Assembly (NCBI RefSeq): GCF_016522505.1
Contig: NZ_JAEHOH010000008.1
Location: forward strand, 1-64,000
Reading direction: 5' to 3'
Source of the DNA: Leucobacter chromiisoli
GTDB taxonomy: Bacteria > Actinomycetota > Actinomycetes > Actinomycetales > Microbacteriaceae
Length of the DNA: 64,000 nt
Every line of letters starts with the position of its first letter. The stretch's first letter is position 1. Below, piece after piece: positions 1 to 64,000 of this stretch. A program made the translations under genes and the position numbers. Below the pieces are notes generated by a model. That model made no database searches. It was not told the DNA's origin and saw only the letters and a list, made by a program, of their open reading frames with translations.

Positions 1-60
1 CTCCGTGTGGGGGGCCAACCCCCCGCCGGCCCCCCCCCCCGCGGGCCCCCGCCCCGCTTC
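1..60. other. G/C homopolymer-rich stretch after rpsN
   Basis: This edge sequence holds runs of G and C, including 11 consecutive C at 30-40. A GGGGG/CCCCC inverted repeat with a short loop lies around 10-24. It follows the rpsN stop on the minus strand and could act as a U-less terminator. It could also be sequence of low accuracy near a contig end. No gene is visible. Confidence 0.4.
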
Positions 61-73
61 TGCAGTCGAGCCG

Positions 74-379
74 TTACCAGGACGACTTGGTGATGCCGGG
101 CAGCTCGCCGCGGTGGGCCATGTCGCGGAAGCGGACACGGCTGACGCCGTACTTCGACAGCACGCCGCGGGGGCGGCCGTCGATGACGTCGCGGCTGCGC
201 ACGCGCGCCGGCGACGCGTTGCGGGGCAGCTTCTGCAGGCCGACGCGGGCGGCCTCGCGGCTCTCGTCGGTCCCGTTCGGATCGATGAGGGCCTTCTTCA
301 GCTCGGCGCGACGCTCTGCGTAGCGGTCGACGATCGCCTGACGCTGCTTGTTCTTCGCGATCATGCTCTTCTTCGCCAT
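74..379 (-). CDS. rpsN: 30S ribosomal protein S14 (zinc-free type)
   Basis: Ribosomal protein S14, a component of the 30S head. The 101-residue product starts [14 protein letters not shown] and ends [11 protein letters not shown], as S14 proteins do. It is the long form: the protein has no cysteine, so the CxxC zinc ribbon of the short form is absent. It is the last gene of a three-gene operon, 2 nt after rpmG. In many actinobacteria the cysteine-free copies of S14, L33 and L28 sit together as here and may be induced by zinc shortage. I see no Zur-like box upstream of this operon, so here they may be the only copies. Confidence 0.97.
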
Positions 380-381
380 GA

Positions 382-549
382 TTAGCGCTCCTCTCGGAAG
401 TCGACGTGCTTGCGGACCACCGGGTCGTACTTCTTGAGCACGAGACGGTCGGGGGTGTTGCGACGGTTCTTCTTGGTCACGTACGTGAACCCGGTGCCCG
501 CCGTCGAACGGAGCTTGATGATGGGACGGACGTCCTGCTGCTTTGCCAT
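382..549 (-). CDS. rpmG: 50S ribosomal protein L33 (zinc-free type)
   Basis: Ribosomal protein L33, 55 residues, beginning [18 protein letters not shown] and ending [11 protein letters not shown]. The motif [14 protein letters not shown] is typical of L33. The paired CxxC motifs of the zinc-binding form are absent. The start ATG shares one base with the rpmB stop codon (TAATG), which implies translational coupling. rpsN follows after 2 nt. The gene is a normal length for the family. Confidence 0.96.
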
Positions 550-785
550 TAGATCTTCACCCCACGCTTCTGCAGGTCGGCGACCACTGCCTCGATACCG
601 CGGGCGTCGATCACCTTGATGCCCTTAGCCGACAGGGTGAGGGTCACCTTGCGGCCGAGCGAGGGCACGAAGTAGGTCTTCTTCTGGATGTTCGGATCGA
701 ACCGGCGCTTGGTGCGACGGTGCGAGTGCGAGATGTTGTGACCGAAGCCGGGAACGGCGCCTGTCACCTGGCACACTGCTGCCAT
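549..785 (-). CDS. rpmB: 50S ribosomal protein L28
   Basis: Ribosomal protein L28, 78 residues, starting MAAVCQVTG and containing [17 protein letters not shown] and [13 protein letters not shown], as in bacterial L28. An in-frame start 14 codons further up (827) is rejected because the family begins at MAxxCxxTG and because AGAGGAAACACC lies just before the 785 start. There is only one cysteine, so no zinc ribbon. It is first in the rpmB-rpmG-rpsN operon, and a promoter is visible at 920-949. Confidence 0.97.
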
Positions 786-919
786 GGTGTTTCCTCTCAT
801 ACCGTGAGGCCGGACGGCCCCACCCAAGATTTCTTGTCTGCACAGATCGCCGCCCGGCTCTCGCCGTGGTGTCGCACCCGCGCGGTCTGCACGATGGGAC
901 TTCGCACAGCCAAAGATCG

Positions 920-949
920 ATACTAGCCCAGATTCGCACCGATGCGCAA
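920..949 (-). promoter_or_regulatory. Promoter of rpmB-rpmG-rpsN
   Basis: On the minus strand TTGCGC (949-944) and TAGTAT (925-920) are separated by 18 nt, a good match to the housekeeping sigma-factor consensus of actinobacteria. It lies about 135 nt before the rpmB start, and no other candidate in this gap is as good. Confidence 0.6.
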
Positions 950-1036
950 GCCGGGCGTGTCGTTCGCATTCCGGCTCACACGGCGGGCCGTGTCATGTTC
1001 CCGACCGCACTCGGAGTCGCGTTCTAGGCTGGATCC

Positions 1037-1849
1037 GTGGCAGAGCAGGCAGAGAAGGAGGCGCGACCGGAGCACGCGCGCATCAGGTACGTCGCGATCG
1101 GCGACAGCTTCACCGAGGGCGTCGGCGACGAGCAGCCCGACGGCACCGTGCGCGGCTGGGCCGACCTCGTGGCGCAGGGGCTCGCTCAGGCGGCCGGCGA
1201 GCCGATCCAGTACGCGAACCTGGCGATCAGGGGGCGCCTGCTCGGCCCCATCATCGCCGAGCAGCTGGAGCCCGCCCTCGCGCTGGATCCGGCGCCGACG
1301 CTCGTCAGCTTCAACGGCGGGGGCAACGACATGCTGCGTCCCGGCACCGACCTGGAGTGGATCGCGACCGAGACCCGACGTGCGCTGCAGCGGATCCTCG
1401 ACTCGGGCGCCGAGCCCCTGCTGCTCGCGGGGGCGAACCCCACGGGCGGGCTGCCCGGAGGCGAGCGCGTGCGCAGGAAGGGGGACGCGCTCGTACGATC
1501 CGCCCGTGAACTGGCCGACACCTTCGGCATCCCCTTCGCCGACAACTGGAGCGATGCCGAGCTGGCGGGCCGGCAGTACTGGTCGCACGACCGGCTGCAC
1601 CTCGCCCCGGTGGGCCACCGCCGCGTCGCCTCGAACGTGCTGCGCGCCCTCGGCTACGAGGCCCCTGCGGAGTGGGTGATCCAGGCCGCGTCGATCCCTC
1701 CCCCTGGCCGGAGCGAGCAGCTGCGCTACGCCCGCGAGCACGTGCTGCCCTGGATCCGACGGCGTCTCACCGGACGCTCCAGCGGCGACGGCCGCACCGC
1801 GAAGCATCCCGACTGGGTATGGGTGGAACCGCTGCGGGATCATCCCTGA
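1037..1849 (+). CDS. SGNH/GDSL-family hydrolase
   Basis: Predicted esterase or lipase of the SGNH fold, 270 residues. Block I is AIGDSFTEG (about residues 21-29) with the nucleophile serine. The oxyanion asparagine is in NGGGNDML (about 94-101). The catalytic Asp and His are in HDRLHLAPVGH near residue 190. There is no signal peptide, so it is probably cytosolic. The substrate cannot be told. The start is GTG. The sequence TAGGCT lies at 1025-1030, exactly 6 nt before the GTG, and there is no Shine-Dalgarno sequence, so the mRNA is probably leaderless. It is a single gene, divergent from rpmB. Confidence 0.9.
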   Translation: MAEQAEKEARPEHARIRYVAIGDSFTEGVGDEQPDGTVRGWADLVAQGLAQAAGEPIQYANLAIRGRLLGPIIAEQLEPALALDPAPTLVSFNGGGNDMLRPGTDLEWIATETRRALQRILDSGAEPLLLAGANPTGGLPGGERVRRKGDALVRSARELADTFGIPFADNWSDAELAGRQYWSHDRLHLAPVGHRRVASNVLRALGYEAPAEWVIQAASIPPPGRSEQLRYAREHVLPWIRRRLTGRSSGDGRTAKHPDWVWVEPLRDHP

Positions 1850-2019
1850 GGCGGACGCCGAAGCGGCGAGATAGTACCTGGGGCTGATGCGGGGGCCGAT
1901 GGGCCCCGGCCAGGCTGGAAGCATCTACCGCCGAGCGGGCGCAACGCCGTCCGCCTCCCGCCACCTCGGGAGGCGGGGCAGCACCCGCGTCGGCGACGCC
2001 CGCCGTCTCGAAAGGCACC
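1850..2019 (+). other. Gap with two hairpins before the RND gene
   Basis: The gap holds two inverted repeats. The first pairs GGGGCC (1892-1897) with GGCCCC (1902-1907) across a GATG loop. The second is a perfect 9-bp stem, CCGCCTCCC (1951-1959) with GGGAGGCGG (1968-1976), and an 8-nt loop. Either could end the SGNH transcript. The second could also fold in the leader of the exporter mRNA, 43 nt before its start. No operator for a neighbouring regulator is recognisable. Confidence 0.5.
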
Positions 2020-5000
2020 ATGACCTTCCTCACCCGCACCAGCCTGGCCAATCGCCTGATCGTCGGACTCCTGACGCTGGGGGTGGCGCTGGCGGGAGTC
2101 TTCGCGATGAGCAGCCTCAAGCAGGAGCTGATGCCGCCGATGCAGGCGCCGATGGCCTTCGTCTCCGCGCAGTCGAACGGGCTCGCCCCCGAGGAGATGG
2201 CGCGAACGGTGACCGAGCCGACGGAGGCGGCGCTGCAGGCGGTGCCCGGGGTGACGCGGGTCACGTCGAACACGTCGAACGGCCTCGCCGACATCACGGT
2301 CGAGTGGCCGTTCAAAGAGGACGACGAGGAGACGCTGCGCGCAGTTCGCGCCGCCGCGGACACGGTACGCGCCTCGCTCCCCGAGGGCACGGAGGTCGAG
2401 GTGTTCTCCGGCGGCACCGACGAGATGCCCGCCATGATGCTCAGCGCCGGAACGAGCGGCGAGCAGGAGGGCTTCGACGACGCCCTCGCGCAGACGGCCC
2501 TCCCGGCTCTGCAGGGCGTGAACGGCGTGCAGAAGGTGACGCTCGACGGCCGCGAGGAGGAGCGGATCGCGATCTCGCTGCGCCCGGCCGATGTCGATCG
2601 GCTGCGGGTCGATCCCTCGCTGATCGGCCCCACGCTCGAATCGCACGGCGCCGCGATGCCCGCCGGCCGCGCCGAGTCGCCCGAGGGGCCGATGTCGGTC
2701 ACCGTCGGCGGCTCGCTCGGCAGCGTCGAGGACATCGCAGCGCTCCCGTTCCCCGTCGAGGAGGGCTCGGTGCTGCTCTCCGACTTCGCGGACGTGGCGG
2801 TCGAGACCGTGCCGGCCGACACGATCTCCCGCGTGAACGGCAAGCCCGCGCTCACGCTGCAGGTCTTCCCCGCCTCAGGCGCGAATGTCGTCGACATCTC
2901 GCACGCGGTGAACGCCGAGCTCGACCGCCTCGCCCCGCAGCTGAAGGCCGAGTTCGTGACGATCTTCGACCAGGCCCCCTACATCGAGCAGTCGATCCAC
3001 GACCTCTCCGTCGAAGGCGGGCTCGGCCTGCTGTTCGCGGTGCTCGTGATCCTCGCGTTCCTGGGATCCTGGCGCTCCACGATCATCGCGGCGGTATCGA
3101 TCCCGCTCTCACTGCTCATCACGCTGACGGGTCTGCTGTGGAGCGACAACACCCTCAACATCCTGACGCTCGGCGCGCTGACGATCGCCATCGGCCGGGT
3201 CGTCGACGACTCGATCGTGGTGATCGAGAACATCAGTCGCCGCAAGGGGCCTGGCGAGCTCACCCCCGCCGGCGTCGTGGCATCCGTGCGCCAGGTCGCC
3301 GGCGCGATCACCGCGTCGACGCTCACGACGGTCGCCGTGTTCCTGCCGATCGCGTTCGTGTCGGGCCTCGCCGGGCAGCTCTTCCGGCCCTTCGCCGTGA
3401 CCGTCAGCATCGCGCTGCTCGCCTCGCTGTTCGTCGCGCTCACGATCGTGCCGGTGCTCGCCTACTGGTTCATGCGGGGCCGGCCGCGACGTCGCAGTTC
3501 CCGGGCCGCGGCGCCCGATTCCGACGGATCCGGGGCCGTGGGCGGCCGTACCGCCGACGGTGCGGTTCGGGATCCCGAGGCGGTCGACACCGGCGCAGCA
3601 ACCGCGGTGCTGCCGGCAACGACGGTGCAGGGCGCGGTCGACCGGGATCACGCGCGTGCCGCAACGGCGACCGCAACCGCCGCCGAGAGCGACCCCGACT
3701 CCGAGCTGCACGAGATCCACACCGCACCGGATCGGCTGCAGCGAGCCATCATGCCGACGCTGAACGCGACCCGCCGCCACCCCGTCATCACCGTGCTCGC
3801 CTCGGGCGCGCTGCTCGCCGCGACGATCATGATGAGCTTCATGATCCCGACCGACTTCCTCGGATCCTCCGGGGCCGAGAGCCTGCAGCTGACGCAGACT
3901 CCCGCGAGCGGCTCGGACGCGGCGGCGGCGGACGAGGAGGCCGCATCTGATGATGGGGCCTCGGGCGCCGGGGTGGACCTGGTGGCCGCGGCCGAGCCCG
4001 TGGAGCGCGAGCTCGGTGGCATCGAGGGAGTGCGCGACGTGACGACCACCATCCCGATCGGCTCGCGCAGCGCCGGCGAACCGGCTGAGATCTCGTACAG
4101 CCTGCAACTCGAGGAGGGCGCCGACGCGCCCACCATCGAGGGCGCGGTGCAGAAGAAGCTCGACGGCATGGAGGACGCGGGCGAGTTCGAGCTGCTCACT
4201 CAGGATTCCTTCGCGGCGGGATCCGGCGGCATCGAGCTGCAGATCCGCGGCAACGACCCGGCCGCGCTGCGCGAGGCGAGCGACCTGCTCGAGGAGCGCC
4301 TGCTCGAGGCGTCGGGCGTGCGGTCCGTGAAGAGCGAGCTGGCCGGCGAGCAGCCCGTCGTGCGCGTGCGCCTCGACGAGGTGAAGGCGGCCGCGCTGGG
4401 CTTCGACCGCGCGACGATCTCCGGCACGATCCAGGAGGCGCTGGAGGGAACCCCCGTCGGGCAGATGATGTTCGAGGGGCGCGAGCGCGGCATCGTGCTG
4501 CGCACGCCCGGCGCCGAGCGCACCGCCGACAAGCTCGGCGAGATCCTGCTGCCCGTCACTCCCCAGCAGACCGCGGAGGCGCAGAAGCGCGCGACCGACG
4601 AGCTGACGGCGGAAGCGGACGCGAAGGCCGCCGAGAAGCAACGGGAGAGCGACGCCGAACTGGCGGAGCAGCTGAACGACGCGGCCGTGCAGCGCTCCGA
4701 GCTCGTGACGCAGCTCGGCGAGCTGAACCGGCAGCTGACGGAGCTGCAGAGCACACCGGTCGTGCCCGGCCCGATCCTGACCCCCAGCGAGGACGCCATG
4801 ATGCGCGCCCAGCAGGAGCGCATGGAGCAGCTCGCCATGCTGCAGGAGGCCATCGCGGGCGCCCGATCGGGTATCGAAGGGATCGACGAGCAGATCAGCC
4901 AGGGGCACGAGCAGCAGGCCCAGGCCGAGCAGCAGCTCGCCGAGCAGCGAGAGGCCGAGGATCGGCAGAAGGCGATCGCCGACCTGCAGGGCACCGCGAT

Positions 5001-5880
5001 CCGGCTCGGCGACATCGCCGCCGTCGAGGAGGAGCTCACCGCGCCGACGATCACCCGCGCCGACGGCGAGCGCCAGGTCGCACTGACGGTCACCCCGGAG
5101 CAGGGCGGGCTGGAGCAGGCGAACGCCGCCGTGCAGGCAGCGATCGACGAGACCGAGCTGCCCGCGGGGGTCAACTTCGAGGTCGGCGGCGTCACCGCGG
5201 AGCAGGACGAGGCCTTCACCCAGCTGGGTGCCGCGATGCTCGCCGCGATCGGCCTCGTGCTGATCGTGATGGTCGCGACGTTCCGCAGCTTCCGCCAGCC
5301 GCTCGTGCTGCTCATCTCCATCCCGTTCGCGGCCACCGGCGCGATCCTCGGACTGCTCATCACGAACACGCCGCTGGGGCTGCCGGCGCTCATCGGGCTG
5401 CTCATGCTGATCGGGATCGTGGTGACCAACGCCATCGTGCTCATGGACCTCGTGAACCGCCTGCGAGCGAGCGGCGCCTCGCTCGAGGAGGCCGTCGAGC
5501 ACGGCACCCGGCTGCGTCTACGGCCGATCCTCATGACGGCGGCCGCGACGATCTTCGCGCTGGTGCCGATGTCGCTCGGCCTCACCGGCGGCGGCGTGTT
5601 CATCTCGAAGCCGCTCGCCATCGTGGTGATCGGCGGGCTCGTGTCGTCCACGTTGCTCACCCTGATCCTCGTGCCGATCCTCTACACGATGGTCGAGCGC
5701 AGGCACGACCGCGGTGTCATGCGGCGCACCAGGCGGCGGGCGAAGCGGATCGTCAGGCAGCGGCGCCGGCAGGATCTGCGGACCGAGCGGCGGGAGGAGC
5801 AGCAGGCCCTGCGAGGCGGCATGCGAAAGGATCGCTCGGCCGCACGCGGCGCGGAGGGCGCGGCCGGCGCCGAGGCCTGA
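2020..5880 (+). CDS. RND-superfamily efflux transporter (AcrB/SwrC-like)
   Basis: Proton-driven exporter of the ACR_tran family, 1286 residues with two homologous halves. A first membrane helix lies near residues 8-28, followed by an extracytoplasmic porter region. A helix bundle around 325-485 contains RVVDDSIVVIEN, the aspartate pair of the proton relay. A second bundle starts near 1070. In the equivalent of TM10 the sequence is GIVVTNAIVLMDLV, so the lysine of AcrB is replaced by Thr, as I recall from Gram-positive SwrC/YerP-like members. Unusual parts are an Ala/Arg-rich cytoplasmic linker (about 485-580) and a charged Gln/Glu-rich double coiled coil (about 850-990) inside the second porter region. 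AAAGG precedes the ATG. No adaptor or repressor gene is adjacent. Substrate unknown. Confidence 0.93.
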   Translation: MTFLTRTSLANRLIVGLLTLGVALAGVFAMSSLKQELMPPMQAPMAFVSAQSNGLAPEEMARTVTEPTEAALQAVPGVTRVTSNTSNGLADITVEWPFKEDDEETLRAVRAAADTVRASLPEGTEVEVFSGGTDEMPAMMLSAGTSGEQEGFDDALAQTALPALQGVNGVQKVTLDGREEERIAISLRPADVDRLRVDPSLIGPTLESHGAAMPAGRAESPEGPMSVTVGGSLGSVEDIAALPFPVEEGSVLLSDFADVAVETVPADTISRVNGKPALTLQVFPASGANVVDISHAVNAELDRLAPQLKAEFVTIFDQAPYIEQSIHDLSVEGGLGLLFAVLVILAFLGSWRSTIIAAVSIPLSLLITLTGLLWSDNTLNILTLGALTIAIGRVVDDSIVVIENISRRKGPGELTPAGVVASVRQVAGAITASTLTTVAVFLPIAFVSGLAGQLFRPFAVTVSIALLASLFVALTIVPVLAYWFMRGRPRRRSSRAAAPDSDGSGAVGGRTADGAVRDPEAVDTGAATAVLPATTVQGAVDRDHARAATATATAAESDPDSELHEIHTAPDRLQRAIMPTLNATRRHPVITVLASGALLAATIMMSFMIPTDFLGSSGAESLQLTQTPASGSDAAAADEEAASDDGASGAGVDLVAAAEPVERELGGIEGVRDVTTTIPIGSRSAGEPAEISYSLQLEEGADAPTIEGAVQKKLDGMEDAGEFELLTQDSFAAGSGGIELQIRGNDPAALREASDLLEERLLEASGVRSVKSELAGEQPVVRVRLDEVKAAALGFDRATISGTIQEALEGTPVGQMMFEGRERGIVLRTPGAERTADKLGEILLPVTPQQTAEAQKRATDELTAEADAKAAEKQRESDAELAEQLNDAAVQRSELVTQLGELNRQLTELQSTPVVPGPILTPSEDAMMRAQQERMEQLAMLQEAIAGARSGIEGIDEQISQGHEQQAQAEQQLAEQREAEDRQKAIADLQGTAIRLGDIAAVEEELTAPTITRADGERQVALTVTPEQGGLEQANAAVQAAIDETELPAGVNFEVGGVTAEQDEAFTQLGAAMLAAIGLVLIVMVATFRSFRQPLVLLISIPFAATGAILGLLITNTPLGLPALIGLLMLIGIVVTNAIVLMDLVNRLRASGASLEEAVEHGTRLRLRPILMTAAATIFALVPMSLGLTGGGVFISKPLAIVVIGGLVSSTLLTLILVPILYTMVERRHDRGVMRRTRRRAKRIVRQRRRQDLRTERREEQQALRGGMRKDRSAARGAEGAAGAEA

Positions 5881-5891
5881 GCTCGCCGGGA

Positions 5892-5960
5892 CTCCGCGCA
5901 AGGAGTCGAGCTTCGGGGTTTCGAGCGGGTCGAAACCCCGAAACGGGTCCCCTTGCGGAG
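5892..5960. terminator. Bidirectional terminator hairpin
   Basis: A perfect 13-bp stem pairs TTCGGGGTTTCGA (5912-5924) with TCGAAACCCCGAA (5930-5942) around a GCGGG loop. An imperfect outer stem (CTCCGC...AAGG with CCTTGCGGAG) extends it to 5892-5960. It lies between the convergent RND gene and the phosphodiesterase-like gene, as expected for a shared terminator. Confidence 0.85.
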
Positions 5961-6015
5961 GTATCAGGACGCGGGACGCGGAGATGCGGGCTGCGCGGAC
6001 GCCGCGAGCGCGCAT

Positions 6016-6852
6016 TCAGGCGACGGTCACCGCAGCCGCCAGACGAGCCCGTAGCTCCGTCAGCCACGAGGTGAACTCGTGCGGGGCGAGTCGATCGGGC
6101 AACTCTGCCGGCAGCGCACCGCCGCGCACCGCGGTCAGGAGGAAGGTCTGGGTCTCCTCCTCGCTCGTCCCTCCGTGACCTCCGGCGTCGACGTGGCCGT
6201 GGTCCGTGGTGACGGCGACGATCCAGGTTTCGTCGTACTCGCGCACCCGGAAGTCGACGGCCTCGAGCAGCGTCGCGACGCGCTGGTCGCTGGAGTTGAC
6301 CGCTTCATCGTACTCGGGCGTGAAGACGCCGAAGTAATGCCCGGCGTCATCGGTCTGGCAAAAGTACACGAAGGACAGGTCGGGCCCGGCGTGGCCGATC
6401 GCGAGGCGCGCGCGGGCCGCGATCTCGGGATCGATCGTGCGGTAGCCGTAGAGCTCGCCGTTCAAGCTGATGACGTGGTGCCGTCCCTCGTTCACCTGAT
6501 CCTGACGCAGCCGCACGATCGGACCGAACCCCGCTGGATCGGTGAGGTTCGGCCAGCCGGCCGCGGCGTAGGTCGTGACCGACGGATCCGCCTGCCAGGC
6601 CCGTGTCAGGAAGTCGGGCCACTCGGCGAGGCGGTGGCCGATCATGGCATTGTCGTCGATCCCGTGCTCCTCGTGCGTAGCGCCCGTGAGGATCGTCGCC
6701 CAGCTCGGCCCCGAGATCGTCGGCCCTTCGACCGTGGAGCGCAGGAAGTGCCCCTCCGCAGCGAGCATGTCGAGCGTCGGCGCGAGCCCCGTGCCGAACG
6801 CGCGGTCGATGCGCAGCCCGTCGATGCCGATCAACAACAGTTTCGCGGTCAT
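6016..6852 (-). CDS. Alkaline-phosphatase-superfamily phosphodiesterase-like protein
   Basis: 278-residue metal-dependent hydrolase of the type I phosphodiesterase/nucleotide pyrophosphatase family. Visible metal sites are IGIDGLRID at the N-terminus, DDAGHYFG near residue 167 and TTDHGHVDAGGHGG near 215. The nucleophile is probably a Thr or Ser in EGPTISGPSWATILTG (about 42-57). There is no signal peptide, so it is probably cytosolic. It is the last gene of a five-gene minus-strand operon with a complete ABC importer, and its start overlaps the ATPase stop by 4 nt. That suggests it acts on an imported phosphoester or phosphonate, but the substrate is inference. It is short for the family. 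Confidence 0.85.
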   Translation of the reverse strand: MTAKLLLIGIDGLRIDRAFGTGLAPTLDMLAAEGHFLRSTVEGPTISGPSWATILTGATHEEHGIDDNAMIGHRLAEWPDFLTRAWQADPSVTTYAAAGWPNLTDPAGFGPIVRLRQDQVNEGRHHVISLNGELYGYRTIDPEIAARARLAIGHAGPDLSFVYFCQTDDAGHYFGVFTPEYDEAVNSSDQRVATLLEAVDFRVREYDETWIVAVTTDHGHVDAGGHGGTSEEETQTFLLTAVRGGALPAELPDRLAPHEFTSWLTELRARLAAAVTVA

Positions 6853-7949
6853 GCGATTCGCCCCCCGGCATCGCCGATCCGCACCTCGACGGCATCCTCC
6901 GCCACGAAGCGGCGTGCGACCGAGACGCGCACGCGATCCCCCGTGCTCAGCTCGGTGGCGCGGCCGGTCGAGATGTCGACGCGCACACTCTGCGCCAGAT
7001 CCTCGAGCAGCACGGTCGCGCTCGTCACACCGCCGCGCAGTGTGAGGTCGGTCACGAGGTCGCGACCATCGGTGCGCGCCTCGATCTCCAGGTCCTCGGG
7101 CCTCATGAGCAGCACGCCGCCGGCGTCGATGGTCACGGCGTCGCGCGAAAGGATCTCGCCGAAGATCCGAACGCTCGTGCCGGTGACCTGCTCGGGCACG
7201 AGCCGATTCATGACCCCGATGAAGCCTGCGACGAAGTCCGGCTCGGGGTTGGCGTAGATCTCGTGCGGAGTGTCGAACTGCACGATCTCGCCCTCGTGCA
7301 TGACGGCGACGCGGTCAGCCATTGCGAGAGCCTCCTCCTGGTCGTGGGTGACCATGATCGTGGTGGTGCCGCGATCTCGATGGATGCGCACGATCTCCTC
7401 GCGCAGCCGCTCGCGCACCTTGGCGTCGAGTGCGGAGAGCGGCTCATCGAGCAGCAGGATCCGCGGGGCGACGGCGAGCGCGCGGGCGAGGGCGACGCGC
7501 TGCTGCTGACCGCCGGAGAGCTGGTGCGGGTACTTGCCGCCGTGCTCCTCGAGGCCGACCATCGCGAGCAGCTCCTCGACGCGGGCGGCGCGCTCCGCCT
7601 TGCCGATGCGCCGCACCTTCAGGCCGAACTCGATGTTCTGCGCTGCGGTGATGTGCGGGAACAGCGAGTACTGCTGGAAGACGATGCCCGTGCCGCGATC
7701 CTTCGCCGGTGTGCGCGTCATGTCGACACCACCGATGTGCACGGTGCCCGAGGTGGCCCGCTCGAATCCGCCGATGATCTTGAGCGCGGTCGACTTGCCG
7801 CAGCCGGAGGGGCCGAGCAGGCTGACGAACTCGCCGGGCCGCACGTCGAGATCGATCGACCGCAGCACGGTCTTGTCGCCGTATACCTTGAGGAGGTCGG
7901 TGAGCTCCAGGCTGTGCGCCTCGGCGTGAGGCGTGCGCGTATCTGTCAT
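6849..7949 (-). CDS. ABC importer ATP-binding protein with TOBE domain
   Basis: Cytosolic ATPase of an importer in the PotA/FbpC/PhnT group, 366 residues. Walker A is GPSGCGKST (46-54), the signature is LSGGQQQR (about 146-153), Walker B is ILLLDEP and the switch histidine is in VTHDQEEAL. A TOBE-like regulatory segment follows from about residue 290, with the VLLMRPEDLEI motif. It pairs with the two permeases and the binding protein upstream. The group imports ferric iron, polyamines, thiamine or 2-aminoethylphosphonate, and the ATPase alone does not discriminate between them. Confidence 0.95.
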   Translation of the reverse strand: MTDTRTPHAEAHSLELTDLLKVYGDKTVLRSIDLDVRPGEFVSLLGPSGCGKSTALKIIGGFERATSGTVHIGGVDMTRTPAKDRGTGIVFQQYSLFPHITAAQNIEFGLKVRRIGKAERAARVEELLAMVGLEEHGGKYPHQLSGGQQQRVALARALAVAPRILLLDEPLSALDAKVRERLREEIVRIHRDRGTTTIMVTHDQEEALAMADRVAVMHEGEIVQFDTPHEIYANPEPDFVAGFIGVMNRLVPEQVTGTSVRIFGEILSRDAVTIDAGGVLLMRPEDLEIEARTDGRDLVTDLTLRGGVTSATVLLEDLAQSVRVDISTGRATELSTGDRVRVSVARRFVAEDAVEVRIGDAGGRIA

Positions 7950-7989
7950 CGGAAAACCTTCGATTCTTCGTCGTTGCGTGCGTGGGGTG

Positions 7990-8775
7990 TCAGATCGCGA
8001 ACTGGGTCGCGCGCGCGGTCGCGTTCCTGCCGCGCCCGGCGACGACCATGAGCGCCATGAGCGCCCACGATCCGACGATCGTGATGAAGCTCAGCGCCGC
8101 GGCGAGCCGCACCTGCGACTGGCCCAGTTCGATCAGCAGGGTGGGGAACGTCTTGTGCAGCATCAGCTGCGCCATGACCAGCTCGCCGGAGGCCATCATC
8201 ACGACCAGCAGCGAGCCCGAGACGATCGCCGGCCACAGGTTGGGGAGTACCACCTTGAAGAAGGTGGCGAGGGTGCCGGACCCGAGGCTCTCGCTCGCCC
8301 GCATGAGCGTTCGCAGGTCGAGGGATCGCAGACCCGAGTCGATCGTCCGATACATGAACGGCAGCGTGATGATGATGTAGAACGGCACCAGGCTGTACAG
8401 ACTGACGAAGAAGCCCGGGAACATCGGACGCAGCACGAGGTTCACGCCACCGACGAGCGCGATCGCGGGGATCACGTAAGGCAGCAGCGAAACCGTCTCG
8501 GCCATGCCGAGCAGCTTCGGGGTGCGCAGGTGCATCCACACCAGACTCGGGATCACGAGCGCGTAGCCGATGAGCACCGTCAGCACGGTGAGGATCACGG
8601 TGTTCAGGATCGGCTGCAGCGCGGAATCGTTGCCCAGCAGTTGCATGAGCGGTGCGAGCGTGAAGCCGTCGCGCACGTTGAAGAAGCCGAAGTACCCGAC
8701 GGCGATGAGCGGCGCGACGGCGCCGATCAGGTACGCCGTCAGCACGATCTGCGGAGCGAATCGTCTGCCCGTCAT
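7990..8775 (-). CDS. ABC importer permease (second subunit)
   Basis: Membrane subunit, 261 residues, with about six hydrophobic helices and the coupling-loop motif ESLGSGTLATFFKVVLP (an EAA-loop variant). The start is MTGRRFAPQ at 8775: it overlaps the stop of the upstream permease as ATGA, whereas longer frames reach back into unrelated sequence. It belongs to the FbpB/PotC type of BPD_transp_1 permeases and should form the channel together with the 8772-9737 product. Confidence 0.92.
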   Translation of the reverse strand: MTGRRFAPQIVLTAYLIGAVAPLIAVGYFGFFNVRDGFTLAPLMQLLGNDSALQPILNTVILTVLTVLIGYALVIPSLVWMHLRTPKLLGMAETVSLLPYVIPAIALVGGVNLVLRPMFPGFFVSLYSLVPFYIIITLPFMYRTIDSGLRSLDLRTLMRASESLGSGTLATFFKVVLPNLWPAIVSGSLLVVMMASGELVMAQLMLHKTFPTLLIELGQSQVRLAAALSFITIVGSWALMALMVVAGRGRNATARATQFAI

Positions 8776-9737
8776 TGCTGCCACCTCGTAGCACGCTTGA
8801 GGAGGAGCACCCGCAGGCCCACCGCGACCAGCATGATGACGACCATGCCGGTGACGAGTGCCGAGGCGAGCCCCTGATTGGTGAGCACATTGCCCGACAG
8901 GAAGAAGCCGATGAGAATCGGCACGAGGTTCGCGCCGCCGCCGGCGAGCGCGTACGCCGCGGCGTACCCGCTGAACGCGTTGGCGAACAGCAGCAGCAGG
9001 CCGCCGACGAGGGACGGCGAGAGGATCGGCAGGGTGACGGTGAAGAGGATCCGAGCACGGCTCGCACCGAGGCTCGTCCCGCTGTCCTGCCACTCCTTGC
9101 GCACACCCTGCAGCGCGGATATGGAGAGCACCGCCATCAGGGGGATCTGGAAGTAGAGGTAGGCCACGACGATCCCCCAGAAGGACCCGGGGGAGATCAC
9201 GTCATTGAGGGAGAAGCCGAGCAGCCCCTGCAGCCAGACGGTCAGGATCCCCTGCGCGCCCATGAACGCGAGGAACATGTAGGCGAGCGGCGGGCCGCCC
9301 ATCTGCGAAGCGACCGCCGACAGTGCGGTGACCGCCTGGTGCAGCCAGGCCGGCTTCGTGGCGGTCGTCAGCGCCCAGCCGAGCACCAGCCCGAGTGCCC
9401 CGCCGATGAGCGAGGTGACGAGGGAGAGGTTCACGGAGTTGACGAACGCGTTCGCGTACTGAGCCTCGCCCAGCTGGGCGAAGTTGTCGAGGGTGAACCC
9501 GCCGTCGGCCCCGATGAACGCCTTCACGATGGTGACGCCGACGGGGACGACGAGGAACAGGAAGACGAAGAGGAAGAACGGCAGGGCGCCGAGCAGGCCG
9601 ACGAGGCGATCGAAGCGGGACGCGGCATCCACGGTCCGGACCTCCGGCTCGCCCACTCCAGTCGCTGTGCCCTGAGGTCTCAACCCGGCGGCAGGCGACT
9701 GCTCGCCGGGATCCCGAGCGATGACTGTCGAGGTCAT
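8772..9737 (-). CDS. ABC importer permease (first subunit)
   Basis: Membrane subunit, 321 residues. A disordered N-terminus of about 45 residues is followed by six or so helices. The coupling motif GTSLGASRARILFTVTLPIL is near residues 217-236. It lies 7 nt after the binding-protein gene and overlaps the next permease by 4 nt, so the importer is translated as one block. PotB/PhnU-type by layout; the substrate is not evident. Confidence 0.92.
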   Translation of the reverse strand: MTSTVIARDPGEQSPAAGLRPQGTATGVGEPEVRTVDAASRFDRLVGLLGALPFFLFVFLFLVVPVGVTIVKAFIGADGGFTLDNFAQLGEAQYANAFVNSVNLSLVTSLIGGALGLVLGWALTTATKPAWLHQAVTALSAVASQMGGPPLAYMFLAFMGAQGILTVWLQGLLGFSLNDVISPGSFWGIVVAYLYFQIPLMAVLSISALQGVRKEWQDSGTSLGASRARILFTVTLPILSPSLVGGLLLLFANAFSGYAAAYALAGGGANLVPILIGFFLSGNVLTNQGLASALVTGMVVIMLVAVGLRVLLLKRATRWQQ

Positions 9738-9744
9738 GGTCGGC

Positions 9745-10884
9745 TCAGAACTCCGCCGCTCCGGCGACCTTCGTGCCCCAGTCCGATGTGATCAGCTCGG
9801 TAGCCGCCTCGTTCTCCTCCGGGGACGGGAAGGTGATCTGCTCCACGATCTCGGCGGGAGGCAGCAACTCGAGCACGTCGGCGGGAATCGCGTCTTTCTC
9901 CACGAGCGCGGTGTAGCGGGCGGGGATCGCTCCCGACTTCGCGTAGGCGATCGCGCCCTCGTCGCTCAGCAGGTGCTCGATCCACAGTGCCCCGGCATTG
10001 GGCTGGGGGCTGTCGACCGTCAGCGGCTGCGCGTAGTAGGTTCCGAAGACGCCATCGCCGGGCGTCGCGACCTGCAGGTCGACGCCCGCCATCTCCATCT
10101 CGTCGACGATGCCGGGGAAGTTGAAGTTCCAGTCGAGCATCACGGCGGCCTCACCTGTGGCGAGCGCCTGCGAGCCGGTCTCGCCGAACACCAGATAGCC
10201 GCCTTCGGCAAGCTCAGCGAAGAAATCGATGCCGGGGCCGATGTCCGAGACCGAACCGCCGTTCGCGAGGCTCGCGGCGAAGACAGCCGCCAGCTGCGAA
10301 GCGCCCGAACGCGGGTCGCCCATGTAGATCTTGCCCTTGTACTGAGGATCTTTCAGATCTTCCCAGCTCTCGGGCACGTCTACCTTCTTCGCGTCGACGC
10401 CGATGCTCATGACGCCGTAGTAGGCGGCGGTCCAGTTGCCGTCGGGATCCTTCAGGTTGTCCGGGATCTCGTCGAAGGTGGAGGGCTTGTACGGCGTGAC
10501 CAGCTCCTCGTCGATCGCCTGCTGGGTGAAGGTCGCCCCGATGTCGAGGATGTCGGGCTGGGTCGCCTGGCCCCGCAGGTTGCGCACGGCCTCGAGTTCC
10601 TCCGCGCTCGACGCGCCGGGGCTCGACACCTCGACCTCGAGACCGGTGTTCTCGGTGAAGATGTCGAACGATTCTGCGTAGTTGGCCCATTCCTCGGGGT
10701 AGGCGATGAGGTGCACCTTGCCCTCGGCCTCCGCGAGCTCGGTGATCTCCTCGAGCGAAGATCCGAGGTCTGCGGTCTCTCCGGCCTCGGCGCTGCCGGA
10801 GCAGCCGACCAGGCCTACGAGGCCGAGTGCGAGCACGCCCGCGCCCAGGGCGCGCATTGCGGAACCACGATTGATGTGAGGCAA
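9745..10884 (-). CDS. ABC importer substrate-binding lipoprotein
   Basis: 379-residue periplasmic-binding-type protein anchored by lipid. The signal peptide ends in the lipobox LVGC with Cys28. The body has features of the iron/polyamine/aminoethylphosphonate binding group: YPEEWANYAESFDIF, DILDIGATFTQQAI, YYGVMSIGVDAKKVD, and a C-terminal KSGAIPARY. It is first in the operon, so its promoter should lie in 10885-11042. The neighbouring phosphatase-like genes favour an organophosphorus ligand, but this is inference. Ferric iron remains possible. Confidence 0.9.
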   Translation of the reverse strand: MPHINRGSAMRALGAGVLALGLVGLVGCSGSAEAGETADLGSSLEEITELAEAEGKVHLIAYPEEWANYAESFDIFTENTGLEVEVSSPGASSAEELEAVRNLRGQATQPDILDIGATFTQQAIDEELVTPYKPSTFDEIPDNLKDPDGNWTAAYYGVMSIGVDAKKVDVPESWEDLKDPQYKGKIYMGDPRSGASQLAAVFAASLANGGSVSDIGPGIDFFAELAEGGYLVFGETGSQALATGEAAVMLDWNFNFPGIVDEMEMAGVDLQVATPGDGVFGTYYAQPLTVDSPQPNAGALWIEHLLSDEGAIAYAKSGAIPARYTALVEKDAIPADVLELLPPAEIVEQITFPSPEENEAATELITSDWGTKVAGAAEF

Positions 10885-11042
10885 GATACCGTCCTTCTCT
10901 GTGCTGAGTGCTACCTCGGAACAGCTTGGTTCCCCCGCGTGACCCGGGCTTGACGCCGGGGTGACGGGAGGGTGAACACTGCTTCATCTCGTGTTCTTCT
11001 CGGGCGGTTAGGCTCGCGAGGACTCATCGAGAGGAGACCGCA

Positions 11043-11795
11043 GTGCCCGCAGCCGCATCGCTCGTCCCATCCGTTTCTTCCGCCCAGGGCGCGTCCCCGG
11101 TCCCCTTTCCACCACGCAGACCGGAGGACCGCGTAACCTCCTTGATCGCCGATGCGGAGGCGCTGCTGCTCGACTTCAACGGCACGCTTTCGGAAGACGA
11201 GGAACTGCTGGCGGAGATCCTCATCGAGGTCGCCCGGGACGAGCTCGGTGCCGTCATCGATCGGGATCGCTACTACTCCGAGTTCGCCGGCCACACCGAG
11301 GAGCACATGTTTCGTACGCTGGCGGTCGGCGAGGCGCGGATCAATGCGCTCGTCGATACCTTCAACCGGCGTTACCTCGAGCGGGTGCGCGAGAACAGCC
11401 CGATCTCCGAGGAGGCGCGAGCCTTCGTCGCTGAGGCGCGGGCACAGGGCAAGGCCATCGCCGTCGTCACCGCGGCGAGCAAGGACATCGTCGTTCCCGC
11501 GCTGAATCAGGCCGAGCTACTGCCCCTGATCGACGCCGTCGTCGCGTTCGAAGACGTAGCCCGATCGAAGCCCGAGCCAGAGGGGTACGAGCACGCGATC
11601 GAGCTGCTCGACGTCGACGCCGATCGCGCGGTCGCTTTCGAAGACTCGCGCGCCGGGATCGCTGCGGCCCTCGGCGCCGGGATCGCGACGATCGCCGTCC
11701 GCGGCACCGTGCCAGAGGAGGAGCTCCTCGCGCGGACGCCGCACGCAATCGACGCGCTCGAACCCGCCCTGCTGCTCCGCGGCCTCGCGCTCTAG
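11043..11795 (+). CDS. HAD-superfamily hydrolase with Asn in motif I
   Basis: 250-residue HAD subfamily I enzyme. Motif I is LLLDFNGTLS: the nucleophile Asp44 is present, but the usual second Asp (general acid) is Asn46. Motif II is in VVTAAS, motif III Lys in ARSKPEPEG, and motif IV in AVAFEDSRAGIAAA. A helical cap occupies about residues 55-120. The start is GTG with AGAGGAG 7 nt before it and a TAGGCT -10 at 11009-11014. The first 30 residues are extra to the fold. It diverges from the ABC importer operon. Phosphonoacetaldehyde hydrolase also lacks the second Asp (Ala there), so a role in phosphonate breakdown is possible but unproven. Confidence 0.85.
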   Translation: MPAAASLVPSVSSAQGASPVPFPPRRPEDRVTSLIADAEALLLDFNGTLSEDEELLAEILIEVARDELGAVIDRDRYYSEFAGHTEEHMFRTLAVGEARINALVDTFNRRYLERVRENSPISEEARAFVAEARAQGKAIAVVTAASKDIVVPALNQAELLPLIDAVVAFEDVARSKPEPEGYEHAIELLDVDADRAVAFEDSRAGIAAALGAGIATIAVRGTVPEEELLARTPHAIDALEPALLLRGLAL

Positions 11796-11878
11796 GACCG
11801 TCGACCGCGCTCGCAACCCCGGTTCACGAGGAGGAAGGTCGCGAGAACGCCCCTATGGCGCAGCCTGGATGCCGGAGG

Positions 11879-12289
11879 TCACGACGCCGCGGCGGCGCGC
11901 GCCCGGCAGCGCTCGCACAGGCCGAAGAGGTCGACCACGTGCTCGATCTCGGCGAAGCCGTGCTCGGCGCCGACGCGGCGGGACCACTCCTCGACGACCG
12001 CCGCCTCCAGCTCCCTCGTGTCGCCGCAGCTGCGGCAGACGAGGTGGTGGTGGTGCCCCTCGGTCGCGCAGGAGCGGAAGAGGTTCTCCCCCTCCGGCGA
12101 CTGGATCGAGTCGGCGTCGCCGTTCTCGGCGAGGCTCGAGAGCGCGCGGTAGACCGTGGCGAGACCGATCGTGGAGCCGTCCTCTCGCAGGGTCTGGTGC
12201 AGCTGCTGCGCGCTGACGAAACCGCGCGCCTCGGCGAGAGCGGCTCGCACGGCCTCGCGCTGCCACGTGTTGCGCCTGGGCTGGTTCAT
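11879..12289 (-). CDS. zur: Zinc uptake regulator, Fur family
   Basis: 136-residue Fur-family repressor. The N-terminal winged helix includes AQQLHQTLREDGSTIGLATV. It is followed by GHHHHLVCRSCG and a C-terminal CERCRA, which together give the histidine-rich site and the two CxxC pairs of structural zinc. Zur rather than Fur is called because it is the last gene of the zinc importer operon and a Zur-type box precedes that operon. The ATG at 12289 overlaps the permease stop as ATGA. Longer frames run back into the permease gene. It should be autoregulated through the operon. Confidence 0.92.
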   Translation of the reverse strand: MNQPRRNTWQREAVRAALAEARGFVSAQQLHQTLREDGSTIGLATVYRALSSLAENGDADSIQSPEGENLFRSCATEGHHHHLVCRSCGDTRELEAAVVEEWSRRVGAEHGFAEIEHVVDLFGLCERCRARAAAAS

Positions 12290-13137
12290 GCGATCGCTCC
12301 CTCTTCCTCGGATGCTGCCTCCACCGTAGCGAAGTTCCGCGCCCTCCGGGCGGTCGCGGCGAGCGAGGAGGCGAGGAACGCCAGCAGGAACACCGCGGTC
12401 ACCGTGCAGCCGATCGCGCCGCCCGCTGCCACCCCGAACTGCCGGGAGACCCACAGGCCGACGAAGCCGGATCCCACGCCGAGCACCGCGGCGATCGGCG
12501 GCACCCAGCTGAGACGCGGGGCGACCAGCCGCGCGGCGGCCGCCGGTCCGATGAGGATCGCGACCCCGAGGATCGCGCCCACCGCGGGCATCGCCACGAC
12601 CACGGCGGCGGCGACGACGCCGGTGACGACCAGCTCGACCGGCCAGGCTCGGAAGCCCGCGGCGCGGAAGCCGACCGCGTCGAATGTGTGGAACAGGATC
12701 CGCCGCCCCCAGAGGAGCATGGCGATCGTCGCGGCGATCAGCACCGCGGCGGTCGCCGCGACATCGCTCGTCGTCACCGAGAGCGGCGAGCCGACGAGCA
12801 GCGCCTCGACCGGCACGCCGAGTCCGGGGTTCAGGCTCGACAGCAGCGTTCCGAGCGCGAAGCCGAAGGAGAGCACCACCCCGCTGGCCACCTGCCGGCC
12901 CTGGCCCGGCACCCGTGAGAGCACCGTCATGAGGGCGACGAGCAGCAGCGCGAACAGCGCTTGGCCGAGCAGCAGGTTCCAGCCCGCGATGGCGAAGAGC
13001 ACCCCGCCGGGGAAGGTGGCGTGGCTGAGCGCCACGGCGAAGAAGGATCTGCGGCGCAGCACGATCAGCGTGCCGGCGACCCCCGAGAGGAGACCCAGCA
13101 GCCCGATCTCGAGGGCGGCGAGGACCAGGTAGTTCAC
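12286..13137 (-). CDS. znuB: Zinc ABC importer permease (second copy)
   Basis: 283-residue ABC-3 family membrane protein with eight or nine hydrophobic segments. The N-terminal GVAGTLIVLRRRSFFAVALS and the internal PAVGAILGVAILIGPAAAAR are characteristic of the family. The GTG start at 13137 overlaps the stop of the preceding permease by 4 nt. It is one of two adjacent permeases, which probably form a heterodimer or alternative channels for the same ATPase. zur follows with a 4-nt overlap. Confidence 0.9.
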   Translation of the reverse strand: MNYLVLAALEIGLLGLLSGVAGTLIVLRRRSFFAVALSHATFPGGVLFAIAGWNLLLGQALFALLLVALMTVLSRVPGQGRQVASGVVLSFGFALGTLLSSLNPGLGVPVEALLVGSPLSVTTSDVAATAAVLIAATIAMLLWGRRILFHTFDAVGFRAAGFRAWPVELVVTGVVAAAVVVAMPAVGAILGVAILIGPAAAARLVAPRLSWVPPIAAVLGVGSGFVGLWVSRQFGVAAGGAIGCTVTAVFLLAFLASSLAATARRARNFATVEAASEEEGAIA

Positions 13138-14021
13138 GGCGCCCCGATCCCGGCTCGACCGCCCACCGTCGCCCCGCGGATCACCGCGGGCACGAGCCGG
13201 AACGCCGCGGCGAGCGCGTAGAGGCCGACGAGGATCAGCACCACGACCGCCCCGGGCGACACCGTCGCGCCCGTGCCGACCGACCACTCGAACGACAGCC
13301 TGAGGCCGAGCGCGCCCGCGAAGAGGGGCACCAGCACGGCGATCGGGATCAGCAGCGCGAAGCGCCGCGAGACGAGACGCGCGGCGGCCATCGGCACCGT
13401 CAGAAGGGCGATCACCATGAGCACGCCGAGCGCCTGCACGCCCGCGACGACGAGGAGCGCGACCGCGATCCCGAGCATCAGGTCGGTGGCGAGCGGCCGG
13501 AACCCCGCGGCGGCGAAGCCGGCGGGGTCGAAGGCCCGGAAGAGCTGCGCCCGCCAGCCGAACCCGACGATCGCGACGGCGACGATCGCGACGACCACGA
13601 TCTGCCAGAGCTGCGCCTCGGTCACCGTCAGCAGCCTGCCGAAGAGGAGCTCCTGCAGCTGGAACACGTACCCCTCCTGGCGCGAGACCAGCACCACGCC
13701 CAGGCTGAAGAGCCCCGTCAGCACCACGGCGATCGCGGCGTCGGACCCGCCGCGGCGCTCGAGCACGGTGAACAGCACGGCGGCCGCGACCGCCGCCAGC
13801 ACGGCCCCGGGGAGCAGGCCGGCGGTGCCCCCGAGGGTGGCGCCCACGACGAGACCGGGGAAGACGGCGTGCACGAGGCCGTCGCTCACGAACTCGAGCT
13901 CGCGGAAGCTCACGAAGAGCCCCACGACCCCGGCGGCGCCGGCGAGCACGGCGACGGTGAGCAGCGCGCGCCACATGAACGGGAGCGCGAACACCTCGAG
14001 GAGGCCGAAGTCGCTGCCCAC
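13134..14021 (-). CDS. znuB: Zinc ABC importer permease (first copy)
   Basis: 295-residue ABC-3 family permease. Diagnostic segments are FVSFRELEFVSDGLVHAVFP near the N-terminus and GVLMVIALLTVPMAAARL in the second half. A GTG start at 14021 is chosen because CGGAG lies 5 nt before it, inside the end of znuC. The gap to the znuC stop is 2 nt. Longer frames overlap znuC entirely and are rejected. It forms the membrane path for zinc (possibly manganese) with the 14024-14884 ATPase. Confidence 0.9.
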   Translation of the reverse strand: MGSDFGLLEVFALPFMWRALLTVAVLAGAAGVVGLFVSFRELEFVSDGLVHAVFPGLVVGATLGGTAGLLPGAVLAAVAAAVLFTVLERRGGSDAAIAVVLTGLFSLGVVLVSRQEGYVFQLQELLFGRLLTVTEAQLWQIVVVAIVAVAIVGFGWRAQLFRAFDPAGFAAAGFRPLATDLMLGIAVALLVVAGVQALGVLMVIALLTVPMAAARLVSRRFALLIPIAVLVPLFAGALGLRLSFEWSVGTGATVSPGAVVVLILVGLYALAAAFRLVPAVIRGATVGGRAGIGAP

Positions 14022-14023
14022 TC

Positions 14024-14884
14024 CTACTCCGTTTCGCGCGAGGTGGTCACGGTGTGGTGATCGAGCTCGACGGTGGCGTCCTGGAACGCGTGGGCGACCG
14101 CCTCGAGGGTGAGCGCCTCGTCGAGGGGGCCGAACGCGGCGGGGTGGCCCGGGGCGTCGTCGCTGTGCCCGCTCGAGAGCAGCAGCACGTGCGTGCAGGT
14201 CTCGCGGGCGATCTCGAGGTCGTGGGTCGAGACGATCACGGATCGGCCCTCGGCCCGCAGCTCGCGCACGAGACCGAGCAGCACCTCGCGGTTCTCGCGA
14301 TCGAGGCCGTTGAACGGCTCGTCGAGCAGCAGCAGCTTCGGATCGGACACGAGGGCCCGCGCGAGGATCCCGCGCTGCTGCTGGCCGCCGGAGAGCTCGC
14401 CGAAGCGGCGGCCGGCGAGCCCGCCGAGCCCGACGTGCTCGAGCGCCGCGTCGACGGCCCGCCGCCCCTCGCGGCCGACGGGGCGCAGCGGTCCGAGCGA
14501 GCGGTAGAGCCCCATCGTCACCGCCTGGCGGAGGGTGATCGGCAGCTCGACGTCGCGGGTGTCGGCCTGCGGCAGCGACCCGACCCACCGTCGTGCCCTG
14601 GCCGGGCTCTCCCCCAGCACCCGCACGCCGCCGGCGGTGAGGTCGGCGAGGCCCAGGACGCCGCGCAGCAGCGTCGACTTCCCCGAGCCGTTGGGGCCGA
14701 TGAGCGCGACGGCGCTGCCCGCGGGGAAGTCGGCGGTGAGGCCCGCCACCCTGGTACGGCCCTCGTAGCCGAACGCCGCGTCTCTCAGCGAGACGGCCGG
14801 AACCGCGCTCGGCATCGCTTGCTGTTCTGACACAGTCTCGGAGCTTACCCTGGCCTCCTGCGCAGCGGGATCGCGAACCGTCAC
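14024..14884 (-). CDS. znuC: Zinc ABC importer ATP-binding protein
   Basis: 286-residue ATPase. Walker A is GPNGSGKST (63-71), the Q-loop is SLPQADTRDVELP, the signature is LSGGQQQRG, Walker B is LLLLDEPFNG and the switch histidine is in VSTHDLE. A His-containing C-terminal tail (VELDHHTVTTSRETE) follows the fold. The start at 14884 could be replaced by ATG at residue 24 (MPSAVPAVSL), which fits the family start better. The gap to znuA is 9 nt. Confidence 0.93.
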   Translation of the reverse strand: MTVRDPAAQEARVSSETVSEQQAMPSAVPAVSLRDAAFGYEGRTRVAGLTADFPAGSAVALIGPNGSGKSTLLRGVLGLADLTAGGVRVLGESPARARRWVGSLPQADTRDVELPITLRQAVTMGLYRSLGPLRPVGREGRRAVDAALEHVGLGGLAGRRFGELSGGQQQRGILARALVSDPKLLLLDEPFNGLDRENREVLLGLVRELRAEGRSVIVSTHDLEIARETCTHVLLLSSGHSDDAPGHPAAFGPLDEALTLEAVAHAFQDATVELDHHTVTTSRETE

Positions 14885-14893
14885 CGGGCTCGA

Positions 14894-16237
14894 CTACTGC
14901 AGCGAATCGGGCAGCGGATCCGGGGTGACGCCCCAGGCCTCCAGGATCACCCGGGTGTTGTGCACCGTGGCGTCGATGTAGGTGTCGCCGTCCGAGTCGG
15001 ACGCGCCGAGCGAGTCGGTGTAGAGCGACTCGGCGTCGACCACCTCGACGCCCGCCTCCTTGGCGATCGTCTGCGCGAGCTTCGGGCTCATCGAGGATTC
15101 GACGAAGACCGCCTGCACCCCGCGCTCCCGGATCGCCTGGACCAGCGCGTCGATGTCAGCGGCGCTCGGCTCGGCGTTGTCCTCGAAGCTCGGCAGGATC
15201 GATCCGGCGAACTCGATGCCGTAGTCGTGCAGGTAGTAGCGCATCGAGTCGTGCCCGCTCACGAGCACGCGATCCGCCTCGGGCACCCGCTCGAACTGCG
15301 CCGCGATCCAGGCGTCGAGATCCTGCAGCTTCGCGACGTACGCGTCGGCCCGCTCGGTGTAGTCGTCGGCGTGATCCGGATCGACCCTCGCCAGGTCGCC
15401 CGCGATCATCGACGCCATGCCCTCGGCGTAGCGGGGAGAGGTCCAGATGTGGGGGTTGAGGTCGCCGTGGTCGTGGTCGTGCTCGTCATGACCCTCCTCG
15501 GCGTGGGCGTCCGCGTGGCCCTCTTCCGCGTGCGCGTCGTCGGCGTGCGCGTCGTCCCCCTCGGAGGCGTGGTCGTGGCCCTCGTGCTCTTCCGCGTCGG
15601 CGTGCGCGTGGCCCTCGTGCTCCTCCTCGGCGTGGCCGGCCTCGCCCTCGGCCTCTGCCGTGATCTCCTTCGCCTCCGCGAGGTCGATGCCCTCGCTCGC
15701 GTCGATCACGGTGCCATCGAACCCGGACGCCTCCACGGCGCTGTCGACGAAGGTCTCGAGGCCCGCGCCGTTCACGATCAGCACGTCGGCCTCCCCGAGC
15801 GCGAGGAGATCCGCGGGGGCGGGGTCGAAGTGATGAGCGGAGGCGCCGGGGGTGAGCAGGCCCGTGAGCTCGATCTGATCGCCGCCGATCTCGCCCGCGA
15901 AGTCGGTGAGCTGCGTCGTCGTCGCCACCACCTTGAGCCGGTCACCCGAGCCGTCCGCCGCGCCTCCCGGCGATGAGCAGCCGGCGAGCGCGAGCGCCGC
16001 TCCCGCGGCGAGCGCCGCGCCGGAGAGCAGACGAGCGCGAGCCGGTCGGCGGTGCACGGGCCGGCGTGCGGCCTCGGATTCGCGTGCCGACGAGGCGCGT
16101 ACCGACGAGGCGCGCGAGGCGCGTGATGGGATGCGCCCAGCCGCGCCGGTCTCGGAGCCGAGCCCGGAGGCGGCGTCCGAGACAGCGGATGCGCCGGTCG
16201 CGGGCGAAGAGGGACGGGAGAGATGCGAAGCGTTCAA
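14894..16237 (-). CDS. znuA: Zinc-binding lipoprotein, ZnuA/TroA family
   Basis: 447-residue cluster-A1 metal binding protein. The TroA fold is seen in VVATTTQLTDFAGEIGG, PGASAHHFDPAPADL and NPHIWTSPRYAEGMA, with metal histidines in each. Between them (about residues 190-255) is a long His/Asp/Glu-rich loop typical of zinc-specific members. The lipobox is LALAGC with Cys87, so about 60 extra residues precede the signal peptide. The start is TTG at 16237, chosen for AGAAGG 9 nt before it. GTG at 16057 would give a normal 27-residue signal peptide but lacks a ribosome site. First gene of the zinc operon, 18 nt after the Zur box. Confidence 0.92.
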   Translation of the reverse strand: MNASHLSRPSSPATGASAVSDAASGLGSETGAAGRIPSRASRASSVRASSARESEAARRPVHRRPARARLLSGAALAAGAALALAGCSSPGGAADGSGDRLKVVATTTQLTDFAGEIGGDQIELTGLLTPGASAHHFDPAPADLLALGEADVLIVNGAGLETFVDSAVEASGFDGTVIDASEGIDLAEAKEITAEAEGEAGHAEEEHEGHAHADAEEHEGHDHASEGDDAHADDAHAEEGHADAHAEEGHDEHDHDHGDLNPHIWTSPRYAEGMASMIAGDLARVDPDHADDYTERADAYVAKLQDLDAWIAAQFERVPEADRVLVSGHDSMRYYLHDYGIEFAGSILPSFEDNAEPSAADIDALVQAIRERGVQAVFVESSMSPKLAQTIAKEAGVEVVDAESLYTDSLGASDSDGDTYIDATVHNTRVILEAWGVTPDPLPDSLQ

Positions 16238-16298
16238 GAAGCGGTTCCTTCTAAGTGAGAATGAGTATCAGTCTAGCTCCACGTGAGAACGCTTCGCA
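16224..16298. repeat. 12-bp inverted repeat flanking the Zur box
   Basis: TGCGAAGCGTTC (16224-16235) and its exact complement GAACGCTTCGCA (16287-16298) bracket the Zur box, 51 nt apart. The left arm covers the znuA start codon region. It may be fortuitous, or it may let the leader fold or loop. Confidence 0.5.
16256..16270 (-). promoter_or_regulatory. Zur operator upstream of znuA
   Basis: TGAGAATGAGTATCA is a 15-bp dyad that matches 12 of 15 positions of the actinobacterial Zur box TGAAAATGATTTTCA. It lies 18 nt before the znuA start, placing it where bound Zur would block transcription of the whole znuA-znuC-znuB-znuB-zur operon. Confidence 0.85.
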
Positions 16299-16325
16299 AC
16301 AAGAGGCGCCGCGCTCCCGCGGTGA

Positions 16326-16385
16326 ATCTGCCGCCAGAGGAACGCAGACCCCGGTTTCGGTTCCGCTGGGGGCAGATCCACCGCT
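16326..16385. repeat. Intergenic hairpin element, copy A
   Basis: ATCTGCCGCCAGAGGAAC (16326-16343) pairs at 16 of 18 positions with GTTCCGCTGGGGGCAGAT (16360-16377). Its right arm belongs to a 29-nt motif (16357-16385: TCGGTTCCGCTG, 2 nt, GGCAGATC, 2 nt, CCGCT) that recurs at 44130-44158. No gene ends here, since znuA and the amidase diverge, so it is not an obvious terminator. Confidence 0.55.
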
Positions 16386-16431
16386 GGCGGCAGGGGAAGC
16401 CGCACAGGGAGAGGCCGCATAGGGTGGAGGC

Positions 16432-17880
16432 ATGCGGGTTCCCGAGACGGCGCTCGGCCTGCGCGACGCCCTGCGCAGGGGCGAGATCACGGCGCGCGAG
16501 GCGGTGGAGGCGCACCTCGCACGAGTGTCCGAGCGCGAGGATCTCGGCGCCTTCGTCACCGTGACGGCGGAGGCCGCGCTCGCCGAGGCCGACGCGGCCG
16601 ACCGGCGCAGGGCGGAGACCGCGGGCGACGCGCCCCTGCACGGCGTGCCGATCGCGCACAAAGATCTGATCGATGTGGCGGGGGCGCCCACGACGCACGG
16701 CAGCGCCGCGGTGCCGCACCGGGTCGCAGAGGCCGACGACCCGCTCGTCTCGGGGCTGCGGAGGGCCGGCGCGATCTCGCTGGGCAAGACGCAGGTTCCC
16801 GAGTTCGGTCTCACCGCCTACTCGGAGAACCTGGTCGCCCCGCCGGCCCGCAATCCGCTCGACCCGATGAGAACCCCGGGCGGCTCCTCGGGAGGCGCCG
16901 CCGCGGCCGTCGCGGCCGCGCTCCTGCCGTTCTCCCCCGCGAGCGACGGCGGGGGCTCCATCCGCATCCCCGCGCTGGCGTGCGGTCTGGTGGGGCTGAA
17001 GCCGGGGCTCGACGCCGTGCCGAGCGACCTCGCCCGGGGCGCGCGGGATCCCTTCGGCGCTCCGAAGCTGACCGTCTCGGGACCCCTCGCCCGCGACGCC
17101 GCCGACGCGGCGCTGCTCTTCGACGCGATGCGGGGCGCGGAGCACGAGCCCTCGCTCGAGGCGGTGCGGCGCGCCGAGAGCCTGACAGGGCTGCGCATCG
17201 GGGCGAGCACCGCCTCCCCCTTCGCGTCTGCGTTCCCCGTCGCGCTCGCCCCGGAGGCGCGACGAGCGTTCGAGCTCGCGGTCGACGGCCTCCTGGAGCG
17301 AGGGCATCGCGTGGACGAGGCGGACATCGACTACGACCCCTCCTACCCGGAAGCCTTCGCCGTCTCCTGGACGTCGGGCCTGGCGCGGCTCGAGATCGAG
17401 GCCGGATCCGAGCGCCTGCTCTCCCCGCTGACCCGCGCCTTCCGTGAGCGCGCGCTCGCCCGCACCGACCGTGAGCACCGCGAGGCCGGATCCCGCCTGC
17501 GAGCATTCGCCGCCGACGCCGCCCACCAGTGGGGTCACTACGACGCGGTGCTGACCCCCGGTCTCACGATGCTTCCGCCCCGGGTGGGGGCGTTCCTCGG
17601 CCTCCCTCCCGACGACGACTACCGCCTGCAGTGCGAGTGGTCCCCCTACACCTCGATGGTGAACGTCGCGGGCCTGCCGGCGGTCGCCGTACCGGTGCTG
17701 CGCCTGCCCTCGGGGCAGGCCATGGGCGTGCAGCTCATCGGCCGCTCGGGGGGCGAGGCGCTGCTGCTGCAGCTCGCCGCCCAGCTCGCGGCGGGGGCAG
17801 ACCGGGAGCGTTCAGCTCCTCGCCCCCGAGCGGGATACGATTGTTCAATGAACCAGTGCTCGAACCCGGCGGAGCGGTAG
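16432..17880 (+). CDS. Amidase signature family protein
   Basis: 482-residue Ser-Ser-Lys amidase. The catalytic lysine is in VPIAHKDLIDV (about residue 80). The glycine-serine stretch TPGGSSGGAAAAVAAAL follows at about 148-164. The acyl-enzyme serine is in DGGGSIRIPA (about 172-181). Substrates of the family range from nitrile-derived amides to peptide-like amides, and nothing here fixes the choice. TAGGGT (16420-16425) lies 6 nt before the ATG, suggesting a leaderless mRNA. The last 20 or so codons also contain the operator of the following LacI gene. Confidence 0.92.
   Translation: MRVPETALGLRDALRRGEITAREAVEAHLARVSEREDLGAFVTVTAEAALAEADAADRRRAETAGDAPLHGVPIAHKDLIDVAGAPTTHGSAAVPHRVAEADDPLVSGLRRAGAISLGKTQVPEFGLTAYSENLVAPPARNPLDPMRTPGGSSGGAAAAVAAALLPFSPASDGGGSIRIPALACGLVGLKPGLDAVPSDLARGARDPFGAPKLTVSGPLARDAADAALLFDAMRGAEHEPSLEAVRRAESLTGLRIGASTASPFASAFPVALAPEARRAFELAVDGLLERGHRVDEADIDYDPSYPEAFAVSWTSGLARLEIEAGSERLLSPLTRAFRERALARTDREHREAGSRLRAFAADAAHQWGHYDAVLTPGLTMLPPRVGAFLGLPPDDDYRLQCEWSPYTSMVNVAGLPAVAVPVLRLPSGQAMGVQLIGRSGGEALLLQLAAQLAAGADRERSAPRPRAGYDCSMNQCSNPAER
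17843..17853. promoter_or_regulatory. LacI-type operator before the regulator gene
   Basis: GTTCAATGAAC is a perfect 5+1+5 palindrome, 30 nt before the LacI start. The same TTCANTGAA core occurs twice upstream of the sugar operon at 25864-25895. Shared sites at both ends of the locus imply that the regulator controls itself and the operon. Confidence 0.75.
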
Positions 17881-17883
17881 CCC

Positions 17884-18885
17884 ATGGCGACGATCCGCGA
17901 CGTCGCACGTCTCGCAGGCGTCTCATACGGCACGGTGAGCAACGTGCTCAACCGTCCCTCCTACGTGCGGGCCGAGACCCGTGAACGCGTCATGCAGGCC
18001 ATCGCCGAGCTCGACTTCGTGCCCGACCAGCGTTCGCGCCAGTTCCGCCCGGGCCGCACCCGGACCATCGGCATCGCGGCCGCCGAGCTCGGCAACCCCT
18101 TCTTCCTCGACGTCGCGCTCGGCGCCGAGGAGGTGTGCCGCGAGAACGATCTGGGCGTCGTGCTCTGCAACAGCGCCTACGATCCCGTCCGCGAATCGCA
18201 CAACCTCGATCTGCTCGTGCAGCAACGGGTGCAGGGCATCATCATCTCCCCCGTCGACGAGAACAGCTCGCGACTCGAGATGCTGAAGGATCGGGGCGTG
18301 CCCATGGTGTTCGTCGACCGCGTCGGAGACGACCGCGACGTGTGGTCGGTCGTCGTCGACGATCGCGAGGGCGGAAGGCTCGCCGCGAGGCACCTGGTCG
18401 ATCGCGGCCATGGCCGCATCGCCTTCCTCGGCCACCCCCACAGATCCCCCAAGGTGGAGCTCCGCTACCAGGGCGCGCGCGAGGTGGTCGACCGCTCGGA
18501 CGGGGACATCACGCTCGAGCTCGTGAGATCCGCCTCCTGGACCGTGGAGGAGGGACGCCGGCTCGGCGCGCTCCTCGCGGCGCGGCCCGAGGATAAGCGC
18601 CCGACCGCCGTCTTCTGCGCCAACGACATGCTCGCGCTCGGTCTCGTGCAGGAGCTTCTCCGCGCGGGCCTCCGGGTGCCGGACGACATCGCGGTCGTCG
18701 GCTACGACGACATCGAGTGGGCGCGGCTCGGCGCGGTGCCGCTCACGACGATCTCGCAACCGCGCACCCTCCTGGGCCGCACGGCGGTCGAGATGATGAT
18801 CCGCCTCATCGACCGGCCGGGCCCGCTGCCGCAGGCGAACCACATCGTCCTGAAACCCGACCTCGTGGTGCGCGAATCGGCGTGA
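17884..18885 (+). CDS. LacI-family transcriptional regulator of the sugar operon
   Basis: 333-residue regulator. The N-terminal helix-turn-helix is TIRDVARLAGVSYGTVSNVL (3-22) with the hinge helix near 46-56. A periplasmic-binding-like sugar domain follows, with GIAAAELGNPFFLDV and VVGYDDIEWARLGAVPLTTI. GGAG lies 9 nt before the ATG. It converges on the sugar importer binding-protein gene. The shared operator core at 17843-17853 and 25864-25895 makes it the likely repressor of the 18974-25811 operon, with the imported sugar or a derivative as inducer. Confidence 0.93.
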   Translation: MATIRDVARLAGVSYGTVSNVLNRPSYVRAETRERVMQAIAELDFVPDQRSRQFRPGRTRTIGIAAAELGNPFFLDVALGAEEVCRENDLGVVLCNSAYDPVRESHNLDLLVQQRVQGIIISPVDENSSRLEMLKDRGVPMVFVDRVGDDRDVWSVVVDDREGGRLAARHLVDRGHGRIAFLGHPHRSPKVELRYQGAREVVDRSDGDITLELVRSASWTVEEGRRLGALLAARPEDKRPTAVFCANDMLALGLVQELLRAGLRVPDDIAVVGYDDIEWARLGAVPLTTISQPRTLLGRTAVEMMIRLIDRPGPLPQANHIVLKPDLVVRESA

Positions 18886-18927
18886 CGCGGCGCCGCAGGT
18901 GCTTGACCAGGCGCCGGTCGCAGAGGT

Positions 18928-18967
18928 GCTGCGGGGCGACCAGGCGCCGGCCCGGTCGCCCCGCAGC
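18928..18967. terminator. Bidirectional terminator hairpin
   Basis: A perfect 14-bp stem pairs GCTGCGGGGCGACC (18928-18941) with GGTCGCCCCGCAGC (18954-18967) around a 12-nt loop. It lies between the convergent LacI and sugar-binding-protein genes, 7 nt from the latter's stop codon. Confidence 0.8.
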
Positions 18968-18973
18968 GGGACT

Positions 18974-19960
18974 CTAGAAGGCGGGCTCCTCCGAGTCGAC
19001 GTTCTCCGCGGTCACCACCGTGAGCGGGATCGGGAGCCGGTCATCGACCTGCTCACCGTTCGCCGCCTTGATGATCGTGTCCAGCGCGAGCTTGCCGTCC
19101 TCGACCGGCGACTGCACGATCGTGGCGTAGAACTGCCCCGCCTTGATCGACTCGAAGGCGTCCTGCTGACCGTTGATGCCGACGACCGGAGGGATCGCAT
19201 CCATGTCCCTGCCGGCCTCGGCCCATGCGTCGAGGAAGCCCCGCGCCATGGTGTCGTCGTTCGCGTAGACGCCGTCGATGTCGTCGCCGAACCGGGTGAT
19301 GAGGTCGCGGCTCGCCACGAGCGCCTTCTGCTGATCGAAGTCGGCGTTCACCGTCTGGAGCACCTCGATGTCGGCCCCCTCGGCCTCGATCTGATCGGTG
19401 AAGCCGTCGGTGCGCCCGGTCGTCGTGGCGTTCCCCGCCTGGCCGCCGATGATGACGACCTTCCCCTCGCCCCCGAGCGCCTCGATCATGGCGTCCGCGG
19501 AGAGCTTGCCCTCCTCGTACACGTCGGGGCCGGTGAAGCTCTCGACGAGGTCGAGCGCTTCGTCGTCCATCGGCGTATTGATGAGCACGACCGGGATCCC
19601 GGCCGACTGGGCCTGGATCAGCCCGGGAATGTACGCCTGCGGATCGAGCGGCCACAGCACGATGCCGTCGGGGTTGCGCCCGATGCAGGTGGTGAGCTGC
19701 TCGGTGCCGGTCTGGACGTCGAAGTCCTGGCTGAGCATCGTCACCTTGGCCCCGGCCTCGTCGGCCGCCTCCTGGAACGCCTTGTTCGCGGGCGTGGCGT
19801 AGGCGTGGGATTCCGCTGCCGTGATGTAGCAGATCTCCTTGCCGTCGCCGTCGGCGGCATCGCCGCTCGACCCGCCGTCGGCAGCGCCGCCGCCCGAGCA
19901 GGAGGCGAGCAGCAGCGCCGCTGCGAGCGCCGTCCCGCTGAACAGCATCTTCTTGATCAT
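18974..19960 (-). CDS. Sugar ABC importer binding lipoprotein
   Basis: 328-residue RbsB-like binding protein. The signal peptide ends in LASC (Cys21). The sugar-binding fold shows YITAAESHAYATPANKAFQ, IVLWPLDPQAYIPGLIQAQ and GVYANDDTMARGFLDAW. The start at 19960 gives the lipoprotein signal and overlaps the upstream permease stop as ATGA; longer frames are shadows of the permease. Last gene of the six-gene operon, which is unusual because the binding protein more often comes first. Confidence 0.92.
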   Translation of the reverse strand: MIKKMLFSGTALAAALLLASCSGGGAADGGSSGDAADGDGKEICYITAAESHAYATPANKAFQEAADEAGAKVTMLSQDFDVQTGTEQLTTCIGRNPDGIVLWPLDPQAYIPGLIQAQSAGIPVVLINTPMDDEALDLVESFTGPDVYEEGKLSADAMIEALGGEGKVVIIGGQAGNATTTGRTDGFTDQIEAEGADIEVLQTVNADFDQQKALVASRDLITRFGDDIDGVYANDDTMARGFLDAWAEAGRDMDAIPPVVGINGQQDAFESIKAGQFYATIVQSPVEDGKLALDTIIKAANGEQVDDRLPIPLTVVTAENVDSEEPAF

Positions 19961-21012
19961 CGGATCGTCCTTTCCATTTCCTTCGGTTGAGAGCCGGCGC
20001 TCGTGCGGGAGAGCCGGCGGGCGAGCGTGGTCAGCGAGACATCGACGCCACGCTTCGAGTGGGTGAGCCGGTCGAGGAGGATGAGCAGCAGCAGGATCGC
20101 GCCGGTCACGATGTCCTGCACGTAGGCGGGGATGCTCTGGTACTCCATCGCGGTGGTGAGAGCGGCGAGGGTGAGCAACCCGCCGAGCGTGCCGAGCGCC
20201 GAGCCGACACCGCCTTCGAGGCGCGTCCCGCCGATCACCACGGCAGCGATGGAGGTCAGCACGATCGTGTCGCCGAAGACCGGCGAGCCCGTGTTGGAGG
20301 CGATGCCGAACGTGACGCCGGCGATACCCGCCATGAGACCGCTGAACACGAAGGCCCCGAACAGGTACCAGCGCGAGCGGATCCCGCTCGCCGACGCGCT
20401 CGCGGCGTTGCTGCCCACCGCGAAGAGGTTCCGGCCGACGACGGCGCGCGTGAGCCAGAGGTGGAGCAGGAGCAGCAGCACGAGGAAGATCGTCACGCGT
20501 GCCGACAGCGTCCACACGAGCGGCTGAGTGAGCGGGATCCCGAAGAAGGGATCGGTGCCGCTCACCGGCCGCGAATCGGTGATGAGGTGGCAGATCGCCC
20601 GGAAGAGCAGCATCGAGGCGAGCGTGGCGACGAGCGAGTTGATCCTCAGCACGGCCACGAGCAGTGCGTTGAAGCAGCCCGCCGCCAGCCCGACGCCGAC
20701 CCCCACCAGGGCGGCTGGGAACTGGCCGAGCTGGCCCTGGAGGCCGACGGCCGCGATGCTCGAGAGGGCGAGGATCGCTCCGCCGGAGAGATCGAGCTGA
20801 CCCGCGATGAGCACGACCGTCAGACCGATCGCGATGAGTCCCATCGTCGCCGCGCGGTCCAGCCCGAGACTGAGCGTGCGGGCCTCGAAGAAGCCGGGCA
20901 CGAAGGACGCGGCGATCACGAGCGTGGCGACGAGGATGACCACCACCCGGTAGCGCACGAGCCCGAGGAGCGCGAGCGTCCAGCCGCCCTGCACCGATGA
21001 CGCGGCCTTCAT
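19957..21012 (-). CDS. Sugar ABC importer permease (RbsC-like), second
   Basis: 351-residue BPD_transp_2 membrane protein with about ten helices. Typical motifs are GQLDLSGGAILALSS near residues 70-84 and VIGGTRLEGGVGSALGTLGG near 255-275. It overlaps both neighbours by 4 nt. Together with the 21009-22016 product it probably forms a heterodimeric channel. Confidence 0.93.
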   Translation of the reverse strand: MKAASSVQGGWTLALLGLVRYRVVVILVATLVIAASFVPGFFEARTLSLGLDRAATMGLIAIGLTVVLIAGQLDLSGGAILALSSIAAVGLQGQLGQFPAALVGVGVGLAAGCFNALLVAVLRINSLVATLASMLLFRAICHLITDSRPVSGTDPFFGIPLTQPLVWTLSARVTIFLVLLLLLHLWLTRAVVGRNLFAVGSNAASASASGIRSRWYLFGAFVFSGLMAGIAGVTFGIASNTGSPVFGDTIVLTSIAAVVIGGTRLEGGVGSALGTLGGLLTLAALTTAMEYQSIPAYVQDIVTGAILLLLILLDRLTHSKRGVDVSLTTLARRLSRTSAGSQPKEMERTIR

Positions 21013-22016
21013 GAGCGGCCTCCCTTCCGACGGAGGTAGATGTCGAGCGAGACCGCTCCGACGATGAGCAGGCCCTTCGCGATGCCCTGCACGGGGGTCG
21101 GAACGCCCTGCAGCACGAGGATGTTGTTGAGGATCGCCACGAAGAGAAGACCGCCGAGTGCACGGGGGATGCTGCCCGATCCGCCGAGCAGGCTGATCCC
21201 TCCGACGACCACCGCCGTGATCGCGTCGAATTCGTAGCCGGCGCCGATACCGGGCCTAGCCGTCTGCAGCGTGACGCCGAGGAGCACGCCCGCCAGGCCG
21301 CTGAGGCCCGCCGTCAGCACGAACGCGGAGGCGCGGGTGCGGGCCAGGGGCACGGCGCTCGCCCGAGTCGCGTCGGGGTTGCTGCCCGCAGCGTAGATCC
21401 ACCGTCCGAGCGTCGTGCGGGAGAGCACGAGATGCCCCGCCACCGCGACGACGAGGAACACGATCACGATGACCGGGATCCCGAACACGCGGCCGTTGAG
21501 GAACGCCTGCGCCGCCGGATCCGAGCCGTAGACGATGACGCCCCCAACGCTCCACTGCGCGATGCCGAGCACGATCGTGCTCACGGCGAGGGTGGTGATC
21601 ACCGGGTTGATCCTCGCGTAGCCGATCAGCAGGCCGTTGACGCACCCCGCAGCGAGCGCGGCCAGGATCGCGACGAGCGCTGCGGGCAGCGTCCCGATCG
21701 CGGGCTGGAGGCCGAGCGTCAGGATCGCCCCCACTGCGACCGTGGCGGGAACCGAGAGGTCGGCCAGCCCTCGTGTGATGAACACGAGCGTCATGCCGAC
21801 GACGATGACGCCGAGGATCGAGATGTTGATGAGGACGTTCACGAGGTTGCCGAGGGTGAGGAAGCGATCCGAGAGGATCGCGCCCACCACGAGCAGCAGG
21901 ACGATGCCGAGCGGCATGCCGATGAGCGGCACCGCGCGCGCCGCGAGGTTCGCCCGTGTCACCCGGCTCCTTCCCGACACTCCCGTGTGCGTCGTGTCGA
22001 GTCTTGTGGCGCTCAC
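21009..22016 (-). CDS. Sugar ABC importer permease (RbsC-like), first
   Basis: 335-residue BPD_transp_2 permease. Motifs are TRGLADLSVPATVAVGAILT near residues 85-104 and VVGGISLLGGSGSIPRALGG near 255-275. The start overlaps the ATPase stop as ATGA. Two different permease genes serve one RbsA-like ATPase here, as in the autoinducer-2 and some pentitol importers, whereas ribose importers use one. Confidence 0.93.
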   Translation of the reverse strand: MSATRLDTTHTGVSGRSRVTRANLAARAVPLIGMPLGIVLLLVVGAILSDRFLTLGNLVNVLINISILGVIVVGMTLVFITRGLADLSVPATVAVGAILTLGLQPAIGTLPAALVAILAALAAGCVNGLLIGYARINPVITTLAVSTIVLGIAQWSVGGVIVYGSDPAAQAFLNGRVFGIPVIVIVFLVVAVAGHLVLSRTTLGRWIYAAGSNPDATRASAVPLARTRASAFVLTAGLSGLAGVLLGVTLQTARPGIGAGYEFDAITAVVVGGISLLGGSGSIPRALGGLLFVAILNNILVLQGVPTPVQGIAKGLLIVGAVSLDIYLRRKGGRS

Positions 22017-23506
22017 GCCGTCACCGCCTCTCCTGTCGCTGCGTGCATGATGCTCGTCTCATCGGCCTCCGCACGCCCGAGCTCCGCAGAGACGCGGCCC
22101 TCGTGGAGCACGACGATGCGGTCGCTCACCGCGAGCACCTCGGGCAGCTCCGAGGAGATGAGCAGGATCGCGGTGCCCGCCGCCGCGAGTTCGCCGATGA
22201 TCTCGTGGATGTCCGCCTTCGCTCCGACGTCGACGCCGCGCGTGGGCTCGTCGAGGATCAGCACCCTGGGGCGTGCCGCGAGCCACTTCGCGATGACGAC
22301 CTTCTGCTGGTTGCCGCCACTCAGCGTGTCGACCGGCCTGTCGATGACGGGCGGCGAGACGCCCAGCGCCGCCACCTGCTCCTTCGCGAGCCGCTGCTCC
22401 TTCCCGCGGGAGATCCAGCCCCCCGCCGAGAGCCTGCCGAGGACGGGCAGGGAGATGTTGTCCTTGATCGACGCCGAGGGCACGATCCCGTCGCGCTTGC
22501 GATCCTCGGGAACGTAGGCGATCCCCGACGCCAGGCCCTTGCCCGGCGTACGGGCGCGCACCTCGGCTCCGTCGACGCGGACCGTGCCCGCCTGCGCCCG
22601 GTCCAGACCGAAGATGGCGCGCGCCACCTCCGTGCGGCCCGCGCCGACGAGCCCCGCGAGCCCCACGATCTCGCCCGCGCGCACCTCGAAGGAGACGTTC
22701 TCGAAGGCGCCGGCCCGGGTGAGCCCCTCGACCTCGAGCACGGTCTCGGCGATCGGGACGTCGCGCTTCGGGAAGACGTCGGTCAGATCGCGGCCGACCA
22801 TGAGCCGGATCATCTCGCCGGCGGTGAGCCCCTTCGATTCGCGCGTCTCGATCTGCCGGCCGTCCCTGAGCACGGTGACCCGGTCCGCGAGGTCGAGCAC
22901 CTCGCGGAGGCGATGGCTGATGTAGATGATCGCGATGCCCTCCTCGCGCATGCGCCTCACGACGCGGAAGAGGGCCTGCGCCTCGTGCTCGCTCAGCGAG
23001 GAGGTCGGCTCGTCGAGCACGATGATGCTCGGACGCAGCGCGTAGGCCTTCGCGATCTCGACGATCTGCTGCTGGCTCACCGTGAGAGAGCCGAGGATCG
23101 CTGAGGGGTCCATCCGGGCGTCGAGCGCCTCGAGCACCGCGACGGCCTCCTCGTGCAGTCGGCGCCGCTGCAGGATCCCGAAGCGCGAGGGGGTTCTCCC
23201 GAGCGCGATGTTCTCGGCGACGGTGAGGTCGGGCACGAGGTTCAGCTCCTGATAGACCATCCCGATGCCGCGCCTGCGGGCGTCGAGCTGGCCCGAGATG
23301 CGGGTTTCCTCGCCGCCGAGCAGGATCGTTCCCTCGTCGGGCTGATACACGCCCGCGAGGATCTTCATGAGCGTGGACTTCCCCGCGCCGTTCTCGCCGA
23401 CGATCGCGTGCACCTCTCCCGATTCGACCACGAGATCGACGTCGGAGAGCGCGCGGATGCCGGGGAACGATTTGGAGATGCCCCGCATCTCGAGGGCCGC
23501 GCTCAT
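22013..23506 (-). CDS. Sugar ABC importer ATP-binding protein (RbsA-like)
   Basis: 497-residue fusion of two ABC domains. The first has a full Walker A, GENGAGKST (37-45), and a drifted signature, LTVSQQQIVEIAKA. The second has a degenerate Walker A (GLVGAGRTE) and an intact signature, LSGGNQQKVVIAKW. This asymmetry is normal for carbohydrate-uptake CUT2 importers. It overlaps the DUF4432 gene and the first permease by 4 nt each. Confidence 0.95.
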   Translation of the reverse strand: MSAALEMRGISKSFPGIRALSDVDLVVESGEVHAIVGENGAGKSTLMKILAGVYQPDEGTILLGGEETRISGQLDARRRGIGMVYQELNLVPDLTVAENIALGRTPSRFGILQRRRLHEEAVAVLEALDARMDPSAILGSLTVSQQQIVEIAKAYALRPSIIVLDEPTSSLSEHEAQALFRVVRRMREEGIAIIYISHRLREVLDLADRVTVLRDGRQIETRESKGLTAGEMIRLMVGRDLTDVFPKRDVPIAETVLEVEGLTRAGAFENVSFEVRAGEIVGLAGLVGAGRTEVARAIFGLDRAQAGTVRVDGAEVRARTPGKGLASGIAYVPEDRKRDGIVPSASIKDNISLPVLGRLSAGGWISRGKEQRLAKEQVAALGVSPPVIDRPVDTLSGGNQQKVVIAKWLAARPRVLILDEPTRGVDVGAKADIHEIIGELAAAGTAILLISSELPEVLAVSDRIVVLHEGRVSAELGRAEADETSIMHAATGEAVTA

Positions 23507-24555
23507 GCGTCGCTCCTCTCGACGGAGGCGTTCGGGATCCTGCTCGGGCCGCAGTGGAACTCGACGCGATAGGAGACGCTCTCGCCCGGTTCGAGGTAGG
23601 GCAGCGTCCCGGCCTCACGCGCGGCCGCCCGGCCGCGGCTCCAGTCGATGCTCGTGGGTTCGAGGCCCAGCACGTAGTGCCCCTCCCCCAGCATCTTCCA
23701 CTGGTGCAGGCCGGGGAGGGTCTCGGAGTCGAAGCGGATCGCGACCCGGAGGTCGATGTCGGGGTTGTCGACCGAGACCTCTGCGTCGCCGCAGCCCGTG
23801 AAGTCATGCGTGAAGACCTGCTCCGCGTACCCCGGGACAGGCCCGGAGATGTCGAACCAGTCGGCCATGCCGGCCTCCGCCGCGGCGTCGCGGGGGGCGA
23901 CCGAGTTCGACGGGATCGCGAGCACGGCCGAGTCGTCGAGCAGCGGCCACCCGAGGTTCGCGTGGTACAGCACCATGTGCCCGGCGGGGGTCGACGCCTC
24001 GTTCGTGACGCGGTCCTCCACGATGATGCCGGATCCGCCGATCGGAACCCGGATCCGCCGTCGCAGCAGGAGGTTCTCGCCGAACACCGCGGTCTGCCGC
24101 ACCTCTCCCTCGACGATGAGCTCGTCGTCGGTCGTCTCGGTGCGGGTGACGGTCGCCGGAACGCTGCCGATGCGGCCGTGCATCGGGTAGTGGACGCCCT
24201 CATCGGTGCTCGCGGGGCCGAAGGTGTCGAGCCCGCAGCTCGCGAGGAGTCCGCCGCCGAACGTCCGCAGCCACTCGGTGCCGCGGTCGACCGTGCGGCC
24301 GGGCGCCGCGAAGCCCGTCGGCGACTGCCAGGCGATCGGCACGCCGCGATAGCTCGCGGCCCCGAGGTCCAGCGCTCGATCGGGATGCACGTTCACCGTG
24401 AGCCCGCCGCCGGAGGTGAGGGTCAGCCGGCGCGCGCCCCGCGCGGCGCCCTGGGTCTCGACCAGGTCGTCGATCCCCGCGAGCTGCCTGAGGGTGCCCA
24501 TGCGACGCCGGGCCTCGGCCGGCGGCCGTCCGTAGAGGAGAGGTGCCCCGGCCAT
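23503..24555 (-). CDS. DUF4432 family protein (aldose-epimerase-like fold)
   Basis: 350-residue protein resembling the DUF4432 group of galactose-mutarotase-like beta-sandwich proteins. Recognisable parts are VHPDRALDLGAASYRGVPIAW near the N-terminus, GGLLASCGLDTFGPA, HGRIGSVPA, LYHANLGWPLL and HQWKMLGEGHYVLGLEP. Histidines in HGRIG and YHANLG are candidate catalytic residues. It sits between an isomerase-like gene and the importer ATPase, so it probably handles the imported sugar, for example as a mutarotase. That activity is inference. Confidence 0.85.
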   Translation of the reverse strand: MAGAPLLYGRPPAEARRRMGTLRQLAGIDDLVETQGAARGARRLTLTSGGGLTVNVHPDRALDLGAASYRGVPIAWQSPTGFAAPGRTVDRGTEWLRTFGGGLLASCGLDTFGPASTDEGVHYPMHGRIGSVPATVTRTETTDDELIVEGEVRQTAVFGENLLLRRRIRVPIGGSGIIVEDRVTNEASTPAGHMVLYHANLGWPLLDDSAVLAIPSNSVAPRDAAAEAGMADWFDISGPVPGYAEQVFTHDFTGCGDAEVSVDNPDIDLRVAIRFDSETLPGLHQWKMLGEGHYVLGLEPTSIDWSRGRAAAREAGTLPYLEPGESVSYRVEFHCGPSRIPNASVERSDA

Positions 24556-24557
24556 GC

Positions 24558-25811
24558 TCAGAACCCGAGTTCGGCGCGCTCTGCGTCGAGCTGCCGGTTG
24601 CCGGGGCCGAAGTGCTTGAGCAGCACGAGATCATCGGTCGTCGAGGTGTTCGTGACGGTCACCCCGGCCTCCGCGGCGGCCGACGTGATGAAGAACTCGT
24701 CGCTCGAGAGCTGACCGTATCGGATGCTCGAGATCGCGGCGACGGGAAGCCCGTTCAGGAGGCCCTGACCGGCGACGGCGATGAGGCCGTGGGCGTCCCG
24801 ATCCGCGACCCTGACGGTGCCCCCGGGTGCCACGGTGAGCTCCTTCGCGCTGAACGCTGGTGAGCGGTAGGTGATCCAGGACTCGACGAACTCGGGGGAT
24901 CCCGTGCGGCTCTCGACCGTCTCGACGGGAGGGGTGAAGCGGTGGCTCCAGAACTCCGGATCCACGTTGCGCTCCCAGTCGACGAGTTCGAGGATGAAGT
25001 CGAGATCGCCGACGCGATCCTCGGGCACGTCCTTCCAGAGGAGCTCGTCGGGGACCTCGCGGTTGTTCGACCAGGACTCGGTCATGGCGAACACGTCGCA
25101 CGCGGACTGCGGCTCGTAGGTGCACATGCTCGCGGGGGCGTGCAGAACGCCCGCGGGCACGTCCCAGCCGGTCCCCGGCGTGATGCGGTAGGCCTTCGAG
25201 AGTTCGGTGATGCGGTTGTCGCCGCCCGCGAGGAACGCCGCGAGCTTCTCGCGGAGCTCGTCCTTCGTGACCTCCGGATGCAGGCCGAAGAAGGTGTACG
25301 GGAACCGACCGCCGTGGTTGTTCATCTGCGGCGGGAAGTAGTAGGCCTCGGGCTTGCCCGGCTTGCCGACGAGCGCGGCGTGCTCGTCGCGGTGATGGAT
25401 GTGGAAGGGCAGCGGGAACTCGTTGTCGAAGAACTTCGAATACATCGGCCACAGCCCGTGGCTGTCCCAGAGACCGCCGATGGCATCACCCTTCGCGTGC
25501 GCGATGAACTCGTCCAGGGGGATCACGCCCCCCTCGGGATCGAGCACGAGGCTGAGCCCCTCGAAGGGATCGGTGAGCGGACCGTTGTCGGCGCGCACCG
25601 CACTCGCGAGCCAGCGCTCGTCGATGCCGCCGCGCTCCTTGCCGAGCGGGAAGTAGTCGTCCTGGTGCAGGCGGATCCTGCGGCCCGGCGTGCAGAACGC
25701 GCGCGGCACCCAGGCCGGCGCGAGGCGGAGGATGCCGCCCGCCTCGTTCATCGCCCGCTCGATCGCGGCCTCGGACCCGGTGACTCCTGCGTAGGGGCCG
25801 GCTTGTGCCAT
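24558..25811 (-). CDS. Cupin-type sugar isomerase-like protein (class I mannose-6-phosphate isomerase-like)
   Basis: 417-residue protein with the layout of class I phosphomannose isomerase. A metal site is visible in PLPFHIHHRDEHAALVG (about residues 134-150), with a downstream VPAGVLHAPASMCTYEPQS (about 222-240) that supplies a further histidine. A C-terminal cupin-like domain starts around 320. First gene of the operon, immediately after the double operator. It has GAAGGAG before the ATG. With no sugar kinase in the operon, it may act on a free sugar rather than a phosphate, which is inference. Confidence 0.82.
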   Translation of the reverse strand: MAQAGPYAGVTGSEAAIERAMNEAGGILRLAPAWVPRAFCTPGRRIRLHQDDYFPLGKERGGIDERWLASAVRADNGPLTDPFEGLSLVLDPEGGVIPLDEFIAHAKGDAIGGLWDSHGLWPMYSKFFDNEFPLPFHIHHRDEHAALVGKPGKPEAYYFPPQMNNHGGRFPYTFFGLHPEVTKDELREKLAAFLAGGDNRITELSKAYRITPGTGWDVPAGVLHAPASMCTYEPQSACDVFAMTESWSNNREVPDELLWKDVPEDRVGDLDFILELVDWERNVDPEFWSHRFTPPVETVESRTGSPEFVESWITYRSPAFSAKELTVAPGGTVRVADRDAHGLIAVAGQGLLNGLPVAAISSIRYGQLSSDEFFITSAAAEAGVTVTNTSTTDDLVLLKHFGPGNRQLDAERAELGF

Positions 25812-25859
25812 CTTCCACTCCTTCGTGTCTCTGCGCCGCGCTCGTTCTGCAGCTTCATC

Positions 25860-25899
25860 GTTAGGTTCATTGAACCATTAATGTTTCAATGAACCTAAC
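25860..25899 (-). promoter_or_regulatory. Double LacI operator of the sugar operon
   Basis: GTTAGGTTCATTGAA (25860-25874) and its exact complement TTCAATGAACCTAAC (25885-25899) form a 15-bp inverted repeat with a 10-nt centre. Each arm and flank contain one operator: GGTTCATTGAACC (25864-25876, a perfect palindrome) and TTTCAATGAACC (25884-25895). They lie 50-90 nt before the first gene. The core TTCANTGAA is shared with the site before the LacI gene. Confidence 0.85.
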
Positions 25900-25920
25900 A
25901 GAGGCGCATGCCGAGCGCAA

Positions 25921-25960
25921 GAGGGCGATCCGCACCCGGGGCCGGGGGCGATGCGCCCTC
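25921..25960 (-). terminator. Probable terminator of the glycosyltransferase gene
   Basis: GAGGGCG-ATC (25921-25930) pairs with GATGCGCCCTC (25950-25960), with one bulged base and a GC-rich loop. It lies about 60 nt after the stop codon of the 26020-27252 gene on the minus strand and just upstream of the sugar operon promoter. Confidence 0.5.
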
Positions 25961-26019
25961 TCCCGCGGGCTCGCGACGGGGGCCGGCAGTTCGCGGCGGG
26001 GACCGGCGGGGGCCGCGGC

Positions 26020-27252
26020 TCAGCCGGCGAGCAGCTCCCGGTACGCCTCGAGCAGCTGCGCCGCGGAGGCGGCCCAGTCTCGGTTCAGCGCGTGCCGCCT
26101 CGCGGCAGCGCCCATGCGGCTCGCCAGCTCCTCGTCGCCGAGCAGGTGCGCGATCGCCGCGGCCCACACCTCGGGGTCGTCGCCGTCGATCAGCACGCCC
26201 GTCTCGCCGTCGATCACGGCCTCGCGCAGCCCGCCGGCCGCGCGGGCGACGACGGGCACCCCCGACGCGGAGGCCTCGAGCGCGACGAGGCCGAAGGTCT
26301 CGGAATGGGACGGCATGAGCACGATCGCGGCGCGGCGCAGCCGCTCGGCGAGCTCGGCTCGACGCAGCGCCCCGTCGAAGGCGACGGTCGAGAGCATGCC
26401 GGCCTCCGCGATCGCGGTGTGCAGCTCGCGCACGTAGTCGTCGCCGTCCGGCGGCGGCGCCCCGATCACCCGCAGCGCGGGGCGTCGGCCGGGCGGGATG
26501 GCGGCGACCGCGGCGACGGCGAGATCGAACCCCTTGAGCGGGTGCAGTCGGCCGGCAACGAGCACCTCCGGGCTGCCGCCGTGCTCGATCCAGGCGCGGC
26601 GCTCCGCGCACTCTCCCGGCTCGCAGGGCCGGAAGAGGGCCGTGTCGACGCCGAGCGGCACCACGCGCACGCGCTCGGGATCGGCCCCGAGCCGCTCCAG
26701 CATCGTGTCCCGCTCGGCGAGACTGACGGCGACCAGCAGATCGGCCTCCGCCGCGAGGCGCCGCTCCCCCGAGATCCTCCCGGGCGACTCGGGGCGCTCC
26801 CCCTCGGTCAGCGGGCTTCCCGGCTCGGCCGCGATGCTGTGGAAGCTCTGCACCAGCGGCACGCCCAGCTCGCGCGCGACGGGAAGCGCGGCGACGCCCG
26901 AGAACCAGTGCTCGGCGTGCAGCACGTCGACCGGATCCACCCGCAGGTGCTCCCCGAGCGCGCGCCCGAACGGCTCCATGAGCGACTCGTGCTCGCCCTT
27001 CGAGAGCAGGCGCGCCGGTCCCGCGTCGAGGTGGCGCACCGTGAGCCCCTCCGCGAGTTCCACGGCATCCGGCAGCCCGGGGTCGCTGCGGCGGGTGATG
27101 AGCTCGACGCGGTGCCCCGCCCTGGCCAGCTCGGCCGCCTGGGCGCGGACGACGACGTTCATGCCGCCCGCGTCCTTGGTGCCCGGCTCGTCGAGCGGCG
27201 AGGTGTGCAGCACGACGAAGGCGATGCGAAGGGATCCGGCGCTGGGGGGCAT
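26020..27252 (-). CDS. GT4 glycosyltransferase, MshA-like
   Basis: 410-residue retaining glycosyltransferase of the GT-B fold. The N-terminal loop GTKDAGGMNVVVRAQAAELA (24-43) is a hallmark of MshA and sucrose-phosphate-synthase-like GT4 enzymes. AGRLHPLKGFDLAV and the E-x7-E motif in HSETFGLVALEA (donor site, about residues 323-334) follow. MshA starts mycothiol synthesis by joining GlcNAc to inositol phosphate. Other actinobacterial GT4 paralogs share these motifs, so the symbol is withheld. TACGCT (27264-27259) lies 6 nt before the ATG with no ribosome site, so the mRNA is probably leaderless. Confidence 0.85.
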   Translation of the reverse strand: MPPSAGSLRIAFVVLHTSPLDEPGTKDAGGMNVVVRAQAAELARAGHRVELITRRSDPGLPDAVELAEGLTVRHLDAGPARLLSKGEHESLMEPFGRALGEHLRVDPVDVLHAEHWFSGVAALPVARELGVPLVQSFHSIAAEPGSPLTEGERPESPGRISGERRLAAEADLLVAVSLAERDTMLERLGADPERVRVVPLGVDTALFRPCEPGECAERRAWIEHGGSPEVLVAGRLHPLKGFDLAVAAVAAIPPGRRPALRVIGAPPPDGDDYVRELHTAIAEAGMLSTVAFDGALRRAELAERLRRAAIVLMPSHSETFGLVALEASASGVPVVARAAGGLREAVIDGETGVLIDGDDPEVWAAAIAHLLGDEELASRMGAAARRHALNRDWAASAAQLLEAYRELLAG

Positions 27253-27274
27253 GCACCGAGCGTAGCGGCTCCGC

Positions 27275-28363
27275 TCAGCCCGGCGGCGCGACGGATCCCT
27301 GATCGACGGTCTCGGAGGCGAGGTGATCGACGACCCTCGGCCGGCGGTCCCCGCCCAGGCGGGCGATGAGGATCTCCGCGGCGTGCTCGCCCAGCCGCTG
27401 CACGGGCTGTCGCAGCGTGGTGATGGGCGGGTCGTGCACCGAGGCCCATGGCGAGTCGTCGAAGCCGATGAGCGAGAGGTCCGCCGGAAGCACCAGTCCG
27501 GCGGCGCGCGCCTCGGCGAGCACGCCGATCACCGCGTCGACCTCCGTGGCGATGAACGCGGTGGGCCGGCCCTCGCCCGCCAGCGCGCGTCTCGCGAACC
27601 TCCGCACCCCCTCGATCGTCTGCTCGCCCGTCATGACGAGGGCGGGATCGAGCGGAATGCCGGCGGCTTCGAGCGCTGCGGCGTACCCCAGGTAGCGCTC
27701 GCCGACGCTCGAGATCTCGGAGCTCCCCGCCCACTCCCGCAGGTGGTCGGCGGTGACGGCGCCGCGGCCCTGCCGGGCGGGACCCCACGCCAGCGCGACC
27801 CGCCGGTGCCCGGCCGCGATCAACCGCTCCGCCGCCGTCCTCGCGGCGTCGCGGTTGTCCATCACGACGGCGTCGGCGTCGAACCCGTTCAGCGTGCGGT
27901 CCACCTGCACGACCGCGGTGCCTCGCTCGTGCGCCCATCGCAGCGCCGCCGCGGGAGCGTGCGCTCCGCCCGCCGGCGCCGCGATGATGCCGTCGACCTG
28001 CTTTCCGACGAGCAGGCGCACCGCCTCGTCCTCGAGCTCGGGATCCTCGTCGGAGTTGACGAGCAGGGTGCCGTACCCCGCGGCCCGCGCCGCGTCCGAG
28101 ATGCCGCGGAAGACCGCGGCGAAGAAGGGGTTGGCGATGTCGGCGAGCACCACGCCGATGGTCATGGTGACGCCGGTGCTCATGCTCCTGGCCAGCTCGT
28201 TCGTCTCGTACCCGAGCTCCGCGGCCGCGACGAGAACGCGCCTTCTCGTGTGCTCGCTCACGGAACCGTAGTTGCCGAGCACGCGGGCCGCCGAGGAACG
28301 GCCGACGCCGGCGCGGCGGGCCACCTCGGAGAGGGTCGGCCGACTCGGATCCGGATTCGTCAC
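27275..28363 (-). CDS. LacI-family regulator of the fructosamine-type operon
   Basis: 362-residue LacI regulator. The helix-turn-helix is LSEVARRAGVGRSSAARVLG (11-30), with SSAARVLGNYGSVSEHTRRR leading into the hinge. The ligand domain has IGVVLADIANPFFAAVFRG and LIGFDDSPWASVHDPPITTL. The start is GTG with TAGAGT (28375-28370) exactly 6 nt upstream, suggesting a leaderless mRNA independent of the operon before it. The likely targets are the two 16-bp operators at 32063-32095. Confidence 0.92.
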   Translation of the reverse strand: MTNPDPSRPTLSEVARRAGVGRSSAARVLGNYGSVSEHTRRRVLVAAAELGYETNELARSMSTGVTMTIGVVLADIANPFFAAVFRGISDAARAAGYGTLLVNSDEDPELEDEAVRLLVGKQVDGIIAAPAGGAHAPAAALRWAHERGTAVVQVDRTLNGFDADAVVMDNRDAARTAAERLIAAGHRRVALAWGPARQGRGAVTADHLREWAGSSEISSVGERYLGYAAALEAAGIPLDPALVMTGEQTIEGVRRFARRALAGEGRPTAFIATEVDAVIGVLAEARAAGLVLPADLSLIGFDDSPWASVHDPPITTLRQPVQRLGEHAAEILIARLGGDRRPRVVDHLASETVDQGSVAPPG

Positions 28364-28422
28364 GTTTTCACTCTATTGGGCCCGGGGCCGCGCCGCTGGG
28401 CCCGGCCCCCTCGGGCGCTCGC

Positions 28423-30057
28423 TCACGCGGCCACCCCGAGCAGCCCGATCGCGGCGAAGCCGATGGCGCCGATCGCCGCTGCGATGAGCTGGTAGGGCAG
28501 ATTCGTGATCCAGTGGCGGTAGAGCGGGACGCGGGTGGCGCTCGCGGTGAGCAGCCCGACGTCCGAGGAGATCGCCGCTGCGATGCCGAAGGTTCCGGCC
28601 GAGAGGAGCGCCGCCACCGTGGCCGGCGTGCTCGCACCGATCTGGGTGGAGAGCTGCACGAGCACGGGCGTGAGCAGGATGTACAGCGACCAGTTCAACG
28701 TCACGAGCATCTCGGTCGCGCCGAAGACGGCGAAGATGATGAGCGGCAGCCACTGCGGCGCGATCACGCCCGAGACGTTGTCGACGATGAACTCGGTGAA
28801 GCCGAGCATCGAGATGCCGTGCACGAGCACGAACGCCAGCGCCATCAGCAGCACCAGGGAGAAGATGTCCTTCATCCCGTCGACCACGGCGTCGACGTAG
28901 CCCGCGATGGTCGTGTGGCGCTGGAGCACCAGCAGCACGCCGGTGATCACGATGGCGAGTATGAACCCGAGCTGGATCTGACCCAGGAGGAGCGTGGCGA
29001 GGATCACGACCGCCACCGGTACGAGGAAGTTCAGGAAGTTCGGGAGCTTGCGGCCGTCGGCCGGCGGCTCCGCGGACGCCCGGCTCCCCTCCGTCGAGGC
29101 CCGTGCCGCCCGCTCAGTCCGCTCAGCCTGCTCAGTCCGTTCCGCCCGCTCCGCGGCGACATCCCGTCGCAGCGGCCCGAAGACGGGGATGATCCGCGCT
29201 CCGAGCAGCAGGCCGATGAGCACCGCCGCCATGGAGTAGAAGAGGAAGGGCAGCATCTCGAGGTAGACGCCCATCTCGCTCGCCCCGTAGCCGGCCGCGA
29301 CGACGAGCCCCGCGATGAGCGCGGTGGTCGAGCCGATCGGGTTCAGCGTCGTCGCCGGCTCGCCCGTGGAGCGGAGGATCGAGGCCGTGAAGCTTCTCGG
29401 AAGCCCGTAGCGCTGGTTCAGCGGGGACATGCTCACGCCGACGCCGGACGCGGAGAGGTAGCTGTCGTTGCTCAGCAGCATCGACGAGACGGCGGTCGTC
29501 AGCCCCGCGGCGCGGGGGCCGCGGGCCAGCTTCGAGGCCGCACGCGCGAAGGACGCAGCGAGGCCCATCTGCTCGAAGACGCCGATGAGGCCGCCGATGG
29601 CGGTGAGGAGCACGAGCAGCGAGATGTTGTCGACATCGGTCAGCTGACCGTAGAGCGCGTCCATCCAGGCGGTCGCGAAGGATCCCCGGAAGACCATGAA
29701 CGTCGCGAGCGCGCCGCTCCAGAGGAACCCCTCGAGCACGCGGTGCGTCGTGAGGATGAAGCCGAAGAGGGTGACGGCGGGCAGCAGGCTCCACCATCCG
29801 TAATCGGCGCCCTCGCCGGAGGGCGCCAGCAGGCTGAGGAGCACGATCGCGGAGAGACCCGAGTATCCCGCGATCGTGCGCATGCGCGGCGTGAACCCCG
29901 AGCCGGCGCCTCCCGCAGGCGCCTCGTGATCCTCCGTGCGACCGGGGGCGGTTTCCGCGCCGGTCGCCTCGGCGGCGGCGGTGGCGGTCCCGGCGGGTGC
30001 GGTGTCCGTAGCGGTGGGCGCGGCGGCCTCCGCGGCGGTGTCGGCGAGTTGCGTCAT
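28423..30057 (-). CDS. NhaC-like/ion-transporter-superfamily membrane carrier
   Basis: 544-residue secondary transporter with about a dozen hydrophobic helices, after a disordered Ala/Thr-rich N-terminus of about 70 residues. Features are LLTAIGGLIGVFEQMGLAAS, SMLLSNDSYLSASGVGVSMS and GEPATTLNPIGSTTALIAGL, the paired re-entrant type segments of the NhaC/DcuC-like group. A charged Arg/Ala/Glu loop splits the two halves (about residues 305-345). It lies in an operon with a SIS deglycase-like and a PfkB kinase gene and overlaps the kinase by 4 nt. The fructose-asparagine carrier FraA is also a DcuC-type protein, so it probably imports an Amadori compound. Confidence 0.85.
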   Translation of the reverse strand: MTQLADTAAEAAAPTATDTAPAGTATAAAEATGAETAPGRTEDHEAPAGGAGSGFTPRMRTIAGYSGLSAIVLLSLLAPSGEGADYGWWSLLPAVTLFGFILTTHRVLEGFLWSGALATFMVFRGSFATAWMDALYGQLTDVDNISLLVLLTAIGGLIGVFEQMGLAASFARAASKLARGPRAAGLTTAVSSMLLSNDSYLSASGVGVSMSPLNQRYGLPRSFTASILRSTGEPATTLNPIGSTTALIAGLVVAAGYGASEMGVYLEMLPFLFYSMAAVLIGLLLGARIIPVFGPLRRDVAAERAERTEQAERTERAARASTEGSRASAEPPADGRKLPNFLNFLVPVAVVILATLLLGQIQLGFILAIVITGVLLVLQRHTTIAGYVDAVVDGMKDIFSLVLLMALAFVLVHGISMLGFTEFIVDNVSGVIAPQWLPLIIFAVFGATEMLVTLNWSLYILLTPVLVQLSTQIGASTPATVAALLSAGTFGIAAAISSDVGLLTASATRVPLYRHWITNLPYQLIAAAIGAIGFAAIGLLGVAA

Positions 30058-30986
30058 TGCACGATCTCCTTTGCGTAGCCGAACGCTCCCTCGGCGGAGC
30101 ACTGCTCGGCGGCGAACGCCGCGGCTGCGGCGAGCGCTCGGTTGATGGTCTCCGCCTCGGGAATGAGGCCCCTGGCCCAGCCCTGGTCGAGCAGGGTGAG
30201 CGCGAAGGCGGTGATGAAGGCGTCGCCCGCCCCCATGGTGTCGAGCGCCTCGACCCGCACCGCGTCCGCGCGATGCAGCGTCTCGCCGTCGAAGAGCCCG
30301 GAGCCCTCGACCCCGCGCGTCACGAGGCAGAGCGCGGCACCGCGGGCGTGGACGTCCCGCGCGAGCCGCTCCGCCTCGTCCCAGGCGAGCTCCGCCGCCG
30401 ACACGATCGCGAGGTCGACGTGCGGGGCGACGGCATCCAGGTACGCGGGATCCCGCTGCTCGGGCTCGTCGGAGAGGTCGAAGGACACGAGCGGACAGCG
30501 CTCCCGAAGGGCCGGGAGGGATCCCTCGAGTGCGGCGTAGGGGCCCAGGTGCACGAGGTCGAACTCCGCGAGGTAGTCGAGGTCGGCGGGATCGGGTTCG
30601 AACGGGCGGTCGAGCACGACCCCTCCGGCCCAGTCGCCGAAGATGCGATCCCCGTCGACGACGCGCACGTCGCACCAGCCCGTCTCGCCCTCCCGCACGG
30701 CGCAGCGGTCGGTGGCGACGCCGAGATCGGCGAGCGCCGCCCTGATATGCGCTGCCGCGTCGTCGGTGCCGAACACGCCCAGGTAGGCGGATTCGACGCC
30801 CATCCGGCGGGCGAACACCGCGAAGTTGACGCAGTTCCCGCCCGGGTAGAGCACGCCGCGGTCGACGAAGCGGTCGACGACGTTGTCGCCGAAGCCGACG
30901 ACGCGGCGACCGGCCGGCCTACCGGCGCGGTCGGCCGACGTACCGGCGCGGGCGGCCGGAACGGCGGCGCGCCCTGCCGAGGGCAT
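30054..30986 (-). CDS. PfkB-family sugar kinase (FrlD-like)
   Basis: 310-residue ribokinase-fold kinase. The substrate motif is YPGGNCVNFAVFARRMG (about 48-64). The C-terminal PfkB signature is DTMGAGDAFITAFALTL, with the catalytic Asp in GAGD. About 28 Ala/Arg-rich residues precede the fold, so the true start may be later. Its start shares one base with the SIS gene stop (TGATG). With a FrlB-like deglycase next to it, the expected reaction is phosphorylation of a fructosamine at C6. That is inferred from context. Confidence 0.87.
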   Translation of the reverse strand: MPSAGRAAVPAARAGTSADRAGRPAGRRVVGFGDNVVDRFVDRGVLYPGGNCVNFAVFARRMGVESAYLGVFGTDDAAAHIRAALADLGVATDRCAVREGETGWCDVRVVDGDRIFGDWAGGVVLDRPFEPDPADLDYLAEFDLVHLGPYAALEGSLPALRERCPLVSFDLSDEPEQRDPAYLDAVAPHVDLAIVSAAELAWDEAERLARDVHARGAALCLVTRGVEGSGLFDGETLHRADAVRVEALDTMGAGDAFITAFALTLLDQGWARGLIPEAETINRALAAAAAFAAEQCSAEGAFGYAKEIVQ

Positions 30987-31996
30987 CAGTACTCGACCTT
31001 GCGGTAGTAACGGCGAGTGGTGAGATCGTGGTTGCGGGCGGCCTCGAGGTGCTTGCTGAAGCGGATCGTGATCGCGTCGACGACGATCGGCGCGACGAGG
31101 CCGCGGAACTGCGGGGAGATTCCCTCGAGCGGATAGTCGGCGGTGTCGATCACGGTGGTCTCGTCGTTGTAGGTCTCGGCGAACCTGCGCACGCGGTCCA
31201 TGATCGGCCGCGTCTCGTCCTCGCCCACGAAGAGCATCAGACTCGTGTCGCGCTCGATCAGCTCGAGGGACCCGTGGAAGAACTCGGCGCCGTGCACCCG
31301 CGTGGTGTGCAGCCACTGCATCTCCTCGAGGATGCACATCGAGTAGTTGTAGGTGAACCCCCACAGGTTGCCGGCTCCGACGAGGAAGTGGTACCCGGTC
31401 TCGGCGTGCCGCTTCGCGAAGGCCTCCGCGATCGGGTCGGCCTGCCGCTGGACGGCGGTGAGCAGCGGGGTCGGGTCCGAGAGCTCATCGGCCAGCCGCT
31501 CGTACTCGTCGAACTCCCCCCGGCGGTTCAGCAGGGCCGCCGTGAGCAGCAGCATCTGGATGTCGACCGACTCGCTCGCGGTCTCGTCGTCGGCCCAGTT
31601 CACCAGCACGTGATCGGCCGCGGCGATCGGCGAGTCGGCGTAGCCGGTGAGCGCGATGGTGGTGACGCCGCGCTCACGGCAGTACTCGAGCGCGGCGACG
31701 GTCTCCCGGGTCGTGCCCGACAGGGAGGAGAACACGGCGATCGAGCGCTCCGTGAGTCGCGGATCGCCCGTGACCACCAGCTCCGCCGCGATCGCGGATC
31801 GCACCGGCACGGTCGACAGCCGGGTGATCACGTGCTCATACGGCCACATGGCGGCGTAGGAGCCTCCGGAGCCGATGAGGAAGATCGAGTCGTAGCCCTG
31901 GGCGGTGACCTCGTCGACGATCGCGTCGATCCGGGGGCGCAGCGCAGCCGCCCCGCCGATCACGCGCTGGTAGAGGTCTGCGTCGAAGCCGAGCAT
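30986..31996 (-). CDS. SIS-domain protein, fructosamine-6-phosphate deglycase-like
   Basis: 336 residues with two SIS domains in the arrangement of FrlB/FraB and the isomerase half of GlmS. Motifs are FLIGSGGSYAAMWPYEHV (about 39-56), FSSLSGTTRETVAAL (about 90-104) and HGAEFFHGSLELIERDTSL (about 234-252), where the histidine and glutamate are candidate catalytic residues. Deglycases of this group split fructosamine 6-phosphates into glucose 6-phosphate and an amine or amino acid. First gene of the operon, behind the double operator; AAAGGACC precedes the ATG. Confidence 0.88.
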   Translation of the reverse strand: MLGFDADLYQRVIGGAAALRPRIDAIVDEVTAQGYDSIFLIGSGGSYAAMWPYEHVITRLSTVPVRSAIAAELVVTGDPRLTERSIAVFSSLSGTTRETVAALEYCRERGVTTIALTGYADSPIAAADHVLVNWADDETASESVDIQMLLLTAALLNRRGEFDEYERLADELSDPTPLLTAVQRQADPIAEAFAKRHAETGYHFLVGAGNLWGFTYNYSMCILEEMQWLHTTRVHGAEFFHGSLELIERDTSLMLFVGEDETRPIMDRVRRFAETYNDETTVIDTADYPLEGISPQFRGLVAPIVVDAITIRFSKHLEAARNHDLTTRRYYRKVEY

Positions 31997-32062
31997 TCTG
32001 GTCCTTTCATCGCGCCGTCCGCCCTCGGGCTCGGCAGCGCTGCCTGGAATCGCAATTCAAGT

Positions 32063-32095
32063 TTGGTACCGGTCCCAATTTGGAACCGGTACCAA
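32063..32095 (-). promoter_or_regulatory. Two tandem LacI operators of the fructosamine-type operon
   Basis: TTGGTACCGGTCCCAA (32063-32078) and TTGGAACCGGTACCAA (32080-32095) are near-identical 16-bp palindromes. Each differs by one base from the perfect TTGGTACCGGTACCAA, and they are mirror images of each other around one spacer base. The centres are 17 bp apart. They lie about 67 nt before the SIS gene, in the right place for the LacI protein encoded at the other end of the operon. Confidence 0.85.
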
Positions 32096-32394
32096 TAGTG
32101 TCACGAAGACGTGCTCGCCACAAGCGCGGAGGCAGTGCCCCGAGCGGGGGTGCGGGCGGACGCTGCTGAAAGGCGACGGACCGGGGTCGGGAGGCGACGG
32201 GCCAGGGCCGAGGGGCGGCGCGGGCGCGGGTGGGACGGCGTCGAGAGACGGCGCGGGCGCGGGTCTTGCGCTCGATACCCCCCTCAGGTATAAGGTGGGT
32301 GCAGGAGGATCCCCGACGTGGATCCCGTCCCTCGTCGGCTCCGAGGCCACGAACGGCGGAGACGGACGGGGAAGAGCGAAGTAGAGTGCGGAGA
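32096..32394 (+). promoter_or_regulatory. CDF upstream region with a CsoR-like operator and promoter
   Basis: TTGCGC (32266-32271) and TATAAG (32289-32294), 17 nt apart, make a good plus-strand promoter. ATACCCCCCTCAGGTAT (32275-32291) fills the spacer. It is a dyad with ATACC/GGTAT ends and a C-run, resembling sites of CsoR/RcnR-type metal sensors. A second candidate, TAGAGT at 32382-32387, lies 7 nt before the CDF start and would give a leaderless mRNA. The stretch 32096-32265 is GC-rich and holds nothing I recognise. Confidence 0.6.
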
Positions 32395-33468
32395 ATGCCC
32401 ACAGCAGACGATCGACCGGACGAGACGCCCGAGCCCGCCGATTCGGCCTGCGAGACCGACTTCAGCGAGGGCCACCCCGAGGGGCCCGCGGTGGCCGGGC
32501 CTGCGGGCGGCCGCTCGGGATCCGGCGGACAGGGCCACGGAGGCGGGCACTCGCACAGTCACGGCCTCGACGGCGCGGCGACCGCCACGGGGAAGCATCG
32601 CACGCGCCTGATCCTGGTGCTGTGCATCACCCTCGGGATCTTCCTCGTGCAGGTGGCCGGCGCGCTCGTCTCGAGATCGCTGTCGCTGCTCGCCGACGCC
32701 GGGCACATGCTCACCGACGCCACCGGCGTGGCGATCGCGCTCGTCGCGAGCCTCATCGCGGGTCTGCCCGCGACCTCGAAGCGCACCTTCGGCTACCTCC
32801 GCGTCGAGGTGCTGGCGGCGCTCGCCAACGGGATCGTGCTCGGCGTCATCGCCGTCGTGATCTTCGTCGAGGCGATCCGGCGCTTCGGCAGCGAGGTCGA
32901 GATCCAATCGGTGCCGATGCTCGTCGCGGCGGTGATCGGCGCCATCGCGAACCTCGCGTCGCTGCTGATCCTGCAGTCGGGGCAGAAGGAGAGCCTGAAC
33001 GTGCGCGGCGCCTACCTCGAGGTGCTCGGCGACCTGCTCGGCTCGGTGGCGGTCATCGTCGCGGGCGTGATCATCCTGCTCACCGGCTGGAACGTCGTCG
33101 ATCAGATCGCGTCGCTCCTCATCGCCGTGCTGATCTTCCCGCGAGCCGTCAGCCTGCTGCGCGACGTCGTGGACGTGCTGCTCGAGGCGGCGCCGAAGCA
33201 CATCGACGTCGACGAGGCCCGGGATCACATGCTCGCCGTGCCGGGGGTCGTCGAGATCCACGACGTGCACGCCTGGACCATCACCTCGGGGGTGCCGGCG
33301 TTCTCGGCGCACGTCACCGTCTCGGACGAGGCGTGGGACCGGCTCGGCCACCACGCGATCCTCGACGAGCTGCGCGCCTGCCTGGGCGAGCACTTCGACA
33401 CCTCGCACGTGACGCTGCAGCTCGAGCCGGCGCGGCACGCGCGGCACGAGGACGAGCTGCACGCGTAG
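32395..33468 (+). CDS. Cation diffusion facilitator, zinc-type exporter
   Basis: 357-residue CDF exporter. A disordered N-terminus ends in a His-rich patch, GHGGGHSHSHG (about 47-57). The first metal motif is H104xxxD108 in DAGHMLTDATG. In the second the expected His is Glu: AYLEVLGDLLGS with E209xxxD213. Six helices span about 70-275, and the cytosolic domain contains IHDVHAWTITSGVPAFSAHV. The family exports Zn, Co or Cd in exchange for protons. The Glu may alter metal choice. The start is ATG with a close GGAGA; an in-frame GTG at 32299 would add 32 Arg-rich residues and is less likely. Confidence 0.9.
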   Translation: MPTADDRPDETPEPADSACETDFSEGHPEGPAVAGPAGGRSGSGGQGHGGGHSHSHGLDGAATATGKHRTRLILVLCITLGIFLVQVAGALVSRSLSLLADAGHMLTDATGVAIALVASLIAGLPATSKRTFGYLRVEVLAALANGIVLGVIAVVIFVEAIRRFGSEVEIQSVPMLVAAVIGAIANLASLLILQSGQKESLNVRGAYLEVLGDLLGSVAVIVAGVIILLTGWNVVDQIASLLIAVLIFPRAVSLLRDVVDVLLEAAPKHIDVDEARDHMLAVPGVVEIHDVHAWTITSGVPAFSAHVTVSDEAWDRLGHHAILDELRACLGEHFDTSHVTLQLEPARHARHEDELHA

Positions 33469-33567
33469 AGGGCGCCGGCCGCGACCGTTGAGACCGCCCG
33501 CACCCCGGGACCGACCGCTGTCGTGGTATCGGAACGGCCGGTCTCGGAAGGACGGACCGATCTGCGA

Positions 33568-34563
33568 TCAGCGCCCGGCGCGTCGCACCCGCTGGAGGTG
33601 CATCTCGGTCTGCCCGAGGGCCGAGAGCAGGCTGCTCCCCCGCAGGTTCTCCCAGCCGTAGCTCCAGGTGAGGCGCGACGCGACCTCCCACACCGGCAGG
33701 TCCGACTCCCCCGCGACCACCTCGGCGACCGCCGCCCCGCGCGAGCGATGGTGCTCGGCGATCTCGATCGCCCGCTCCCGCGCTCCCGCGAACCGGAAGC
33801 CGTGGCCGGGGCACACCTCGACCTCGCCGAGGGCGGCGACCGAGGCGAGCGACGCGGAGTAGTCGCCCAGCGGATCGTCCCCGAGCGCGCGGCCCCCGAG
33901 GCCGATGCCCGGGTTGATGGCCGGCAGCACGTGGTCGCCCGTGAAGACGACCCCCGAGGCGTCGTCGACGAGGGAGACGTGCCCCGGCGTGTGGCCCGGG
34001 GTGTGCAGGACGCGGAGCCTCCTCCGGCCGAGGCGCACCTCCTCTCCCCCGGTCAACGCCTGCGACACCTCGAATGCGGGCACGTCCACCACGCCGCGTC
34101 CCGCCGCCTCGCGCAGCTCCCCCCGGCGATCCGCGGGCACCCGCCACCTCCGCAGCGCCGCCTCGAGCAGATCCGGCTCCATCAGCGCCGCGCCCGACCG
34201 GATCGCCTCGACGTCGGTCCGATGCATGCGCACCCGGGCGCCGGAGGCCTCGACCAGCCGAGCGGTCAGTCCCGAGTGGTCGTGGTGCAGGTGCGTGAGC
34301 GTGATCGAGGCGATGTCCTCGATCCCGAAGCCCGCCGAGCGCAGCGCGGCGCCCAGCAGCAGCAGGTTCTCCTCCGAGTCGCTGCCCGCATCGATCAGGT
34401 GCGCCGACCCGTCGCCGCCGTCCACGGCGTACACGAGCGAGTAGTGCAGCGTCTCCCCCGGCATCGGCAGGGCCACGGCGAGGATCCCGGGCCGCACCTC
34501 CTCCGGCGCGGGGATCTCGCCGCGCACGAAGGCGGCGCGCTGCGCCTCACTCGTCACCCGCAT
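33568..34563 (-). CDS. MBL-fold metallohydrolase
   Basis: 331-residue metallo-beta-lactamase-fold hydrolase. Zinc ligands are HLHHDHSG (91-98), HTPGHTPGHVSL (about 180-191) and FTGDHVLP, the glyoxalase-II-like arrangement. A helical C-terminal region of about 100 residues with VEVCPGHGFRF is typical of LACTB2-like members, which act on thioesters or nucleic acids. It lies 39 nt after prpC on the same strand and could be the last gene of the methylcitrate operon, perhaps as a CoA-thioester hydrolase. That link is inference. GGAGG precedes the ATG. Confidence 0.85.
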   Translation of the reverse strand: MRVTSEAQRAAFVRGEIPAPEEVRPGILAVALPMPGETLHYSLVYAVDGGDGSAHLIDAGSDSEENLLLLGAALRSAGFGIEDIASITLTHLHHDHSGLTARLVEASGARVRMHRTDVEAIRSGAALMEPDLLEAALRRWRVPADRRGELREAAGRGVVDVPAFEVSQALTGGEEVRLGRRRLRVLHTPGHTPGHVSLVDDASGVVFTGDHVLPAINPGIGLGGRALGDDPLGDYSASLASVAALGEVEVCPGHGFRFAGARERAIEIAEHHRSRGAAVAEVVAGESDLPVWEVASRLTWSYGWENLRGSSLLSALGQTEMHLQRVRRAGR

Positions 34564-34602
34564 CGTGCCCTCCGTCCGCCGGCGCGAACGCTCCGCGTCC
34601 GC

Positions 34603-35790
34603 TTACGCCGACTCCTCCGGACGCTCCTGCGCCTCGAGCTCGGCCGCGTCGGGCACGTACCCCTCGATGTGGCGCTCGTCGGCGCCGTTGTAGGCCGACA
34701 GAGGGCGGATCAGCGCGTTCGACGCCGTCTGCTCCATGATGTGCGCCGTCCACCCCGTCACGCGCGAGGCGATGAAGAGCGGCGTGAACGTGAGCGTGTC
34801 GAAGCCGATCAGGTTGTACGCGGGGCCGGAGGGGTAGTCGAGGTTCGGGTAGATGCCCTTGCGCGAGACGAACTCGCTCTCGAGCTTCGCGTACAGCTCC
34901 GCCACGTCGGGGCGGTCGTAGTGCTCGATCAGCGTGTCGAGCGCCGCCTTCATGGTCGGCACGCGCGAGTCGCCGCGCTTGTAGACGCGGTGCCCGAAGC
35001 CCATGATCTTCCGCTTCTCCGCGAGCGCCTGGTCGAGCCACGGCACCACGTTGTCGGCCGAGCCGATCTCGCTCATGATGTGCAGCACCGCCTCGTTCGC
35101 GCCGCCGTGCAGCGGGCCCTTGAGGGCGCCGATCGCGCCGACGACGGCGGAGTACAGGTCGGAGAGCGTCGAGGTGATGACCCGCGCCGTGAAGGTGGAG
35201 GCGTTGAAGGAGTGCTCCGCGTACAGGATCATCGAGCGGTTGAACGCGTCGACGACGACCTCGTCGGCCTCCTCGCCGAACGTCATCCAGAGGAAGTTCG
35301 CCGAGTAGTCGAGATCGTCGCGCGGCTCGACGATCTCCTGCCCGCGGCGACGGCGCTGGCCGTACGCCACGATCGAGGGCAGCGCCGCGTAGAGGCGGAT
35401 GCTGCGCTCCAGGTTCTCCTCAGGGCTGCCGGCGGCGTCGAGCACCGATCCCGAACCCGAGTTGTCGGACGCCCCGATCACGCTGACCGCGGTGCGCACC
35501 TCGTCCATCGGGTGCGCGTCGAGCGGCAGCAGATCGATCGCGGCCCTCACGTTGTCGGCGAGCGCCCGGTGCCTGCGCTCCTCGGCCCGCAGCTCGGCCA
35601 GCTGCTCGTCGGTCGGCAGCTCCCCGTGCCACAGCAGATAGGCCACGGCCTCGAAGGGCTGCGTCGCCGCGAGCTCCTGCACCGGATACCCGCGGTACAG
35701 CAGGCTGTTCGTCTCGGGGTTGACCTTGGAGACGGCCGTGTAGTCGACGACGACGCCCGCGAGGCCCTTCTTGATGTCTGCTTCCGCCAT
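34603..35790 (-). CDS. prpC: 2-methylcitrate synthase
   Basis: 395-residue citrate-synthase-family enzyme that condenses propionyl-CoA with oxaloacetate. The active-site histidines are in PLHGGANEAV and GFGHRVYKRGDSRVP, and the catalytic Asp lies beyond them in the C-terminal third. The length and the TAVSKVNPETNSLLYRGYPV opening fit the short bacterial methylcitrate and citrate synthases. Its place beside prpB and prpD makes PrpC the best call. The gap to prpB is 50 nt. Confidence 0.93.
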   Translation of the reverse strand: MAEADIKKGLAGVVVDYTAVSKVNPETNSLLYRGYPVQELAATQPFEAVAYLLWHGELPTDEQLAELRAEERRHRALADNVRAAIDLLPLDAHPMDEVRTAVSVIGASDNSGSGSVLDAAGSPEENLERSIRLYAALPSIVAYGQRRRRGQEIVEPRDDLDYSANFLWMTFGEEADEVVVDAFNRSMILYAEHSFNASTFTARVITSTLSDLYSAVVGAIGALKGPLHGGANEAVLHIMSEIGSADNVVPWLDQALAEKRKIMGFGHRVYKRGDSRVPTMKAALDTLIEHYDRPDVAELYAKLESEFVSRKGIYPNLDYPSGPAYNLIGFDTLTFTPLFIASRVTGWTAHIMEQTASNALIRPLSAYNGADERHIEGYVPDAAELEAQERPEESA

Positions 35791-35840
35791 GATTCGCTCC
35801 TTTGCTGGCTGCGCGTGAAGTCCGTGTCCGGGATCCGACG

Positions 35841-36740
35841 CTAGCGTTCGACCGTGAAATTGAACACGCTCGTGTCGAAGTGGTTGTAGTCCTCGTAGTC
35901 GATCAGCTCGTACAGATCCGCCCGGTGCTGCATCTCCTCGAGCTTCGAGGTCAGACGCCCCTCCTCGTTCAGCGTATCCAGCGCCCGGCCGGTCGCGCCC
36001 ATGGAGATCCGCAGCATCGACACGGGCCAGATCACGATGTTCATGCCCACGTCGGCCAGCTGCTGCGAGGAGAACAGCTCGCTCTTGCCGAACTCGGTCA
36101 TGTTCGCGAGCAGCGGCACATCGACGGCCTGCCGCATCCGCTCGAACTCCTCCAGCGTGCGCATCGCCTCCGGGAAGATCGCGTCCGCGCCCGCGTCCAC
36201 GAGCGCCTTCGCCCGGTCCACCGCCGCGTCCATGCCGTCGGCGGCGCGGATGTCGGTGCGGGCCATGATCAGGAAGTTCTCGTCGCGGCGGGCGTCGACG
36301 GCGGCGCGGATGCGCTTGACCGCGGTGCTCTCGTCCACGACGGCCTTACCGTCGAGGTGGCCGCAGCGCTTCGGGTTCACCTGGTCCTCGATGTGGCAGC
36401 CGGCGAGGCCGGCGTCCTCGAGCTCCTGGATGGTGCGCGCCACGTTCATCGGCTCGCCGAACCCCGTGTCCGCGTCGATGATCGCCGGCAGCTCGGTCAT
36501 GCGGGCGATCTGCTTGCCGCGACCGGCGACCTCGCTGAGCGTGGTGAGCCCGATGTCGGGCAGGCCGAGGTCGGCGGCGAGCACGGCGCCGGAGATGTAG
36601 ACGCCGTCGAAGCCCTTGCGCTCGATCAGGCGCGCCGAAAGCGGGTTGAAGGCGCCGGGGAAGCGCAGCAGCTCCCCGCCGGCGAGCCGCTCGCGCAGGT
36701 TCCGGCGCTTGTCGGCGGCCGAGGTCTTACTGTAGAGCAT
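35841..36740 (-). CDS. prpB: 2-methylisocitrate lyase
   Basis: 299-residue isocitrate-lyase-superfamily enzyme that splits methylisocitrate into pyruvate and succinate. The catalytic loop is NPKRCGHLDGK, and the metal and substrate residues are seen in IIDADTGFGEPMNV and LIMARTDIRAADG. The typical PrpB lead-in LLRFPGAFNPLSARLIERKG is present. It lies 93 nt after prpD, with a strong hairpin in the gap. Confidence 0.95.
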   Translation of the reverse strand: MLYSKTSAADKRRNLRERLAGGELLRFPGAFNPLSARLIERKGFDGVYISGAVLAADLGLPDIGLTTLSEVAGRGKQIARMTELPAIIDADTGFGEPMNVARTIQELEDAGLAGCHIEDQVNPKRCGHLDGKAVVDESTAVKRIRAAVDARRDENFLIMARTDIRAADGMDAAVDRAKALVDAGADAIFPEAMRTLEEFERMRQAVDVPLLANMTEFGKSELFSSQQLADVGMNIVIWPVSMLRISMGATGRALDTLNEEGRLTSKLEEMQHRADLYELIDYEDYNHFDTSVFNFTVER

Positions 36741-36769
36741 CGGTTCGTCCTTTCGATGGAGGGGTGTTC

Positions 36770-36827
36770 GCTCCCCGGGCCGGCCGGGAGGAGGAGCGGC
36801 GCTCCCCCGCCGGCGGGCCCGGGGAGC
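36770..36827 (-). other. Intra-operon hairpin between prpD and prpB
   Basis: A perfect 12-bp stem pairs GCTCCCCGGGCC (36770-36781) with GGCCCGGGGAGC (36816-36827). The 34-nt loop itself contains small GC stems. The hairpin sits just after the prpD stop and about 30 nt before prpB. It could be an attenuator or an mRNA-stabilising or processing site. Confidence 0.55.
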
Positions 36828-36833
36828 CGCGCA

Positions 36834-38372
36834 TCAGAAGAGGCCCTGCGGCGCTGCGGCGAGATCGATCGCGCCGGCCTTCGCGACGATGTTCAGCTCG
36901 CGCACCTCGTCCGCGGTGAGCTCGGGCAGGCGCTGCACGAGGTCGAGGAAGCGCTCGATCTCCGCCTCCTCGAGCACTGGCTCGGCGAGGGTGCGGAACT
37001 TGGCGATGTACTGCTCGCGGGCGAAGGGGCGCGCGCCGAGCGGGTGGGCGTCGGCGACGGCGATCTCGTCGACGAGCTTCGTGCCGTCGGCGAGCTCGAT
37101 CTCCACGCGGCCGCCGAACGACTTCTCGTCGGGATCCTCGGAGTGGTAGCGGCGCGTCCACTCGGCGTCCTCGGCCGTGGTGATCTTGTGCCACAGCTCG
37201 ACCGTGTCGGCGCGGCCGGCGCGCTCCGGGGCGTACGAGTCGACGTGGTGCCAGCCGCCGTCCTGCAGCGCGACCGCGAAGATGTACGGGATCGAGTGGT
37301 CGAGCGTCTCGCGCGAGGCCTTCGGGTCGTACTTCTGCGGGTCGTTCGCGCCCGAGCCGATCACGTAGTGCGTGTGGTGGCTCGTGTGCAGCACGATCGC
37401 CGCGATGTTGGCGGGATCCGCGAGCTCGGGGCGCTCGTTGTGCAGCTTGCGGGCCAGGTCGATCCAGGCCTGGGCCTGGTACTCGGCCGAGTGCTCCTTG
37501 GTGTAGGAGTCGAGGATCGCGCGCTTCGCCTCGCCCGGTGCGGGCAGCGGCACCTGGTAGGAGGCGTCGGGGCCGTCGAGCATCCACGCGATGACGCCGT
37601 CCTCGCCCTCGTAGATCGGGCTCGGCGAGGTCTGGCCGCGCATCGCGCGGTCGACGGCCTCGACCGCCATCTTGCCGGCGAACGCGGGAGCGTGCGCCTT
37701 CCACGTCGAGATCTCGCCCTTGCGGCTCTGGCGGGTGGCGGTGGTGGTGTGCAGGCCCTGCGCGACGGCCTGGTAGATGGTCTCGGTGTCGAGGCCGAGC
37801 AGCGTACCGATGCCGGCCGCCGCCGAGGGGCCGATGTGGGCGACGTGGTCGATCTTGTGCTTGTGCAGGCAGATGGAGCGCACGAGGTCCATCTGGATCT
37901 CGTAGCCGGTCGCGATGCCGCGGATCAGCGCGGCGCCGTCCTTGCCGACGTGCTGGGCGACGGCGAGGATCGGCGGGATGTTGTCGCCCGGGTGCGAGTA
38001 CTCGGCCGCGAGGAAGGTGTCGTGGTAGTCGAGCTCTCGCACGGCGACGCCGTTGGCCCAGGCGGCCCACTCGGGGCTCGACTTCCGGGCGCCCTCCCCC
38101 GTGCTCGGCAGACCGAAGATCGCGGATCCGTCGCCCCCGTTGGACACCGGGTGCGAGAGGGCCTGCGCGCGGGCGGCGACGATCGGACCGCGGCCCAGCG
38201 ACGCCGCGGCGACCGACGCGTTGTCGATGATGCGGTTGATGATCATGTCGACGACGTCGGCCTCGACCTCCACCGGGTCGGTCGCGACCTCCGCGATCTT
38301 CCAGGCCAGCTGCTCCTCGCGGGGCAGATCCTCTTCGCTCTTGTAGACGCGGACGTGGTGATTGACGGTCAT
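36834..38372 (-). CDS. prpD: 2-methylcitrate dehydratase
   Basis: 512-residue MmgE/PrpD-family dehydratase converting methylcitrate to methylaconitate. Visible family segments are [60 protein letters not shown] and [20 protein letters not shown]. The length is in the PrpD range of about 480-510. The start overlaps the GntR stop as ATGA, so regulator and enzymes form one transcript. Confidence 0.95.
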
Positions 38373-39007
38373 CGGTTTCCTTCCGGGAGAGACGTGAGAA
38401 TGGCGGTCAGTGCGTTGTGCAGATGTACGTGGGTGGCGTGGGCGGCGAGCTCCGCGTCCCCGTCAGCGACCGCCGAGGCGATGAGCGCGTGCTCGTCTGC
38501 CGAGGCCTGCATGCGACCGCGATTGTCGCTGGTCAGGCGCCGCGCGCGCACGAGATGGGTGCGGATCGTGCGCAGGGCCGAGGTGAGGTACGCGTTGTCG
38601 ACGGCGGCGTCGAGGGCCGCGTCGAACCGGGCGATCAGGGCGTAGTAGGCCTCGATGGCCTCATCGCTGTCGAGGTGCGCCCGCGTGAACTCCTCGGAGA
38701 GGGCGCGGAACGCGGAACGGTCGCCGCGGGCCGAGGCGAGCCTCGCCATCATCGTCTCGAGGGCGCGTCGCGCCTCGAAGAGCGCGCGAATGTCGTCGGC
38801 ATCGAAGTCGGTGACGACGGTCACGCGCGGCGACTGCTGGGTCACGAGTCCGTCGGCGACGAGCCTGCCGATCGCCTCGCGCAGCGGGGTGCGGCTGACG
38901 CCGAGCCGGGTCGCCTGCTCGACCTCGCCGAGCACCGTGCCGGGCGCGAGCGCTCCGCTCTGGATCTCGTCGAGGAGCGTCACATAGGCGCGGTCACTGG
39001 CGCGCAT
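38369..39007 (-). CDS. GntR-family regulator with FCD domain
   Basis: 212-residue FadR-subfamily regulator. The winged helix includes [20 protein letters not shown] (about 25-44) and [12 protein letters not shown]. The FCD effector domain follows from about residue 70. It is the first gene of the gntR-prpD-prpB-prpC operon, so it is likely its repressor, with methylcitrate or a relative as effector. GAGGTGAGGAGG precedes the ATG. The palindrome at 39037-39046, just upstream, is the likely operator. Confidence 0.9.
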
Positions 39008-39036
39008 CGGCTGGCCTCCTCACCTCTTCCCCCTCA

Positions 39037-39096
39037 GTGTATACACACCGAGAGGAAAAACCCAAGAGGCGAGGTGATGATCCCGGCACCGTATAC
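39037..39096 (-). promoter_or_regulatory. Probable GntR operator region of the methylcitrate operon
   Basis: GTGTATACAC (39037-39046) is a perfect 10-bp palindrome, 30 nt before the gntR start. A second GTATAC core lies at 39091-39096, about five helical turns away. GntR regulators of the FadR group often bind TGTATACA-like sites. The two copies could support looping or autoregulation. Confidence 0.65.
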
Positions 39097-39127
39097 AATC
39101 ACAGGGCGCACGGGCGGCCCGCAACTC

Positions 39128-40471
39128 TCAGTCGAGCAGCAGTGCGGGCTCCTCGAGCACCGAGGCGACGTCGGCGACGAAGCGGGAGATGACGTCACCG
39201 TCGACGATGCGGTGGTCGAAGGATCCGCCCACCGTGGTCACCATGCGGGGCCGCACCTCGCCGTCGACCACCCACGGCTTCTCGCGGATGGTGCCCATCG
39301 CCATGATCGCGCACTCGCCCGGGTTCAGGATCGGCGTGCCGAAGTCCATGCCGAACACGCCGATGTTGGTGATCGTGATCGTGCCGTTCTGCATGTCGGC
39401 CGGGGGAGTGCGCCCGTCGCGCGCGGTGATGGTCAGCCGCTCGATCGCCTTCGCGAGCTCGAGCAGGCTGAGATCCTGCGCCTCCTTGACGTTCGGCACG
39501 ATGAGCCCCCTGGGGGTCGCCGCGGCGATGCCGAGGTTGACGAAGTTGTGCCGGATGATCTCCGTCTCGGTGAAGGTCGAGTTGATCTCGGGGTTGCGCC
39601 GGATCGCCCACAGCATCGCCTTCGCGAAGATAAGCAGCGGCGACACCTTGACGCCCGCGAAGTCGGTGGAGCTCTTGAGCCGCTTGACGAACTCCATGGT
39701 GCGGGTGGCGTCGACCTCGGTGAAGACGCTGACGTGGGGCGCGTCGTTGGAGCTCGCGACCATCGCCTGCGCGGTCATCTTGCGCACGCCCTTGAGCGGG
39801 ATCCGCTCCTCGCGCGCCTCCGACGGCTCCGGCGTGGCGATGTTGCGGAACAGGCTGGCCTGCGAGGCCTGCCGCACCACGTCGTCGCGCAGGATCTCTC
39901 CCGCGATCCCGGATCCGGCCATCTGGGCGAGGTCGACGCCGAGATCCTTCGCCAGCTTGCGGATCGGCGGCTTCGCGATGATGGGAGAGGCCTCGGCCAC
40001 CGGGATCGGAGCCCGGTGGATGGGCGATCCCGCCAGCAGCGGCTCACCGCCGCGCCGTCGGCGCGAGCGCACCGCGCCCGCCGTGCCGTAGCCGACCAGC
40101 ACGGCCCCGCCCTCGTCGGAGTCCTCGTGCTCCACGCTCGCGGCCGCGTCGGCCACGGCGTCGCGGGTCTCCTCGGAATCGCCGGTCGTCGTGCCGGCGT
40201 CGCCCCCCGTGCCCGCGTCCTGCGTCGCGTCCTCGGTGCGCACGCGCAGGATCGGCTCGCCCACGGGCACGGTGTCGCCGATCTCCGCCAGCAGCTCGGT
40301 GACCACGCCCGTGAACGGCGACGGGAGCTCGACGAGGGACTTCGCGGTCTCGATCTCGCAGATCACCTGATTGAGCGAGACGGTGTCGCCTGGCGCGACC
40401 ATCCAGGTGACGATCTCCGCCTCGGTCAGCCCCTCGCCGACGTCGGGGAGGGGGAAGGTCATGTCGCTCAT
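39128..40471 (-). CDS. bkdC: Branched-chain 2-oxoacid dehydrogenase E2 (dihydrolipoyl acyltransferase)
   Basis: 447-residue E2 core subunit. One lipoyl domain comes first, with the lipoylated Lys44 in [13 protein letters not shown]. An acidic linker lies around 80-125, then the E1/E3-binding domain [19 protein letters not shown] near 170-190. The catalytic domain carries the [10 protein letters not shown] motif near 418. It transfers branched acyl groups to CoA. It is the third gene of the E1a-E1b-E2 operon. No E3 gene is in the window, so the cell must use a shared dihydrolipoamide dehydrogenase. Confidence 0.93.
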
Positions 40472-40498
40472 CGTTGCTCCAAGCTCGTGGCGGGGGGA

Positions 40499-41626
40499 TC
40501 AGTAGTGCATCGTGCGGTCGACGGCCTCGAGCACGCGGTCGGCGTCGGGCAGGTAGACGCCCTCGAGCTTCGCGGGAGGGAAGGGCACGTCGTAGCCGGA
40601 GACCCGCAGCACGGGGGCCTGCAGGGAGTAGAACGCCTCCTCGGCGACGTGGGCCGCGATCTCGCTGCCCACGCTGGCTCCGCCCTGCGCCTCCTGGGCG
40701 ACGACGAGACGGCCGGTCTTGCGCACCGAGGCGAGCAGCGGCTCGTAGTCGATGGGGGAGACGCTGCGCAGATCCACGACCTCGAGGCTGGTGCCCTCGC
40801 CGCCGGCGATCTCCGCGGCCTGCAGCAGCGTCGTCACCATCGCGCCGTAGCCGACGACCGTCACGTCGCTGCCCGTCCGCGCGATCCTCGTGGCGTGCAG
40901 CGGCGCGGAAGCGGCGGCCGGATCGACCTCGCCCTTCTGCCAGTACTTCGCCTTCGGCTCGAAGAACAGCACAGGATCCGGCGACTGGATCGCCTGCTGG
41001 ATCATCCAGTACGCGTCGTTCGCCGTCGAGGGCGCGACCACGCGCAGGCCGGGGGTGTGGGCGAAGTACGCCTCGGGGCTCTCCTGGTGGTGCTCGACGG
41101 CGCCGATGTGACCGCCGTAGGGCACCCGGATCACGACGGGCATCGGCACCTTGCCGTCGTGCCGGCTCGTGATCTTCGCCAGCTGGGTGACGATCTGGTT
41201 GAAGCCGGGGAAGATGAAGCCGTCGAACTGAATCTCGCAGACCGGGCGGTAGCCGTTCATCGCGAGGCCGATCGCACTGCCGATGATCCCCGCCTCGGCC
41301 AGCGGCGTGTCGAGCACCCGGGCCGAGCCGAAGTCGGCCTGCAGCCGGTCGGTGACGCGGAACACGCCGCCGAGCGGGCCGATATCCTCGCCCATCAGGA
41401 TCACACGCTCGTCCGCCGCCATCGCCGCCCGCAGCCCCTCGTTGATCGCCCGTGCGATCGGCAGGGTGGTGCGCTCGGTCAGCAGGTTCACGGGCGTCGC
41501 TTCGACGGACGCGGGCTCGGCGACGGGGCCGATGCGCTGCGCGGCACGCTCGACCGACTCCGCGACCGGATCCGCGGCCGAATCCTGAGCCTGCCGAGGG
41601 GCCTGGACGCTCTGTTCCGTGCTCAT
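40499..41626 (-). CDS. bkdB: Branched-chain 2-oxoacid dehydrogenase E1 beta subunit
   Basis: 375-residue transketolase-like subunit. Typical segments are MGEDIGPLGGVFRVTDRLQ, VLDTPLAEAGIIGSAIGLAM, VVIRVPYGGHIGAVEHHQES and VVDLRSVSPIDYE. An extra N-terminal tail of about 55 residues precedes the fold. ATG at 41626 is preferred because AAGGAG lies 7 nt before it. The ATG at 41632 overlaps the E1 alpha stop as ATGA but has only 1 nt of spacing. Confidence 0.93.
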   Translation of the reverse strand: MSTEQSVQAPRQAQDSAADPVAESVERAAQRIGPVAEPASVEATPVNLLTERTTLPIARAINEGLRAAMAADERVILMGEDIGPLGGVFRVTDRLQADFGSARVLDTPLAEAGIIGSAIGLAMNGYRPVCEIQFDGFIFPGFNQIVTQLAKITSRHDGKVPMPVVIRVPYGGHIGAVEHHQESPEAYFAHTPGLRVVAPSTANDAYWMIQQAIQSPDPVLFFEPKAKYWQKGEVDPAAASAPLHATRIARTGSDVTVVGYGAMVTTLLQAAEIAGGEGTSLEVVDLRSVSPIDYEPLLASVRKTGRLVVAQEAQGGASVGSEIAAHVAEEAFYSLQAPVLRVSGYDVPFPPAKLEGVYLPDADRVLEAVDRTMHY

Positions 41627-41628
41627 GC

Positions 41629-42828
41629 TCATGCTCCTTCGGTCTCCGCGAACGACGACTCGTAGCGGTCGAGCCACTCGCGCTGCTCCTCGATGCGGGG
41701 GTGCGGCTCCGAGTAGACGTGCGCGAACATCGAGTCGGGCTCGGGAACCGGCAGGTGCAGGATCGCGTCGCGCACCCGCTTGGCCTCGGCGTCGGCCTCG
41801 GCGCGCACCTCCTCGAAGAACGCGTCCTCGACGCCGAGCGAGCGCAGGTGGCCCTCGAGCCTCGCGATGGGGTCGCGCCGCTGCCACGCCTCGAGCTCCG
41901 CGTTCTCGCGGTAGCGGGTGGGGTCGTCGCTCGTCGTGTGCGCGCCGATGCGGTAGGTGAGGGCCTCGATGTAGCCCGGGCCGTGCCCCTCGCGGGCGAG
42001 GCGCAGGAAACGCCGGCCCACGGCGTAGGCCGCGAGCGGGTCGTTGCCGTCGATCTGCACGCTGCGCAGCCCGAACCCGAGCGCCCGGCGGTACAGAGGG
42101 GTGCGCGACTGCCGGGCCACGGGCACGGAGATCGCCCAGCCGTTGTTCTGCACGACGAAGACCTCGGGGGTCTGGTAGCTCGCGGCGAAGATGAGCGCCT
42201 CGTTCGCGTCGCCCTGGCTGGTGGTGCCGTCGCCGTAGAAGACCATGGTGGCCTCTCCGGTCGCGGTGCCCGCCTCGCCCGCGTCGAGGGCCGTGTCGCC
42301 CGCGCGCCGCTTCGCGTCGAGCACCTGGCTGAGCGCGAAGCCCGTCGCGTGCTGCGTCTGGGCGCCGAGCACGAGGGTGTAGAGGTGGAAGTTGCCGTTC
42401 GCGGGGTCGGTCACGTCCCAGCCGCCGTGGGTGAGGCCGCGGAACTGCGCGGCCACGTTCAGGAAGCCGACGCCGCGGATGCGCGCGATCGCGTGCTCCC
42501 GGTAGGCGGGGAAGATGTGGTCCTGCGGTTCTGCGGCGCGACCGAGGCCGACCTGGCAGCCCTCCTGCCCGACGCTCGGCACCCAGAGCGCGAGCTGCCC
42601 CTGCCGCTGCAGGTGCGTGCACTCGGTGTCGAAGGCCCGGGTCGCGACCATGTCGCGGTACCACTGCTTGAACTCCTCAGCGCCGATGCCGTCGAGCTCG
42701 GCCGCGTACTCGGCCGCGGTGGCGGACGGCGCGTACCCGCCCTCGTCGTCGAGGAAGCGTATCGGGTCGGGATCCGCGCCGCGCAGGCCGTCGCCGGGCA
42801 GCGGGGTGTCAATGATTTGCTCGCTCAT
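41629..42828 (-). CDS. bkdA: Branched-chain 2-oxoacid dehydrogenase E1 alpha subunit
   Basis: 399-residue thiamine-diphosphate enzyme that decarboxylates 2-oxoacids from Val, Leu and Ile. The ThDP/Mg motif is GDGTTSQGDANEALIFAASY near residue 200. The phosphorylation-loop-like YRIGAHTTSDDPTRYRENAE follows near 295. ATG at 42828 is chosen. A TTG at 42837 is also in frame. TACACT ends 8 nt before the ATG and no ribosome site is present, so the mRNA may be leaderless. First gene of the bkd operon. Confidence 0.92.
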   Translation of the reverse strand: MSEQIIDTPLPGDGLRGADPDPIRFLDDEGGYAPSATAAEYAAELDGIGAEEFKQWYRDMVATRAFDTECTHLQRQGQLALWVPSVGQEGCQVGLGRAAEPQDHIFPAYREHAIARIRGVGFLNVAAQFRGLTHGGWDVTDPANGNFHLYTLVLGAQTQHATGFALSQVLDAKRRAGDTALDAGEAGTATGEATMVFYGDGTTSQGDANEALIFAASYQTPEVFVVQNNGWAISVPVARQSRTPLYRRALGFGLRSVQIDGNDPLAAYAVGRRFLRLAREGHGPGYIEALTYRIGAHTTSDDPTRYRENAELEAWQRRDPIARLEGHLRSLGVEDAFFEEVRAEADAEAKRVRDAILHLPVPEPDSMFAHVYSEPHPRIEEQREWLDRYESSFAETEGA

Positions 42829-42935
42829 CCCGATCAAGTGTAATGAGCGCGTCCGTCGTTCAGGGGATATGCGCGCGCCCGCCCGCGATGCGAGTCGCCG
42901 CCCCGGCTCCCGCCCGCGGGTCGCCCCCGCGCCCC

Positions 42936-44081
42936 CTAGCCCGCTGCGGAGAGGAAGCCGCGCACGATGCGCAGCACCTCGGCGAGGCTCTCGGTCTCGC
43001 CCACCGAGATGCGCACACCCTCACCGGGGAAGGGGCGCACGAGCGTGCCGGCCTCCGCGAACGCGGCGGCGAGCGCCAGGGTGTCGATCCTCCGCGCGGA
43101 TCCGGCGGTCGCGGCACCGGCGGCACCGGAATCGCCGGCGGCACCGGCGACCTCGGGGATCCAGACGAAGTTGCCCTGCGCGTCCGGGACGTCGAGCCCG
43201 AGGCCTCGCAGCCCGCGCACCAGCTCGTCGCGGCGCTCGGCGATCTCGGCGATCCTGGTGGCGCTCTCGGCCTGGGCGTCGGGGGAGAGGGAGGCGAGGG
43301 CGGCGGTCTCGGCGAGGCCGGTGACCGACAGGGGGATCGCGGCGGTCGCGGCCGCCGACAGGATCGCGGGGTGCCCGATCCCGTAGCCGATGCGGAGGCC
43401 GGCGAGCCCGTACGCCTTCGAGAAGGTGCGCAGCACGACGAGGTTCTCGTGCAGTGCGAGCACGTCCTCGCCGCGCACCGCCTCGGGGTCGGTGACGAAC
43501 TCCCGGTAGGCCTCGTCGAGCACCACCAGGGTGTCGGAGGGCACGCGCGCCATGAAGCGGTCGAAGGCGTCGCGGCGGATCGCGGGGCCCGTCGGGTTGT
43601 TGGGGGTGCAGAGCAGGATCACGCGCGTGCTCGGCGTGATGGCCTCGGCCATGGCGTCGAGGTCGTGCTCGGCGCGCGCGTTCAGCGGCACGCGGATCGC
43701 CTCGGCGCCCGAGGCGAGGCCGAGCGCGGGATACGCCTCGAAGCTCGGCCAGGCGTGCAGGTAGGCGTCGCCATGACCGGCTGCCGCGTGCACGAGCTGG
43801 TAGAGGATCGCCACGGATCCCGCCCCGAGGTGCACGCGGTCGGGTCTCACCTCGAAGCGCCGGGCGATCAGCTCGCGGAGCTCGGGCATGGCCGCACCCG
43901 CGTAGCGGTTCACGTCGCCCCGGCCCTGGAGCGCCGCGAGCACGCTCGGCAGGGGGTCGAACGGGTTCTCGTTGCTCGACAGCTTGAACCCGGGCTTCGT
44001 GGGCGCCGCGCCCTGCCGGTAGGCGGGCACGGCCAGCACCTCGGGGCGCAGCCGGACGGGGGGAGTTGCTGAGTCGCTCAT
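42936..44081 (-). CDS. hisC: Histidinol-phosphate/aromatic aminotransferase
   Basis: 381-residue class I/II PLP aminotransferase of the HisC group. The substrate motif is KLSSNENPFDPLPSVLAAL. The PLP lysine is in RTFSKAYGLAGLRIGYG near residue 220, with CTPNNPTGPAI and VLDEAYREF before it. An Ala/Gly-rich insert of about 20 residues lies in a late surface loop near 315-335. No other his gene is adjacent, so this copy could be the aromatic or phenylalanine aminotransferase of actinobacteria. TACACT lies 8 nt before the ATG with no Shine-Dalgarno sequence. Confidence 0.87.
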   Translation of the reverse strand: MSDSATPPVRLRPEVLAVPAYRQGAAPTKPGFKLSSNENPFDPLPSVLAALQGRGDVNRYAGAAMPELRELIARRFEVRPDRVHLGAGSVAILYQLVHAAAGHGDAYLHAWPSFEAYPALGLASGAEAIRVPLNARAEHDLDAMAEAITPSTRVILLCTPNNPTGPAIRRDAFDRFMARVPSDTLVVLDEAYREFVTDPEAVRGEDVLALHENLVVLRTFSKAYGLAGLRIGYGIGHPAILSAAATAAIPLSVTGLAETAALASLSPDAQAESATRIAEIAERRDELVRGLRGLGLDVPDAQGNFVWIPEVAGAAGDSGAAGAATAGSARRIDTLALAAAFAEAGTLVRPFPGEGVRISVGETESLAEVLRIVRGFLSAAG

Positions 44082-44213
44082 CGCAGCTCAGTGTATCCGG
44101 GCGGCGGATGCGGCTCCGGAACCGCGATCTCGGTTCCGCTGACGGCAGATCTTCCGCTACAGGACGGACAGGGCAGGACGGACAGGACGGAGCAGGGGCA
44201 GACGCAGAGTGCG
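44082..44213. repeat. Intergenic element, copy B, and a short tandem repeat
   Basis: 44130-44158 repeats the 29-nt motif seen at 16357-16385, with 25 fixed positions identical: TCGGTTCCGCTG, GGCAGATC and CCGCT. It forms a small hairpin of its own, GGAACCG (44118-44124) with CGGTTCC (44131-44137). Directly after it AGGACGGACAG occurs twice, 14 nt apart (44161-44171, 44175-44185). It lies between the starts of hisC and the stop of the next minus-strand gene, so it may end that transcript. Confidence 0.5.
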
Positions 44214-45548
44214 CTATCGACCGGAGAACCAGGGGTCGACCATCCGCGGCTCGCCGTCCTCCCACTCGATCCACCCCTCGAGGGAGTAGCTCCGGGTGCG
44301 CAGCTCCGCGCTCGACCCCGAGCCGCTCGGCACGTCGCGCACGCCGAACTCCATCTCCTCGGTCGAGAACCGCGTGAAGTCCAGGTGCTCGAACCCCGCC
44401 GCCCGGTGCGTCACGGTCATCTCGTCGAGGCGCGTGTTCTGCACGAGCGACGGGCACTCGGGCTCCATGTTCGTGATCACCGTCACGCAGCGATCCGCGA
44501 GATCCTGCACCTGGGTCAGGATCGCCTCTCCCAGGGCCGCGCTCGGCTCGACGGTCGCCTCGACCCGGGCGGTCTCTTCGGGGAGCGCGGTCACGGTCTC
44601 GCCGTCGACGACGATCTGCGCGTACTCCCCGGCCTCCGCGGAGACTTCGTAGACGCCGGGGTAGACGTGCGCGGTCGCGGCCCCCGTCTCGGAGACGCCG
44701 AGGTCGGCGCCGCCCAGAGCGATCGTCGCAGCGCCGAGGTCAGGCGATCCCGAGGGGACCGCGAGTTCGACCCCCACCTCGGCGAGCAGCGGCTCCTCGA
44801 GCACCCAGGTGTCCAGGAAGAGGAGCTCCTTGGGGCCGTGCTCGACGTCGAAGGTGTGCTCGAACCGCTCGTCGCCGAGCCTCATCGAGGCCCGCACCCG
44901 CGCACCGTCGCCGTCCCGCGAGACGGTCTCCACCGACTCCACCTCGATCCGTTCGATCGCGCCGCCGAGCACGTCGTCGGCGAGCAGCGCGCGCTCGGTC
45001 TTCGAGAGGCCCGGATCGACGAGCCGGCTTGCGCGCTCGGCCTCGCCCTGCTCCAGATGGAAGAGGTACTCCTCGACCGCCGCAGCGGGATCCCGCGACT
45101 GGTTCATCGTGCTCAGCACCAGGGCGCCGCCGCCGCCGACCAGCGCGAGCAGACCGATGAGGGCGAGGACCACGATCAGCGCCGTCTTGGATCTGCGCGT
45201 CATCGGCCGCCGTTCCCCCTGGGGGATCATCGGCGTCGCGGGGGGCGAGCCGCCTGACCCGGAACCCGGGGACCACGCGTCGACCGGGGTCGGCGCACCG
45301 GGCAGGGCAGGCGCACCGGGCGCGGCAGGTGCACCGGCCGCACCGGCATGGGTCGCGCTCGCAACGGACGCCGGGCTCGACGCAGGTACCGGGCTCGGCG
45401 CAGAGACCGGGCTCGGCGCGGATACCGGCGGAGGGGGAGGCGCCGAGCCGGGCGCCGTCGAGGGCTGCGGCCGCGGCTCCTCCGGAGGGGGCGGGGGTGC
45501 GGCCGGCAGCGGACGCTCGCCCGAGGAGGAGGGTGTCGACTGGTCCAT
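44214..45548 (-). CDS. Single-span membrane protein with Pro/Ala-rich N-terminus
   Basis: 444 residues, function not recognised. The first 145 or so residues are Pro/Ala/Ser-rich, with repeated SAPSPVSAPSPVPASSP-like stretches, and are probably disordered and cytoplasmic. One membrane helix (about 165-187, ALIVVLALIGLLALVGGGGA) follows a TRRSK positive patch. The rest is an extracytoplasmic region that opens with a DUF4878-like helical part (DPAAAVEEYLFHLEQGEAER) and contains two cysteines near CVTVITNMEPEC that may bond. ATG at 45548 is chosen over upstream starts because it has GAAGGGA nearby. It diverges from the holin-like gene. Confidence 0.8.
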   Translation of the reverse strand: MDQSTPSSSGERPLPAAPPPPPEEPRPQPSTAPGSAPPPPPVSAPSPVSAPSPVPASSPASVASATHAGAAGAPAAPGAPALPGAPTPVDAWSPGSGSGGSPPATPMIPQGERRPMTRRSKTALIVVLALIGLLALVGGGGALVLSTMNQSRDPAAAVEEYLFHLEQGEAERASRLVDPGLSKTERALLADDVLGGAIERIEVESVETVSRDGDGARVRASMRLGDERFEHTFDVEHGPKELLFLDTWVLEEPLLAEVGVELAVPSGSPDLGAATIALGGADLGVSETGAATAHVYPGVYEVSAEAGEYAQIVVDGETVTALPEETARVEATVEPSAALGEAILTQVQDLADRCVTVITNMEPECPSLVQNTRLDEMTVTHRAAGFEHLDFTRFSTEEMEFGVRDVPSGSGSSAELRTRSYSLEGWIEWEDGEPRMVDPWFSGR

Positions 45549-45675
45549 CGCTGACGGGCTTCCCTTCTCGAACCGCACCTGCGCGGGCGATCTCGGCAGG
45601 GCTCGAACACGCGTCAGCCTAGCAAGCAGCGCGCCGGCCCTGGGTTCTCGCCGCCTCCGGTGCCAGACTGGTGGT

Positions 45676-46110
45676 ATGCGCTCACTCATCCGTGTCCTCG
45701 TCAGCGCGTTCGCGCTGTGGCTCACCACGCTCATCGTCGGCGGCAGCGGCGAGAACGGCGTCTGGATCCGGCCGATCAGCGACGACCCGCTCGATCCGAC
45801 CGCCGACTACCGCTTCGGCTACATCGTCACCCTCATCCTGGTGGCCCTCGTGTTCGGTCTGGTGAACGGCACCCTGGGCAAGGTCGTGCGATTCGTCTCG
45901 ATCCCGCTCTACATCATCACGCTGGGGCTGTTCGGCCTCATCGTGAACGGGCTCATGTTCGCGGTCGTCGCGTGGCTCTCGGACCTCGCGGGCTTCGGTC
46001 TCGTCGTCGACGGCTTCTGGTGGGGCGTGCTCGCGGCCCTCGTGATGTCGGTGCTCTCGGGCCTGATGAACGCCCTGCTCGGCACCGGCAAGCGCCGGGA
46101 TCGCGACTGA
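45676..46110 (+). CDS. Phage-holin-family (four-helix) membrane protein
   Basis: 144-residue protein with four hydrophobic helices: about residues 5-24, 48-68, 75-95 and 112-135. It resembles the chromosomal Phage_holin_4_2 group of actinobacteria and cyanobacteria. LVNGTLGKVVRFVSIPLYIIT is typical. Despite the name there is no prophage here, and the role in the host is unknown. CAGACT (45664-45669) lies 6 nt before the ATG with no ribosome site, so it is probably leaderless. Confidence 0.85.
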   Translation: MRSLIRVLVSAFALWLTTLIVGGSGENGVWIRPISDDPLDPTADYRFGYIVTLILVALVFGLVNGTLGKVVRFVSIPLYIITLGLFGLIVNGLMFAVVAWLSDLAGFGLVVDGFWWGVLAALVMSVLSGLMNALLGTGKRRDRD

Positions 46111-46155
46111 GCCCCGCGCGGCGCGGCCAGTCGACACCGGCCGGGCGCTCGACCG

Positions 46156-47103
46156 TCAGACCGACGGCTGCACGCCGAACTCCTCGGCGAACCTCTGCAC
46201 CTGGTCGACGGTCGCGATGCCGCCGTTCGGTCCCATGTGCATGACGGAACGGGACGCCGCGGCCACCGCGAACGCCATCGCGCGCTGCAGCGGCCAGCCC
46301 TCTCCCAGCGCGAACACCAGGGCTCCGCCCAGGGTGTCCCCGGCTCCGGTCACGTCGACGACGGGAACGCGATAGCCCGACACGACGTGGGTCCCCTCGC
46401 GCGTGTACCCCGTGGCGCCGGCCGCCGCCTGCGAGCGCAGCAGCACCTCCACCTCGTTGTCGTCCAACCACGCCCGGACATCGGCCTCTGCACCGTCGGC
46501 GCCGAAGGACTTCTCGAAGCCTCGGTCGTTCATCATCACGAGATGCGCACCGCGGAGCAGGGCGAGATCCCCGTCCTCGAGACCCTCGACGTCGAGGTCG
46601 AACACGAGCCGACGTCCGGAGCCGCGAAGCGTCTGCAGCACCGAGACGGCGTCGGCGGCCCCGCAGCGGAGCCGTTCGGCCCGGTTGAGGGTCGTGTACA
46701 GGTAGCCGGGCCGGGCGAGTTCGCCGAGCGATTCCGCCGGAATCCGCATGGGCCGGTCATCGACGTCCGGGGTGAACACGATGTGCTCCCCTTCCACCAG
46801 GAAGATCAGGTTCCGCGGATCCCCGATCGTCTCGTCGTACAGCATGCGCGGCACCCCGACCCCGCCGCGCTCCAGCGCTGCGAGCATTCGCGCGGTCAGC
46901 TCCCCGCGGTTGAGCAGGGAGACGAACTCCGTCGCTCCGCCGAAGCCGGCGTGCACCCGTGCGGCGTTCGCGATGCTGCCGCCGACATAGCTGTCCAGGG
47001 TCCGGATGAGCGCCTTGTTGCCGGGCATCACCCAGGTGTCCGCCTCGAAGTACTCGTCGAGGGCCACGTCGCCGACGAACACGGCCGGCGCATCGCGCCT
47101 CAT
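46156..47103 (-). CDS. PfkB-family carbohydrate kinase
   Basis: 315-residue ribokinase-fold kinase. The substrate motif is SYVGGSIANAARVHAGFGG (about 39-57). The PfkB signature is VVDVTGAGDTLGGALVFALG, with the catalytic Asp in GAGD near residue 262. The ATG at 47103 overlaps the stop of the AllA-like gene as ATGA; a longer in-frame start lies inside that gene and is rejected. Last gene of the seven-gene 52028-46156 operon. It probably phosphorylates the sugar part of the imported compound. Confidence 0.9.
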   Translation of the reverse strand: MRRDAPAVFVGDVALDEYFEADTWVMPGNKALIRTLDSYVGGSIANAARVHAGFGGATEFVSLLNRGELTARMLAALERGGVGVPRMLYDETIGDPRNLIFLVEGEHIVFTPDVDDRPMRIPAESLGELARPGYLYTTLNRAERLRCGAADAVSVLQTLRGSGRRLVFDLDVEGLEDGDLALLRGAHLVMMNDRGFEKSFGADGAEADVRAWLDDNEVEVLLRSQAAAGATGYTREGTHVVSGYRVPVVDVTGAGDTLGGALVFALGEGWPLQRAMAFAVAAASRSVMHMGPNGGIATVDQVQRFAEEFGVQPSV

Positions 47104-47603
47104 GAATCCACCCGCACGGCGACGGGCCCGCCCTCGATCGCGGTCCAGGGCGAGGAGCCCGAGTCGACGCACGATGCGAGCCAGAAGTAGCCGGTCGGCC
47201 CGTCGAGACCCCGGCACGCGTCGTGCCACACCCCAGGGTCGAGCACGACGACGGTTCCGCACGGGATGACGAAGGCGCGCACGTTCTCGGCGCGCGGAGC
47301 AGCGGTGCCGGTCGGCTCCGCCACCGCGAGCACGAGCGGCGAGCCCGCCGGCACGAGCGCCTCCTCGACGTTGCGGTGGCGTTCCATGCGGGCGCTCGCG
47401 AAGGGCATGCCCGGCGCCCTGGTCATACCGAGGCTCGGCACCTCTCGAGTGAGCGGATCCCGGGTGTATGCGTCGACCCAGCCGTCGCCCTCCGTCAGCA
47501 CCAGTCCCGGGCCCTCTCCCGCGTCGAGCACGTGGACGCGGCCGTACGGCGCGAACGACTCCGCATCGGGGATGGTTGCGGAGACGCTCCGGGCCGCGCT
47601 CAC
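47100..47603 (-). CDS. Ureidoglycolate-lyase-like (AllA family) protein
   Basis: 167-residue cupin-fold protein that resembles AllA. ASARMERHRNVEEALVPAGS (about 67-86) and AFVIPCGTVVVLDPGVWHDA (about 110-129) are the two halves of the AllA-type site, with His in MERH and in WHDA. AllA splits ureidoglycolate in allantoin breakdown, but no other allantoin gene is present, so a different lyase or isomerase activity on the operon's substrate is more likely. The GTG start at 47603 overlaps the BtpA gene as GTGA. Confidence 0.8.
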   Translation of the reverse strand: MSAARSVSATIPDAESFAPYGRVHVLDAGEGPGLVLTEGDGWVDAYTRDPLTREVPSLGMTRAPGMPFASARMERHRNVEEALVPAGSPLVLAVAEPTGTAAPRAENVRAFVIPCGTVVVLDPGVWHDACRGLDGPTGYFWLASCVDSGSSPWTAIEGGPVAVRVDS

Positions 47604-48376
47604 AGCGAGGCCCTCACCGCGTCGACCGCGGTCATGAATCGCGCGACGTGCTCGGCGTCGACGACGCCCGTGTCGCGGTAGCTGTCCTTGAAGAAGCTCC
47701 CGACGATCGCACCGTCGGCGTAGCGGAACTGCTCCGCCGCGTTCCCGTCCGTGACGCCCGCGCCGACGATCAGCGGGAACTCCTCGGGCAGGACGCTCCG
47801 GAAGCGCCGGATCTTCGAGAGATCGGTCTCTACGCCCGTCCCCTCCCCGGTCACCACGATCGCGTCGGAGCGCCTCGCGCCGAGCATGAGATCCTCCTCC
47901 TCCGAGCGACCGGATTCGACCGGCTGGTACTTGAAGCGGACTCCTCCGAACACGAGCGCCGGGCTCGCGACGCGGAGTTCGGCGAGCTCAGCCGCGTACT
48001 CGAGGTCCGCATCGGCGGCGAGATGTCCCGCGACCGAGTCGATCTGCACGAAGCCGACGGGGAACTCGGCGGCGAGCGCGAAGGCGAGACGGTGATCCCG
48101 CAGCACGTTGAGGCCGATGACCGTGCCCCCGAGCTCCGATGCCGTCGAGAGCGCCTCGAGCGCGCGCCTCGCATCGTCCGCATCGCCGAAGTAGTTCTCG
48201 ACGATCACCGCATCGACTCCGCCGTGGGCGAGGATCCTCGCCTCCTCGCGCGCGCGGTGCAGACGGTCCGCGGCGTCGTCGCCGCCGAGGTGGAGCATCG
48301 CGAGGACGGCCTTCGGCGTCGGGAACAGCTCCTCCCACGCGGCGCGCGCGGTCTCGGCTCGCACGACCTCGTTCAC
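47600..48376 (-). CDS. BtpA/SgcQ-family TIM-barrel protein
   Basis: 258-residue protein of the BtpA/SgcQ family. Segments are AVLAMLHLGGDD, GGVDAVIVENYFGDADD, GFVQIDSVAGHLAADADLEY, GGVRFKYQPVES, IVVTGEGTGVETDLSKI and LIVGAGVTDGNAAEQFRYAD. The glycine-rich VTGEGTG and VGAGVT loops look like a phosphate-binding site, which suits action on a phosphorylated product of the PfkB kinase. The family is poorly characterised; E. coli SgcQ sits in a cryptic sugar operon. The GTG start at 48376 overlaps the permease stop as GTGA. Confidence 0.88.
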   Translation of the reverse strand: MNEVVRAETARAAWEELFPTPKAVLAMLHLGGDDAADRLHRAREEARILAHGGVDAVIVENYFGDADDARRALEALSTASELGGTVIGLNVLRDHRLAFALAAEFPVGFVQIDSVAGHLAADADLEYAAELAELRVASPALVFGGVRFKYQPVESGRSEEEDLMLGARRSDAIVVTGEGTGVETDLSKIRRFRSVLPEEFPLIVGAGVTDGNAAEQFRYADGAIVGSFFKDSYRDTGVVDAEHVARFMTAVDAVRASL

Positions 48377-49101
48377 AGTCCGACCCCTTCCTTCGCCTTG
48401 ACCGTCGCCCTCGCCCTCGCCTGCTGCGAGGTCCACCTGAAGCGCTTCTCGAGCACGCTCTGCGCGAGCATGATGAGCGAGACGATGACCAGGTAGTAGA
48501 TGATCGCGACGGCGTAGTACTCGGCGTACCGGAAGGTCGCCTGCACGCCGATGGTCGCGACCCGCATGAGCTCCTGGAGCGAGATGACGCTCGCGATCGC
48601 GGTGAGCTTCAAGAGCGCCACGAGTTCGTTGCCGAGCGAAGGGATCGCGATCCGAGTGGCCTGCGGCACGACGACCTTGAAGAAGGCCTGGATCGGCGTC
48701 ATGCCGAGGGCCCGGGCCGCGAGGCGCTGTCCGTCATCGACCGCCATGAGCGCCGAGCGGAGCATCTCGGCGACGTAGGCCGCCTCGCTCACGCCGAGGG
48801 CGAGGATCGCCGCGACGAACGGGGTGTACCACTCGCCCCGGAACAGGGGGAAGAGCTGCGGCAGCGCGTTCCAGCAGATGACGAGCAGCAGCATCGAGGG
48901 CATCGCCCGGAAGAACCACAGGTACGTGTTCGCCGAGGCGAGAGCGACCTTGCTCTGCGATCGTTTCAGGAGCGCCATGACGAGGCCGATGGCGACCGCC
49001 AGCACGAGACTGCCGAGCGCGACCAGGGCCGCGATGAGGGCTCCCTGCAGGTAGACCGGGGAGCTCAACTGCTCCCAGAAGGTGGACGGATCGAAGCTCA
49101 T
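48373..49101 (-). CDS. Polar-amino-acid-type ABC importer permease
   Basis: 242-residue HisM/GlnP-family permease with five or so helices. Family motifs are TYLWFFRAMPSMLLLVICWN and the EAA-loop equivalent RLAARALGMTPIQAFFKVVV (about 125-144). It is the only permease in the operon, so the channel is a homodimer. The 52-nt gap to the binding-protein gene is the largest but one in the operon. Confidence 0.93.
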   Translation of the reverse strand: MSFDPSTFWEQLSSPVYLQGALIAALVALGSLVLAVAIGLVMALLKRSQSKVALASANTYLWFFRAMPSMLLLVICWNALPQLFPLFRGEWYTPFVAAILALGVSEAAYVAEMLRSALMAVDDGQRLAARALGMTPIQAFFKVVVPQATRIAIPSLGNELVALLKLTAIASVISLQELMRVATIGVQATFRYAEYYAVAIIYYLVIVSLIMLAQSVLEKRFRWTSQQARARATVKAKEGVGL

Positions 49102-49153
49102 TTCAACCTCACTCGGGGGGTGCCCCGCGCTTCCGCACGGGGCACCCGATCGG

Positions 49154-50011
49154 TTACAGCGCCTGGGTGTCCACCTCGGCGACGTCGTCGGGGTTCAGTC
49201 CGTACTCCTCGGCGAGCTCCTGGAGGGTTCCGTTCTCGATGAGCGTGTGAACGGCCTCCTCGAACACGGGCGAGAACTCGCTGCCCTTGTCGGTGTAGGC
49301 CCCGAACCAGTAGTCGGCGGGGAAGAGCCCCGGGACCGGGGTGAGGTCGTCGTTCTTCATACCGAGCGTGGCGGCGAGCACCGTGGTGTCCACGAGCCCG
49401 TCGAGCTTGCCGCTGCGGATCGCGGGAATCGCATCGACCGATCCCGGGTAGCCGGTGACCTCGATCTCCGGCTTCCCCTCAGCGACGCACTGCTCGCTGA
49501 CCTCCTTCACGTGGGATTCGTCCTCGGTCCCGGTCTGCGCGGCGAGCTTGAGACCGCAGAGGTCGAGGGGCTCCGCGACCTTCTCGGCGATCTCGTTCCG
49601 CAGCACCGCCTGGGTGCCCGTCCGCAGCACCGGAACGGCGTCGGCGACCTGCGTGCGCTCCTCGTTGACGTACATGCCCGACCAGGCGACGTCGCACTTG
49701 CCGGCCTGCAGCCCCGGGATCAGGCCGTCGAAGTCCATGACGTTGACCTTGGTCTCGACTCCGAGCAGCTTCCCGACCTCGCGCACGCCGTCGACGTCCC
49801 AGCCGATCACCTCGCCGCTCGTCCCGTTCTCGTAGTACTCGAGCGGTTCGTAGCTCAGTGCGACGCAGGCGTTGAGCACTTCGGGGTTGTTGAGCCCGGC
49901 AGGGCCCTCTCCATCGCCGGCCTCGTCAGCTCCCGAGCTGCAGGCCACCAGGGTGGCGGTCAGCGCGGAGACCGCGGCGATGCCGAGCAGTGCCTTCTTG
50001 CGGTGTTGCAT
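49154..50011 (-). CDS. Polar-amino-acid-type binding lipoprotein
   Basis: 285-residue SBP_bac_3-family binding protein. The signal peptide ends in LVAC (Cys24). The fold shows YEPLEYYENGTSGEVIGWDV, FDGLIPGLQAGKCDVAWSGM and LAAQTGTEDESHVKEVSEQC. Four further cysteines (in NACVAL, GKCDV, DLCGL and SEQC) could form two disulfides. The family binds amino acids, opines and also sugar-amino-acid conjugates. The start at 50011 gives the lipoprotein signal, with GAAGGAG before it. Confidence 0.9.
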   Translation of the reverse strand: MQHRKKALLGIAAVSALTATLVACSSGADEAGDGEGPAGLNNPEVLNACVALSYEPLEYYENGTSGEVIGWDVDGVREVGKLLGVETKVNVMDFDGLIPGLQAGKCDVAWSGMYVNEERTQVADAVPVLRTGTQAVLRNEIAEKVAEPLDLCGLKLAAQTGTEDESHVKEVSEQCVAEGKPEIEVTGYPGSVDAIPAIRSGKLDGLVDTTVLAATLGMKNDDLTPVPGLFPADYWFGAYTDKGSEFSPVFEEAVHTLIENGTLQELAEEYGLNPDDVAEVDTQAL

Positions 50012-50110
50012 GGTATCTCCTTCGATTCCTTCTGGTTTCAGTGCGGTGAGCGCCTCTCGTGCTGCCGGGCAACGAGCGCGTCGGTCGGCGCGGCCCACCC
50101 GGCGCCGCCT

Positions 50111-51259
50111 TCAGCCGGAGCCGAGCAGCCCGGCTCGCTGACGGTCCAGCTCGGCCCACACATCGCTCGAGTTCTTCAGCTCGTGCAGCAGCATGAGCTC
50201 GTGCCGCTCGGCGATGCTCGCGAGCATGTCGCGGACGTCGGAACCGCCGAGCACCCCGTCCCCCAGCGGCACATGGTTGTCGTAGTGGTCGAGGACGATG
50301 CGGAGCCCCTCCTCCTGCTGGGCCTCCCGGCCGCCCTCCACCGCGTACGCCTCATCGAGCACGCCGTTGCGGAAGTACTCGAAATCCTTGGGGGTGCAGT
50401 CGGAGAGGTGGATCGCCGAGACCCGGTCGACGAGTCGCGCATCGAGCACGTTCCGCCTGATCCACATGGCGGAGAGCACCTCGATGTCGCCATCCGCCTG
50501 CTCCTCGATCTCGCGCATCGAGGGGGTCAGCTCGGCCTCGGGCAGGAGGAACGCCCCGCGTCCGCCGGAGGTGCCCGTCGCGTGCAGCAGATGGTTGAGA
50601 TCCCACCCGATGCGCAGACGCCCCGTCCGGTCGTAGACCCGCGCGAGCACCTCAGCGAAGTCGTCGGCGGTCTGGGCGCCGAACTCGAGGCCCCAACCTG
50701 CGTTCTCGAGCTCGATGATCGGCGAATCCTCGTCGACGAGCCCGTGATCGTCCAGCACTCGCAGGAACCGCTGCACGAGGACGATCATGGCGTCGAGGAC
50801 GACCCGGCGGTCGACCGTGAACTCCCAGGCCCCGTCGACCGGCATGTAGTCGATGAGGTGGAAGACGTAGGCGTCGGCTCCGAGATCGCGGGCGAGCGCG
50901 TACTCGTCGCGCCAGCGCGAGAACATGTGCTCGCCGGTGAGATCGCCGAAGTACTCGCGCAGCTGCTCGAGTCCGGCGAACCGTCCCACCAGCTCGCCGA
51001 ATCCGACGTTGCCGACGAAGGCCGTCGGTGCGGCCCAGTACGAGGCGTGGATCCGGCGGGTCTTCGCGGCGCGGAGTCGCGCGAGCAGCTCGGCGCGCTC
51101 CTCCTCGTCGTCGGCGAGCGGCAGCGTCCGCGTTTTGAGGTCGGCCATGAAGACCTCGGAACCTCGTATGCCGCGGATCCGGATGGCCTCTCCTGCGGCG
51201 GTGAGGTCGTCCGGTCGGCAGGTGACGTACTCGGCGACGCCGGGCAGATCAGTGCACAT
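50111..51259 (-). CDS. Xylose-isomerase-like TIM-barrel protein
   Basis: 382-residue AP endonuclease 2/sugar-isomerase-like barrel. Candidate metal residues are the Glu in IIELENAGWGLEFG, Asp/His in IGWDLNHLLH, His in VSAIHLSDCT and Glu in MLLHELKNSS. The family includes isomerases, epimerases and dehydratases of sugars and cyclitols. Its start overlaps the end of the ATPase gene by 11 nt. GGAGG precedes the ATG at 51259. The reaction is unknown. Confidence 0.82.
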   Translation of the reverse strand: MCTDLPGVAEYVTCRPDDLTAAGEAIRIRGIRGSEVFMADLKTRTLPLADDEEERAELLARLRAAKTRRIHASYWAAPTAFVGNVGFGELVGRFAGLEQLREYFGDLTGEHMFSRWRDEYALARDLGADAYVFHLIDYMPVDGAWEFTVDRRVVLDAMIVLVQRFLRVLDDHGLVDEDSPIIELENAGWGLEFGAQTADDFAEVLARVYDRTGRLRIGWDLNHLLHATGTSGGRGAFLLPEAELTPSMREIEEQADGDIEVLSAMWIRRNVLDARLVDRVSAIHLSDCTPKDFEYFRNGVLDEAYAVEGGREAQQEEGLRIVLDHYDNHVPLGDGVLGGSDVRDMLASIAERHELMLLHELKNSSDVWAELDRQRAGLLGSG

Positions 51260-52028
51260 GGCGGAGGAACTCCTTCGTGCGCTTGTTCCGCGGGTTCTCG
51301 AAGAAGCCCTCGGGCTCCTGCTGCTCGACGATGACGCCCTCGTCGAAGAGCACCACCTCGTCGGCCACCCGCCGCGCGAAACGGGTCTCATGGGTGACCA
51401 CGAGCATGGTCATGCCCTCGCGGGCGAGATCCTCCATCACCCGGAGCACCTCGCCGACGAGCTCCGGATCGAGCGCGCTGGTCGGCTCGTCGAAGAGCAT
51501 GAGCTTCGGATCCATCACGAGAGCGCGGGCGATCGCGACACGCTGCTGCTGACCGCCCGAGAGCTCCGAGGGGTACTTGTGGGCGTGGGCGCCGAGACCC
51601 ACGCGCTCGAGCATCATCACCGCTCGCTCCTCGGCCTCCTTGTGCGAGGCGCGGCGCACGGTGGTGAGCCCGCTCATGACGTTCCTGACCGCGTTCAGGT
51701 GCGGGAACAGGTTGAACTGCTGGAACACCATGCCGACGACCTGACGCTGCTTGGCGAGGATGCGCTCGGGCGCGGGGCGGGGCGCGTCGGCTCTTCCCGT
51801 GAAGCCCAGCTGCTTTCCGTCGATCTCGATGGTGCCCGCATCGGCCCGCTCGAGCAGGTTGATGAGTCGCAGGGTCGTCGACTTCCCCGAACCGCTGGGG
51901 CCGAGCATCGCCTTGACCTGGCCCGGTCGGATGGAGAGATCGACGCCGCGCAGCACGGCCTTGTCGCCGTAGCTCTTGTGCAGATTCCGCGCGTCGAGCA
52001 GGGGCGGTGATTCGGCGGTGACGTCCAC
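51249..52028 (-). CDS. Polar-amino-acid-type ABC importer ATP-binding protein
   Basis: 259-residue ATPase of the GlnQ/HisP type. Walker A is GPSGSGKST (43-51), the Q-loop is GMVFQQFNLFPHLNAV, the signature is ELSGGQQQRVAIARAL, Walker B is KLMLFDEPTSALDPE, and the switch histidine is in VVTHETRFARR. A GTG start at 52028 is chosen because GGAGGG lies 4 nt before it and the family begins about here. First gene of the operon, divergent from the Lrp regulator. Confidence 0.94.
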   Translation of the reverse strand: MDVTAESPPLLDARNLHKSYGDKAVLRGVDLSIRPGQVKAMLGPSGSGKSTTLRLINLLERADAGTIEIDGKQLGFTGRADAPRPAPERILAKQRQVVGMVFQQFNLFPHLNAVRNVMSGLTTVRRASHKEAEERAVMMLERVGLGAHAHKYPSELSGGQQQRVAIARALVMDPKLMLFDEPTSALDPELVGEVLRVMEDLAREGMTMLVVTHETRFARRVADEVVLFDEGVIVEQQEPEGFFENPRNKRTKEFLRHVH

Positions 52029-52176
52029 GGGCCCTCCTTCGGGTATCGATCGCCCCGAGCAGGACCGGGGCGACGACTCAACAGTAGAGGCGGAGGACAC
52101 CGCCGTCGAGAGCATAGATGCAGTGATCCTGGCTCAGTCGCGTCATTTTTCGCAGAATGGACCAGATAGAACACAA

Positions 52177-52224
52177 TTGACGTGCTTCACAGGCTCCTAT
52201 ACTGTAAAACTGCTCACTTCCCAA
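52177..52224. promoter_or_regulatory. Overlapping divergent promoters
   Basis: Plus strand: TTGACG (52177-52182), 17 nt, TACTGT (52200-52205), driving the Lrp gene. Minus strand: TTGGGA (52224-52219), 17 nt, TATAGG (52201-52196), driving the ATPase-led operon. The two -10 elements share bases 52200-52201, so RNA polymerase probably cannot occupy both at once. The surrounding 52029-52261 gap is noticeably AT-rich for this genome. Confidence 0.7.
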
Positions 52225-52261
52225 CTGAAGATTCTTTATAACGAATCGGTGACGAAGGGCG

Positions 52262-53161
52262 ATGACGATGGAGTTCGACGGAGCACTCATCAATGCACTG
52301 CGCGACAATGGGCGCCTCTCCGTCAGCGAGCTGGCCCGCCGCCTGCAGCTGCCGCGCCGCCGCGTGCAGGAGCGCATGCACGCGCTGCTGGACAGCGGGG
52401 AGATGCGCATCATCGCCAATGTCCATCCGGCGCTGCTCGGCATCCGAACATTCTGCGACGTGCTCATCTGGGTCGACGGCTCGGTGGCCCCGGTGATCGA
52501 GGGGCTGCGCGCCTTCCGCGAGACGACGTTCATCACCTCGGTGGCCGGCAACTGCGACGTCGTCGTCGAGGTGAGCGCGGAGGACGACGACCATCTGTCA
52601 GACCTCCTGATGCGCATCCGCGCGCTGCCCGGCGTGCGCGAGACCGTGAACTCGCAGCTGCTCCAGATCCATAAGAGCCGGTTCGACACGGGCGGAGGCA
52701 CGGGCGGAGACACCGACGCAAGCGCCTTTCACACCCCCGATGACCACGACACCCGCATCATCTCGCTGCTGCGCACCGACGGCAGGATGCCCTACCGCGA
52801 GCTCAGCCGCGAGGTCGGGCTGTCGATCGGCGCGATCCGTGCGCGGGTGAAACGGCTGACGGACAGCGGAAGGCTTCGGATCACCTGCGAGCTGCAGGAG
52901 CCGGGGGTCACCCCGCGCATGCAGCTCGGAGCCAGCCTCAGACTGTGCGGCGAGGGCCACGGACTCGTCGAGGCGCTGTGCGCGATCCCCGCGGTCGAGT
53001 TCGTCGCCCGTTCGGTGGGGCACTTCGACATCGTGATGACGCTCTCGGGGGCGACACCGCACGCGCTCCACACCGTGCTGGATGAGATCCGGATGCTCGA
53101 CGACGTCGGCAGCGTGACCTCGTGGATGCATCTCGAGGTGTTCCGGGAGAGCTACGAGTAA
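52262..53161 (+). CDS. Two-module Lrp/AsnC-family regulator
   Basis: 299 residues made of two Lrp units in tandem. The first helix-turn-helix is in RLSVSELARRLQLPRRRVQE (about 18-37), followed by a RAM-like effector domain. The second helix-turn-helix is in RMPYRELSREVGLSIGAIRA near 178-197 with its own C-terminal domain. A Gly/Thr-rich linker joins them near residues 143-155. Translation may start at ATG 52262 or 52268; GAAGGGC precedes both. It diverges from the 52028-46156 operon and is its likely regulator. Confidence 0.92.
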   Translation: MTMEFDGALINALRDNGRLSVSELARRLQLPRRRVQERMHALLDSGEMRIIANVHPALLGIRTFCDVLIWVDGSVAPVIEGLRAFRETTFITSVAGNCDVVVEVSAEDDDHLSDLLMRIRALPGVRETVNSQLLQIHKSRFDTGGGTGGDTDASAFHTPDDHDTRIISLLRTDGRMPYRELSREVGLSIGAIRARVKRLTDSGRLRITCELQEPGVTPRMQLGASLRLCGEGHGLVEALCAIPAVEFVARSVGHFDIVMTLSGATPHALHTVLDEIRMLDDVGSVTSWMHLEVFRESYE

Positions 53162-53249
53162 CGTCTCCCGCCCCCGGCCTGCCCGGGCGGGAGCATGGGA
53201 GAATGGACAGCGGCCCGCGATCCGCCCCCGACACTCCGGAGACCCGCAC

Positions 53250-54635
53250 ATGACGACACTGCCCCCGCAGCCCATCAGCCCCCTCGACGGACGCTACCGC
53301 GCCCCCGTCTCGCCCCTCGGCGACTTCCTCTCGGAGGCGGGGCTCAACAAGGCTCGCGTGCACGTCGAGGTCGAGTGGCTCGCCTACCTGACCTCCCACT
53401 CGCTGCTGGGGGCGACGCCCCTCGACCAGTCGCAGCTCGCCGAGCTCCGCGCCTGGGCGGCCGGGTTCGGGCAGGCCGAGATCGACCGGCTCGCCGAGAT
53501 CGAGGCGACGACGCAGCACGATGTGAAGGCCGTCGAGTACCTCGTGCGCGAGCAGCTGTCGCGGCAGGGTCTCGACGCCGTCTCCGAGCTCACGCACGTC
53601 TGCTGCACCAGCGAAGACATCAACAACCTCTCGTACGCCCTCACCGTCAAGCAGGCGATCCAGCAGGTCTGGCGACCGGCCTTCGAGACCGTGATCTCCG
53701 AGATCGCGCGCCAGGCCGAGCAGTACCGCGAGCTGCCGATGATGAGCCGCACGCACGGCCAGCCCGCCACGCCGACCACGCTCGGCAAGGAGCTCGCGGT
53801 GTTCGTGCACCGCCTCGAGCGCCAGCTGAACCAGATCGACGATATCGAGTACCTCGGCAAGTTCTCGGGGGCGACCGGCACCTTCGCCGCGCACCTCGCG
53901 GCCGATCCCGACACCGACTGGACGCGGGTGTCCCAGGAGTTCGTCGAGGGCCTCGGCCTCGACTGGAATCCGCTCACCACCCAGATCGAGTCGCACGACT
54001 GGCAGGCGGAGCTCTACACCCGCGTCGCCCACGCCAACCGGATCCTGCACAATCTGGCGACCGACATCTGGAGCTACATCTCCATCGGCTACTTCCGCCA
54101 GATCCCCGTCAAGGGCGCCACGGGCTCCTCGACCATGCCGCACAAGGTCAACCCGATCCGCTTCGAGAACGCCGAGGCCAACCTCGAGCTCTCGAACGCG
54201 ATCCTCGACTCCCTCGCGGCCACGCTCGTGACGAGCCGCTGGCAGCGCGACCTCACCGACTCCTCGGCGCAGCGCAACATCGGCGTCGGCCTGGGCCACT
54301 CGGTGCTCGCGCTCGACAACATCCGCCGCGGGCTCGGCCAGATCGACGCGGCGCCCGAGGTGCTCGCCGCGGACCTCGACGCCAACTGGGAGGTGCTGGG
54401 GGAGGCGATCCAGACCGTCATCCGCGCCGAGGTGACGGCGGGCCGCTCGACCATCGCCGATCCGTACGCCGTGCTCAAGGAGCTGACCCGGGATCGCCGG
54501 ATCGGCCAGGCCGAGCTCGTCGAGTTCGTGGGCGGCCTCGAGATCGGGGAAGAGGCGAAGCGTCGGCTGCTCGCCCTCACCCCCTCGACGTACATCGGCG
54601 ACGCCGTGCGGCTCGTCGACTACCTCAAGCGTTAG
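53250..54635 (+). CDS. purB: Adenylosuccinate lyase
   Basis: 461-residue fumarase-superfamily enzyme that releases fumarate from SAICAR and from adenylosuccinate in purine synthesis. The signature loop is GSSTMPHKVNPIRFENAEAN near residues 290-309, and the catalytic histidine regions are STEDIN-like CCTSEDINNL and MSRTHGQPATPTTLGKE. The opening SPLDGRYRAPVSPLGDFLSE is that of the E. coli-type enzyme, and the length matches it. CGGAG precedes the ATG by 9 nt. Confidence 0.97.
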   Translation: MTTLPPQPISPLDGRYRAPVSPLGDFLSEAGLNKARVHVEVEWLAYLTSHSLLGATPLDQSQLAELRAWAAGFGQAEIDRLAEIEATTQHDVKAVEYLVREQLSRQGLDAVSELTHVCCTSEDINNLSYALTVKQAIQQVWRPAFETVISEIARQAEQYRELPMMSRTHGQPATPTTLGKELAVFVHRLERQLNQIDDIEYLGKFSGATGTFAAHLAADPDTDWTRVSQEFVEGLGLDWNPLTTQIESHDWQAELYTRVAHANRILHNLATDIWSYISIGYFRQIPVKGATGSSTMPHKVNPIRFENAEANLELSNAILDSLAATLVTSRWQRDLTDSSAQRNIGVGLGHSVLALDNIRRGLGQIDAAPEVLAADLDANWEVLGEAIQTVIRAEVTAGRSTIADPYAVLKELTRDRRIGQAELVEFVGGLEIGEEAKRRLLALTPSTYIGDAVRLVDYLKR

Positions 54636-54658
54636 GTCCGGGGCGTCATCGCCGCGCA

Positions 54659-54710
54659 GGGGGCCGCGTCGCGAGATCTCGACCGTGCCGGATCCGCGCG
54701 ACGCGCCCCC
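54659..54710 (+). terminator. Probable terminator after purB
   Basis: GGGGGCCGCGTCGCG (54659-54673) pairs with CGCGACGCGCCCCC (54697-54710) over 14 bp with one bulged C and a 23-nt loop. It lies 24 nt after the purB stop. There is no U-tract, as is common in GC-rich actinobacteria. Confidence 0.6.
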
Positions 54711-54766
54711 GCCCGGCCGCACCGCGATCGCCCACGAGACTGACAACACCGAAGAGAGGACGTCCC

Positions 54767-55624
54767 ATGTCCGAGCAGGATCCGCAGCCCCGCGACCGCT
54801 TCGCGCGGGCCGGGCGTCGCCACCGCTTCACCGCGCGCGAGGTGCACGTGGCCGAGACCGCCCGGCCGGTCGACGCGTTCATCCGCGTCACCTTCTCCGG
54901 TCCGGAGCTGCACGACTTCGTCTCCACCGGGCCGGGCGATCACGTGCGCCTCTTCTTCCCGCACCCCATCACGGGGGAACTCGTCGCGCCCGCTCCGGCG
55001 GGGCCGGGCGAGGACGGCATCGTGAGGCCCGAGGCGCCCATGTTCGCCCGTGACTTCACGCCGCTGAACGTGCGGGTGGACCCCGAGAGCGACGGCACCC
55101 TCGTCGACGTCGACTTCCTGCGGCACCCGGATCCCGGCCCCGCGTCCGCGTGGGCCGAGGCCGCAGCGGCCGGCGACCGACTCGTCGCGGTGGGCCCCCG
55201 CGGCTCGCGCGGCGTGCCGGCGGCGGCCGACCGGATCCTGTGCGTGGCCGACGCGAGTGCCCTGCCCTCGGCGGCTCGCTGGATCGCGCAGGCGCCGGAG
55301 GGTACGACCGTGGAGGTGCTCGCCGACCTCCACCCGGCCGACCTCGATTGGGCCGACGCCTATCTGAGGGAGCTGAGCGGCCGGGCGGCCGAGGTGTACG
55401 AGGTCTTCGGCGATCTGGGAGGGGCGGTGCGCGACTTCGGCGTCGACGAGGGCACCTTCGTGGTCGCCTCGGGCGAGGCGGGGCGCTTGATCCCGCTGCG
55501 GAAGCTGCTGAAGTACGAACTCGGGCTGCCCCGTGAGCAGTACGCGATCAGCGGCTACTGGAAGCGGGGCATGGTCGCCTTCGACCACCACGCACCCATC
55601 GATCCCGCCGACCCCGACGACTGA
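54767..55624 (+). CDS. Siderophore-interacting protein (FAD-dependent ferric reductase family)
   Basis: 285-residue SIP/ViuB-type flavoprotein. The N-terminal FAD-binding barrel shows RVTFSGPELHDF, GDHVRLFFPHP and the FAD motif ARDFTPLNVR. The C-terminal NAD(P)-type domain ends in YAISGYWKRGMVAFDHH, the family's closing motif. It reduces ferric siderophores in the cytosol to free the iron. The start at 54767 follows GAGAGGA; longer frames run back through purB and are rejected. No siderophore importer is adjacent. Confidence 0.9.
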   Translation: MSEQDPQPRDRFARAGRRHRFTAREVHVAETARPVDAFIRVTFSGPELHDFVSTGPGDHVRLFFPHPITGELVAPAPAGPGEDGIVRPEAPMFARDFTPLNVRVDPESDGTLVDVDFLRHPDPGPASAWAEAAAAGDRLVAVGPRGSRGVPAAADRILCVADASALPSAARWIAQAPEGTTVEVLADLHPADLDWADAYLRELSGRAAEVYEVFGDLGGAVRDFGVDEGTFVVASGEAGRLIPLRKLLKYELGLPREQYAISGYWKRGMVAFDHHAPIDPADPDD

Positions 55625-55648
55625 GCGGGCGCGCCGGGCTCGATCCGG

Positions 55649-55945
55649 TCAGTGCCAGTTCGTGCCGTCGTCGGGCCCCCGGAGATCCTTCCGAGCCTCG
55701 AGGTCCTCTGCGCTGGGCTTCTTGCCGAGACCCACGAGCGCGACCATCATGACGCTCACGATGAAGCCCGCTCCAGCGAACACGGCGGCCAGCACGATGT
55801 CCCGCGTGGTCATGAGCACGACCAGGCCCGCGAACACGGCGAGCACGCCCGAGAAGCCGAGCAGCTCGAGCGGGCGCAGGCGATCCCGGCGCGACGGCGT
55901 CACGGGGTTCTGCTCGGCGTCGGCGGGCGGTGTGGGCTCGGTCAT
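55649..55945 (-). CDS. Small two-helix membrane protein
   Basis: 98 residues, function not recognised. Two hydrophobic helices lie at about 31-48 and 52-74, after a Pro/Glu-rich N-terminus. The charged tail ends in RKDLRGPDDGTNWH. It reads like the small amino-acid-transporter-like or DUF-type membrane proteins common in Microbacteriaceae. It lies 34 nt after the next minus-strand gene and is probably co-transcribed with it. Confidence 0.75.
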   Translation of the reverse strand: MTEPTPPADAEQNPVTPSRRDRLRPLELLGFSGVLAVFAGLVVLMTTRDIVLAAVFAGAGFIVSVMMVALVGLGKKPSAEDLEARKDLRGPDDGTNWH

Positions 55946-55979
55946 GTTGTGCTCTCGTCGGATCGGATTGAAGTCTGGG

Positions 55980-56576
55980 TCAGCTCTGCGGAGCGGCGGC
56001 GGGATCGATCGCCTCGTCCGCTCGCTGCTCCGCGCGGACGGCGCGGCCGTCGAAGGCCGAGATGCCGAGGAACACGCCCGCGACGATCCCGTACGCGCCG
56101 AAGAAGCCGACCACGGCGACCTGGTCTTCGCGGACCAGGATCACGAGGAGCGCCAGCAGGAGACCGGTGGCGCCCATGAGGATCGAGTCGCGGCGATCCC
56201 GCAGCTGCAGCGTCGTGCCGAGGAACTCGAGCACCCCGCTGCACAGCGCCCAGGCCGCGACCAGCACGGCGAAGGCGATGGGCGTCTGCAGCGTCGTGAG
56301 CATCAGGGCCGAGACGAGGGCGGCGAGGGCGAGCAGCAGGGTCACGGCGTCGCGCCGACCGCTGCCCGCCACGATCCAGGCGTGCAGGTGCGCGGCGGCG
56401 ATCGCGCCGAGGGAGATCCCGACGATGGCCCGGTCGAAGCCGACCTGCTCGTGCATGGTCGCGGTGAAGGCGATGACGAGGCCCGCCGCGAGGAGGAGGA
56501 GGGCGCGGGTAAGCTTCGCGCCGCGAGGGGAATCCGGGTGCGTCGAACGCCCTGCAGTGCTCTCGGAAGACACCAT
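55980..56576 (-). CDS. Multi-span membrane protein of unknown function
   Basis: 198 residues with about six hydrophobic helices, for example LTRALLLLAAGLVIAFTAT, AVTLLLALAALVSALML and SILMGATGLLLALLVILV. The layout recalls HdeD/DUF308-like proteins but the match is weak. TAGACT at 56612-56607 is a likely -10 element 31 nt before the ATG, and AAAGGGG serves as ribosome site. Function unknown. Confidence 0.75.
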   Translation of the reverse strand: MVSSESTAGRSTHPDSPRGAKLTRALLLLAAGLVIAFTATMHEQVGFDRAIVGISLGAIAAAHLHAWIVAGSGRRDAVTLLLALAALVSALMLTTLQTPIAFAVLVAAWALCSGVLEFLGTTLQLRDRRDSILMGATGLLLALLVILVREDQVAVVGFFGAYGIVAGVFLGISAFDGRAVRAEQRADEAIDPAAAPQS

Positions 56577-56676
56577 GACGTCCGAACCCCTTTCTTCGCC
56601 TCTCCGAGTCTACCCTTCGCCGCTGCGAACTCGCTCACCGGGGCGAGCCGGAGCGCCCCGCCCGCGCGCCGCTCGG

Positions 56677-58053
56677 CTACATGCCGCTCGGCATGTCCTG
56701 GAAGCGCGAGTAGTGGCCCTGGAAGGCGACCGTCACGGTGCCGGTGGGGCCGTTGCGCTGCTTCGCGAGGATCAGATCGGCCTCGCCGGCCCGCGGATTG
56801 TCGCGGTCGCCCGCCGCCTCGCGGTGCAGCAGGATCACCATGTCGGCGTCCTGCTCGAGCGAGCCCGACTCGCGGAGGTCGCTGATGGCCGGCATCTTGT
56901 CGGCGCGCTGCTCGGAGGCTCGGTTCAGCTGCGAGAGCGCAACCACGGGCACGTCGAGCTCCTTCGAGAGCAGCTTGAGCGCGCGCGAGAACTCGCTGAC
57001 CTCCTGCTGGCGGCTCTCGGACTTCTTGCCGCTCGAGAGCAGCTGCAGGTAGTCGATCACGACCATGCGGAGGTTGTGCTGCTGCTTCAGCCGCCGGCAC
57101 TTCGCGCGGATCTCCACCAGCGTCAGGTTCGGGCTGTCGTCGATGAACAGGGGCGCCTCGTTGACGCGGTTGGTCGTGGCCGCGAGCTTCGCCCAGTCGC
57201 GCTGATCCAGTGCACCCTTGCGCAGCGTCTGCATCGGGATCGTGGCCTCGGCCGCGAGCAGGCGCATCGCGATCTCGGCCCGACCCATCTCGAGCGAGAA
57301 GAACACGGTCGCGGCCTCCGCGTGCACCGAGGCGTGCCGCGCGATGTCGAGGGCGAGCGTCGACTTGCCCATCGCGGGACGCGCCGCGACGATGATCATC
57401 TGGCCGCCCGCGAAGCCGTTCGTCTTCTCGTCGAGCTCCGAGAAGCCGGTGGGCACGCCCATCATGCCGTCCTGCGACATCTGGGCCTTCTCGATCTCCT
57501 GCACGGCGGCGCCGACCGCGTCGACCAGCGGCACGTAGTCCTCGGTCTGGGCCGCGCCCGTGACGCCGTAGATCTCGGACTGGGCCACGTTCACGAGGTC
57601 GATCGCCTCGCCCTCGCCCGCGTAGCCCATCTGCACGATGCGCGTGCCCGCCTCGACGAGGCGGCGCAGCAGCGCCTTCTCGGCGACGATCTCCGCGTAG
57701 AAGCTGGCATTGGCCGCCGTCGGCACGATGCTCGTGACGGTGTGCAGGTACTCCGCGCCGCCGGCCCGCTGGAGATCGCCCGTCTTCGTCAGCTCGTCGG
57801 TGACGGTGATGACGTCCGTGGGCTCGCCGCGGGAGTAGAGCGCGAGCACCGCCTCGTAGATCACCTCGTGCTTCGGCACGTAGAAGTCGTTGCCCTTGAG
57901 GAGGCCGGTGACGTCGGCCACGGCGTCCTTCGACAGGAGCATGCCGCCCAGGGCGCTCTGCTCGGCGAGCAGATCGTACGGCGGGGTGCGCTCGTGGCCG
58001 CGCGCGGGATCCTCGGCCTGCAGATCGGGGATGCCCAGGTGAGCGATGGACAC
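56677..58053 (-). CDS. dnaB: Replicative DNA helicase DnaB
   Basis: 458-residue hexameric helicase that unwinds DNA ahead of the replisome. The N-terminal helical domain begins PPYDLLAEQSALGGMLLSKD. The RecA-like domain has Walker A ARPAMGKST near residues 224-232, Walker B in RMVVIDYLQLLSS and the DnaB-specific LRESGSLEQDADMVILLHR. No intein is present. The start is GTG with GAAGGAG 7 nt before it. A 6-bp GC hairpin at 56640-56659 may end the transcript. The upstream gap holds a DnaA-box cluster. Confidence 0.97.
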   Translation of the reverse strand: MSIAHLGIPDLQAEDPARGHERTPPYDLLAEQSALGGMLLSKDAVADVTGLLKGNDFYVPKHEVIYEAVLALYSRGEPTDVITVTDELTKTGDLQRAGGAEYLHTVTSIVPTAANASFYAEIVAEKALLRRLVEAGTRIVQMGYAGEGEAIDLVNVAQSEIYGVTGAAQTEDYVPLVDAVGAAVQEIEKAQMSQDGMMGVPTGFSELDEKTNGFAGGQMIIVAARPAMGKSTLALDIARHASVHAEAATVFFSLEMGRAEIAMRLLAAEATIPMQTLRKGALDQRDWAKLAATTNRVNEAPLFIDDSPNLTLVEIRAKCRRLKQQHNLRMVVIDYLQLLSSGKKSESRQQEVSEFSRALKLLSKELDVPVVALSQLNRASEQRADKMPAISDLRESGSLEQDADMVILLHREAAGDRDNPRAGEADLILAKQRNGPTGTVTVAFQGHYSRFQDMPSGM

Positions 58054-58485
58054 TCGGTAACTCCTTCTCGAGGGGTGCGACGGGGTCGTTCACCGATCAG
58101 ACACCCGACTACTGACATTCACGGTAGGGCCGTCTGGCGACCTCGCCAAACGTCGTCAAATCAGCCTGTGGATAACTTGGTGGAAAACTCGTGGATTCAT
58201 CCGGCGAGTTATTCACAAAACTGGGGATAACGTGTGGACAGAAGTGGAAACTGAAGTGGGAAATGCGCCCTGACCAGGCCTTTATCGGGATTCTGCTTGT
58301 GAAGTTATTCAACCTTAAGGTGAGGGTTGAAGCTCCCTCCCAGGCGACTCCTGTGGAGAACTACACCCGTGAAATCCCTCCGACCGGGCCGGTTATCCAC
58401 CGTCGCAGGGCCGGGAAACGCCCGCTCAGAGCCGTTGCGAGGCGCCCGGCGCGTGAACGACGGGCGAAGCGCGTCGGAACACGCA
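58054..58485. promoter_or_regulatory. DnaA-box cluster between dnaB and rplI
   Basis: This gap is clearly AT-richer than its surroundings. It has two perfect DnaA boxes: TGTGGATAA (58167-58175, complement of TTATCCACA) and TTATTCACA (58209-58217). Boxes with one mismatch are TGGGGATAA (58222-58230), TGTGGAGAA (58352-58360) and TTATCCACC (58393-58401), and TTATTCAAC (58305-58313) has two. No convincing gene is present. It could titrate DnaA or let DnaA control dnaB. I do not call it the origin because dnaA and dnaN are absent. Confidence 0.7.
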
Positions 58486-58519
58486 AAAGGGCGGTGGCTC
58501 CCGAAGGAACCACCGCCCC
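58486..58519 (-). terminator. Intrinsic terminator of the rpsF-ssb-rpsR-rplI operon
   Basis: Read on the minus strand, GGGCGGTGGTTCC (58519-58507), a TTCG tetraloop and GGAGCCACCGCCC (58502-58490) form a 13-position stem with one G-T-type mismatch, followed directly by TTTT (58489-58486). It starts 15 nt after the rplI stop. Confidence 0.92.
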
Positions 58520-58533
58520 GCGAGCGGTAGCGA

Positions 58534-58983
58534 CTAGCGCTGGGCGATCACCTGGAGGGTGACCTCTGCGTCGACACCCTCGTGCAGGTGGATCGTCGCG
58601 GTGTACTCGCCCGTCGACTTGATGGCCGGGAGCGTGATCTTGCGCTTGTCGATCTCGCCGATGCCCGCCTCGGAGACCGCGGCGGCGACGCTGGCCGGCT
58701 TGATGGAGCCGAAGAGGCGCCCGCCGTTGCCGGTCTTCGCGAACACGCGGATCTTGCCCTCCTGCAGCTTCGCCTTCAGCGCCTGCGCGTCCTCGGCCGA
58801 AGCCAGGGCGCGAGCCTCGCGAGCCGCGCGGAGCTGGGCCACCTGGGCCTCGCCGCCGCGGGTCCAGTGCACGCCGTAGCCCTGGGGGACCAGGTAGTTG
58901 CGCGCGTAGCCGTTCTTGACATCGACCACGTCGCCCGCGGAACCGAGGCCCTGAACCTCATTCGTGAGAATTACCTTCGCCAT
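58534..58983 (-). CDS. rplI: 50S ribosomal protein L9
   Basis: 149-residue L9. The N-terminal signature is [20 protein letters not shown] (12-31), followed by the long connecting helix and the C-terminal rRNA-binding domain ([20 protein letters not shown]). Last gene of the rpsF-ssb-rpsR-rplI operon, with an intrinsic terminator right after it. Confidence 0.97.
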
Positions 58984-58997
58984 GATTCTCTAACTCC

Positions 58998-59258
58998 TTA
59001 GCGGCCGGAACCGGCGTAGGGGAGGAGAGCCATCTCGCGGGCGTTCTTCACGGCCTTCGCGATCAGTCGCTGCTCCTGCACTGACACGCCGGTGATGCGG
59101 CGGGCGCGGATCTTGCCGCGCTCAGAGATGAACTTGCGGAGCGTCGCGACATCCTTGTAGTCGATGACGCCGACGGTCTGCTTCTTCGCGGGCGCGGCGG
59201 CCTTCGCGTTCTTGCCGCGGCCCGGCTTGCGGCCTGCGCCGCTGGACTTGCCTGCCAT
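58998..59258 (-). CDS. rpsR: 30S ribosomal protein S18
   Basis: 86-residue S18. The core is [20 protein letters not shown] and [20 protein letters not shown], with a Lys/Ala/Gly-rich N-terminus. No CxxC is present. S18 binds next to S6 in the 30S platform, and their genes share this operon. Gap to rplI 14 nt. Confidence 0.97.
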
Positions 59259-59311
59259 TTACTGGTCTCTTTTCGTGATGTGCCCCCGTGCAGACGAGGG
59301 CGAGAAGTTGT

Positions 59312-59848
59312 CTAGAAGGGTTGCTCGTCGTCGAAACCGCCGCCGAAGTCGTTGCCCGCGCCCTGCCCGGAGTTCGTCCAGGGGTTGTCGTTCCCCCGGT
59401 TCCCCTGAGGAGCTGCGGGCTGACCCCAGCTGGACTGGCCTGCGGGAGCTCCCGAGCCGCCGAAGCCGCCGACCTGACCGCGCGACTGACCGCGGGTCAC
59501 CTGGGCGGAGGCCCAGCGGAGGGTCGGCCCGACCTCTTCGACCTCGAGGTCGAGGGAGGTGCGCTGCTGGCCCTGGTTGTCGGTGTAGCTGCGCTGCGTC
59601 AGCCGGCCCTGCACGATCACGCGCATCCCCTTGGTGAGGGAGCTCGCGATGTTGTCGGCGTACTCGCCGAAGGCGCGGCAGCCGAGGAAGAGCGCCTCGC
59701 CGTCCGACCAATCACCGGACTGACGGTCGCGCACGCGCGGCGTCGAGGCGATCCTAAAGGTCACCCACGACTTGCCCGCCTGGCTGACACGCGGCTCGGG
59801 GTCGGCAACGAGGTTGCCGACCACGGTGATGAGCGGCTCGCCGGCCAT
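59312..59848 (-). CDS. ssb: Single-stranded DNA-binding protein
   Basis: 178-residue SSB. The OB fold is complete: EPLITVVGNLVADPEPRVS, VTFRIASTPRVRDRQSG, FLGCRAFGEYADNIASSL and KGMRVIVQGRLTQRSY. A Gly/Gln/Asn-rich linker follows, and the acidic tail ends FGGGFDDEQPF, the partner-binding tip. Gap to rpsF is 3 nt; the 53-nt gap to rpsR is the largest in the operon. Confidence 0.97.
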   Translation of the reverse strand: MAGEPLITVVGNLVADPEPRVSQAGKSWVTFRIASTPRVRDRQSGDWSDGEALFLGCRAFGEYADNIASSLTKGMRVIVQGRLTQRSYTDNQGQQRTSLDLEVEEVGPTLRWASAQVTRGQSRGQVGGFGGSGAPAGQSSWGQPAAPQGNRGNDNPWTNSGQGAGNDFGGGFDDEQPF

Positions 59849-59851
59849 GGA

Positions 59852-60214
59852 CTAGGCGCCCTGCTTCGCGGCCGCGCGGGCGGCCTTGGCCTGGTCGCGC
59901 TTCGACTGAGCGGCGCGCTGGGCGATGAGCTCGTCGGCGCGGAGCACCTTCGTGCGCAGCACGGCCTCGCTGAGGCCCAGCTGGCGGTCGAGCTCGTCGG
60001 TGGCCTCGGAGCTCGCCGTGAAGTTCACCACGACGTAGATGCCCTCGGACTGCTTCTTGATCTCGTAGGCGAGACGGCGCTTGCCCCAGATGTCCACGTT
60101 CTCGATCTCGCCGCCCGCGTTGCGGATGACCCCGAGGAACTTGTCCATGCTGGGGGCCACCGTGCGCTCGTCGATACCGGGATCGAGGATGACCATGAGT
60201 TCGTACGGATGCAT
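59852..60214 (-). CDS. rpsF: 30S ribosomal protein S6
   Basis: 120-residue S6. The opening is [20 protein letters not shown], and [20 protein letters not shown] is typical. The Ala/Lys-rich tail is an actinobacterial feature. AAGGAGG lies 9 nt before the ATG at 60214; in-frame upstream starts are rejected because they lack a ribosome site and precede the conserved start. First gene of the operon. TAGTAT at 60332-60327 is a candidate -10 element, giving a leader of roughly 100 nt. Confidence 0.97.
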
Positions 60215-60223
60215 TACTGACCC

Positions 60224-60268
60224 ACCTCCTTCGGACTTCACGGCCACAGGATTTCTGTGGCAGGAGGG
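60224..60268 (-). promoter_or_regulatory. Structured leader of rpsF, possible S6:S18 control element
   Basis: In the rpsF leader GCCACAG (60261-60255) pairs with CTGTGGC (60249-60243) around a 5-nt loop. Just outside it CCTCCT (60267-60262) can pair with the ribosome site AGGAGG (60230-60225). The stem would hide the site from ribosomes. In many bacteria the S6:S18 complex represses its own operon through a leader stem-loop; I have not matched that motif base by base. Confidence 0.45.
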
Positions 60269-60396
60269 TGTTTGTGCATCGTGCCCGCACCGCGCGCAGA
60301 GTGCGCTGAGCCCGGACAACCTGTCCATACTAACATCTCCGCGCGATTCCGCGAGAGGCGCCGGGCATATCGACGACCGCCGCGACCCGGAGATGC

Positions 60397-60470
60397 TCCG
60401 TCGCACCGAACCTCCGTGATGGCATCGAAACCCGCGCAGTTTCGATGCAGCCACGGAGGTTCGCGACGGA
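60397..60470. other. Very long intergenic hairpin
   Basis: Three stacked stems: TCCGTCG (60397-60403) with CGACGGA (60464-60470), CGAACCTCCGTG (60407-60418) with CACGGAGGTTCG (60452-60463), and GCATCGAAAC (60422-60431) with GTTTCGATGC (60439-60448). That makes 29 pairs with one 3-nt bulge and one 3-nt mismatch. The loop is CCGCGCA. It lies 26 nt after the stop of the deacetylase gene and before the rpsF promoter. A terminator is likeliest, although no U-tract follows. Confidence 0.75.
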
Positions 60471-60495
60471 TGCGGGCGGAGAGCGGGTGAGGGGA

Positions 60496-61287
60496 TCAGG
60501 CGGCGGGATCGAGCAGGCGGAACGCCTCCACCCGGCCGACGGGCTCCCGCTGCCCGCCGACGTGGACGATGTCGTCCCCGTCGACCACGAGCTGCGTGCC
60601 GTGAGCGCGCAGCGCCGCCACCTTCCGGTCGAGCCAGGGCTCGACGTCGTGCGCCTCGTACCCCTCGGCTCCCGCAGGTCCCGCGGATTCCGCGGACCCG
60701 CCCGAGGGCACGATCGCCCAGAAGGGGAGATCGAGCGCGTGCGCGACGGCGCGAGCCAGGCGGTGCGCGTGAACGTGATCAGGGTGGCCGTAGCCGCCCC
60801 CGTCGTCATAGCTGACCACCGCCCCGGCCCCGGCCTCGTTCGCTGCGGCCAGCAGATCGTTCAGCGCCTCGACGGCGGGCACACGGGTGAGCGCGTCCTC
60901 GCCCGCGTCGTCTCCCGCGGTCGCGCGGCCGTCCTCGCCCCACGCCATCCCCGAGTCCTCGTAGATGGTGGGCGGCAGCCCCTCGACGCGCGCGGGCGGG
61001 GCCCCGAGGAACGCGTGGCGCTCCACGCCGAGCATGCCGAGCGCGGTCTTCAGCTCGTTCTGGCGCACCACCGGAAGCCCGTGCGCGCCGGCGAGGGCGG
61101 AGAGCGGCCCCGCCACGACCTCGCCCCGCTCGCCGCGGGTCAGCGTCACGAGCAGCGGTTCCCGGCCCGCGGCGGCGAGCGCCGCGAGCGTGCCCCCCGT
61201 CGCGATCGTCTCGTCGTCCGGATGCGCATGCACGAACAGCACACGCGGCGCACCGCCGAACCAGGTCTCAGGATCCCGACCGCTCAT
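60496..61287 (-). CDS. PIG-L/LmbE-family deacetylase, MshB-like
   Basis: 263-residue zinc deacetylase. The metal motifs are AHPDDE (21-26) and [12 protein letters not shown] near residues 164-175. The phosphate-loop-like [10 protein letters not shown] lies between them. The family includes MshB (GlcNAc-inositol deacetylase in mycothiol synthesis) and Mca (mycothiol-conjugate amidase). This protein is slightly short for either. ATG at 61287 is chosen; GTG at 61296 is nearer to AGGAAGG and equally possible. Confidence 0.87.
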
Positions 61288-61333
61288 ATCTGTCACTCGC
61301 CTTCCTCTCACCGTCCCATGATTCGGCTCTCTC

Positions 61334-61392
61334 CCGTATTTCGGATGAATTCACCCGAAATCATCCGAAACACGGCTCTCATCCGAATACGG
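61334..61392. repeat. Three-armed inverted repeat upstream of the deacetylase gene
   Basis: The arm CCGTATTTCGGATGA (61334-61348) can pair with two alternative partners. TCATCCGAAA (61361-61370) is a perfect 10-bp match across 12 nt. TCATCCGAATACGG (61379-61392) is a 14-position match with one bulge. It is AT-richer than its context and lies about 50-105 nt before the deacetylase start, so an operator or switching leader is possible. Confidence 0.55.
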
Positions 61393-61398
61393 AGGGCA

Positions 61399-61580
61399 CT
61401 CCGCCTCCGCTCGCCCTACCCCTCGCTTCGCTCCGTGGGCCGCCGCAGTGGCGGCGCTGGGCTCGCGGCAGAGGCTCCGCCTCCGCCTCCGCTCGCCCTA
61501 CCCCTCGCTTCGCTCCGTGGGCCGCCGCAGTGGCGGCGCTGGGCTCGCGGCAGAGGCTCCGCCTCCGCCTTCGCTCGCCC
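61399..61580. repeat. 82-bp tandem repeat
   Basis: Two complete identical copies (61399-61480 and 61481-61562) are followed by 18 nt of a third with one change (61563-61580). Each unit contains CTCGCTTCGCTCCG and the small hairpin GCCGCC-GCAGT-GGCGGC. The second copy and the partial one encode the last 27 or so residues and the stop codon of pcnA on the minus strand. Confidence 0.93.
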
Positions 61581-63006
61581 ACCACTCCCGCAGGCGCTCG
61601 ACGGCGGCCTCCTCGCCGATCGGCCCCTCGTCGAGCCGCAGCTCCAGCAGGAACCGGTAGGCCCGGCCCACCTCCGGCCCTGGGCCGATGCCGAGCAGCT
61701 CCATGATCCGCTGGCCGTCGAGCTCGGGCCGCACCGCCGCGAGCTCCTCGGCCTCGGAGAGCTCTGCGATCCTGCGCTCGATGTCGTCGTACGCGTGCTC
61801 GAGCCGCTCGGCCTTGCGGCGGTTGCGGGTCGTGACGTCGGCTCGCGTGAGGATGTGCAGGCGCTCGAGCTCGGAACCGGCGTCGCGCACGTAGCGCCGC
61901 ACCGCCGAGTCCGTCCACTGCTGGTCGCTGTACCCGAAGAAGCGAAGGTGCAGCTCGATGAGGCGCGCGACGCGCTTCACCGTGTCGTTGTCGAAGCGCA
62001 GCTCGCGCAGGCGCTTCTTGGCGAGCTTCGCGCCGACCACGTCGTGGTGGTGGAAGGTGACGCCGCCGCGCTCGAAGCGCCGGGTCGCCGGCTTGCCGAT
62101 GTCGTGCAGCAGGGCCGCGATCCTCAGCACCACGTCGGGCGCCTCGCCCGGGCGCCTCGAGCGCTCGAGCGCGATGGCCTGCTGCAGCACCGTCAGGCTG
62201 TGCTCGTAGACGTCCTTGTGGCGGCCGTGGTCGTCCTGCGTGGCGACCAGCGCCGTGAGCTCCGGCAGGAAGAGCTCAGCGAGGCCCGTCTCGACGAGCA
62301 GCCGGATCCCCGGCACCGGGTCGTCCGCCGAGAGCAGCTTCACGAACTCGTCGCGGATCCGCTCGGCGGAGACGATCCCGAGCCTGTCGGCGAACTCGAC
62401 CATCGCCTCCTGCGTCTCGGGGACCACCGCGAAGCCGAGCTGCGCCGCGAACCGCGCGGCGCGCAGCATGCGCAGCGGGTCGTCGGTGAAGGAGCTCTCC
62501 GCCGACCCGGGCGTCCGGATGCGGCCGGCCAGCAGGTCGTCGACGCCGCCGCCGTTGCCCGACGCCGAACCGACGTCGACGAGTCGCATCTCGGGCAGCA
62601 TCAGGGCGAGCGCGTTGATGGTGAAGTCGCGGCGCACGAGATCCCCCTCGATCGTGTCGCCGTAGCTGACCTCGGGCTTCCGGGAGTGCTCACGGTAGAC
62701 CTCGGCGCGGTATGTGGTGATCTCGACGGTCTCGTCGTGCAGCCTGGCCGCGATGGTGCCGAAGTCGCGGCCCACGTCCCACACGTTCTTCGTCAGGCGG
62801 TCCAGGATCTCCCGCGTCTCGTCGGGCCTCGCCGAGGTCGTGAAGTCAAGGTCCGTGACGGCGCGGCCGAGCAGGGCGTCGCGCACGGGGCCGCCGACCA
62901 GGGCGAACTCGTGCCCCTCAGCCGCGAAGGCCTCGGCGAGCGAGTGCACGGCGGGGGACTCGGCGATGGCGGCGAGGGCGGCCATGGACTCGGCGATCGG
63001 ACGCAT
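61498..63006 (-). CDS. pcnA: CCA tRNA nucleotidyltransferase
   Basis: 502-residue class II nucleotidyltransferase that adds or repairs the 3' CCA of tRNAs. The catalytic head has LVGGPVRDALLG and TDLDFTTSARPDE (the DxD pair). The neck contains RDFTINALAL and DDPLRMLRAARFAAQLGF. A C-terminal HD domain (LLHDIGKPATR, FHHHDVVGAK) follows, typical of the actinobacterial form. The last part (from about GGGGASAASP) comes from the 82-bp repeat and is probably not functional. TACCCT (63018-63013) lies 6 nt before the ATG, suggesting a leaderless mRNA. Confidence 0.94.
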   Translation of the reverse strand: MRPIAESMAALAAIAESPAVHSLAEAFAAEGHEFALVGGPVRDALLGRAVTDLDFTTSARPDETREILDRLTKNVWDVGRDFGTIAARLHDETVEITTYRAEVYREHSRKPEVSYGDTIEGDLVRRDFTINALALMLPEMRLVDVGSASGNGGGVDDLLAGRIRTPGSAESSFTDDPLRMLRAARFAAQLGFAVVPETQEAMVEFADRLGIVSAERIRDEFVKLLSADDPVPGIRLLVETGLAELFLPELTALVATQDDHGRHKDVYEHSLTVLQQAIALERSRRPGEAPDVVLRIAALLHDIGKPATRRFERGGVTFHHHDVVGAKLAKKRLRELRFDNDTVKRVARLIELHLRFFGYSDQQWTDSAVRRYVRDAGSELERLHILTRADVTTRNRRKAERLEHAYDDIERRIAELSEAEELAAVRPELDGQRIMELLGIGPGPEVGRAYRFLLELRLDEGPIGEEAAVERLREWWASEGGGGASAASPAPPLRRPTERSEG

Positions 63007-63047
63007 CCTTCCAGGGTAGCGGCCCGCCGGGCTCCTAAACTGGCCCC

Positions 63048-64000
63048 ATGCCCCGTCCGTCCGCACGCCGTCGTCCGGCGCCGCAGATCGCGCGCCGATT
63101 CGGCCGTACCGCACTCGCGGCGCTCGTGGCCGGCGTGCTGCTCGCCGCGGACCACGCGGGCGCGGGCGAGGCGGTCGCCGCGCAGACCCCGCGGATCGCC
63201 GAGGCCGCAGAGGTCGATGCGGCCGCGGAGGGTGCGCCCCAGCTCGTCGTCTCCCCGGCGGACGCCGTGCTCGAGGAGGGCGCCGACGACTACGAGTTCA
63301 ACGTCCTGGTGCGCAACGCCGGCGAGGAGGCGCTGCCGGCCGGCACGGTGGACATCGAGATCCGGCCCCAGCGCATCACCGGCGCCGACGAACTGGACGC
63401 CGAGTTCCCCGACATGGTGCGACGGGTCGGCAGCGTGGAGATCCGCGAGATCGAGGCGGGGGAGGAGCAGCACCTCACGCTGCCCGTCTCCCGCGAGGAT
63501 CTGCCCCTCACCATCAGCGACCCGGCGGGCGTGTATCTAATGCGCGCCACCCTCTCGGCCGCGTCCGAGGGGCAGGATCCGGGCGTGACTCCGGCGCCGG
63601 GCGACGACGCGGACGAGGCCGCCCCCGAGATGCTCGCCCAGGCCGTCTCGCCGCTGGTCTGGCGGGGCCCCGGCACCGACGACCGGCTCCGTCTCAGCAG
63701 CGTTGTCCCGTTCGTGCTGCCCGAGGAGGTGCGCACGATGCCGACGCGGCCCCAGCTCGAGGATCTGGCGCCGCGCCTCGACTCGCTGCTCGACGCCGCC
63801 ATCAGGGAGCGCTCCACGATCGCGCTCGACCCGCGCATCATCGCCGGCGTCCGCGCCTACGGCGCCGAGGCCCCGGAATCCGCCACCCGCCTGCTCGAGC
63901 GCCTCCGGGAGAGCCGGCTCCCCGTCTTCCTCCTGCAGTTCGCCGACGCCGATCCCGCAGCCCAGGCCGCGCTCGGCCTCGACGAGCTGCTGCAGCCGGA
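63048..64000 (+). CDS. DUF6049-type secreted/membrane protein, 3' end outside the window
   Basis: The frame stays open from ATG 63048 to the window edge (317 codons seen). A signal peptide or anchor, TALAALVAGVLLAADHAGAG, follows an Arg-rich start. Then comes an Ig-like beta-rich region, for example LVVSPADAVLEEGADDYEFN and HLTLPVSREDLPLTISDPAG. The position between pcnA and, in relatives, the lipid II flippase gene murJ fits DUF6049 proteins. TAAACT (63036-63041) ends 6 nt before the ATG with no ribosome site, so it is probably leaderless. Confidence 0.8.
   Translation, partial: MPRPSARRRPAPQIARRFGRTALAALVAGVLLAADHAGAGEAVAAQTPRIAEAAEVDAAAEGAPQLVVSPADAVLEEGADDYEFNVLVRNAGEEALPAGTVDIEIRPQRITGADELDAEFPDMVRRVGSVEIREIEAGEEQHLTLPVSREDLPLTISDPAGVYLMRATLSAASEGQDPGVTPAPGDDADEAAPEMLAQAVSPLVWRGPGTDDRLRLSSVVPFVLPEEVRTMPTRPQLEDLAPRLDSLLDAAIRERSTIALDPRIIAGVRAYGAEAPESATRLLERLRESRLPVFLLQFADADPAAQAALGLDELLQP

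Follow-up and report, generated by a model that had tools for sequence, protein, structure and literature searches.

The window, by which we mean the whole 64,000-nt stretch of DNA analysed, holds seven genes on the minus strand, transcribed in the order ATPase, T, SBP (the binding protein), permease, B, C and K, with the gene for a tandem Lrp regulator divergent from them. The seven genes and the regulator of the preliminary description were confirmed at the coordinates it gave, and together with a near-palindrome they are as follows.

46156..47103, minus strand: K, PfkB-family sugar kinase (PF00294, PfkB, 6.2e-24)
47100..47603, minus strand: C, AllA-like metal cupin (PF04115, Ureidogly_lyase, 3.4e-7)
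about 47600..48376, minus strand: B, BtpA/SgcQ-type phosphate-binding TIM barrel (PF03437, 1.7e-23)
48373..49101, minus strand: single ABC permease, HEQRo type (BPD_transp_1, 3.7e-23; TIGR01726)
49154..50011, minus strand: SBP_bac_3 lipoprotein, binding protein (Pfam SBP_bac_3, 1.1e-22)
50111..51259, minus strand: T, xylose-isomerase-fold TIM barrel (sub-cut-off AP_endonuc_2 match and fold search)
51249..52028, minus strand: ABC ATPase, polar-amino-acid class (ABC_tran, 4.4e-35)
52230..52247, no strand: near-palindrome GATTCGTTATAAAGAATC, putative Lrp operator (conservation in divergent regions)
52262..53161, plus strand: tandem Lrp/AsnC regulator (two HTH_AsnC-type and two AsnC_trans_reg stretches, Pfam)

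As read from the sequence, permease/B, B/C and C/K each overlap by 4 nt and ATPase/T by 11 nt, while gaps of 99 nt and 52 nt separate T from SBP and SBP from the permease, respectively. The GTG start of the ATPase gene (52028) was chosen because the AAGGAGGG site ahead of it is conserved in 4/4 clusters; the start of T (51259) is also our choice. Scans of 45900-53300 for promoters and terminators found none. The complete gene order is present in three other genomes as well (L033, L042 and L059).

Regulator and T in the Leucobacter-type clusters

All four full clusters have the tandem Lrp, which carries both the HTH and the AsnC ligand domain of Lrp/AsnC regulators, two stretches of each. The near-palindrome is kept in the divergent regions of all four, with three positions varying, and is the sole occurrence in the 3.35-Mb genome when up to two mismatches are allowed. 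We consider it a probable Lrp operator and the tandem Lrp probably a local regulator, which would control the operon from this single palindromic site and might sense the amino product.

The T protein reaches 28.6 bits against AP_endonuc_2 (Pfam cut-off 31.1), and its predicted model (mean pLDDT 71.5) has xylose isomerase and endonuclease IV as fold matches, making it a possible epimerase or isomerase. It is 71-74% identical across the three other clusters and was seen only in the four Leucobacter-type clusters; searches of nine rhizobial/Tabrizicola genomes and four genomes of a second actinobacterial genus gave no match, and T was dropped as a core member. The tandem Lrp likewise lies outside the shared core. 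Two of three PAAT importer groups (the rhizobial and second actinobacterial types) are accompanied by GntR-UTRA regulators.

The B-C-K unit and its neighbours

Genes B, C and K lie directly side by side in 37 of the 39 distinct loci left after removing from 43 the four (L105, L106, L110 and L111) whose aligned B duplicates another. An importer gene, at least that for the binding protein, adjoins them in 36 of the 37, the exception being L103; the importer is of the PAAT class in 35 loci and of the SBP_bac_8/POT type in L102, and the two loci without C (L034 and L104) have ECF-type genes. The related-locus search, which yielded 18 loci from 97 pattern stretches, used patterns from the window's own B and so favours close relatives. 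Of 72,556 plasmid records, 14 have matches to the close B family, and exactly these are matched by the close C and K families too (four inspected, ten counted from search rows). Among 218 rhizobial-family genomes at least eight have a C-subfamily protein (E below 1e-50), all eight being B-positive; these counts are lower bounds, as the genome profile searches scored few candidates per genome (e.g., 6 of 44).

The full gene order in L033, L042 and L059, together with the contiguity in 37/39 loci, argues that the gene cluster is not due to chance, and B-C-K is a real unit, common to rhizobia and actinobacteria. The expectation that the enzymes belong together with an importer is thereby upheld, the importer gene lying alongside in 36/37. 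An outcome that had been set in advance as counting against it, conservation of the enzymes apart from the importer, was half observed: the enzymes stay and the importer class changes (L102, L034 and L104).

Several loci have further neighbours. Two of those with B relatives carry nitrogen-releasing enzyme types, an arginine-deiminase/DDAH-like enzyme in L102 and two IU_nuc_hydro (nucleoside hydrolase) genes in L034, the sole locus with nucleoside hydrolases. A generic BtpA gene is accompanied in L065 by ribokinase, glutamine-amidotransferase-like and phosphotriesterase genes, and GATase1_like proteins recur in L034, L102, L104 and L065. One genome (G069) is a counter-example to the pairing of B and C: its C-subfamily protein (2.0e-55) occurs without a B-subfamily gene, near transposase-like genes and at a distance of about 7 kb from a cluster of generic BtpA and PfkB genes, and adjoins a nucleoside-like ABC system (assigned by eye). 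Specific ribosyl or modified nucleosides were considered as substrate and set aside, having no support outside L034-type relatives.

Clues to the substrate and the reactions

The importer has the components of a polar amino acid ABC system, namely an SBP_bac_3 protein, a HEQRo-type permease (TIGR01726, 55.9 bits vs a cut-off of 42.2) and a GlnQ-like ATPase, the last being GlnQ/EhuA-like, yet under the equivalog cut-offs of both. PAAT genes beside the trio fall into three diverged groups (SBPs 22-28%, permeases 32% and ATPases 51% alike). In amino-acid SBPs an Arg holds the alpha-carboxylate and an Asp the alpha-ammonium group of the ligand, and we take two positions here to correspond to these. 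The carboxylate-type Arg119 is present in 35/35 SBPs and would hold a carboxylate of the substrate. The other position has Asp in 3/3 aligned sequences of the second actinobacterial type and Gly in 7/7 rhizobial ones, and in the window type it is displaced by one residue. As rhizobial SBPs lack this Asp, the ligand need not resemble an amino acid, and the earlier suggestion of an amino acid or opine as ligand has no clear support.

The K profile has sulfofructose kinase YihV as its first PDB match (1.3e-27), with ribokinase next and 7-fold behind (9.7e-27); the window K alone matches 3pl2 (1.3e-13), then KDG kinase (9.4e-12), with YihV third (1.8e-10). It scores 56.1 bits against the ribokinase equivalog (cut-off 299.65) and only weakly against the fructoselysine 6-kinase model (16 bits, 0.0063; cut-off 247), for which the K of L049 reaches 50.9 bits (1.4e-13; ribokinase 7.3e-24). 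Arg144 of K, aligned with YihV Arg138, which presumably binds the sulfonate, is present in 37/37 kinases beside C. In both kinases without C beside them (two loci only, one at a contig end) the position is Pro, as it is in the aligned ribokinases 1gqt and 4x8f; Pro is not general among neutral-sugar kinases, because ribokinase 3ry7 has Gln and 3pl2 has Glu there. Arg144 is thus a possible acid-site residue, and from its presence in all 37 kinases and that of the SBP Arg in 35/35 we expect that an acidic substrate is probably phosphorylated intact. Such an order, with the PfkB kinase acting first and the SgcQ-like barrel second, had been suggested earlier and fits the invariant Arg, if it holds an acid group.

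The B protein reaches 83.8 bits against PF03437 (gathering score 30) and misses the NCBIfam TIGR00259 subfamily cut-off (86.7 vs 153.4). Identity between the subfamily and five generic BtpA proteins is 25-30%, and 14 columns are invariant across five proteins of each kind. The best 50 fold matches of its predicted model (pLDDT 95.3) include KDPGal aldolase (top), PcrB, IGPS, HisF and YihT (rank 22), on which basis we propose that B is an Amadori/aldose-ketose isomerase or an aldolase acting on a phosphorylated substrate. PF03437 matches were found in 5 of 14 control genomes, including Escherichia coli, Thermotoga maritima and Methanocaldococcus jannaschii. In the literature searched, where the name mostly denotes unrelated things, we found no reaction assigned to the BtpA/SgcQ family. 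Two candidate roles were rejected: a photosystem-type BtpA (photosystem I equivalog, 66.5 vs 400) and an orotidine decarboxylase, for which the best PDB sequence matches are short phosphate motifs (0.0021 at best), not membership.

The C profile matches AllA at 7.2e-9, and a Glu74/His76/Glu81/His127 quartet is present in 37/37 proteins, with the spacing from His to the second Glu one residue longer than that reported for SqvB. The label AllA-like therefore holds for the fold family and not for the site, since the AllA Gln, a likely metal ligand, is Glu in 37/37 C proteins. We propose that C is a hemiaminal/hemiacetal (C-N or ring-opening) lyase.

Possible pathways and known systems

We conclude that the operon probably imports an acidic sugar-linked compound and degrades it after phosphorylation. 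As to which compound, we tentatively favor a sugar-nitrogen conjugate with an acid group (an Amadori- or glycosylamine-type compound) on a frl-like route, with B and C replacing the deglycase and a non-frl step splitting the phosphorylated conjugate. The sugar of the uncleaved conjugate would be phosphorylated by K, whose Arg144 would hold the acid group. B, whose fold is of the broad HisF/KDPG-aldolase class, would rearrange or cleave the phospho-sugar part, most likely by isomerizing an aminoketose to a glycosylamine. C, being related to ureidoglycolate lyase (which cleaves the C-N bond of a hemiaminal), would open the resulting hemiaminal and release the amine. T may act, in the Leucobacter type only, as a FrlC-like epimerase that broadens the substrate range, and in L034, a relative that lacks C, cleavage of the C-N bond would fall to the nucleoside hydrolases. 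Counting against the conjugate, Arg144 and Arg119 are compatible with any acidic sugar.

A close rival, in itself somewhat doubtful, is an acidic or modified free sugar (uronate-like, sulfo- or an amino-sugar acid) degraded in a sulfo-EMP-like sequence with no nitrogen conjugate split, in which C would be a mutarotase or ring opener, T (where present) an aldose-ketose isomerase, K a ketose kinase and B an aldolase. The ranks of sulfofructose kinase and KDG kinase among the K matches, the KDPGal aldolase and YihT folds among those of B and the xylose isomerase fold of T all agree with it; however, polar-amino-acid-class importers would be unusual for free sugars, T is unmatched in the rhizobial genomes tested, and relatives have ADI-like and nucleoside hydrolase genes. 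Moreover, families of sulfoquinovosidase (SQase), YihT-type SFP aldolase, SLA reductase and SLA dehydrogenase are absent among the eight cluster proteins. The conserved quartet of C recalls the DUF4867 proteins, distant AllA homologs with a 2His-2Glu metal site that are found in sulfoglycolysis and other ketose clusters and are proposed, in the available text of PMC9594981 and PMC11968277, to be mutarotases, although text on SftX reports that its authors assayed mutarotation and did not detect it.

Salvage of a nucleoside or N-riboside is rather unlikely. Here C would replace a nucleosidase and K and B would process the ribose of an acid-bearing ribosylated heterocycle or modified nucleoside, as the nucleoside hydrolase and ECF-type genes of L034, the gene set of L065, the ABC neighbor of C in G069 (by eye) and the recurrent GATase1_like proteins might suggest, but the L034 hydrolases have no counterpart in the available DNA of the other 38 loci (L104 being cut by a contig end), the kinases beside C have Arg144, and the importers there are of amino-acid or POT class. 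We regard as very unlikely an ordinary amino-acid importer sharing an operon by chance with unrelated sugar enzymes: the SBP, permease and ATPase do match Gln, cystine and ectoine importer models, but all far under the equivalog cut-offs, and three diverged PAAT groups adjoin the same trio in 35 loci. Plain allantoin/ureidoglycolate catabolism, with C as the true ureidoglycolate lyase it is annotated to be in the four plasmid records inspected, is scarcely credible and was rejected, because C reaches only 21.8-29.1 bits where the AllA equivalog models require 212-282 (best 29.1 vs 212) and differs at one likely metal residue, and because the eight cluster proteins include no allantoinase, allantoate or urease family.

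Should the conjugate hypothesis hold, soil and root bacteria would have an added route for using glycated amino acids or opine-like compounds. It is unlikely, though worth stating, that the BtpA subfamily and the AllA-like cupin form a second, SIS-independent machinery that splits sugar-amino conjugates once they are phosphorylated, pairing a retro-Amadori isomerase with a hemiaminal C-N lyase; this would assign a reaction to the BtpA/SgcQ family and account for the orphan cassette found in rhizobia and actinobacteria. BtpA/SgcQ proteins are widespread, and the occurrence of B-C-K beside varied importers, with residues suggesting an acidic substrate, makes the function testable. As the preliminary description had stated, no described pathway with this set was found in the literature searched.

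Among known systems, AllA shares with C the PF04115 family and the E-R-H and V-W-H motifs, and differs in its Gln and in that the cluster context here is not allantoin-like. The E. coli sgcXBCQAER genes include a BtpA/SgcQ protein but use PTS uptake, and the 25-30% identity given above refers to generic BtpA proteins other than SgcQ; the available text of PMC5797941 describes sgc as a phosphotransferase system for a sugar of unknown identity. Deoxyfructosyl-amino-acid (soc-type) binding proteins 5l9o/5lom are among the rhizobial SBP matches (1.1e-11) and nopaline-binding 5ot8 among those of the window SBP (6.6e-9), all of SBP_bac_3 class, while glutamine-type SBPs score higher with both; no amadoriase-type family was found among the cluster proteins. 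The sulfo-EMP and sulfo-SFT clusters with SqvB/SftX resemble ours in a PfkB-type kinase (YihV being the first match of the K profile), a cupin distantly related to AllA that lies near sugar enzymes, and a phosphate-sugar TIM barrel, but in our cluster B is BtpA, not YihT, and the importer is another.

FrlC, a 3-epimerase which T may resemble, belongs to the xylose-isomerase-like class. In the sources available, known Amadori routes run through a C-6 kinase and then a deglycase, and the E. coli regulator FrlR has been proposed as a sensor of fructoselysine-6P (PMC12632257). The frl/fra operons for fructoselysine, fructosamine and fructose-asparagine are like our cluster in combining an importer, a sugar kinase and an enzyme that acts, or here would act, on a phosphorylated conjugate, and in a GntR regulator, which the rhizobial and second actinobacterial types have here. 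They differ in that the Leucobacter type has an Lrp, the importer is of the polar-amino-acid ABC class and, with no match to the SIS deglycase (FrlB/FraB) family among the eight cluster proteins (Pfam), B and C would stand in place of that deglycase.

Gene layout and a putative operator

The genome of the window (3.35 Mb, 42 contigs) carries the following features.

52028-46156, minus strand: seven genes, in transcription order ATPase, T (a xylose-isomerase-fold TIM barrel), SBP (an SBP_bac_3 binding protein), permease, B (a BtpA/SgcQ-type TIM barrel), C (an AllA-like metal cupin) and K (a PfkB-family kinase)
opposite (plus) strand, start 233 nt from the seven-gene set: tandem Lrp regulator of 299 aa
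52230-52247: 18-bp near-palindrome GATTCGTTATAAAGAATC, between the Lrp gene and the seven-gene set

As read from the sequence, the permease/B, B/C and C/K genes overlap by 4 nt and the ATPase/T genes by 11 nt. All four divergent regions available for comparison keep the near-palindrome, three of its positions being variable, against a mean column identity of 65% over the regions as a whole. No further copy with up to two mismatches was found in the window genome. Since GATTCGTTATAAAGAATC is kept in these four regions and is present once in the genome, it is naturally read as a putative dedicated operator.

A recurring enzyme unit with varying importers

The complete eight-gene arrangement is also present at three further loci, L042, L059 and L033, the last of these from a second genus of the family. 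We examined 43 loci, which after removal of four duplicates left 39 distinct ones. Across these, B and K are constant and C is present in 37, while the importers vary.

Arrangements around B, C and K (counts are of the 39 distinct loci)
Leucobacter arrangement: 4
Rhizobial arrangement: 26
GntR, B, C, K, SBP: 5; no match to an adjoining permease or ATPase
L102 (1186-11922): LacI, SBP_bac_8/POT-type importer, arginine deiminase (ADI)/DDAH-like enzyme and Creatinase_N-domain protein upstream of B-C-K; GATase1_like protein
L103: Creatinase_N protein, then B-C-K; no importer identified
L034 (5397-14843) and L104 (4872-10732): no C; a barrel of the B type and a PfkB kinase, accompanied by ECF-type transporter genes, GATase1_like protein (PF07090) and M24 peptidase

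The nearest PDB match of the ADI/DDAH-like enzyme in L102 is 2-nitroimidazole nitrohydrolase (1e-10), and the L034 cluster includes two nucleoside hydrolases. The L034 and L104 clusters read as putative nucleoside-like catabolic ones. Mean identity among the three SBP_bac_3 groups is 22-28%, and between the two groups having both a permease and an ATPase it is 32% and 51%, respectively; in the same group comparison the enzymes are at 46-53% (B), 39-45% (C) and 37-47% (K). The low SBP values may simply reflect faster evolution of binding proteins.

A contig scan with the window B, which favours close relatives, returned 18 relatives, two from Leucobacter and the other 16 from Alphaproteobacteria (Rhizobium, Ensifer/Sinorhizobium, Mesorhizobium, Shinella, Tabrizicola and one unclassified Rhizobiales). 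All 16 have the rhizobial gene order permease, ATPase, SBP, GntR, B, C, K. Among 72,556 plasmid records, the same 14 carry the B family (52.7-56.6% identical to window B; remaining matches at most 30.9%), the C family (56-69% to the C of L049, a rhizobial-type locus; remaining matches at most 29.3%) and the K family (66-77% to L049 K, with no others at 1e-8), and the seven-gene order was visible in each of the four records opened. The same rhizobial unit is found in L064, a record named Roseateles sp. XES5 (UNVERIFIED_ORG flag), whose species label is possibly wrong.

Of 299 genomes sampled from the window's family, at least 6 contain the B subfamily (E < 1e-60). Counts elsewhere were at least 19 of 394 for the rhizobial family, at least 4 of 54 for the window's genus (including one of the C-less type) and all five for the second genus; two class-wide samples (394 and 385 genomes) each gave the centre genome as the sole match found. 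C (E < 1e-50) was found in at least 8 of 218 rhizobial genomes, all eight also with B, and in at least 5 of 219 of the window's family, four also with B and the fifth being G069. This patchy distribution over two phyla suggests horizontal transfer. One genome, G063, carries the unit in three versions (L033, L034 and L035). Of the 16 genomes tested for T, the window's own excluded, three gave a match; there was none in the nine alphaproteobacterial genomes tested or in the plasmid collection.

Other BtpA neighbourhoods were also seen. In a Rhizobium tumorigenes plasmid (L065, 3560-12045) a generic BtpA gene is flanked by a sugar ABC system and by genes for a ribokinase, a phosphotriesterase and a Zn-dependent hydrolase, as well as a glutamine-amidotransferase-like gene 60% identical to its L102 counterpart. 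G063 has a further generic BtpA and nucleoside-hydrolase-like matches (28-32%) within the same 18 kb (L036, 4572-5453 and 8895-9518). By eye, the C-subfamily cupin of G069 (L113, 4815-18949) adjoins nucleoside-like ABC genes, with transposase-like genes between it and a generic BtpA-PfkB-ureohydrolase-like cluster; the second BtpA gene of its genome (L041, 8473-11742, on G000:C38) is divergent from an FGGY-type kinase gene and adjoins an inositol-monophosphatase-like gene; and the BtpA gene of L023 adjoins dihydroxyacetone-kinase-like genes, which could hint at BtpA products.

Residues bearing on the substrate

A carboxylate-type Arg, presumably the alpha-carboxylate holder as in glutamine-type SBPs, is present in 35/35 SBPs. 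The Asp position, which we take to hold the alpha-ammonium group, is Gly in all seven rhizobial rows (printed alignments of the L049 SBP to AncQR and GlnH likewise show Gly); the window-type SBP has an Asp one residue off, and the second actinobacterial type keeps the Asp in 3/3 rows. Given the constant Arg and variable Asp position, the ligand is likely to bear an acid group and would not need to be a plain alpha-amino acid.

The K profile (15 sequences) best matched sulfofructose kinase (1.3e-27), followed by ribokinases (9.7e-27 and weaker); with window K alone, 3pl2 and a KDG kinase rank ahead. In both the profile and window-K alignments, K Arg144 pairs with YihV Arg138, which we assume to be the acid-binding (sulfonate) residue. 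The position is Arg in all 37 kinases adjoining C and Pro in both of those without C; in printed alignments it is Pro in 1gqt and 4x8f, Gln in 3ry7 and Glu in 3pl2. We read Arg144 as a putative acid-binding residue, so the substrate would still carry its acid group when phosphorylated.

C belongs to the AllA family (profile 7.2e-9), with Glu74, His76, Glu81 and His127 kept in 37/37; AllA has Gln at the Glu81 position. SqvB, which is distantly related to AllA and encoded in sulfoglycolysis clusters, has a 2His-2Glu metal site, and its mutarotase role is a proposal (PMC9594981, PMC11968277). The B model (mean pLDDT 95.3) has KDPGal aldolase, PcrB, IGPS, HisF and YihT among its first 50 fold matches. 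These similarities are of fold (TM by query 0.53-0.65) and are no basis for a reaction assignment. Twelve selected residues of B, including His49, Glu80, Asn81, Asn110, Asp133, His138 and Lys169 (counted from the upstream ORF start), are invariant in 39/39, and just some are common to generic BtpA proteins. The T model (mean pLDDT 71.5, four sequences) matched xylose isomerase and endonuclease IV on top, with UlaE epimerase also listed.

Candidate pathways and comparison with frl operons

The individual parts are of known kinds. Our literature searches on BtpA/SgcQ, the sgc operon, Pfam/COG identifiers and gene-family combinations found no described pathway with this set, nor any account of the gene combination or of B-C-K as a recurring unit. 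The E. coli sgc operon is assigned to an unknown sugar in PMC5797941.

We tentatively propose that a conjugate is broken down by an frl-like route. A close rival, only slightly less likely, is that a modified sugar with an acid group is processed in a sulfo-EMP-like series: it accounts for K, C, B and T about equally well but less well for the amino-acid-class importers and for the ADI-like and nucleoside hydrolase genes. An acid-bearing riboside as the substrate is improbable. The absence of C from both ECF-type loci, L034 having nucleoside hydrolases, fits the conjugate model (n = 2 loci).

The conjugate model resembles frl operons in having an importer and a PfkB-type kinase, followed by an enzyme whose substrate is the conjugate in phosphorylated form; the frl pathway is outlined in PMC12632257 and PMC4072780. 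A GntR-UTRA regulator is a further frl-like feature in two of the cluster types. The frl deglycase has a SIS fold, whereas no SIS protein is present in the cluster, and we propose that B and C would substitute for it. Amadori rearrangements are the reactions of HisA and TrpF, two barrels that share B's broad fold class, and AllA cleaves the C-N bond of a hemiaminal; the two types of reaction combined would make a sensible deglycation.
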